From a virus: a stretch of DNA of 29,298 bases. Below the pieces are notes generated by a model, which saw nothing but the letters and a program-made list of their open reading frames with translations, was not told where the DNA came from and searched no databases. The position numbers were made by a program, and so were the translations under genes. Below, in pieces: positions 1 through 29,298 of this stretch (positions are counted from its first letter, which is position 1; each line of letters starts with the position of its first letter). The stretch spans positions 1 through 29,298 of IMG/VR virus record IMGVR_UViG_3300035701_007086, one strand, 5' to 3'.

Positions 1-144
1 CATCGAGACGAGACGCTTGAACTGATGGGACCTCTCGAGCTCGGGATGGTCGTCGATGTCGAACTCGGCATCCGGAGGGATCTCGGTGCCGGTCTCGTTT
101 ATCATGATCAGGTTGCCGGTCACATTCTTGTAGGTGCCAGGCAT
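1..144 (-). CDS. Hypothetical protein, 5' part only (runs off the left edge)
   Basis: The first 48 codons are visible, starting MPGTYKNVTGNLIMINETG and continuing past the window edge with no stop. The ATG at 144 lies just after the stop of the upstream gene (TGA at 148-146), and GGAGG sits about 8 nt before it, overlapping the end of the upstream gene. The two genes are therefore likely translationally coupled. I do not recognise a family. Its place at the end of a minus-strand run of structural-type genes suggests a virion or head-tail protein, but that is context only. Confidence 0.6.
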   Translation of the reverse strand, partial: MPGTYKNVTGNLIMINETGTEIPPDAEFDIDDHPELERSHQFKRLVSM

Positions 145-145
145 C

Positions 146-523
146 TCAGTGGCCTCCGTTCAGATTCCTGGAGAGACGATCGGCAGACGACCTGATGTCA
201 TCTCCGGAATCGATCTCGACTCCGGTGTTGCCGGAGGCCACGATGGGAGGGGTGTCGAAGGCCCTCGCCTGGATCCTCGTCAGGTCCCTATTCATCTCCG
301 ACATGTCGGATACGGAGGGAACCGAAACGACCTCCTCGATGACATCACGGGAGATCGTTCGAGCTTCCGTCCTACCGACATTCTGGATGACGATCGTCGG
401 TTCGATGTTCTCAGATATCCTCTTGAGGACGGATGCCAGTCTGTGGATGGCGAAGGCGATCAGCAGGCACCCCACGAACAAGGCCGCCGATATTGGCATC
501 CATGGTTCGATCACTTGTGGCAC
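146..523 (-). CDS. Small membrane-anchored hypothetical protein
   Basis: 125 aa with one clear hydrophobic helix near the N-terminus (about residues 10-33, PISAALFVGCLLIAFAIHRL), followed by a polar tail predicted to face one side of the membrane. The ORF starts with GTG at 523. An AGGAG lies only 2 nt upstream, which is closer than usual, so ATG at 499 is an alternative start, though it has no better SD. The 3' end couples to the next gene. Function is unknown; small single-helix proteins in phage late regions can be tail, lysis or connector accessories, but nothing here decides among them. Confidence 0.55.
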   Translation of the reverse strand: MPQVIEPWMPISAALFVGCLLIAFAIHRLASVLKRISENIEPTIVIQNVGRTEARTISRDVIEEVVSVPSVSDMSEMNRDLTRIQARAFDTPPIVASGNTGVEIDSGDDIRSSADRLSRNLNGGH

Positions 524-533
524 ATCTCCTGTA

Positions 534-980
534 CTATTGTCCGCCAGCGCCCTTCGGGGGCTGCATCTTCACATCATGACCGACGATGCTGCCTCCCGAT
601 CCCTCGATGGCCTTGAACAGGCCGGCGACATAATCGTTCTTGACCTGTTCCCTCTCGACGGGATCTGGCGGCAGACCGATCTCGATGCGCAGGCTGATGA
701 CGGCCCTGTACTGCTCTGGTGTCAGCTGTGGCCCCTGGGTGCCGTCCAACATACTCCCTTGAGCGGGTTGTCCGTTGATGGCGGGAACTCCCTGCATCCT
801 CTCACCGGGAGCGCCAGGAGTGACATCGAAATCCTGCATCCCTCCCATTTCCATTTGCGATTCCACCGTCCTCGCCACCCTGACGAGCAACTCCTTGGCA
901 TCCGCCTCCTCGGAGGGGAGTTCCGATGCCGCCACGAGACAACGGGCGTCGATCTCTCTCAACTTCGTTTGTCTGTCCAT
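534..980 (-). CDS. Hypothetical structural-type protein, 148 aa
   Basis: The start was placed at ATG 980 (MDRQTKLREID) because AAGGGGGA lies about 8 nt upstream. An in-frame ATG at 1010 with a weaker SD would add 10 residues. The N-terminal half is predicted helical and charged; the middle is rich in Gly, Pro, Gln and Met (QDFDVTPGAPGERMQG), a composition shared with other head proteins in this window; a helical segment follows near residues 95-130. No catalytic motif is visible. It lies between two other minus-strand hypotheticals and is probably co-transcribed with them. Confidence 0.6.
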   Translation of the reverse strand: MDRQTKLREIDARCLVAASELPSEEADAKELLVRVARTVESQMEMGGMQDFDVTPGAPGERMQGVPAINGQPAQGSMLDGTQGPQLTPEQYRAVISLRIEIGLPPDPVEREQVKNDYVAGLFKAIEGSGGSIVGHDVKMQPPKGAGGQ

Positions 981-1040
981 CTGCTTGTCCCCCTTGAGGA
1001 TCGTTTCCATCCCTGTTCGATGGATGGGGCGGAAAGTCCT

Positions 1041-2030
1041 TCACTCCGGCACGATGCGCCCGTCGTAGTAGAGCCTGTATGGGAATGTCGAATCACTGGA
1101 TTGTTCGTTCCCATCGTCCTCCTTTTTCTGATCCGAGTTGAAGATGAGGCCGTCCTCGACATAAGTCACATCTCTCATCTTCGGAGTCTGCATCCTGATG
1201 GTGATGTCCTCTCCCCAGTGGAACCGGACCTCGACATCATCGTCGTCGTCCACGGCGACCACTTCGTCATCATCATCAGTCATGTAGAACATCCAGTTCA
1301 GGTTTCCAGGGATCTTCCCAGGTCTATCCCCGAAGCCTATCCTTCCCTTCATGATCTCGAGGATCTTCGGATCTGCAGGGTCCTGACCCGACCACAACCT
1401 GCCAGTCAAGATGATGATCTGTTTGGCGGAGATGTTGCCGTTCCTCATCACCTTCACGCTGATGGAGCTGGTCTTGTCACCGAGCGTCGTCATTCCCTTT
1501 TCCCTTGATTCGGAGGCCCCTCTGCCGCTGCCGTCGCCACCGAAGATCGAGACTCCCTCCACTCCGACTTGTCCATGATGCATGGAAGGAAGAGGCCTTC
1601 CCCCCCTTCCTCCATCGTGGATCCCGAAGTGATCGGGGTCCACATTGTAGGCATCGAATGGGAGCTCCTTGTTCCACGGGACGACATTTCTCGGCCTGAT
1701 CTCACAGATGATGTATGGATCGATGGGCTTGTGGCAGACATATTCCATCCACTCCACCTGACATCCCTCGAAGACACCATGTATGGTGTCGATGATAAGG
1801 AGCTCTGGGATCTCGCCGAGAAGGTTGTGGTGAAGCTGTATGATGTTCGATCCCACATGCTCGAAGTAGGCGGACATCTTGATGACCCCTCGGTCCTCAT
1901 CGAACTCGTAATTCGATATCCATGGACTCACCACCTCCTCCTTGTGGACGAGGTAGTCCATCGGGACGAGGCTGTCCTCGAACTCCGTGTTGTCCAGCAC
2001 ACATACCACATCATCACGGGTCATGATCAT
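1041..2030 (-). CDS. Hypothetical protein whose leader is interrupted by IscB copy 1
   Basis: About 329 aa from ATG 2030 (MIMTRDDVVCVLDNTEFED); ATG 2024 is also possible. It contains an acidic stretch near the C-terminal third (TDDDDEVVAVDDDDDVEV) and no recognised domain. No SD precedes either ATG, because upstream lies the right end of the IscB element at about 2027-2070. A good SD (AGGAGG, minus strand, 3670-3675) lies directly beyond the left end of the same element, as if the insertion separated the SD from its start codon. The open frame continues into the element, so a start at ATG 2108 inside IscB sequence could make a longer hybrid protein. Expression may therefore be altered. Function unknown. 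Confidence 0.6.
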   Translation of the reverse strand: MIMTRDDVVCVLDNTEFEDSLVPMDYLVHKEEVVSPWISNYEFDEDRGVIKMSAYFEHVGSNIIQLHHNLLGEIPELLIIDTIHGVFEGCQVEWMEYVCHKPIDPYIICEIRPRNVVPWNKELPFDAYNVDPDHFGIHDGGRGGRPLPSMHHGQVGVEGVSIFGGDGSGRGASESREKGMTTLGDKTSSISVKVMRNGNISAKQIIILTGRLWSGQDPADPKILEIMKGRIGFGDRPGKIPGNLNWMFYMTDDDDEVVAVDDDDDVEVRFHWGEDITIRMQTPKMRDVTYVEDGLIFNSDQKKEDDGNEQSSDSTFPYRLYYDGRIVPE

Positions 2031-2050
2031 GATTCCGTTTGGCAAGGAAA

Positions 2051-2070
2051 CCCACGACTTCAGTCGTGGG
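2051..2070. repeat. IscB right-end palindrome, copy 1
   Basis: Perfect inverted repeat CCCACGACTTCAGTCGTGGG, a hairpin type common at IS200/IS605-superfamily ends. The identical 20-mer recurs at 3634-3653 and 23433-23452. It contains the last codons of iscB. Confidence 0.9.
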
Positions 2071-3349
2071 AGGAATTGCCATTCTCCTTCGAATGAGAGT
2101 GTGAGCATGAATATCCGTCCACTCGTTGCACGATCTGACAGTTCTTCCAGCTGGTGGTCGTGACTCCATCGATGGTGAAGGACCCAGTCGCTCGGATCGC
2201 CACTCTCCCCAGATGGGTTCCGATGAACTTCCCCTTCAGGACCATCGCCTTGACCAGATCTCCCGTCCTGAATCCATGAACGATCCTGCTCCCCTTCGGA
2301 CCCGTCCGTGGAAATCCGAACCTGTCCATCCGACAGGACTGACGACTCCCCCATCCCTTCGCTCCGATCGCAAGGATCGTCTGGCTCGGATCGAGCCGAA
2401 CTTTCGATCCCGACTCTCCGACACAAGCCGCATCGATCCAGTGAGCCTTGGGATAGCCTTGCCTCGTTCGATTGAACTTGGTCCGTCCTCCAGTCCCCAC
2501 CTCCAACGGAAGTCCCGTCTGCTTCAAGCGATGAAAGAGGGCCCATCGAGTGGCGTTCACGGCCGCAGCATCCTTCAGTGGTCTCTTGGCTTGCTCCTGG
2601 ATCTTGGGATGTCCGAACTCCTCTGCCGTCATCGTTCCCTTCTCGATGTTGCAATCACGACAGGAGATCGCCAAGTTGGAGACCCTGTTCGTTCCTCCCC
2701 GGCTCCTCGGGGTGATGTGCTCCACCTGCAGTGGAACTCCCATCACACCACAATAGACGCAATTCCTGCTCCACTTCTCGAGTAGGTACTCCCTGACCTC
2801 ATAGCCCTGCAGCTCTCCCTGCTGGTATTCCACTCCGGAGATCTCAGCATTGTCCATCAACTGAGTGTCGAACTTGACCAGCTCCATGGAGATCGATCCC
2901 ACCGGAGACCACCTCGACAACCTCCTGATCCAGGTCTCCACATTCACGACCCGACTCGACAGAGATGGTGGCAGCCAGCTCCCTGGCCTCGTCCGATTCA
3001 GGAACCTCGGTTCTCGATGCCTTGTCTTCCGACTCCGACGAGAACGCCTGATGGTCCTCCTTGCATCCATCCTCTTCTTGATCGTCATCCCTCGATGCTC
3101 GATCTCCCCAGCCCAGACCACCCGATTGGAACTTTCCTCCACCAGGACGATTCCAGTCTTCCGGCTGCCCGGATCGACCGAGACTCGAAGCGTCCTGGGT
3201 TGATCTGCGATCACTTCCTTGAGGATGATGGTGAACGGAAACATCCTCAGCACGGCAGCCCTCTGCCCATCCAACAGCATCCTAGCCTTGGCCGGATGGA
3301 CTGGGTTTTGCGGCTTTCGATTCTGGTCCACGACGAACACTGCGTTCAA
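2060..3349 (-). CDS. iscB: IscB RNA-guided nuclease, copy 1
   Basis: 429 aa, TTG start at 3349 with AGGAG about 7 nt upstream. IscB is the HNH/RuvC nuclease ancestral to Cas9; it uses an omega-RNA encoded just upstream to cut guide-matched DNA. Visible parts, in order: N-terminal PLMP-type domain (about residues 1-50); RuvC-I with D59 (SVDPGSRKTG); an Arg-rich bridge helix (about 91-118); RuvC-II with E156 (SMELVKF); HNH with C197/C200, H211 and C230/C233; RuvC-III with H303 and D306 (AHWIDAA). All expected catalytic residues are present, so it is probably active. The stop codon lies inside the right-end hairpin. It is about three-quarters identical by eye to copy 2. Confidence 0.92.
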   Translation of the reverse strand: MNAVFVVDQNRKPQNPVHPAKARMLLDGQRAAVLRMFPFTIILKEVIADQPRTLRVSVDPGSRKTGIVLVEESSNRVVWAGEIEHRGMTIKKRMDARRTIRRSRRSRKTRHREPRFLNRTRPGSWLPPSLSSRVVNVETWIRRLSRWSPVGSISMELVKFDTQLMDNAEISGVEYQQGELQGYEVREYLLEKWSRNCVYCGVMGVPLQVEHITPRSRGGTNRVSNLAISCRDCNIEKGTMTAEEFGHPKIQEQAKRPLKDAAAVNATRWALFHRLKQTGLPLEVGTGGRTKFNRTRQGYPKAHWIDAACVGESGSKVRLDPSQTILAIGAKGWGSRQSCRMDRFGFPRTGPKGSRIVHGFRTGDLVKAMVLKGKFIGTHLGRVAIRATGSFTIDGVTTTSWKNCQIVQRVDGYSCSHSHSKENGNSSHD

Positions 3350-3660
3350 CTCGATCTCCTGACTGGTGAGACTCTCCCCTCGGGATCGCTCCCTCGGGGG
3401 TGAAGTTTGCCTCGACGATGTGAGAGGAGCTTGTCGTGCTCAGAACATTGGTTCCTTCCCCTCAGAACTTCATTGTCCTGAACGACAGAGCCTGAGACTG
3501 GCGAGCATCTCAGGGTGTCCTGACTCCTCTCACGGAGCCCGATGAGGATTTTCGATCCTCCTGGCTGGGTCTGGTCAACCGAGATCACCGAGTGATCTCC
3601 CGATTTCTGTCGGGGCCTGTTGTGGTGGACAAGCCCACGACTTCAGTCGTGGGTGGTTGA
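3350..3660 (-). ncRNA. Putative IscB omega-RNA, copy 1, with its guide beyond 3660
   Basis: This stretch of about 310 nt holds no gene. It is strongly similar to the leader of IscB copy 2 although non-coding. One stem keeps its pairing while its bases change: CCTGAGA/TCTCAGG (3491-3497 with 3508-3514) here, CATGGGA/TCCCATG in copy 2. A second stem, GAGGAT/ATCCTC near 3544-3560, is conserved in both. In known IscB systems the guide is the flanking DNA at the 5' end of the RNA; here that would be the minus strand just above 3660, which includes the displaced SD. Exact ends are estimates. Confidence 0.7.
3634..3653. repeat. IscB left-end palindrome, copy 1
   Basis: Same 20-nt palindrome as at 2051-2070, followed on the plus strand by TGGTTGAC. 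The remnant at 23433 has CGGTTGAC in the same place and copy 2 has CCGGTTGAC, so this tail marks the left end. Confidence 0.88.
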
Positions 3661-3669
3661 CAACCTGAT

Positions 3670-3675
3670 CCTCCT
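3670..3675 (-). promoter_or_regulatory. Displaced Shine-Dalgarno (AGGAGG) beyond the IscB left end
   Basis: The minus strand reads TTCAGGAGGATCAGG directly before the IscB left end and is not followed by any nearby start codon. The minus-strand gene on the other side of the element (start 2030/2024) has no SD of its own. The simplest reading is that IscB inserted between this SD and that start. Confidence 0.5.
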
Positions 3676-3743
3676 GAAGACCCTTATCCAACGATGAAGG
3701 ATGAATTCTCTCCGATGAACAACTTCGAGAAGGTGATGACCCA

Positions 3744-4409
3744 ATGTGGATGAGCACGGCCCTGGAGGAATCCCTTCCTCCCTTCGTGACGGAGAACACA
3801 CCCGATGTCCCGATCCGGATGATCGAGGAGATGCTGGAGTCATCGAGATTCGATACCGTCGATCTGTTCAGGACATCCTCTCATCGCTTCGAGGGGAAGA
3901 GGGCCATCCCGATGATGACCGTATCGTTCCATCGTCACCTGTTCGTCACGGGAATGGTCCCTTCTCCGGACGAGTACCTCTCCGAATACGAGAGGGAGAA
4001 CAGCCACTTCCTGTCCTCCAGGGAAGACGATGATATGAGTGGAATAAGGCACAGGGTGATGAGGGCGTATCCGTCCCTGATCCGGGACATCCACTTCGTG
4101 AGTGGATGCCGGGAGATGGGCTGCGATGCGATCAGGACCGTCAGGGATGACATAGCGGGGGTGGATGCCAGGATCCCGATCGACGGCGGAGAGATCAAGG
4201 TCAGGCTGTACTACGACAGCCCGAGATCGAGGACCCACAAGATGAGGAAGGCCTTCTCCCACGTGATGGGGCCCGATCACCACGACCTCGGGCTGTCCAG
4301 GGGAAATTGCCTCAGGATCGGCGATTTCCTCCTCTACTCATCATCGGTGATCAGATCGTTCCTCATATCGGTGGGAGTCGAAGAAGGAAATCTGAGGCCC
4401 GAATCGTAA
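3744..4409 (+). CDS. Hypothetical protein; weak PD-(D/E)XK nuclease resemblance
   Basis: 221 aa on the plus strand, opposite to nearly all other genes. The start ATG 3744 has GAAGGTGA upstream. Residues about 128-150 contain a GVD followed by EIKV (DDIAGVDARIPIDGG, then EIKVRL), i.e. D-x8-E-x-K, which recalls the PD-(D/E)XK nuclease core; conserved-looking charged and His residues follow (SPRSRTHKMRK, PDHHDL). This is a motif-level impression only. It is the first gene of a two-gene plus-strand unit that ends in a strong terminator, so it may be expressed at a different time from the structural operon. A 19-codon ORF at 3694-3753 overlaps its start but lacks an SD. Confidence 0.6.
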   Translation: MWMSTALEESLPPFVTENTPDVPIRMIEEMLESSRFDTVDLFRTSSHRFEGKRAIPMMTVSFHRHLFVTGMVPSPDEYLSEYERENSHFLSSREDDDMSGIRHRVMRAYPSLIRDIHFVSGCREMGCDAIRTVRDDIAGVDARIPIDGGEIKVRLYYDSPRSRTHKMRKAFSHVMGPDHHDLGLSRGNCLRIGDFLLYSSSVIRSFLISVGVEEGNLRPES

Positions 4410-4440
4410 CTATCAATCACACACGGGAGGTGCTCGAGCC

Positions 4441-4773
4441 ATGAACAAGAAGCTCATCAGGACCGCAAAAGAGATGCTCTCCATCGCCAATGATCTGGAT
4501 GATCTGGGGTTGTATGCCCTGTCGAGCCAGTTGGACAGGAGGGCGATGAGAATCATCTCCGCCCAAGTGCCTGACGCTGGCGTCGAGAACCTCGTATCCC
4601 CAAATCTCCTCAGTCCAGAGAAGGCCAAGGAGATACAGGAAGAACAAGAAGACAACCAGGAGAAAGTGAAAACGCTGGTCGATCAGGACGAGGAGGCCGT
4701 TCTTGATCAGGAGGACTTCCTGAAAGAACATCAGGATGAGGTCGAGACTCCGCTCAGGGAGATCGTCAAATAG
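4441..4773 (+). CDS. Small acidic helical hypothetical protein
   Basis: 110 aa, ATG 4441 with GGGAGGTG about 8 nt upstream, 31 nt after the preceding gene. The N-terminal half (MNKKLIRTAKEMLSIANDLD) is amphipathic helical and the C-terminal half is very rich in Glu, Gln and Asp, suggesting an extended helix or coiled coil. No enzymatic motif is visible. It is the last gene of the plus-strand unit and is followed 26 nt later by an intrinsic terminator. Function unknown. Confidence 0.68.
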   Translation: MNKKLIRTAKEMLSIANDLDDLGLYALSSQLDRRAMRIISAQVPDAGVENLVSPNLLSPEKAKEIQEEQEDNQEKVKTLVDQDEEAVLDQEDFLKEHQDEVETPLREIVK

Positions 4774-4799
4774 TAGCGTCGAGAGAAGAACCCTCGATC

Positions 4800-4834
4800 G
4801 CCGCACCACCTGGTGGTGCGGCATTTTCGTTTTC
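4800..4834 (+). terminator. Intrinsic terminator of the plus-strand unit
   Basis: A 9-bp perfect stem GCCGCACCA/TGGTGCGGC (4800-4808, 4814-4822) with loop CCTGG is followed by ATTTTCGTTTTC. It lies between converging genes, so the hairpin may also help stop minus-strand transcripts. Confidence 0.85.
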
Positions 4835-4854
4835 AGGAATTGGGGGCCATGAAG

Positions 4855-5442
4855 TCACGATTCCTTCAGGCACACCTCGACACTGACATCCTTCCCACAG
4901 TGGGGACAGGTGGGAATCGATATGATGCACTGGGGGGTTCCTTCCGTGCCATCACTCATGTTCCTGATCCTGCGAACGATGTTGCTGGTGGACAGCTCGG
5001 GAGCCATCTCGACGAAGCACATCTCTCCCCCCATCCTCTTGATTATCGCCTGCTCCTTGCACTTCCCCTTGTACTCGCTCCCCTTGACATGGACATCCGG
5101 GTGGACGGACTCGATGAGGGGTCGGGCGATCTCGTCATCGTCGATGATCGTCACGAAGTCCACGCACTCGAGCGAGGATAGCATCAGCAGTCTCTCCGCC
5201 TCGGTCATCACGGGCCTCGTGGGGCCCTTCAGCCTGCGGATGGCGGCATCGCTGTTGACCCCGACGATGAGGATGTCACCCTTCTCCCTCGCCGACTGAA
5301 GCAGCGAGATGTGGCCGGGGTGGATCAGGTCGAAACAGCCGTTGGTGGTGACGAACGAGTATCCCTTCTGCTCGCTCAGGCGCTGCACGAGTGCGGGGAT
5401 CTCGTCGAAGGGGACGATCTTGAGGGAAGGATCCTTTGACAT
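4855..5442 (-). CDS. HldE/RfaE2-type nucleotidyltransferase with a Cys-rich tail
   Basis: 195 aa cytidylyltransferase-like protein, closest by motif to the C-terminal domain of HldE (D-glycero-beta-D-manno-heptose 1-phosphate adenylyltransferase), which activates a sugar phosphate with a nucleotide. Seen: TTNGCFD (32-38), nucleotide-binding HPGH (41-44), LKGPTRPV (71-78), VKGSEYKGK (119-127) and STS (151-153). Length to about residue 160 matches the family. After it comes an unusual tail with C172, C179, C182 and C191 (TCPHCGKDV), probably a small zinc knuckle. ATG 5442 has AGGAG upstream. Phage copies could modify host or virion glycans; a glycerol-phosphate cytidylyltransferase role cannot be excluded. 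Confidence 0.8.
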   Translation of the reverse strand: MSKDPSLKIVPFDEIPALVQRLSEQKGYSFVTTNGCFDLIHPGHISLLQSAREKGDILIVGVNSDAAIRRLKGPTRPVMTEAERLLMLSSLECVDFVTIIDDDEIARPLIESVHPDVHVKGSEYKGKCKEQAIIKRMGGEMCFVEMAPELSTSNIVRRIRNMSDGTEGTPQCIISIPTCPHCGKDVSVEVCLKES

Positions 5443-5466
5443 CGATGGCTCCTTGTGAAACGAATA

Positions 5467-5491
5467 TGGCCGGCGAGAATGTCGCCGGCCA
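5467..5491 (-). terminator. Terminator-like hairpin after the 351-aa gene
   Basis: Perfect 10-bp stem TGGCCGGCGA/TCGCCGGCCA with a 5-nt loop, placed between the stop of the upstream minus-strand gene (5515) and the next start (5442). The downstream tract on the minus strand (TATTCGTTTCAC) is only moderately T-rich. Confidence 0.65.
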
Positions 5492-5514
5492 CCTTATACC
5501 ACGAGGATGAAAGT

Positions 5515-6570
5515 TCACTCGCCCTTAAACGCCAGACGGAACATACGTTGGCGCTGTCCCGGGAGCATATATTCAGGGGTGCTCACAACACCGATGCTGG
5601 GGTAATAATCTGTTTTGATCTGTTCCTTGGCCTCGTCGTACGCCTCCTTGTACGACTTCGCCATGTCGAGGATCCTCGACGGATCGAATGAATCGTCGCC
5701 CTCGACTCCGGGTTCGAGGTGGACCAGCCTGCGATACCTGCTGTTGAGCCACATCGCCAACCTCCTGTAGAGGATGTATGACGCCCCATTCAACAGGGCG
5801 AAATCCCATCTCCTCGGAAGACTACCGATGTTCCTCGGTCCCGTGGCCCTATTCGTCTTGTCAACTCCCGCTTGGGCGACGATGCCACAGGCAGCCTGGT
5901 AAATGGCATCGTTGATCTCCCTGTTCGACACCGCCTGGAACCAGTAGTTGATCTCTATCATATCGTGCCATGCGATGCCCTGAGGGGTCTCCCCATCGGT
6001 TTGGACGAAGAAGATGTTGTTGTTGTAATCGCAGTGCCACTCCAGGCCGTTCGGATAGTCATCGTTCGCCGTCCCGATGTTGTCCAGTCCCGTCGTGCCA
6101 CGCATCGGGATCAGCTTGAGGGCCGATCTGTCACCATCCGTTGCCTTCATGCTGATGTAGAGCTCCGGCCTCGGCCAGTAGTCCCACGATCCCCATGCCA
6201 TCGTCCTGGCCTTCGTCCTCCCATCATCCGTGAAAATGGGGTTCTCCCTGAACACCGGGGTCTCCATCAGCCACCTCATCTCGTACGCCACGCTGGAGCG
6301 AAGGAGGAGCTCCTCTCCCCAGATGGGGTAGTGGGTGGCGAGAACGGAATCGTCGCTTTCCTCCTCGGTGATGATGTAGTAGTCGCTGATGTCGCCATCG
6401 GTATCGATGTACTCGTTCTCGGGAAACTCGACCGTCGTGACTGGCAAGTAGGAGCCATCTATGTGGGTGGAGCGGGTGATCCGATAGTGATCGACATCAC
6501 CACTGGTGTCCATCCTGTCCCAGGTGACATAGACTCCGTCGGCTCCCTCGTAGTTTCCAAGGACTATCAT
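5515..6570 (-). CDS. Structural-type protein with an N-terminal fibronectin-III-like domain
   Basis: 351 aa, ATG 6570 preceded by GGAGGACACC. Residues about 10-70 (GVYVTWDRMDTSGDVDHYRI, then DISDYYIITEEE) have the alternating Trp/Tyr beta-strand pattern of fibronectin type III modules, which are frequent on phage virion surfaces. The remaining part is mixed, with many Trp and Tyr residues (WGSWDYWPRPEL, EINYWFQAV) and a helical C-terminal part. No catalytic signature is visible. Its position downstream of the head genes and its own terminator suggest a head-tail or virion surface protein. Product identity is uncertain. Confidence 0.65.
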   Translation of the reverse strand: MIVLGNYEGADGVYVTWDRMDTSGDVDHYRITRSTHIDGSYLPVTTVEFPENEYIDTDGDISDYYIITEEESDDSVLATHYPIWGEELLLRSSVAYEMRWLMETPVFRENPIFTDDGRTKARTMAWGSWDYWPRPELYISMKATDGDRSALKLIPMRGTTGLDNIGTANDDYPNGLEWHCDYNNNIFFVQTDGETPQGIAWHDMIEINYWFQAVSNREINDAIYQAACGIVAQAGVDKTNRATGPRNIGSLPRRWDFALLNGASYILYRRLAMWLNSRYRRLVHLEPGVEGDDSFDPSRILDMAKSYKEAYDEAKEQIKTDYYPSIGVVSTPEYMLPGQRQRMFRLAFKGE

Positions 6571-6669
6571 GTTGGTGTCCTCCGGTGAGAATCTCGATGA
6601 TCCTACTTTCTACGAGGGGGACGATTGCACCTTCAGTAGCCCCCTCTCCAACCGTCCATCAAAAACAAC

Positions 6670-6698
6670 GGGGGTCGCAGCATCATACTGCGACCCCC
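6670..6698 (-). terminator. Intrinsic terminator after the 323-aa gene
   Basis: Perfect 11-bp stem GGGGGTCGCAG/CTGCGACCCCC with a 7-nt loop. On the minus strand it is followed by GTTGTTTTTG. It sits 33 nt after the stop of the 323-aa gene. Confidence 0.88.
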
Positions 6699-6730
6699 TC
6701 CCAAACGAGAGCCGCCATGGCTCCCGGTCC

Positions 6731-7702
6731 TCACCTCGCCCTCGAGATCGACCTCGCCCCCATCATCGGAGCGACCTCTCCGCTCCGGGCATCCTGCATC
6801 GCATCCCAGGAACCGTCATCCATTGCGAGATCGACATCCTCGACCACGGCATCTTCCTGGGAGCCCCCACCACGGATTACTCTCTGCTGCTGGACCTGTC
6901 GTGTGGGCTGGGCCTGGGACTGTCGAGAAACAGGGTTGTCGGCTATCTGGCCATCATATCCGGCGAGACGCCCCGTCGTGTTGAAGTTCTCCATCCTCAT
7001 TTGAGCGGTCGATGTCCTCGTCCCGTCGCCCATCGGTGCCTGTGTGACGGTCGCCCTGCTCCTCGTCATCTCGATCTGACTTGGTGCCTCGGGGAGCTCG
7101 TCGAGGGAGATCCTGCGACCGAACCTCGCCGATGCCATCCCGCCCTGGATGTCTCCGCTCTCGACCATCTTCTGGAACTCATACGAATCGATACCCTGCT
7201 GCCTAGCTGCGGCTGCCATCTTGGCATACGTGGCCGGATTGTTGATGAGCTGAGATGTGTCGACAGCGGCACTTCCTCTCGCCTCGCCCGTGGCGAGATT
7301 GATGTCCTCGGCCTCGACGAGCTCGCCATCGATCTCGATGAGTCTCTTGCGCCTCTCCCTTTCCTCGACCCTCTTGGACCGCTCATTCTTCTCGAGCGCA
7401 CCGAGATACTCTTGGTATGTCAGGATGACGACATAGTTTTCACGGATCGCCTGCCTGAGGGCCGGTGACCTCCTGAGCATGTTCGGATCCTCTCCCGACA
7501 GATCGCCAACCTCGTGACCCTCGAGCAGGATCCTGAGTCCTGCCGGCATCCCCATCGCATTGACGAGATTGGACCTCTTGTCGTTGATGAAGAGGGGGCC
7601 CGGCATCATGTTCTGGATGTAGAAACCCTCATTTGCGTAGTCATCGACGAGACTCGGCTGTCCCGCCTCCTCCGACATGAACATCGCATTGCCCTGTTCC
7701 AT
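6731..7702 (-). CDS. Hypothetical structural-type protein, 323 aa
   Basis: ATG 7702 has a near-perfect SD (TAAGGAGGAAAC). The N-terminal part is predicted mixed; residues about 95-130 are a strongly charged helix (LEKNERSKRVEERERRKRL); the C-terminal half is low-complexity, rich in Gln, Arg, Met and Gly. No enzyme motif is visible. It has its own terminator downstream, and IscB copy 2 lies immediately upstream, which may have separated it from its original promoter or operon partner. It may be a scaffold-like or head-internal protein, but this is composition-based only. Confidence 0.62.
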   Translation of the reverse strand: MEQGNAMFMSEEAGQPSLVDDYANEGFYIQNMMPGPLFINDKRSNLVNAMGMPAGLRILLEGHEVGDLSGEDPNMLRRSPALRQAIRENYVVILTYQEYLGALEKNERSKRVEERERRKRLIEIDGELVEAEDINLATGEARGSAAVDTSQLINNPATYAKMAAAARQQGIDSYEFQKMVESGDIQGGMASARFGRRISLDELPEAPSQIEMTRSRATVTQAPMGDGTRTSTAQMRMENFNTTGRLAGYDGQIADNPVSRQSQAQPTRQVQQQRVIRGGGSQEDAVVEDVDLAMDDGSWDAMQDARSGEVAPMMGARSISRAR

Positions 7703-7720
7703 TTCGTTTCCTCCTTAGGA

Positions 7721-8986
7721 TTAGTCGTTTACAAAACTCCCGGATGTGTAACCATCCATTTGTTGTGAGACCTTGCAGTTTTTCCAACTGGTTGTGATAA
7801 TCCCACCTATGGTAAAAGACCCACTCGATCGAATCACTATCCTCCCTGAGTGAGTTCCTCGGAATTTTCCTGTCAGAACCACCGCCTTCACCAGATCCCC
7901 TGTCCTGAATCCGTGAATCACCCTATTTCCCTTCGGTCCAGTCCGGGGAAATCCGAACCTGTCCATTCGACAAGCCTGGCGACTTCCCCGACCCATCGCC
8001 TTGATTTTCAAGACCGACTGAGTGGGGTCCAGATGAACATTCTCCCCAGACTTCCCGACACAGGCGGCATCGATCCAGTGAGCCTTCGGATAACCCTGAC
8101 CAACTCGGTTGAATTTCGTCCTGCCTCCCGTTCCCTCTTCCACGGGAAACCCGGTGTCCCTTAACCTCTCACCGATCTCCTTCCTCGTGATGTTGACGGC
8201 TGCCGCATCCCTCAGTGGTCTCCTGGCTTGTTCCTGGATCTTGGGGTACCCGAACTCCTCAGCCGTCATCGTTCCCTTCTCGATGTTGCAGTCACGACAG
8301 GAGAACGCCAGATTGGAGATCCGGTTCGTCCCTCCCCGACTCCTCGGATTGATGTGCTCCACCTGCAGTGGAACCCCCATCACACCACAGTAGACGCAGT
8401 TCCGTCCCCACTTCTCCAGCAGGTACTCCCTGACCTCATAACCCCGCAGCTCCCCCTGTTGATATTCCATCCCGGATATCTCGGGATTCTCCATCAATTG
8501 GGTGTTGAACTTGACCAACTCCATGCTGATGAATCTCACCGGAGACCATCGAGATAACCTTCGCACCCAAGTCTCGATGTTCTGCACCCGACTCCGCAAA
8601 GATGGAGGGAGCCATCCCCCGATCCTTCTGCGATTCTGGAACCGACACTGACGGTGTCTCGTCTTGCGATTCCGTCGTGAACACCTGAGAGATCTCCTCG
8701 CATCCATCCTCTTCTTGATCGTCACCCCTCGGTGATCGATCTCAGCCGCCCACACGACCTGATTACTCTCCTCATCGACCAAGACGACTCCTGTCGTCCG
8801 ACTCCCAGGATCGATCTTGACCCGAAGGGGTCTCGGCTCATCCTCGACCGCAACCTTGAGGATGATCGTGAATGGCCTCATCCTCAGAACGGCAGCCTGC
8901 TGCCCTTCCAGCAACTTTCGAGCCTCGGCTGGGTGGACTGGGTCCTGCGGCTTGTGATTCGTGTCAACGACGAGAACTCGATTCAT
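7721..8986 (-). CDS. iscB: IscB RNA-guided nuclease, copy 2
   Basis: 421 aa from ATG 8986 (MNRVLVVDTNHKPQD), chosen because CAGGAGAGAG precedes it and it aligns with the N-terminus of copy 1; the open frame extends 19 codons further upstream into the omega-RNA region. Intact motifs at the same numbering as copy 1: RuvC-I D59 (KIDPGSRTTG), Arg-rich bridge helix (about 91-120), RuvC-II E156 (SMELVKF), HNH C197/C200, H211 and C230/C233, RuvC-III H303 and D306. The coding sequence is complete although the element's right end looks decayed. This suggests selection for nuclease function rather than transposition, or recent decay of the end. Confidence 0.92.
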   Translation of the reverse strand: MNRVLVVDTNHKPQDPVHPAEARKLLEGQQAAVLRMRPFTIILKVAVEDEPRPLRVKIDPGSRTTGVVLVDEESNQVVWAAEIDHRGVTIKKRMDARRSLRCSRRNRKTRHRQCRFQNRRRIGGWLPPSLRSRVQNIETWVRRLSRWSPVRFISMELVKFNTQLMENPEISGMEYQQGELRGYEVREYLLEKWGRNCVYCGVMGVPLQVEHINPRSRGGTNRISNLAFSCRDCNIEKGTMTAEEFGYPKIQEQARRPLRDAAAVNITRKEIGERLRDTGFPVEEGTGGRTKFNRVGQGYPKAHWIDAACVGKSGENVHLDPTQSVLKIKAMGRGSRQACRMDRFGFPRTGPKGNRVIHGFRTGDLVKAVVLTGKFRGTHSGRIVIRSSGSFTIGGIITTSWKNCKVSQQMDGYTSGSFVND

Positions 8987-9302
8987 CTCTCTCCTGCTTG
9001 GTGCGACTCTCCCCTCGGGTTTCCCGTTGGGGGTGATGTTCACCTCGACGATGTGAATGGGGCTTGTTCGGTCCAGGACATTGGTTCCTTGCCCTCAGAA
9101 CTTCATCATCCTGGACGACAGTTGCATGGGACTGGTGAGTGCATCCCATGGTGTCATGACCCCTCTCACGGAGCCCGATGAGGATCTTTCGATCCTCCTG
9201 GCTGGGTCTGGTCAACCGAGATCGCCTTGGCAACCTCACAGAAGTGAAACTGAAGTTTGTTGTTAAACAAACCATCGGTTTTAACTGTGGGCCGGTTGAC
9301 AG
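8987..9302 (-). ncRNA. Putative IscB omega-RNA, copy 2
   Basis: Leader of about 300 nt similar to that of copy 1, non-coding apart from the end of the neighbouring zinc-ribbon gene. The stem CATGGGA/TCCCATG (9125-9131 with 9144-9150) covaries with copy 1, and GAGGATC/GATCCTC near 9180-9197 is conserved. The terminal hairpin differs: 9262-9285 forms a 9-bp stem with a 3-nt bulge (GTTA, AAC bulge, AAACC, loop ATC, GGTTTTAAC). The expected guide lies on the minus strand just above 9300, inside the 3' part of the zinc-ribbon gene. Confidence 0.68.
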
Positions 9303-9631
9303 TCTGATTTCGAGACTCTCTTCGGACCCCTCGATGGATCTGGAAGGTGGAGCTCGTTGCTGGTCCTCTCCCGATCGCTCTTCGGATCCTTCTTGCGCTT
9401 GTCACGTTGATCCCTGAGATCTGCAGCTTGGTCTAGCCTCTGTTTCGGAGCTCCTACGGACCTGCCCGCATGCCACTGCTCACTTCGAAGGGAGATGATC
9501 GGAGGCGAGAACACCCTGACGGTCTTGGATGACCTGCACTCCGGACATCTGGACACGTGCTCGTCATTCATACCCTGCTGGATCTCGAACTCGTGCTCGC
9601 ACCTCTCGCATCTGAACTCATAGATCGGCAC
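9281..9631 (-). CDS. FmdB-type zinc ribbon protein, 3' end altered by IscB
   Basis: 116 aa, GTG start at 9631 with GGAGGAG upstream. The N-terminal 45 residues are a typical FmdB/CxxC_CxxC_SSSS zinc ribbon: MPIYEFRCERCEHEFE, C8/C11 and C29/C32 (CPECRSS), then VRVFSPP. The family is widespread and presumed regulatory, with no defined reaction. Beyond residue 60 the protein is polar and basic, and its last residues (SDCQPAHS) are encoded by the left end of IscB copy 2, so the original C-terminus was probably replaced. The zinc ribbon itself is intact. Confidence 0.78.
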   Translation of the reverse strand: MPIYEFRCERCEHEFEIQQGMNDEHVSRCPECRSSKTVRVFSPPIISLRSEQWHAGRSVGAPKQRLDQAADLRDQRDKRKKDPKSDRERTSNELHLPDPSRGPKRVSKSDCQPAHS

Positions 9632-9697
9632 CTCGATCTCCTCCCATGCTGAAGATGCACCATCTTCATCTCACGATTGATGTGTTAGCGTGTTCTG

Positions 9698-9714
9698 CAG
9701 AAAATTCCTGCTTG
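9698..9714 (-). promoter_or_regulatory. Palindromic 17-bp motif repeated upstream of the IS607 operon
   Basis: The minus strand reads CAAGCAGGAATTTTCTG here, and 16 of 17 positions recur at 12598-12615 downstream of the IS607-operon promoter. The core GCAGGAATTTTCTGC is nearly palindromic. Both copies lie in 5' leaders of minus-strand genes, so an operator or leader element is possible. Confidence 0.3.
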
Positions 9715-9738
9715 AAAGCGGGTGTTTTGCGAAGTTTT

Positions 9739-10227
9739 TCAGCGAGGCGAGGCGGGAGCCAACGATGACAGACTCGTGACCGCCACCATCTCGACATTCT
9801 CGACGGAGCTCACCGAAGGAGAAGCGTTCTCGATCCTCCCATCGATCAGGCATCTGACCTCGATGAAGACTCCCCTCGCCTTATGAGGGAACATCTTCTC
9901 GGAGATCCTGCGCCAGGTGTCGATGGGGTTCGTGTCGTCGGTCATCACCCCGACGATGATGACGACCTTCTTGAAGTTCGGATCGAGGCTCCCGACCAGG
10001 CCCCCCTCGACCACGACGCCATCGATTCCAGCATGTGATGCGGCACCAGCAAGGAAGTTCCCAAGTGGGCCGGTCATCACGAACAACGACGAGAATCTGG
10101 CATCTTTCTGGAAGAGGAACTCGAGGCAGTCGTTGAGGAACGGACGACTGGACGACAACGACGACATGATTTGAACCTCATCATGTTCCATCGTGAGAAG
10201 TACGTTCGTCGATGCTGGCATTGACAT
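9739..10227 (-). CDS. Hypothetical protein, 162 aa
   Basis: ATG 10227 is preceded by AAAGGAAC. The middle contains alternating hydrophobic strands and Gly-rich turns (MTGPLGNFLAGAASHAGIDG, VVVEGGLVGSL, KKVVIIVGVMTDD), suggesting an alpha/beta fold. No catalytic motif is recognised. It lies directly downstream of tnpB on the same strand, with 36 nt between them, so it may receive transcription from the IS607 promoter. It is more likely a resident phage gene than part of the element, but a conserved 17-bp motif beyond its far end leaves open that it travels with it. Function unknown. Confidence 0.58.
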   Translation of the reverse strand: MSMPASTNVLLTMEHDEVQIMSSLSSSRPFLNDCLEFLFQKDARFSSLFVMTGPLGNFLAGAASHAGIDGVVVEGGLVGSLDPNFKKVVIIVGVMTDDTNPIDTWRRISEKMFPHKARGVFIEVRCLIDGRIENASPSVSSVENVEMVAVTSLSSLAPASPR

Positions 10228-10235
10228 TTCGGTTA

Positions 10236-10420
10236 CCGTTCCTTTGAATCTGGGTGAATTGACTCACGCCAATCCCAGCCTCAGTGGTTTGCATCCGGTA
10301 CCGTACTTTCCGGAGAGGAATCGTCGCTCGATGTTCTCCGCCGCTATTGTGTCAGCTCTTCCGGTGTGACCACAACTCCGGCAGCGAAAGACATCTTGGG
10401 ACGGACGATTCCCCCGATCA
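10236..10420 (-). ncRNA. Possible TnpB omega-RNA (reRNA) at the 3' end of tnpB
   Basis: TnpB systems encode their guide RNA across the 3' end of tnpB and the element's right end, with the guide taken from flanking DNA. Here the RNA would end near 10236-10250, placing the guide over the start of the 162-aa gene. This is inferred from family knowledge and position only; no structure was confirmed. Confidence 0.35.
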
Positions 10421-11457
10421 GAGTCGCCACAGCATGGGCACGTGTTGCTGGTGTTCCAGGCCGGGACCGAACGGAAGCCGACACGGTCGTCCTCCGTCCG
10501 CCACTTCAGCCTGTTCAGCCAGTAACGGTAGTTCCATGCACCGATCGAGCGTCGCATGTCTTTGGTCAGGCGACGTCTGACCTTGGTCTTCTTCCCGATC
10601 CCCGCCAACCTCTCCACCACGACGATGTCGAGGTCCTCCCGGGCCGTGATGTCCCGAGCAACCTCATCGATCCGCTGTCTCAAGGCCATCCGGGCCCGCT
10701 GTTGCCCCTTGCTCCCGTGCTTGCAACGTTTGATCCGCTCGATGATGGGCTCGATGTCCGATCCCAACATCTCCCCGGTGGAGAGGGCGGCGAGGTGTTT
10801 GATTCCGGTGTCGATCCCCACCACCATCTTTCCCTCTCGCTTCGGTCCCGTCTCGATCTCGAAGGCGAACTGCACCCAATCGAGCGAGATCACATAGGCC
10901 TGCATCTGCCGCCCTCGGGCCTCCAACTTCTTGAAACGACGATGGAACCGGATGGGGATGTCGATGGAGACTCCATCCCCGACACAACGAATCTCCAGCC
11001 ATGCATCGAACTCCATCGTGTCCTCGGGATCACGCAGGTTGGCGATGGTCGTGGAAACGCTCATCGTCCTGCCCGAGTGATGGGGAATCGTGGGGACGAG
11101 GGTCTCCAGCTTCCTCCGCAGCTTGTGGCACTGGTTGAACTTCCCCTGCCTGAACCTCAGGTTCTCCTCCTCTTGCATCTCTTCACGCCTCACCTTGCAG
11201 GAACTCCGGGAGGAGGAGATCAGGTCGAGGGCCTCCCTTGCGGCCACCTTGCGGAGCCTGGCGGTCAGCCAGGTCTCGGGCAGGTCCACGATGGGCTTGA
11301 GCAACTCCGCCTTGATCGGGGGAGAGTCCATCTCCCAGAAGTGGTCGATGAAGAGGTTGACGACCCGCCCGTACTCCTCCAGGACACGACGGAGGGTAGA
11401 CCGCTTCTCGGCGGTCATCCACTTGGTCGTGCACTTCGAGGAACGGACGATCTTCAT
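10264..11457 (-). CDS. tnpB: TnpB RNA-guided nuclease
   Basis: 397 aa, ATG 11457 overlapping the lipoprotein stop (ATGA). TnpB is the RuvC-type nuclease ancestral to Cas12 and cuts guide-matched DNA. Motifs: RuvC-I D216 (VGIDTGIKHLAAL), RuvC-II E282 (IVVVERLAG), a four-Cys zinc finger C340/C343 and C359/C362 (CPCCG, CRSCGHTG), RuvC-III D369 (RADTIAAENI). All three acidic catalytic residues are present and the length is normal, so it is probably functional. It is translationally coupled to the lipoprotein, an unusual arrangement, since IS607 tnpB normally follows tnpA directly. Confidence 0.93.
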   Translation of the reverse strand: MKIVRSSKCTTKWMTAEKRSTLRRVLEEYGRVVNLFIDHFWEMDSPPIKAELLKPIVDLPETWLTARLRKVAAREALDLISSSRSSCKVRREEMQEEENLRFRQGKFNQCHKLRRKLETLVPTIPHHSGRTMSVSTTIANLRDPEDTMEFDAWLEIRCVGDGVSIDIPIRFHRRFKKLEARGRQMQAYVISLDWVQFAFEIETGPKREGKMVVGIDTGIKHLAALSTGEMLGSDIEPIIERIKRCKHGSKGQQRARMALRQRIDEVARDITAREDLDIVVVERLAGIGKKTKVRRRLTKDMRRSIGAWNYRYWLNRLKWRTEDDRVGFRSVPAWNTSNTCPCCGDSDRGNRPSQDVFRCRSCGHTGRADTIAAENIERRFLSGKYGTGCKPLRLGLA

Positions 11458-11777
11458 TTCCTCACCTGATACTCGAAACTGCTGCCGTTGTCGAATTTCT
11501 TCACGGTGATCAGGCTAAACATCTCACGCCAACCTCCGCTCCCGTCCCCATGTGTCAGGTAGACCCACTGGTTTGGTTTCTCACCCTGAATCGCCGTGAC
11601 GGTCGACCATGCACCGGGGATGCCCCTCATATCGGCGTCAGAACTCAGATACGGACACACTTTTTCCCCGACCACGATGTCCTCGTAGTTTGCAGCCTTG
11701 TATGGGCTACCACACCCACTGATCATCACGCAAAACATCAATGCCAGAAGTGACGCTACAACAGTGATCTTAGCCAT
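11454..11777 (-). CDS. Small lipoprotein encoded between tnpA and tnpB
   Basis: 107 aa from ATG 11777, 1 nt after the tnpA stop. It has a classic signal peptide II: MAKITV, a hydrophobic core (ASLLALMFCVM) and lipobox ISGC with the lipidated Cys at residue 22. The mature part is about 85 aa, polar, with several Trp residues (GAWSTV, NQWVYL, GGWREMF). It should be anchored to the outer face of a membrane. Its stop overlaps the tnpB start by 4 nt. I do not recognise a family. Small phage lipoproteins can block superinfection, so an exclusion role for the lysogen or infected cell is a possible inference, not shown. Confidence 0.82.
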   Translation of the reverse strand: MAKITVVASLLALMFCVMISGCGSPYKAANYEDIVVGEKVCPYLSSDADMRGIPGAWSTVTAIQGEKPNQWVYLTHGDGSGGWREMFSLITVKKFDNGSSFEYQVRK

Positions 11778-11778
11778 C

Positions 11779-12414
11779 TTACCCACTCTCTTTCTTTGCC
11801 TTCTTGTTCTTCCTGTTAGTGGCACTCCTGCGGCCGTACAGCTTGCCTGAGAACGATGAGATGATCGAGATCAGGTCATCCGCCAGTTCCTGTTCGTAAG
11901 ACTTGTCCTCGGAGATGGTGGACAACACCTCGATCTCGGTCCCGTAGCTTCCGAAAAACCTCTCGAAGATCGGGAACTGGAACCTCGTCAGCCTGTCCCT
12001 GTGTTCGATGACGACCACCGAGACCTCGCCACCGATCACCTTCTCGATCAAGGACTTCAGCCCAGCCCGACCCGAGGACATCCCGGAACCGACATCTGCG
12101 ATGATGGGGCCCACCTCGTACTGCTTGCCGATGCAGTGTTCGAGGAGCCTGCCCTTCTGCCGATCCAGGTCTCCCTTGGCCTTCTGCTCGTGGCTGCTGA
12201 CCCGGGAGTAGACTGCGACCTTCCGATCCTTGGCCTCGGTCTCAGAGATGCCCATCATCCCGTGGATGTCGGACAGCCGGAACCTGCGATGACCGCCCGG
12301 GGTCTTGACATATGGGATCTTGCCTGCATCGGCCATGTCCCTGACGACATCCTTGTTCAGGGCGAGGAGGTTGGCGGCCTCATCGAGTCTGATCAGCCTG
12401 TCCGGTGAATTCAT
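11779..12414 (-). CDS. tnpA: IS607-type serine recombinase transposase TnpA
   Basis: 211 aa from ATG 12414 (MNSPDRLIRLDEAANLLALN); the frame is open further upstream, but this start matches the family N-terminus. An N-terminal MerR-like helix-turn-helix (about residues 5-55, ending PGGHRRFRLSDI) is followed by a serine recombinase catalytic domain with the nucleophile in YSRVSSHEQK and active-site Arg residues in HRDRLTRF, as in IS607. No SD is visible; the start lies 35 nt inside the 63-aa ORF, implying translational coupling. Complete and probably active. Confidence 0.93.
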   Translation of the reverse strand: MNSPDRLIRLDEAANLLALNKDVVRDMADAGKIPYVKTPGGHRRFRLSDIHGMMGISETEAKDRKVAVYSRVSSHEQKAKGDLDRQKGRLLEHCIGKQYEVGPIIADVGSGMSSGRAGLKSLIEKVIGGEVSVVVIEHRDRLTRFQFPIFERFFGSYGTEIEVLSTISEDKSYEQELADDLISIISSFSGKLYGRRSATNRKNKKAKKESG

Positions 12415-12571
12415 CGTTGATGATCTTGGTCCAGTGCTGGTAGGTCTCGTTAAACTCCTCGACCGAGGGAACGACCTCGAGCGGTTCTGGATGCTCGAAT
12501 ATCCTGCCATCGCTCAACTCGAACTCGGTTTCCGTGACCCTGACGACCACCGGACTCTCCTCCTTGCTCAT
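12380..12571 (-). CDS. Small acidic ORF heading the IS607 operon
   Basis: 63 aa, ATG 12571 preceded by TAGGAGTCGTGAG. Acidic, with a beta-strand-like first half (VVVRVTETEFELSDGRIFEH) and a helical second half (PSVEEFNETYQHWTKIINDE). The last 12 codons overlap tnpA in another frame. It is the first gene after the strong promoter and probably serves to couple translation into tnpA, or acts as a small regulator. No family recognised. It could also be the 5' part of a resident gene truncated by the element. Confidence 0.6.
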   Translation of the reverse strand: MSKEESPVVVRVTETEFELSDGRIFEHPEPLEVVPSVEEFNETYQHWTKIINDEFTGQADQTR

Positions 12572-12624
12572 CTCTCACGACTCCTATTCTGGATGTGACC
12601 AGAGAATTCCTGCTTGCTTATCCC

Positions 12625-12653
12625 ATTTTACCAAGAATTTCTCTGGCTGTCAA
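12625..12653 (-). promoter_or_regulatory. Sigma70-type promoter of the IS607 operon
   Basis: On the minus strand TTGACA (12653-12648) is followed by exactly 17 nt and TAAAAT (12630-12625). The -35 box is 6/6 and the -10 box 5/6 to consensus. An imperfect inverted repeat, CCAGAGAATTC / GAATTTCTCTGG (12598-12608 and 12635-12646), brackets the -10 region and could be an operator. The -35 box overlaps the stop codon of the upstream 269-aa gene. Confidence 0.78.
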
Positions 12654-13459
12654 TCAACCCCCCTCTTGATGGCGAAGATCGCACCCCTGGACATCAGGGC
12701 CATCGACAGACGAAATGAGAAGACACCGGTCGGTCCGGTCTGATCCACCCAGAACTTGATGTCGCCGCACTGAGAGAGAAGCCCCATCATCTGGGAGCAG
12801 ATGAAGACGACTCCCCCTTCCGGCCCTATGACATCGTAAGAGAAGAGCCTCAGCCTCTCATCTCCGATCGTCATCATACCGACGGGAGTCTGGATGCCAT
12901 CGATCGAGATCATCTCGTTCGAGAACCCGGTCATCTGGCCGAGGATGGCATCGAACGATGATTTATCGCATACCAGGGCGCAGGGCTTCATTCTGGACTC
13001 GGACAGATCTGACAGCCCCCTCCTGATGGCTCCAGGGAGATCGCTCTTGGATGAGATCTCCTCGTTCCACTGGGTGCCCACCATGCTGGATATGAGCGAG
13101 AGGAACGACAGCGACTCGCAGTTGAGGAGATGATTGGCCGCCCACTCGACATTCTTCATCTTGGCAGGATCGAGAGGGGGGCTGAACATCTGGAATGTGT
13201 GGAGGGGCAGCCTGATCTTCTTGTTGCCACTGGGCTGCTGGGAGTTATACACCACAGTCATGGGATGACCATACGGAGACACCTGCCAACATGTGCCTCC
13301 GGGATCCAGGTCGATGGAGGGGTTCTCATTCTCCTTCAGTCTGTCCACGACCAGCACCGTCCTCGCCACGGATCTCGAGTTGATGATGTTGGAGATGATC
13401 CTGTGGGCATTGAGGTTGGACGATAGGGCGCTGGCGAATTCGATCTCATCGATTCTCAT
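12650..13459 (-). CDS. Divergent HK97-fold capsid-like protein (probable MCP paralogue)
   Basis: 269 aa, ATG 13459 with GGAGGGAG upstream. It follows the MCP's overall order by eye: a helix with RTVLVVDRL near residue 35 matches GRKLLMVDEL; KIRLPLHTFQMFSPP matches EELMIPTWEIATNP; LSFLSLISSMV matches YEIFQVISNAV; a middle strand ALVCDKSSFDAIL matches KIVVHPFRYKDVR; and the C-terminus (VFSFRLSMALMSRGAIFAIKR) ends like the MCP (GWVIYEEIGMAVINDYAT). Identity is low, so this is a fold-level proposal. It could be a minor capsid, pentamer or decoy subunit, or a remnant. The start and SD are good and the reading frame intact. Confidence 0.55.
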   Translation of the reverse strand: MRIDEIEFASALSSNLNAHRIISNIINSRSVARTVLVVDRLKENENPSIDLDPGGTCWQVSPYGHPMTVVYNSQQPSGNKKIRLPLHTFQMFSPPLDPAKMKNVEWAANHLLNCESLSFLSLISSMVGTQWNEEISSKSDLPGAIRRGLSDLSESRMKPCALVCDKSSFDAILGQMTGFSNEMISIDGIQTPVGMMTIGDERLRLFSYDVIGPEGGVVFICSQMMGLLSQCGDIKFWVDQTGPTGVFSFRLSMALMSRGAIFAIKRGVD

Positions 13460-13489
13460 GTGAATCTCCCTCCGGTCTCGAGACGAAGA

Positions 13490-13771
13490 CTAGTTCGGAG
13501 GTTCCTGGGGAGAGACCTTCGTTTCACCATGGTAGAACATGACCGATTCCATCACGACGATGGGTTCTCGAGGGACGGGTTTGGGGAGGGGCCAATTCCG
13601 CACGCTACCATATTTCATGATGAATTCCTGCCACGGGAAGAGATCTCCATTGGCGATGGGACCGCTGCCATCCACCCCGATCCACAGCAGGTCATCATCC
13701 ATCATCCCAGGCAGGATGTCACAGACCAAAGAGAAGAGGGAATGGTCCGAAAGAGACGATGATGTTTTCAT
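13490..13771 (-). CDS. Small prohead-protease-like protein without the Ser half
   Basis: 93 aa, ATG 13771, 4 nt after the stop of the 45-aa ORF and with no clear SD, suggesting translational coupling. Residues 25-53 (DDLLWIGVDGSG, then ANGDLFPWQEFI) closely match the N-terminal part of the prohead protease encoded at 23255 (SDDFLWVRARAID, then NENGDYFPWDEFI). A later FYHGE may correspond to the protease's catalytic-His segment VYANHE. The Ser motif (VSMGCSV in the protease) is absent and the protein ends with a Pro-rich tail, so it is unlikely to be a protease. It may be a remnant or a domesticated assembly factor. Confidence 0.6.
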   Translation of the reverse strand: MKTSSSLSDHSLFSLVCDILPGMMDDDLLWIGVDGSGPIANGDLFPWQEFIMKYGSVRNWPLPKPVPREPIVVMESVMFYHGETKVSPQEPPN

Positions 13772-13775
13772 GGCG

Positions 13776-13913
13776 TCACTCGTTTGTTCCAGCTTTGTGC
13801 TCAGGAATCTTGAAGGTCACCCATTCTGCGACTTCCCATGTTGGAACCATCAACTCTTCTGCCTTGGGAGGGGGTGCCTTTTTTGAGGATTTCCTATACT
13901 TATATGCGAGCAC
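13776..13913 (-). CDS. 45-aa ORF resembling an MCP segment
   Basis: GTG start at 13913, stop at 13776, directly before the 93-aa gene. The middle, AEELMVPTWEVAEW, nearly copies MCP residues AEELMIPTWEIATN, and the DNA there matches the MCP gene at 28 of 37 positions, with most differences synonymous. A basic, Pro-rich stretch precedes it (KSSKKAPPPK). There is no SD, and the start lies just after the MCP terminator hairpin, so expression is uncertain. It may be a pseudogene fragment of a duplicated MCP or a true small gene. Confidence 0.45.
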   Translation of the reverse strand: MLAYKYRKSSKKAPPPKAEELMVPTWEVAEWVTFKIPEHKAGTNE

Positions 13914-13916
13914 GAA

Positions 13917-13944
13917 TCGAGGGTGGGGTCTCCCCCACCCTCGA
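13917..13944 (-). terminator. Hairpin after the MCP gene
   Basis: Perfect 12-bp stem TCGAGGGTGGGG/CCCCACCCTCGA with a 4-nt loop, 40 nt past the MCP stop on the minus strand. There is no T-run after it, so it may act as an mRNA 3' stabiliser as well as or instead of a full terminator. Confidence 0.65.
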
Positions 13945-13983
13945 ATTCATTCCCGCCCCTTGGGACGGGCGATTGGGGCCTGT

Positions 13984-14838
13984 TCAGACGATGACAATCT
14001 TCGAGGTGGCATAGTCGTTGATGACCGCCATGCCGATCTCCTCGTAGATGACCCATCCGAGCCTGAGGTGCTTCGGGTCGTCGGCCGGCAGGACGGTGAT
14101 GTCCTGGCGAACCGGCATGGCACCGACGTACTCGCCTGGGGCGAGGACGTAGATGGTGGACCGAGGCACCATGGTCGAAACATGTATGTCCGCCGTCCAC
14201 AGGTGGCCATACAGACCACTCATGATGATGTCACGCTGGGTGGCCTCGTCGAAGAAGTCCTTCCCCCAGTTGCGGACATCCTTGTAGCGGAACGGGTGAA
14301 CGACGATCTTGGCACCGACGAGCTCGTGCTCCTCGATGAGAGCCAGTGCCACGTTGATGTTGTCCGGTGACAGAGCGCCTGCGACGGTCAGCGTGTGTGC
14401 GGTCGGAACCGCATTGCTGATGACCTGGAAGATCTCGTAGTCCTCCTGTCGCTGCAGGCTGTCCTTGGCCCTGATCTGAGCCCTGTCGACGATGTAGAAT
14501 CGGCGAGCCCTGATCTCGTTGAGCTTGATGGTGGGGTTCGTTGCGATCTCCCACGTCGGGATCATCAGCTCCTCAGCCTCGATGAACATGTCTGGGACAC
14601 GCCCACGCTTGCTGATCACGTACGACTTGACTGCGATGTCTCGCTCATACCTCGGCAAGGCACCTTGCGGAAGCTCGTCAACCATGAGGAGCTTGCGTCC
14701 GATCGCCTGGTACTCCAGGGCGATCTTGATGGGCTCCACCATGGCCTGTGCCAGCGCCACACGACCCTCTGGGGTCTCGAGCGCCTGCCCTACGATGGCT
14801 TCCTTCGCCTCTATGTCATTGCGTCTCATGATGGCCAT
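13984..14838 (-). CDS. Major capsid protein, HK97 fold
   Basis: 284 aa, ATG 14838 with a strong SD (GAGGAGGAAACACC). Forms the icosahedral shell. The pattern is typical of HK97-fold capsids: a helical N-arm (GQALETPEGRVALAQAMVEP), an E-loop region (ERDIAVKSYVISKRGRVPD), a long spine helix near IRAKDSLQRQEDYEIFQVIS, and a C-terminal strand-rich P/A domain (STIYVLAPGEYVGAMPVRQD, then GWVIYEEIGMAVINDY). It is next to a decoration-like gene and downstream of the protease and scaffold genes, the usual head-module order. No obvious cleavage site was located. Confidence is high by context and pattern, though no search was run. Confidence 0.85.
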   Translation of the reverse strand: MAIMRRNDIEAKEAIVGQALETPEGRVALAQAMVEPIKIALEYQAIGRKLLMVDELPQGALPRYERDIAVKSYVISKRGRVPDMFIEAEELMIPTWEIATNPTIKLNEIRARRFYIVDRAQIRAKDSLQRQEDYEIFQVISNAVPTAHTLTVAGALSPDNINVALALIEEHELVGAKIVVHPFRYKDVRNWGKDFFDEATQRDIIMSGLYGHLWTADIHVSTMVPRSTIYVLAPGEYVGAMPVRQDITVLPADDPKHLRLGWVIYEEIGMAVINDYATSKIVIV

Positions 14839-14868
14839 TGGTGTTTCCTCCTCTTTCTTGTTTTTGTG

Positions 14869-15486
14869 TTACGGCGTGACGTATGGCACGGGCAGCCAGC
14901 GAACAAACAAGCAGCTGCTCGCAGCCCCATCGGTGACACGGGCCACGACGATGACGGTAGCGACTGCACCGTCGTCCACGAACTGTCCAGCCAGGGAGTT
15001 GGTCGTCGATGACCCGTAGGTCATCCCGTCATTGACGGCGAAGGCCGGTGCGGCGGCAGCGTCGGTTGTTGCAGCGTTGGCTGCAAACAACGCCTCGTAC
15101 TTGTCGGTTGCGAACTCTCCGCCTCCGGAGTAGACCGTGACGCCCCTGCGAGGGGTGCCCGTGTCGGTCCAGTTGGTGACGCCCTCCACGACCTCATCCT
15201 GGAAGTCCCCAAGCCTGCGGGTCGAATGCGACTCGAAAGCCAGCGAGACCGGATTCACGACGATCTGCGTGTTGCCCGTGGTGATTGCGTCGTCTCCTGC
15301 GATTCCGACGATGGCAGAGATGCCGTGCGTCGTAGCCACCAAGGCCCTGTCAGCCCTCGCCAGTTCGGGGACGCCGGTCGTACCGTTCGCCACGAGGGCG
15401 ACGATCTGACCTGCGTGGATCCCGGAACTCGATGCTGGCTTCCTGCCCTGATCGATCATCACATGATTGATGACTCGAAGTCCCAT
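14869..15486 (-). CDS. Probable capsid decoration protein
   Basis: 205 aa, ATG 15486 with AAGGAGGATAC upstream, ending 31 nt before the MCP gene. Rich in Ala, Val, Thr and Gly with short beta-strand repeats (HAGQIVALVANGTTG, LVATTHGISAIVGIAG, VATVIVVARVTDGA), the composition of head decoration or stabilising proteins, which often sit just before the MCP gene (as lambda D before E). No catalytic or membrane motif. The assignment rests on position and composition; a minor head protein is the alternative. Confidence 0.58.
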   Translation of the reverse strand: MGLRVINHVMIDQGRKPASSSGIHAGQIVALVANGTTGVPELARADRALVATTHGISAIVGIAGDDAITTGNTQIVVNPVSLAFESHSTRRLGDFQDEVVEGVTNWTDTGTPRRGVTVYSGGGEFATDKYEALFAANAATTDAAAAPAFAVNDGMTYGSSTTNSLAGQFVDDGAVATVIVVARVTDGAASSCLFVRWLPVPYVTP

Positions 15487-15513
15487 CGTAGTATCCTCCT
15501 TGTGTTGTTCTCG

Positions 15514-17667
15514 TTAGCGAAGTCTCACGCCGGTGCGTTCGTCGAAGTCCTCCTTGCTCGGGAGATTGCTCTTCATCATCTCCGAGAGGGCCTCGGCAAG
15601 TTCTCCACCGCCGTATGCGACGACCTCACGTGTTGGATTCGGATTGAACGACAGTGAGGCTGGCCTGATCCTGTTTGGTGACGCCGTGCGCTCCATTCCA
15701 CCGTTGCCGGCCTGGGAGATCCTGGTCTGGAAGTCCCTGCGGCCGAGCTCTCTTGCCAGCGTCCTGAAGTTCTCGAGCGCCGGGATGGTCATGCTGTCGG
15801 CCATCCACCTGTCGATCTGCGAGCCCACCTCGTCGGGAGCGATCTGACCGTTTGTCACCAACTCGTTGGCGACCTCGGTCGCCTTCACCAGACGGGCCAT
15901 CTGGATGTGAAGGGCCTGATTCTGTCTTGCGAGCTCATCCATCTTGCGTGATGCTTCCTTCTCGAACTGACCGGCATCCACATTCATGTCTCTCGCATTC
16001 TTGCCCTTTGGAGCCCCGCCCATCTTGTCGGAGGTGTGGAACCCACCATCTCCGTTCGGATCGTCGCCCCGGGTGTCCTCGCAGACCTCCGAGCGATCCT
16101 TCGACGTGCCGCAGTAGGCATCCCAATTCAGCCCTGCTTCTCTCATGTTGTAGTTTGCATTCTCTGCATTCCTACTTGCGCACGTCGGGCAGTGCCCATC
16201 ACCAACACAAGCCTGGCACAGTGCGTAGGTGCTCCCACAATCCTCGCATTCCACCGGCTCGACAACCCCCTGCGGGTCGTAACAGCCCATGCACTCACGG
16301 TTCATGGCTGAGGTGATCACTCTCTTGTTCCACTCGGATGCCTGCACCTGCGGGAATCTCTGGCGAGTGGAGTCGAGCTGGGTCGGGACATCGAAGGCCT
16401 GGAAGCCCTTGTCCCATCCCCAGAAGTCCGGTCCCATCCCCGTCGTCGGGATCGGGTCCGGCGTGTCGCTTCCATCGATCGTCCTCGTTGCGTAACCCTC
16501 CGTCTCCGGTGAGAACCGCCTCAGCTCCTTGGCATTGGCGTTCATCATGAGATCGGCCGGGTTCATCGTGTAGATCGGGTTCGGGGCAAATCCAGGATCG
16601 GTGCGGAGAGAGTTGCCCTCGCTGTTGGAAAGCGTCATCGTCGAATGAACCTCGGTGTTCCCGGGGTTGGCAACTCCATGTGTCGCATCCTCCATCTGGA
16701 ACTTCTTGCCGCCACCCTTCCCATCACCGCTGTGGGAGGTGTCTTCGCCGAGCGGGCGACCCGTGCCGATGTCCTCCGCCTTGAGGTCCTCGGACTTGTC
16801 GTCCTCCTGCGCAAGGATCTGCCTGAGTGCCTGACGCTGCGCACTGCGCTGCATCCTGAAATCGTCCATGGAAACCTGTCCCGATGGGTTCGCTACCATC
16901 CTCTCACGGCTCATTGCTTCCACCTCCTCTTGGTGTCTGATCGCTGCGAGTACTTCCTTCGTCAACTTCAGCTCCATCGTCGAACCATCTGGCAGTGCCA
17001 GAATGATGGGGCCGCCCTCTGGATCGATGGGGATGACCTCTCCCCCCTCTCCGAATGCTCCCTCTGACGGGACACCCTCGTCCGACATCGGACCCCCCTC
17101 GTCGGGAAGTGAGATGTCACCGACGGACGATGGAATCGGAAGCAGACCCTCGGCACCCTCGGGTGCCCCTGGCCCCTCGAGACCCTCTGGACCCACCGGC
17201 CCGATCGGAGCCGCTTCACCCTCCTCGTCGATCACATCCTCTTCCTCGTCCGGGAATCCGAAGCCCTCTCCGAGCTTCGTGCCCTCGTCAGATCCTGCGA
17301 ATGGGTCGCTGTCGTCTTCGAACTCGACCTCATCCTTCACCTCGTCGTCGGAGCCCTTGGGAGACGGAACGTCTTCTACCATCTCATCTTCTGGCTCAGA
17401 TTCTGGCTTGTCACCGGCATCGTCATCGTCGTCATCATCGTCGGCGTCATCGTCGACGATGAAGTCCTCGGCGGTGATCTGTCGGATCATATCGGAGCGG
17501 ATTGCTTCGGCAACGACCGTTGCGTCTTCAGGATTCAGGCCGATGATTCCGGGATCGGTCATCTCGTCCATGCATTCCTGACGACTTCTCTCGTCCGTCG
17601 CCTCCAACTCCGCCAAGCGCAGGAGTCTGGCCACATCATTCTTCCTGCTGACAGTTGTCTTCGACAT
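15514..17667 (-). CDS. Acidic scaffold-like head assembly protein with a Cys-rich zinc cluster
   Basis: 717 aa from ATG 17667 (MSKTTVSRKNDVARLL), chosen for its SD (AAGGAGGAAGCCC); the open frame extends 72 codons upstream but overlaps a terminator. Parts: an N-terminal helix; a very acidic run (about residues 70-85, mostly Asp); collagen-like GPVGPEGLEGPGAPEG (about 160-175); then mid-length low complexity. Near the last third is a Cys cluster (CMGC, CEDC, CQAC, CPTC), probably binding two zinc ions. The C-terminal helical segment (QNQALHIQMARLVKATEVAN) looks scaffold-like. It lies between protease/scaffold and decoration/MCP genes. The role in head assembly is inferred. Confidence 0.6.
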   Translation of the reverse strand: MSKTTVSRKNDVARLLRLAELEATDERSRQECMDEMTDPGIIGLNPEDATVVAEAIRSDMIRQITAEDFIVDDDADDDDDDDDAGDKPESEPEDEMVEDVPSPKGSDDEVKDEVEFEDDSDPFAGSDEGTKLGEGFGFPDEEEDVIDEEGEAAPIGPVGPEGLEGPGAPEGAEGLLPIPSSVGDISLPDEGGPMSDEGVPSEGAFGEGGEVIPIDPEGGPIILALPDGSTMELKLTKEVLAAIRHQEEVEAMSRERMVANPSGQVSMDDFRMQRSAQRQALRQILAQEDDKSEDLKAEDIGTGRPLGEDTSHSGDGKGGGKKFQMEDATHGVANPGNTEVHSTMTLSNSEGNSLRTDPGFAPNPIYTMNPADLMMNANAKELRRFSPETEGYATRTIDGSDTPDPIPTTGMGPDFWGWDKGFQAFDVPTQLDSTRQRFPQVQASEWNKRVITSAMNRECMGCYDPQGVVEPVECEDCGSTYALCQACVGDGHCPTCASRNAENANYNMREAGLNWDAYCGTSKDRSEVCEDTRGDDPNGDGGFHTSDKMGGAPKGKNARDMNVDAGQFEKEASRKMDELARQNQALHIQMARLVKATEVANELVTNGQIAPDEVGSQIDRWMADSMTIPALENFRTLARELGRRDFQTRISQAGNGGMERTASPNRIRPASLSFNPNPTREVVAYGGGELAEALSEMMKSNLPSKEDFDERTGVRLR

Positions 17668-17746
17668 GGGCTTCCTCCTTTCATCTGACGTTGTCTTCAC
17701 ATGTTCACACAAGCTGGGGATTGCACCTGCATGATGCAATCGAAAA

Positions 17747-17776
17747 GATGCCACGGAGATCTTTCTCCGTGGCATC
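17747..17776 (-). terminator. Intrinsic terminator after the protease/scaffold gene
   Basis: Perfect 13-bp stem GATGCCACGGAGA/TCTCCGTGGCATC with a 4-nt loop, followed on the minus strand by TTTTCG. It lies 14 nt past the stop of the protease/scaffold gene and before the next SD. Confidence 0.88.
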
Positions 17777-17789
17777 CCCTCACTCGTCA

Positions 17790-20700
17790 TCATGCGTCTG
17801 GAAGGATCACCTTCACGGAGTTGAGCAAGCGACCTTCGTGCTTCCTGCTCTTGCTCACCTTGATCTGACCAATCGTCCCACACGCCTCACATCCGTACTT
17901 GCTGTTCGCCCTTCGGACATTGAGGTTGCCACACAGAACACAGACCGAACCCGCCGGCTTCGGACCTGGGATCTGCTCGTCGGTGAACCCCTCCTGCTTG
18001 AGGGCGGCCATCCTGACGAATGTCTTCGGCGATGTGTACCACCTGATGGAAGCCATCATCGGAGGCATCATCCCGCCTCCGGCAGCGCCGGCCCCACCTG
18101 CACCAGCCGCTCCGCCTGCTGGCGGCATCCCTCCGCCACCACCCATCATGGGCCCTGCCTCCGGAGGTGCGGTCGCAGCTCCGAGTCCCTCGGGCCCCTC
18201 CAGCTCGGCTGGCGACTCCGTGTTCTTCTCGTCGTCCGGGGTCACGATGTTCTCGATGCTGATGCGGACCTCATACCTCGTTCCGCAACTCTTGCACTCA
18301 CCACGTCCACCAGCGATCTCGGTGTCGATGGCTCCACATGCGGGACAGACGGTCCCGAGCGGCTTGATGTCGCCGGGAGCTCCGGCCTTGTCGAGATCGG
18401 AATCGTCTCCCTCCAGTCCGCCAGGGCCAGATGCGCCCATCAAGCTGGAAAGACCCGGGGAATCCGGTCCCATCGCATTCGGCGTCGTCGCCGGATCGAC
18501 CATCATCGGATTGGCCGCTGCGGGAGGAGCGGCCCCACCAGCCTGCGCTCCCCTCAACATCGCCTCTCGCCTCTGCTTGCGCTTGGCGAGCGCCATCGGA
18601 GAGAACATCGCATCCTGCTGCGGGCTCATCCCGACCTCCATACCGACCTTCAGCGCCTCGTTCGGAGCCATGTCGACTACCTCGTCAGGAACGGATCTCT
18701 CCGGCTCGGGGGCGGCTGCGAACGTGTTCGCACCAGACTCTTCCGACACGTGCTTCGTGATGCAGCTTCTGATCATGGCCCTGATGTGTCCATCCTCACT
18801 CACATCGAGCTCGGTGAACTGGAAGGTCTCGGGATCAACATGGTAGCTGTGGTCCTTGAGGAAGGCGATGACGTACTGTCTCAGCGAATCGTGGAACTGT
18901 TCGCTGTTGGTGTCGACGCCACCGAGCTCCTCGGCCTCCAGATTGATCTCCTTGGTGATCTCCTCGCTGTCCCTCATGGAGATGGCGTTCTTGGACATCG
19001 AGGCGATGCCATGCTCGACGAGACCGTGTGCCGCCGGGGAACCCTCCGACAACCTCTTGGCTGACCGCCAGATGGCGACGCTCGAGACGCCCGCCTCCTC
19101 GGCCACATCGGCGAGATTGCCGATGATGGATGACCTGACCTCGACCGGATCCGACTCATCCCTCATGCTCAGTCTCTGCCAGAATGCTGCGGACTCCCTC
19201 TTGGCAACCCTCGTCTGGATCGACTCAGGTGACCTGGCCAGCTCGACGAGGGAGACGGCGACCCCATCCTCCATCCTGGAGATCTCACCGAACAGAACAT
19301 CCGGCGTGGCCTTGGTGGCGATTGCGGTCCTGGCGAAGGCGGTGATGGCCGCCTTCACGGAATCCTTCGTCAGATCGCCACCGCCCTCATTGGCGACGAT
19401 GGCACCGAGGGCCCCTCGGATGACATCGGACCTCGACTGCGAGGCCTCCGCCCTGACACCCAACTTGCCGGAGAGCTCCCTGGCTCTCTGGCCGACGACC
19501 TGCTTCATGTTCTCCTGCGACATCGAGGCGATCTGAGAGAGGACCTCGGTGATGTCGCTCGGGACGATGGCAGGATCCTCCACCATCATGTCGGCGAACC
19601 TGTCGATGAGCGCCTGCTCGACGGAGGTCGGAGAGGATTCGACGAGATCGAACTCGATTCGCTCCCTCTGTGCCGTGCGCCTGCGGTACTTGTCGGCCTC
19701 GCTCGATGCGTTGACCTGCTCGAGGAACTCGTCGGACCTCGCCATCATCATCTTGGAAGCCTCGATGACCTCGGTCGGAGATGCCGACGCATCCCTCACG
19801 GCATGCGCCAGTGCACTGATGGTTGCGGAAACGACCCTGTCGGCCGATGCGCTGGAACGCCTGGTCTCGAGCGTGTGCTCTCGGACCTCATCCGGCGTGT
19901 CGGTGCGCTCGTCCTCCAGCTTGTGCTCGTGAACCCTGTCATCGAAACCACGCCTGCCGAGGACCTTGGCGCTGGCATCCTCCAACGTGTGCTCTCGAAC
20001 CTCATCCGGTGTGCCGGTGCGCTTGGCCTCGAGCGTGTGCTCTCGAACCTCATCCGGCGTCCCCTCCCTCTTGTCCTCCAGGGTGTGCTCCCGAACCTCA
20101 TCCGGGGTTCCGGCCCTCTTCTCCTCCAGGAAGTGCTCCCGCTGCGTGTCATCCTTCGAGATCGGCGTCCCGCTGGCCGCCATGACGATCTTGCCGGACT
20201 CCGCCTCGGACATGAACTTCCCGAGCAGCTTCTGTCCCACGATGTGCAGCCTGTCCTGCTTGATGTCCTCGATGTCGTCCTGGGTCATCATGGACAGTGC
20301 GTTCCACTTCGCCGCCCTTCCGTCGATGGAGGCGACGATGTCCCCCGTGCTCGACACGGTGACATCGAACCTCTCGTCATCGGAGGTGAAGTGCGTGTCG
20401 TGCTTCATCCTTGCGGCCTGCTTCCTCATGAGGTTGTTGGCCGTCAGTTCAGAGATTGTCGACATGATTGTGTTTCCTCCTCCTTCTGTGATGTTCGTCC
20501 TGAATCGATCCGGGATCGGAGCCGGACCGATCGCCGCCGTGAGGATCCTTGACATCTCGTTCAGCCTCTCGGCGACCGTGATCTCGCCCCTGCTCCCCGC
20601 CGAGACTCCTCCCGGAATCGTGGTGGGGTTCGGCAGCGCCGATGTCTGGAGGGGTTCTCCTCCCATGGCAGCCGCCTGCTGTGCGGCGAAACTCTGTGGG

Positions 20701-23255
20701 CCCATCATCTGTCCCACATCTCCTGCTGGTCCGTACTCCGGGGCTGGAGCACCACCCGCTGGTGCCTGCCCCGGTTGCTGCGGTGCCGCTCCCGGTTGAA
20801 GCTGAGCGGTCGGTGATGTGACATGCCCTATTCCATCCTCGATCATGTCGCTCATCTGCTGCTGGATCTTCGCCATCGCATCGCTCAAGTTCTTCACATG
20901 AGTGAGATCGATGTTGTCCTTCCAGCTGAGGAGGAACACGATTGCGGCCTCCAGCTTGTTGAGCACATCGTACAGCACATCGAGGACGTTCTGGCCAGAC
21001 ACCGGAGGTGCCTGTGGCATGTTGGCGGGCGGAGGAGGGATCGGTGCCTGAGAGGTCCTGATCATCTGATATGCAAGATCCGCCAGCCTGTCAGCGACCT
21101 TGGCGGATTCCTTGAGGGCCTCGTACCTCTCGATCTCGAACACCGATGGCATCTCGGACATCGTCTTGTCGAGTGCCTCGCTCACCAGGTTGTTTAGCGA
21201 TGTGGCACCCTTCTTGATCTTGTTCGCATGCTCTATGACCTCATCGGCCGAGATCACGGCTTGGATGACGCTCTCGTGGAAGGCTCCGTCACTCACGACG
21301 GATAGCTCGATGAACTTGATGTCGTGATTGACCTCGTACACCAGCTCGTTGTCGATCTTCTGCCCCTTCTTCGATCCCGAGTCGACCTTGCCGCTCCACT
21401 TCTTGCCCTTGTGATCCTTCAGGTGATCACAGTTGTGTACCGAAATTCCGTTAGCCACATAGCTGTTCTCGCTCTCAACCCTGAGATTGTAGACGGGGCC
21501 AACATAGTAGACATTGGACATCTCACGGATGTGAGAAGCAATTCCCCGTTCTGTCCAGATCGACTGATGATGTTGTTTCGCATCAGGATCGAAAACCCTC
21601 CGACTGAACTCCACGAGTTGATCGGCATCCCCCTTCGTGATTTTCATACAGTGGATGTCCAATCTCTCATCCCTATTCGTTGGTCCTCCCTGTTGAGTCG
21701 TAGAGAACATGTTGGCCCTGATGCCGACTTTTCTAGCAAGTAGCACCAGTTGCGAAATCAGATCTTTCGATGCGAGGTCTACCCTGATATCTCCTCGTTT
21801 TGCTCCGCTCGATTGGTACCCATCACCATCGATGACGGCTCCCAATAGAACTCGAATCCCATCATCAGACAGAGCATCGATGACCTCTCGGCTGATTCGT
21901 TTGCATTTGGCACCACAGCCAACCACTTGCCGGAGAAAAGAGGCGAGATCTGGATTCGTCCAACAAATGCTCAATCCATTCGAATCTCCACCCCGATTCT
22001 CATAGGTTTTGGGGTCATACTCAGATGTCAGGTGAGGACGGACATCATCACATGCTTGAAGAATATCTGCTGCAACAGTATTCTTTTCGGCCATCGAAAG
22101 GCTGAAACCAACCAATCTATCCTTGCGTTCAAGATGCCCCTCTGCAGCGTAGTAGCCAATGATTCTGGCCACCGACAACGGGATATCGTCTTTTGATTTC
22201 GAGGCCTCCCATACCGGAGATTCGATCAGGTCTCCTTTTCTCAACTCTCCAGCAGGTACGAATTCGAAATCTCTGGGTTTGTGGTCTCCATCACATGACG
22301 ATCCAGTTTCTCTAGACTTAAGAGCGCAGAGATCCAACTCTCCAGGACGACACCAACGACGAGCGTCCTTGTCACACCGGAATCCATCTTGTCTCCCTGC
22401 CCAAATTGGATGATTCTTGGTGACAAGCAATGGTGCAGACTGAATGGATGAGTAGAATGAAACGATCTCCTCATCAACCTGTCGTTCGAATGTTTCGAGG
22501 ACACGACGAGTCATTCCCAGATGGGTCATCACCTCGTCTCCCACCACGATATCTTCGATCGATCTCAGGGAACCATCAGACATCGTGATGGATGTGCCTT
22601 TCGCAAGGCACCATTCTTTTTCTGAAGTGGCCTTGTTGTCACATATGCTACATGTACTCCACTCTACAGAACACCCCATGCTCACATCGGAGAGATAACC
22701 CTCTCGGATTCCCCTCGCCATCTGTGGCCATGCCTGAGCGTCCACGAAGAATGTGGTCCAGATGCACTTGTTATCTGGGTCCAACTCTGCGAATACCACC
22801 TCTCCCTTCGCCTGCTCGACATCGTTGTTCTCATGATTGGCGTAGACCTTGCACCCCTCGAACGTCTTGAAGGCCTGAACCTTCTTGCCGTCCTTGGAGC
22901 TGGTGATCTCCCTCTCCTTGATGAATTCATCCCATGGGAAGTAGTCACCATTCTCGTTGATGGTGTCGGCATCGATCGCTCGTGCCCTCACCCACAGGAA
23001 GTCATCAGACCTGCCCTCCATCTCTCCAACGATGTCGAAGCCCTTCTCCAGGTATCGATCGAGGACCTCTTCGGGTTCCTCGTACAAGCTCTGCTTGCCT
23101 ATGCGCTGCACCTTGGTTGGGTCTCTGTAAGCTGCCATCCTGATCTGCGTGTCCGCATACCTGATGCTGAAGAGCTTCTCGCCGTCCGTCGTCAGAATGC
23201 TGTACTCGACATTCTCGGGAAGCTTCCACGAGCTCCCCGTCTTGACCATCGACAT
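17790..23255 (-). CDS. Prohead protease fused to a scaffold-like protein, with one intein
   Basis: 1821 aa precursor, 1428 aa after splicing; ATG 23255 with AGAGGAGGTG upstream. The N-terminal part is a herpesvirus/T4 gp21-like prohead protease: ENGDYFPWDEF (101-111), probable catalytic His141 (VYANHEN) and Ser192 (VSMGCSV). An intein occupies residues 216-608. The spliced junction restores a zinc-type site (C202, C205, then C609 and H611). Beyond it: helices, Pro/Ala-rich linkers, a strong in-frame internal start at M931, four to five 16-residue repeats, and two C-terminal zinc ribbons (CPACG...CKSCG; CVLCG...CEACG). The protease matures the capsid by cleaving scaffold. Fusion of both in one ORF, rather than separate genes, is unusual. 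Confidence 0.82.
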   Translation of the reverse strand: MSMVKTGSSWKLPENVEYSILTTDGEKLFSIRYADTQIRMAAYRDPTKVQRIGKQSLYEEPEEVLDRYLEKGFDIVGEMEGRSDDFLWVRARAIDADTINENGDYFPWDEFIKEREITSSKDGKKVQAFKTFEGCKVYANHENNDVEQAKGEVVFAELDPDNKCIWTTFFVDAQAWPQMARGIREGYLSDVSMGCSVEWSTCSICDNKATSEKEWCLAKGTSITMSDGSLRSIEDIVVGDEVMTHLGMTRRVLETFERQVDEEIVSFYSSIQSAPLLVTKNHPIWAGRQDGFRCDKDARRWCRPGELDLCALKSRETGSSCDGDHKPRDFEFVPAGELRKGDLIESPVWEASKSKDDIPLSVARIIGYYAAEGHLERKDRLVGFSLSMAEKNTVAADILQACDDVRPHLTSEYDPKTYENRGGDSNGLSICWTNPDLASFLRQVVGCGAKCKRISREVIDALSDDGIRVLLGAVIDGDGYQSSGAKRGDIRVDLASKDLISQLVLLARKVGIRANMFSTTQQGGPTNRDERLDIHCMKITKGDADQLVEFSRRVFDPDAKQHHQSIWTERGIASHIREMSNVYYVGPVYNLRVESENSYVANGISVHNCDHLKDHKGKKWSGKVDSGSKKGQKIDNELVYEVNHDIKFIELSVVSDGAFHESVIQAVISADEVIEHANKIKKGATSLNNLVSEALDKTMSEMPSVFEIERYEALKESAKVADRLADLAYQMIRTSQAPIPPPPANMPQAPPVSGQNVLDVLYDVLNKLEAAIVFLLSWKDNIDLTHVKNLSDAMAKIQQQMSDMIEDGIGHVTSPTAQLQPGAAPQQPGQAPAGGAPAPEYGPAGDVGQMMGPQSFAAQQAAAMGGEPLQTSALPNPTTIPGGVSAGSRGEITVAERLNEMSRILTAAIGPAPIPDRFRTNITEGGGNTIMSTISELTANNLMRKQAARMKHDTHFTSDDERFDVTVSSTGDIVASIDGRAAKWNALSMMTQDDIEDIKQDRLHIVGQKLLGKFMSEAESGKIVMAASGTPISKDDTQREHFLEEKRAGTPDEVREHTLEDKREGTPDEVREHTLEAKRTGTPDEVREHTLEDASAKVLGRRGFDDRVHEHKLEDERTDTPDEVREHTLETRRSSASADRVVSATISALAHAVRDASASPTEVIEASKMMMARSDEFLEQVNASSEADKYRRRTAQRERIEFDLVESSPTSVEQALIDRFADMMVEDPAIVPSDITEVLSQIASMSQENMKQVVGQRARELSGKLGVRAEASQSRSDVIRGALGAIVANEGGGDLTKDSVKAAITAFARTAIATKATPDVLFGEISRMEDGVAVSLVELARSPESIQTRVAKRESAAFWQRLSMRDESDPVEVRSSIIGNLADVAEEAGVSSVAIWRSAKRLSEGSPAAHGLVEHGIASMSKNAISMRDSEEITKEINLEAEELGGVDTNSEQFHDSLRQYVIAFLKDHSYHVDPETFQFTELDVSEDGHIRAMIRSCITKHVSEESGANTFAAAPEPERSVPDEVVDMAPNEALKVGMEVGMSPQQDAMFSPMALAKRKQRREAMLRGAQAGGAAPPAAANPMMVDPATTPNAMGPDSPGLSSLMGASGPGGLEGDDSDLDKAGAPGDIKPLGTVCPACGAIDTEIAGGRGECKSCGTRYEVRISIENIVTPDDEKNTESPAELEGPEGLGAATAPPEAGPMMGGGGGMPPAGGAAGAGGAGAAGGGMMPPMMASIRWYTSPKTFVRMAALKQEGFTDEQIPGPKPAGSVCVLCGNLNVRRANSKYGCEACGTIGQIKVSKSRKHEGRLLNSVKVILPDA
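19855..20142 (-). repeat. 48-nt tandem repeats in the protease/scaffold gene
   Basis: These encode four or five copies of a 16-residue unit, TPDEVREHTLEDKREG and variants (EAKRTG, EDERTD, EEKRAG), with one interrupted by a divergent stretch (SAKVLGRRGFDDRVH). The unit is predicted helical and strongly charged, and repeat number may vary between relatives. Confidence 0.85.
20463..20485 (-). promoter_or_regulatory. Strong internal SD and in-frame ATG in the protease/scaffold gene
   Basis: AAGGAGGAGG (20485-20476) lies 10 nt before an in-frame ATG at 20465 (MSTISELTANNLMRK), residue 931. The spacing and strength equal those of true gene starts here. Initiation would give an 891-aa scaffold without the protease, comparable to lambda C/Nu3. 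Confidence 0.6.
21432..22610 (-). other. Intein with LAGLIDADG endonuclease in the prohead protease
   Basis: 393 aa (residues 216-608), starting Cys (CLAKGTSITMSDG) and ending SVHN before a Cys (CDHL). Block B-like LLVTKNHPIW and block F-like YYVGPVYNLRVESENSY are present. The DOD motifs IIGYYAAEG (365-373) and LLGAVIDGDG (470-479) mark a homing endonuclease. All key splice residues are present (C1, block-B H282, N608 and +1 Cys), so it should splice. Confidence 0.9.
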
Positions 23256-23348
23256 GTAGTTTTCACCTCCTCTTTCTGAGGTTTCGTCACGGACGCTATC
23301 GTTCGATGTTCATCATATAGAGGGATTCAACCTGCATGGGCACGCAAA

Positions 23349-23377
23349 GAGGGGCGGCACATCATGTGCCGCCCCTC
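23349..23377 (-). terminator. Terminator hairpin after the portal gene
   Basis: Stem GAGGGGCGGCAC/GTGCCGCCCCTC (12 bp) with loop ATCAT, 28 nt past the portal stop. The minus strand continues TTTGCG, a short T-run. Confidence 0.78.
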
Positions 23378-23404
23378 CTTGGATTCGAGACCTTCTAGTG
23401 CGGG

Positions 23405-26400
23405 CTAGTCATGATTCTGTTTGGCAAGGAAACCCACGACTTCAGTCGTGGGCGGTTGACCCTCGACATTCGCCCTCCTGTTCCCGTTCAGCATCTCTAC
23501 CGCAACCCTCGTTCCCATCGACTGAACCTTCTGATTGATCGCCTTGGAGATGACCGCCATCACCTCGTTCAACCTCTTCTCGATCTCCTCCTCGGTGAAC
23601 CTGAGGACCAACCATCCCTGCGATGCCAGGTAGGCATCCCTGCGCTTGTCCTTCTCGATGGAGCTCGGATCGGCATGCCACTCTCGCCCATCGGCCTCCA
23701 CCACGACCTTGATCTGGGGGAATGCGCCGTCCACCCTCATCCGAGGGTCCCCTCCGACCATGTACTGCGCCCAGAAGTCGTATGGCAATCTCTGGGACAG
23801 GATCGCCTTGTAGAGGGCTTGCTCGACACTGGTGAAGAACGACTTCTGCTTGGGGGCCTTGCCATCACCCCTCGGCGGCCCGAATGAGACCCTGTTCATC
23901 CCGTCATGGGACATCAGGGTGAGATCGGTGATGTCTGGATCGTCCGGGAGACTCCCTCGATGCCCATCTCCAGATACCACGATGTTGGACGATGAGCCAT
24001 TTCGCCCACCATTCTGAACCACCCTCTCGATCAGCCCATTCCTATCGGCAATGACCGTCATGTAGTTCTCGTAGAGCTGGTTGGCACTCGGCCCCATTCC
24101 GATGGGAGTCGGCATCCCTCCGGATGCATCTCCCCCACCCGGAGGTGCCGTTCCTCCGGGAGGAGATCCTCCCCCAGGAGGTGGCGGAGCTCCACCTGCA
24201 CCCATGGTTGGAGGAGGCATCATCCCTCCCATCCCGCCCATGTCCCCACCGGCGGGCATTCCCCCGTACCCCGCACCCATCCCTCCCCCTGGCGACCCGA
24301 GCTCGAGCTGCGGATTGCTGAGGACCGTCGACATCTCCTCGAGCCTTATCCTCTCGACCTCCTGGTCGAAGTCGACATCGAGGGCCTCCCCGAGGAACGT
24401 CTGTGCAGAGAGATCCCCCGCCTTCCTGGCCTCCCACATGTACTGGACCTTCGGCGTGTTGTCACGGAGCCTGAGATCCGTCCACTTGACCGTCGGATAG
24501 ATGTACTCGTCCTCTCCTCGCTCGTTCGTCTTCGTGAATCCATTGAACATCGCTATCGGACGGAAGACCTTCTCCTCGATCCAACCGGAGATCTTCTTCC
24601 TGACCGTCTCCAGCCTCTTGGCGAGGACCTCGATTCCGACCTGGGCGTTGGCATATGTCGGACCCTCGCCCGACAGGATCGCCTTGCTCAGTCCGAGTCC
24701 GTCGATCATCTCTCCCTCGATGAGATCGAATTCGTTGGTGAGCTGGAGGATCTTCCCCGAGTTTCCATGTATTCCGATGAAACCATCCTGACGAGTGATG
24801 AACATCCCAGTGGGGACGGTGAAACAAAACACCCAGTCCTGATACTCTTTCTTGTGGATGTTCCTAGACCTTATTGGATGAGTCCCATCTCCTCGCCGCT
24901 CTGTCCAGTTGATCCTATATATCTGTTTGTGATGAGGTTCATAACGGGCTTCATCATCTGTCATCGTGACATCATGACCAAGTTTGAAAGCAATCTCCTG
25001 AACGGCGTCTGCGAGATGTTTGGATGTGGTGGAGTATCTGGTTTTTTCGAACCCGTTGTTGGTCTGAGATATATCGCCATCTCCCTCCACCAACGCATCG
25101 AGGAAGATCTTCAACTGTTCAGATGGAAGACCCATGATCCAACGGGGAACTCGCTTCTCATCACACCCATGTCCATATTCCTTCCTCAAATACTCCGCCA
25201 ATTTCGTGTTGTGGATCTTGAATGTGGTTGTCGAGTTGTCATAGCGGTTGTCTTCCCAGGTCTTGACTTTGCTCCCGAAACATCTCTTCATGGTTGAATC
25301 GATGTTCTCGTGAACCTCTCCCCCATTCTGATAGATGTACACGCTGCACATCTTGTTATCGTATGGTTTCGCCTGTCTCTGCAGGGTCCCCTCTGAAAGG
25401 TAGTATCCGAGGAACCTGAGGAAATCGTCCAGCTCGATATCTGACAGCATGTCAACACCGGATTCTTGGTATGGAAGAACATCCGGGATTGTCCCCTCCC
25501 ATGATCCAAGACAGGTGAGGAAACGGTCGTGATCGGTGATCTCATCCGCCCTTGCCAGCATCCACTCCCCATCGTACTTGCCCTCATCGTTGTTCCATCT
25601 TCTCTTCTTGGTCCACATCCTGTGGTTCGGAGTGACGGTGATGCCATACTTCTTGGCGGAGAAATTGATCAATGGTCCAAACTTGTCGGAATCATAATCA
25701 TACTGATGTCTCTCGATGTATGGAGCATATACGATCCCCTCGATCTCCGGATCGTAACATGCGATCAGATCTTCCTCCGTCACATCGTCGAAATGTTTGA
25801 ATCCATCTTTAGTCAAAACCTCCGCAGATTTTTCCAGACAGCTGCCCACCCACTCATAATCAAATGCATGATGTGTCACAAGTGTCAGAAGTGGGTCATT
25901 GGCGACCTCCGCCAGCCGCTCCTGGACATCGTTGATGTCCTCCTGGGATGCAGGTCGCTGCTCGCTGCCGATCTTGACGATCTTGATCGGAACGATGTGC
26001 CGCTCTGCGATCAGGTACTGGGCCTGTCGCAGCTTGTCCTTGTAGACCAGCGTCGGGAACAATCTCCTGATGATGGACTGACCATATGTCTGATATGACG
26101 ACGACCCATGTTTCAGGTGGGTGATGGTCAACGGATCCATCAGGATGGGAAGCCCCTTTCTCACGGCCTCCCTCGTCTGTTGCGGAAGGGCCTGGAAGAT
26201 GTCCTTCGGCTGGCCCGTCTGGACGAGCCTCTTCAGGTCCGCATTGGGGAGCAGGTAGATCGGCGGCTCCGGCATGATGTTGCTGAACGGAGAGACCTCT
26301 ACCTCTTCGGGATTGAGGACGCTGATTCCCCTCCATGTCGCACCCTTGTGATCGCACTCCTTGCCGCCCTGATCGACTCCACTCCCTCCACACTCCTCGC

Positions 26401-28552
26401 AGTCGAGGTTGCACATGACGAAGGCGTCGCCCTTGCCGTAGTATTCCCTCAGGATCTGCGGAAGGGACTCCTCGAGCTTGATCCTCTTGATCAGGCCCTC
26501 GTAGAAGTCCTTGACGGACGCATCTGCACATTCCAGCTCGATGTTGCTACATGGAAACTCACTGTTGTGACATGCTATCTTGTTGACGGTGTATGAATGT
26601 TCGTCTTCGATCTCTAGATCGTAGACAGGTCCGCTGTAATGCTTGCTCGCAATTCCGATGACACGCCGTTCTACATAACCACCACGATCATCATTTCCAT
26701 CAACGATCGATGTTGGAGAAAGAAGAGAATCTCCCTCTCTGATTTCTTGGGCTTGCACCCATTCGACTGTTTCCTCGGTTGATCTCAACAACTTGTGCCC
26801 GAGAGTACATTCGATGGGGTCAATCCCGTCGGCCGAGATTGTGAGTATTTCCTCAGAGGCATCCCTCGACATCGCTCGAAGAACCTTGCCAGGGTTACCG
26901 TCACCTCGAATGACCTCATCTCCATCGTTGATGTCACAGATAGGTTTGCTGGTCCCATCTGCCATCATCACCTGCATATCAGGAGTGAAACAATAGAAAT
27001 CGATGGCGATGGCGATGCGAGCCTCATTTGACATCCAGTACTCACAGTTGGAGACCACCACGAAATTGGCTAGGAACTTGTGAACACCGGTCTCGTTGTC
27101 AACCCTGAGGTCGTATACGAACCCATCGTAATCCTCATCTTCGATCTCCATGATGCGATGGAACACCTTGTCCCCAACCATGATCGATCGGCTGGAGTTG
27201 GCATGTTTGCGCTCCACCTGATCCGTCTTGTAGTTCCCGAATGGGATCGATGAGGATGCGAAGAGATCGTTGGCCTCCACTCCATTGATGTAGATCCTGT
27301 AGATGTTGCCCTGATCTTCCACCGTAGGAATGCATCCAAGTCCAGTCAAGATGAATTTGAGTTGAGAGATCAATCCCAAATTCACGCTCTTGATGGCGAT
27401 CTGACCATTGGGGGATTTTCCGCCATCTCCGAGGATGAATCCGATCACAAGTTCCCTTAATAGCTCCGGCTTCTGGGACAGGAGAGTTTCGGAGATCCTC
27501 TTCTCCTTCGAACCATGTCCACAGTGGGTGAGGAAGAGATCGGACACTTCCTTCCTGTAGATGTCCAGGGACTTCCATTCTCCTAGCTTCCCATTTACGG
27601 TCCTGAGGTTCGGTTCGACATCGAATTCATCCTTCATGATCTGAGTGATGTGATCGATCAGCTCGGATGTCCCTTTCGACCCGAATGTCAGACGGATCGA
27701 TGATGGGATCTTCTTCCCGTTTCTGTGTTTGAATGTCAAGGTCCCGTCCGCCAGATGAAGACCAAACAACCTCATCATCTCTGGAGAGAAATCCTCCCTC
27801 TGTCCAGTCAGGATGTTAGTGGGGCAATAGAGGAAATCACCGACATTTAACTCATCAGATCTCACCTCTTCGATCTCGACGCTTTTTGGAAGTTGTTTCC
27901 ATCCGTCACAGTGATGGGTTTCACACAACTGTTTCTCTCGACAGAAATTGAACCCGCACGCATATCTGCAGGAGAGATGACCCTCCTTGACCCGATACAG
28001 GATATGATCTGGAGTGGTCTCCAATTTCCAACTGCTTCCCCTCACCTTGATTGATCTCATCTTGCCAGAGTAGAACCGGCGGCTGATGACGGTCACCTCA
28101 CCAGGGACACCGTCTGATGTCATGATCGAATCGCCAGGAAGCAGCTCATCGATCCTTGATTGTGTCAAATCAGCCATAGTTACTAAGGTTTTAGGACCAA
28201 GACACCACTTATAGACCTCCCTACGAACTGTTGGTATCTGCCATGAAGATGGCGTATGATAAGGTGAATAAAATGACGGAGATGTGAAGATTGCGCCAGA
28301 ACTCGTACTTATTCCTTGTCTGACCATTCCTCCCGTCTGGACGGTCGCAGACCCTGCCAGATGGTAGTTCATCTCTGGCACACCCGAACGAATCATCCCA
28401 TCCTGTCCCGAAGGAACGGATGATCTCTGATACATCATCCTCGATTGGGCGGATGCGACCTCGCCCATCGATGCTGGATTCCCGGCGAAAACCCGACCTC
28501 CGGACAGGTTGGTCCCTATCCTTCTTGGTCCCTGCATTCCAGCCATGCGCAT
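23405..28552 (-). CDS. Portal protein with three inteins and a C-terminal DUF559 nuclease domain
   Basis: 1715 aa precursor from ATG 28552 (MRMAGMQGPRRIGTN), chosen because AGGAGG precedes it and it follows the upstream stop by 16 nt; the longer open frame to 28696 overlaps that gene. Spliced length is 826 aa. Portal-type segments include NEARIAIAIDFY joined to SEFPCSNIELECAD, a Cys cluster (C714, C718, C721, C733), YGQSIIRRLFPTLVYKDKLR, and GKILQLTNEFDLIEGEMIDG. Inteins occupy residues 117-502, 521-663 and 905-1264. After a Gly/Pro/Met-rich linker comes a DUF559/Vsr-like endonuclease domain (1571-1674). The portal ring is the DNA entry and tail attachment point. The final 17 residues or so are encoded by an IscB end remnant. 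Confidence 0.87.
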   Translation of the reverse strand: MRMAGMQGPRRIGTNLSGGRVFAGNPASMGEVASAQSRMMYQRSSVPSGQDGMIRSGVPEMNYHLAGSATVQTGGMVRQGISTSSGAIFTSPSFYSPYHTPSSWQIPTVRREVYKWCLGPKTLVTMADLTQSRIDELLPGDSIMTSDGVPGEVTVISRRFYSGKMRSIKVRGSSWKLETTPDHILYRVKEGHLSCRYACGFNFCREKQLCETHHCDGWKQLPKSVEIEEVRSDELNVGDFLYCPTNILTGQREDFSPEMMRLFGLHLADGTLTFKHRNGKKIPSSIRLTFGSKGTSELIDHITQIMKDEFDVEPNLRTVNGKLGEWKSLDIYRKEVSDLFLTHCGHGSKEKRISETLLSQKPELLRELVIGFILGDGGKSPNGQIAIKSVNLGLISQLKFILTGLGCIPTVEDQGNIYRIYINGVEANDLFASSSIPFGNYKTDQVERKHANSSRSIMVGDKVFHRIMEIEDEDYDGFVYDLRVDNETGVHKFLANFVVVSNCEYWMSNEARIAIAIDFYCFTPDMQVMMADGTSKPICDINDGDEVIRGDGNPGKVLRAMSRDASEEILTISADGIDPIECTLGHKLLRSTEETVEWVQAQEIREGDSLLSPTSIVDGNDDRGGYVERRVIGIASKHYSGPVYDLEIEDEHSYTVNKIACHNSEFPCSNIELECADASVKDFYEGLIKRIKLEESLPQILREYYGKGDAFVMCNLDCEECGGSGVDQGGKECDHKGATWRGISVLNPEEVEVSPFSNIMPEPPIYLLPNADLKRLVQTGQPKDIFQALPQQTREAVRKGLPILMDPLTITHLKHGSSSYQTYGQSIIRRLFPTLVYKDKLRQAQYLIAERHIVPIKIVKIGSEQRPASQEDINDVQERLAEVANDPLLTLVTHHAFDYEWVGSCLEKSAEVLTKDGFKHFDDVTEEDLIACYDPEIEGIVYAPYIERHQYDYDSDKFGPLINFSAKKYGITVTPNHRMWTKKRRWNNDEGKYDGEWMLARADEITDHDRFLTCLGSWEGTIPDVLPYQESGVDMLSDIELDDFLRFLGYYLSEGTLQRQAKPYDNKMCSVYIYQNGGEVHENIDSTMKRCFGSKVKTWEDNRYDNSTTTFKIHNTKLAEYLRKEYGHGCDEKRVPRWIMGLPSEQLKIFLDALVEGDGDISQTNNGFEKTRYSTTSKHLADAVQEIAFKLGHDVTMTDDEARYEPHHKQIYRINWTERRGDGTHPIRSRNIHKKEYQDWVFCFTVPTGMFITRQDGFIGIHGNSGKILQLTNEFDLIEGEMIDGLGLSKAILSGEGPTYANAQVGIEVLAKRLETVRKKISGWIEEKVFRPIAMFNGFTKTNERGEDEYIYPTVKWTDLRLRDNTPKVQYMWEARKAGDLSAQTFLGEALDVDFDQEVERIRLEEMSTVLSNPQLELGSPGGGMGAGYGGMPAGGDMGGMGGMMPPPTMGAGGAPPPPGGGSPPGGTAPPGGGDASGGMPTPIGMGPSANQLYENYMTVIADRNGLIERVVQNGGRNGSSSNIVVSGDGHRGSLPDDPDITDLTLMSHDGMNRVSFGPPRGDGKAPKQKSFFTSVEQALYKAILSQRLPYDFWAQYMVGGDPRMRVDGAFPQIKVVVEADGREWHADPSSIEKDKRRDAYLASQGWLVLRFTEEEIEKRLNEVMAVISKAINQKVQSMGTRVAVEMLNGNRRANVEGQPPTTEVVGFLAKQNHD
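23409..23460. mobile_element. Solo IscB end (scar or MITE) at the portal 3' end
   Basis: 23409-23452 repeats 43 of 44 bases of the right end of IscB copy 1 (2027-2070), including the full 20-nt palindrome at 23433-23452. It is then followed by CGGTTGAC, the outer tail seen at left ends. The order right-outer flank, one palindrome, left-outer flank is what recombination between the two identical end palindromes of an IscB element would leave. The portal frame reads through it. Confidence 0.78.
23531..23842 (-). other. DUF559/Vsr-like nuclease domain fused to the portal C-terminus
   Basis: The pattern of this PD-(D/E)XK family is clear: SVEQALYKAIL with E1577, RVDGAF with D1608, VVVEADGREWH with E1619, KDKRRDAYL, and the ending GWLVLRFTEEEI. 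The putative catalytic residues are present. The domain follows a long flexible Gly/Pro linker, so it is a separable module. Confidence 0.8.
24761..25840 (-). other. Portal intein C, with LAGLIDADG endonuclease
   Basis: 360 aa (portal residues 905-1264), starting CLEKSAEVLTKDG and ending GIHGN before Ser. Block B ITVTPNHRMW is clear. Endonuclease motifs FLGYYLSEGT and LDALVEGDGD are present. The residue before the final Asn is Gly, not the usual His, a known variation. The joined extein reads DYEWVGS-SGKILQLT. Confidence 0.88.
26564..26992 (-). other. Portal intein B, mini-intein
   Basis: 143 aa (portal residues 521-663), starting CFTPDMQVMMADG and ending KIACHN before Ser. Block B is IECTLGHKLL and block F is GPVYDLEIEDEHSY. 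No endonuclease domain. It lies only 18 extein residues from intein A. Confidence 0.88.
27047..28204 (-). other. Portal intein A, with LAGLIDADG endonuclease
   Basis: 386 aa (portal residues 117-502), starting CLGPKTLVTMADL and ending FVVVSN before Cys. Block B LETTPDHILY is clear. DOD motifs LFGLHLADGT and VIGFILGDGG are present. The penultimate residue is Ser rather than His, and a Cys/His-rich insert lies at C195, C199, C204, C210 and C215. Confidence 0.88.
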
Positions 28553-28568
28553 TTCTGTTCCTCCTGCT

Positions 28569-28967
28569 TCAGCGTGGCGGGACGGTGGGATATGTGCTCT
28601 TTGATACAGGACCCATCGGGGGCTGAGCATCCCACCCATCGTTGGGACTCGTGGGACGCTGGTCTGGTCGGAAAGATGCAGGAACCGTTTGTTCACCGCT
28701 CATTTCGAGACTTGCTTCCCCACTTTGGTCCGTGTTCACCTTGGGTGGGGTGTGCATGTTGCCATCCCGGTTGACGGTGGATCTGAGCTTGTCCTCCGTG
28801 GACATTTCGTTGGGGTTCGTCTTGCGGATCTCCATGGCTCGCTCATTATCCGTCTTCTCCATGGACGGGGCGATGATCCCTTCAGAAGTTTTCCTGACGA
28901 CTCCTCCAGGAATGTAGTTTCCACTGAGTGCTGATAATACCGATAGCTTGGCATTGCGCCACCACAT
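28569..28967 (-). CDS. Hypothetical protein, 132 aa, upstream of portal
   Basis: ATG 28967 was chosen (MWWRNAKLSVLSALSGNY) because AAGGGGTGAT lies 6 nt upstream, overlapping the previous gene's stop; a GTG at 28976 is possible but sits inside that SD. The N-terminal 25 residues look like a short amphipathic or membrane-binding helix; the remainder is polar, Pro-rich and probably disordered (KTNPNEMSTEDKLRS, GPVSKSTYPTVPPR). No motif recognised. It ends 16 nt before the portal start, so it is in the portal operon. Confidence 0.6.
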   Translation of the reverse strand: MWWRNAKLSVLSALSGNYIPGGVVRKTSEGIIAPSMEKTDNERAMEIRKTNPNEMSTEDKLRSTVNRDGNMHTPPKVNTDQSGEASLEMSGEQTVPASFRPDQRPTSPNDGWDAQPPMGPVSKSTYPTVPPR

Positions 28968-28972
28968 ATCGA

Positions 28973-29278
28973 TCACCCCTTGGGCCGTTCGTCGTGATCT
29001 CGTGGGAACGCATCCTGGATGAGCTCGTCGAGCAGCTTGTCGATGTTGAAACCTTTCTTCGGGCGGACCTCGGCGATCAGGGCCTCCTCATTGGACCTGC
29101 CATCCTTGAAGGCGGCATCATCTCGCTTATCCTCCAACATGGATTCCCTCGACTCATCCTTGATCTTCGAGGAGGAGGCATCCCTCAATCTCTTCTCCGT
29201 GGAATCGTCGTTTCCGACCTCGTGCCTCTCCAGCCTCGATCCATCGAGGATCTCTCCGATGAGGGCCTCGACGTTCAT
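28973..29278 (-). CDS. Hypothetical charged helical protein, possibly cut by the window edge
   Basis: At least 101 aa from ATG 29278 (MNVEALIGEILDGSRLERHE). No clear SD precedes this ATG and the frame stays open to the window end, so the gene may start further upstream. It is strongly charged and helical; STEKRLRDASSSK and ESRESMLEDKRDD resemble the EHTLEDKREG repeats of the protease/scaffold protein. Its stop overlaps the SD of the next gene, so they are coupled. Function unknown; it may be an assembly factor of the same type as the scaffold. Confidence 0.55.
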   Translation of the reverse strand: MNVEALIGEILDGSRLERHEVGNDDSTEKRLRDASSSKIKDESRESMLEDKRDDAAFKDGRSNEEALIAEVRPKKGFNIDKLLDELIQDAFPRDHDERPKG

Positions 29279-29298
29279 GTGCCGGCCTGCGAGTCCGG

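Follow-up and report, generated by a model that had tools for sequence, protein, structure and literature searches.

Between two strains of Haloquadratum, elements of the IS605 type have been cut down to 52-bp forms that consist only of their termini (Dyall-Smith et al., PMC3119063). The core deletions run between end palindromes of 19-22 bp, one TnpB element being reduced in this way from 1500 to 52 bp, and six strain-specific insertions of ISHwa23 are all of the 52-bp form; the authors suspect that some of these short forms can themselves move (PMC3119063). In Borrelia, IS605 stem-loops at the 3' ends of lipoprotein genes have been reported to be conserved (PMC2775950). Here we describe a unit of comparable build that derives from an IscB element with a HEARO (omega) RNA and is read in frame at the end of a phage portal gene.

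The DNA analysed (the window) is the whole of a 29,298-bp virus record, and all copy counts therefore cover one 29-kb fragment of the phage. The portal gene occupies positions 23405-28696 on the minus strand (phrog_16240 portal) and contains apparent inteins and a C-terminal DUF559 domain (PF04480, Intein_splicing and LAGLIDADG_3 matches). At its 3' end, minus strand 23460-23413 is composed of the opening 8 bases of an IscB left end, GTCAACCG (23453-23460, minus strand), a single 20-nt palindrome (23433-23452, no strand assigned) and the last 20 bases of the right end, TTTCCTTGCCAAACAGAATC (23413-23432, minus strand). The left arm is identical at 7 of 8 positions to the left end of the element IscB 1, and its GTCAAC, the start (position 1) of the HEARO RNA model, stands at the correct spacing from the palindrome. 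The palindrome is identical to both of those of IscB 1, and the right arm matches at 19 of 20 positions. Of the HEARO RNA, the remnant retains no more than the initial 8 bases plus the palindrome. Beyond the right arm lie ATGA (23409-23412, minus strand), a single C and the portal stop TAG (23407-23405), so that the minus strand of the gene ends AAT GTC GAG GGT CAA CCG CCC ACG ACT GAA GTC GTG GGT TTC CTT GCC AAA CAG AAT CAT GAC TAG.

Exactly three copies of the palindrome CCCACGACTTCAGTCGTGGG are present in the window, at the right end of IscB 1 (2051-2070), at its left end (3634-3653) and at the portal 3' end (23433-23452), where shuffled sequence is expected to contain none. When the two ends of IscB 1 are fused in silico, 46 of 48 bases are identical to 23413-23460, differing at two positions, while the best of 100 shuffled windows reached 28. 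Much of the sequence-only reading of this locus is thereby borne out: the portal end repeats the right end of IscB copy 1 (23409-23452 against 2027-2070, 43 of 44 bases), the outer arm of a left end is present (CGGTTGAC, 23453-23460), and the order right-outer, palindrome, left-outer is that which a palindrome-to-palindrome deletion would leave. However, the length of 52 bp that it gave needs correction to 48 bp (23413-23460), as ATGA at 23409-23412 is the target/TAM and lies outside the element. These matches make it almost certain that the portal C-terminus (the last ~16 codons) consists of the fused outer ends of an IscB/HEARO element, read as coding sequence.

The nearest full-length relative of the remnant is found in the same window. 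IscB element 1 (2031-3661, minus strand, 1631 bp) is intact, with an omega RNA running from its left end (3400-3661, minus strand; RF02033, 127 bits) and an iscB gene with RRXRR (PF14239) and HNH domains (2060-3349, minus strand), the stop codon of which falls inside the right-end palindrome. A second, divergent copy comprises an iscB gene (7721-9043, minus strand) without a recognisable right-end palindrome and a HEARO RNA (9033-9300, minus strand; RF02033, 107 bits). As the RNAs at 3661-3400 and 9300-9033 both start with GTCAAC, this motif marks the beginning of the IscB left end. In copy 2 (7721-9300) the HEARO RNA is present and the left palindrome is degenerate, and its iscB gene ends just before the AGGAGG of the next gene; this copy may be fixed in place. 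At 10264-12510 of the window, a small lipoprotein-like ORF (11454-11825) separates a TnpB gene from an IS607-type serine recombinase.

The right end of IscB 1 relatives from other virus contigs is made up of the palindrome, TTTCC and 13-15 more bases, and is followed by ATGA. Empty sites were rebuilt by removing IscB 1 and two related elements (L037 and L038) between GTCAAC and ATGA, and it is this reconstruction that sets the boundaries of IscB 1. Removal of IscB 1 joins TTCAGGAGGATCAGGTT to ATGATCATGACC, which gives the Shine-Dalgarno sequence and start codon of the next gene (AGGAGG-N8-9-ATG), and removal of L037 joins GAAGGAGCATAAC to ATGAAAATAACG (GGAG-N6-ATG); both elements thus sit exactly between a ribosome-binding site and a start codon. 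For L038, a single continuous open gene is obtained. In all three cases the genes are restored without duplication, and these clean empty sites identify ATGA as flank, in agreement with the NTGA TAM of IsrB (PMC9581776). ATGA or GTGA follows the right end in IscB 1, L037, L038 and most of the archaeal units considered below, and the ATGA at the portal occupies the same place.

The portal frame (28696-23405) passes through the remnant and ends at TAG, as the sequence-only reading had it. The 48 bp amount to exactly 16 codons. With ATGA counted as target and not as element, the insert is exactly in frame and, since 48 is 16 x 3, the portal frame reaches its original stop; the earlier 52-bp figure included ATGA and so hid this exact length. 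The reconstructed empty portal ends in NVEDD (in longer form RRANVEDD) and the occupied portal in NVEGQPPTTEVVGFLAKQNHD (in longer form RRANVEGQPPTTEVVGFLAKQNHD), both before the same TAG.

Bacillus phage G is the nearest named relative of the portal, and likewise of the major head protein. In 20 related IMG/VR portals DUF559 is kept while the tails vary in length and sequence, and none of the 20 contains the remnant residues. In a predicted structure of the last 160 portal residues, DUF559 is modelled with confidence and the tail scores very low (pLDDT 31-37). The variable tails of the relatives and the low-pLDDT model indicate that the remnant extends an unconserved, probably disordered end, and its codons are therefore probably tolerated rather than needed or selected. 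The statement that an RNA-guided element had become protein-coding in an essential virion gene is accordingly true of the frame, but overstated in that the residues lengthen a variable, probably disordered tail.

Other features of the portal ORF (1763 aa) were observed. It apparently contains three inteins (roughly residues 166-552, 568-711 and 956-1305), of which the second, at ~568-711, is short and lacks an obvious endonuclease domain. Intein matches also occur in several related portals, and the next gene (17790-23255, head protease) has another apparent intein. The C-terminal DUF559 (Vsr-like nuclease family, 23480-23890) is conserved among the phage-G-like portals L004-L026, in which its D, H, RD and W residues do not vary.

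Classified by its sequence, the portal unit is a terminal-only PATE of the kind derived from IS200/IS605-group elements: left and right ends are fused around one near-terminal palindrome, the two palindromes of IscB 1, which stands for the parent (2051-2070 and 3634-3653), are identical, and there are no terminal inverted repeats and no target duplication, with ATGA at the right side only. It resembles the terminal-only PATEs HqIRS46 and ISHwa23 of Haloquadratum walsbyi, in which fused ends of ~50 bp, left by deletion between two identical near-terminal palindromes, likewise surround one palindrome. Those, however, are TnpB/IS1341 elements or non-coding PATEs on the chromosome of an archaeon, whereas the portal unit stems from an IscB/HEARO element, lies in a phage-G-like virus and is read in frame by a gene. 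The Borrelia stem-loops share with it an isolated end hairpin at a gene 3' end with few bases coding, but differ in that only 8 nt are coding, a single end is present instead of fused ends, and the elements are of the TnpB type (PMC2775950). With IscB/IsrB (OMEGA) elements carrying HEARO RNA the remnant has in common the left end, palindrome, right end and NTGA-type flank, while the body of the omega RNA and the nuclease gene are absent. The sequence-only reading had set an excision scar against a free-living MITE; terminal-only units are a published class (PMC3119063), and the two alternatives are less distinct than it supposed.

Units of the same build were found in archaea. The genome of Methanogenium sp. 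MK-MG contains ~18 dispersed 47-bp units, each consisting of GTCAACTA, a palindrome and CTTCCTGCCTGCTTTCTTC before GTGA, and a few more occur in other genomes of the same order. The Methanogenium units have unrelated flanks and are mostly between genes; several are nearly identical throughout, and there are few full-length left ends in that genome. They share with the portal unit an 8 + 20 + 19 bp build, a GTCAAC left arm, GTGA/ATGA at the right and a palindrome that is nearly the same, but differ from it in their many copies, their mostly intergenic positions and the sequence of the right arm. Their parent is also less definite: searching the archaeal genomes for HEARO RNA and IscB produced no more than weak matches, which do not pin it to IscB. 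Listed as the loci L069-L088 (Methanogenium sp. MK-MG and Methanocalculus), the ~18 dispersed 47-bp single-palindrome units with a GTCAAC left arm and GTGA/ATGA at the right form a terminal-only element family. At a separate locus in Methanocalculus chunghsingensis (L057, G001:C13:28567-28767), two such palindromes are separated by ~180 bp in which there is no nuclease gene, a candidate two-palindrome PATE.

A further virus contig (L089, 265-323) carries a 59-bp terminal-only unit of the IscB type inside a gene. In this case the unit causes a frameshift that gives the protein a different C-terminus; without it, the gene would end in RKIYEDAYRDYQEVSADMIDGESH before its stop. The locus L098 was considered as another copy of the remnant and rejected, as it has the palindrome and TTTCC but no left arm. 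By eye, no iscB gene is obvious beyond the left end in L049, L059 or L063.

The 48-bp unit is present once in the 29-kb fragment. Searches of viral contigs with the exact unit and with the right end gave no match, and the exact unit was not found in GTDB genome contigs, where the left end gave 10 archaeal matches, none of them a copy of the portal unit. Phage and plasmid collections yielded partial, palindrome-centred matches only, those in plasmids being mostly haloarchaeal. A query with the portal C-terminus recovered no relatives from viral contigs, whereas the portal core did; the closest portals are ~45% identical, and among these relatives neither a full IscB nor an empty site was found at the portal codon.

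From the anatomy, boundaries, frame and element identity, which are observed, we infer a history of insertion and deletion at the site. The inserting IscB element, almost the same in sequence as IscB 1, would have entered at an ATGA that precedes the portal stop by two codons, its left end facing the coding side. Its core would then have been lost by recombination or replication slippage between the two identical 20-nt end palindromes, leaving a terminal-only unit of left arm (8), palindrome (20) and right arm (20) and changing the portal end from NVEDD to NVEGQPPTTEVVGFLAKQNHD, on a variable and probably unstructured tail. Insertion near the stop, palindrome-to-palindrome core loss and an in-frame remnant together are probably the best explanation overall, and loss of the IscB in place is likely.

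The unit might instead have arrived already shortened, as a terminal-only PATE mobilised in trans by a Y1 transposase, the site never having carried a full IscB; we regard this as possible but on the whole unlikely. The dispersed Methanogenium units show that units of this build can be numerous, and the all-short ISHwa23 insertions, with the mobility suggested for such forms, point the same way (PMC3119063). However, the fragment holds one copy, the exact unit is absent from the viral and genome collections searched, the same fragment offers a full-length donor that is nearly identical, and the 29,298-bp window showed no Y1 transposase. IS200/IS605 transposition is understood to use two hairpins, which counts against movement of a single-palindrome unit.

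It is very unlikely that the palindrome has been retained for a phage function, for example as a 3' mRNA hairpin or as part of a useful C-terminal peptide. In the fold of the transcript the palindrome does form a hairpin, with a second one of 17 bp immediately past the stop (z = -5.3), and the Borrelia stem-loops, reported to be conserved, offer a precedent (PMC2775950), but no relatives carry the palindrome, so there is no conservation to show, the second hairpin can explain the 3' end structure by itself, and the tail is disordered in the model. No consensus terminator was called near the portal stop. An assembly artefact fusing an IscB left end to a right end is hardly credible: although the record is a metagenomic virus contig and the palindromes are identical, two positions of the unit deviate from IscB 1, its flanks are unique and make up an ordinary DUF559 portal end that a strong hairpin follows, and a 20-bp repeat is shorter than the usual assembly k-mers.

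Palindrome-to-palindrome loss, our preferred reading, would have a consequence for the nuclease of the element. The guide of IscB is taken from the sequence left of the element and the TAM lies on the right, here ATGA. Clean excision would rejoin the guide target with the ATGA TAM and make the site cuttable by IscB, whereas the 48-bp unit would keep target and TAM apart, leave GTCA beside the target and thereby escape cutting by that nuclease. Since the remnant separates target from TAM, core deletion may be a nuclease-proof way to lose the element, which would make losses of this kind more frequent than others. A doubtful proposal, advanced tentatively, is that such deletion is the favoured nuclease-proof route of IscB loss, preventing re-homing by that guide, and that leftover units of a length divisible by three add a recurrent peptide, PTTEVVGF, to the ends of genes.

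The portal unit is a real, well-preserved remnant of a kind already known; its setting, as in-frame sequence that closes a virion gene, is new, and the functional consequence is modest. The IscB boundaries are now fixed for this group, at GTCAAC on the left and just before ATGA on the right, which makes guide and target predictable. A decay route known for IS605-type elements is extended to IscB elements and to phage genomes, and a remnant is seen to be absorbed by a virion gene without breaking it. Protection of the site from the element's own nuclease is a directly testable idea.
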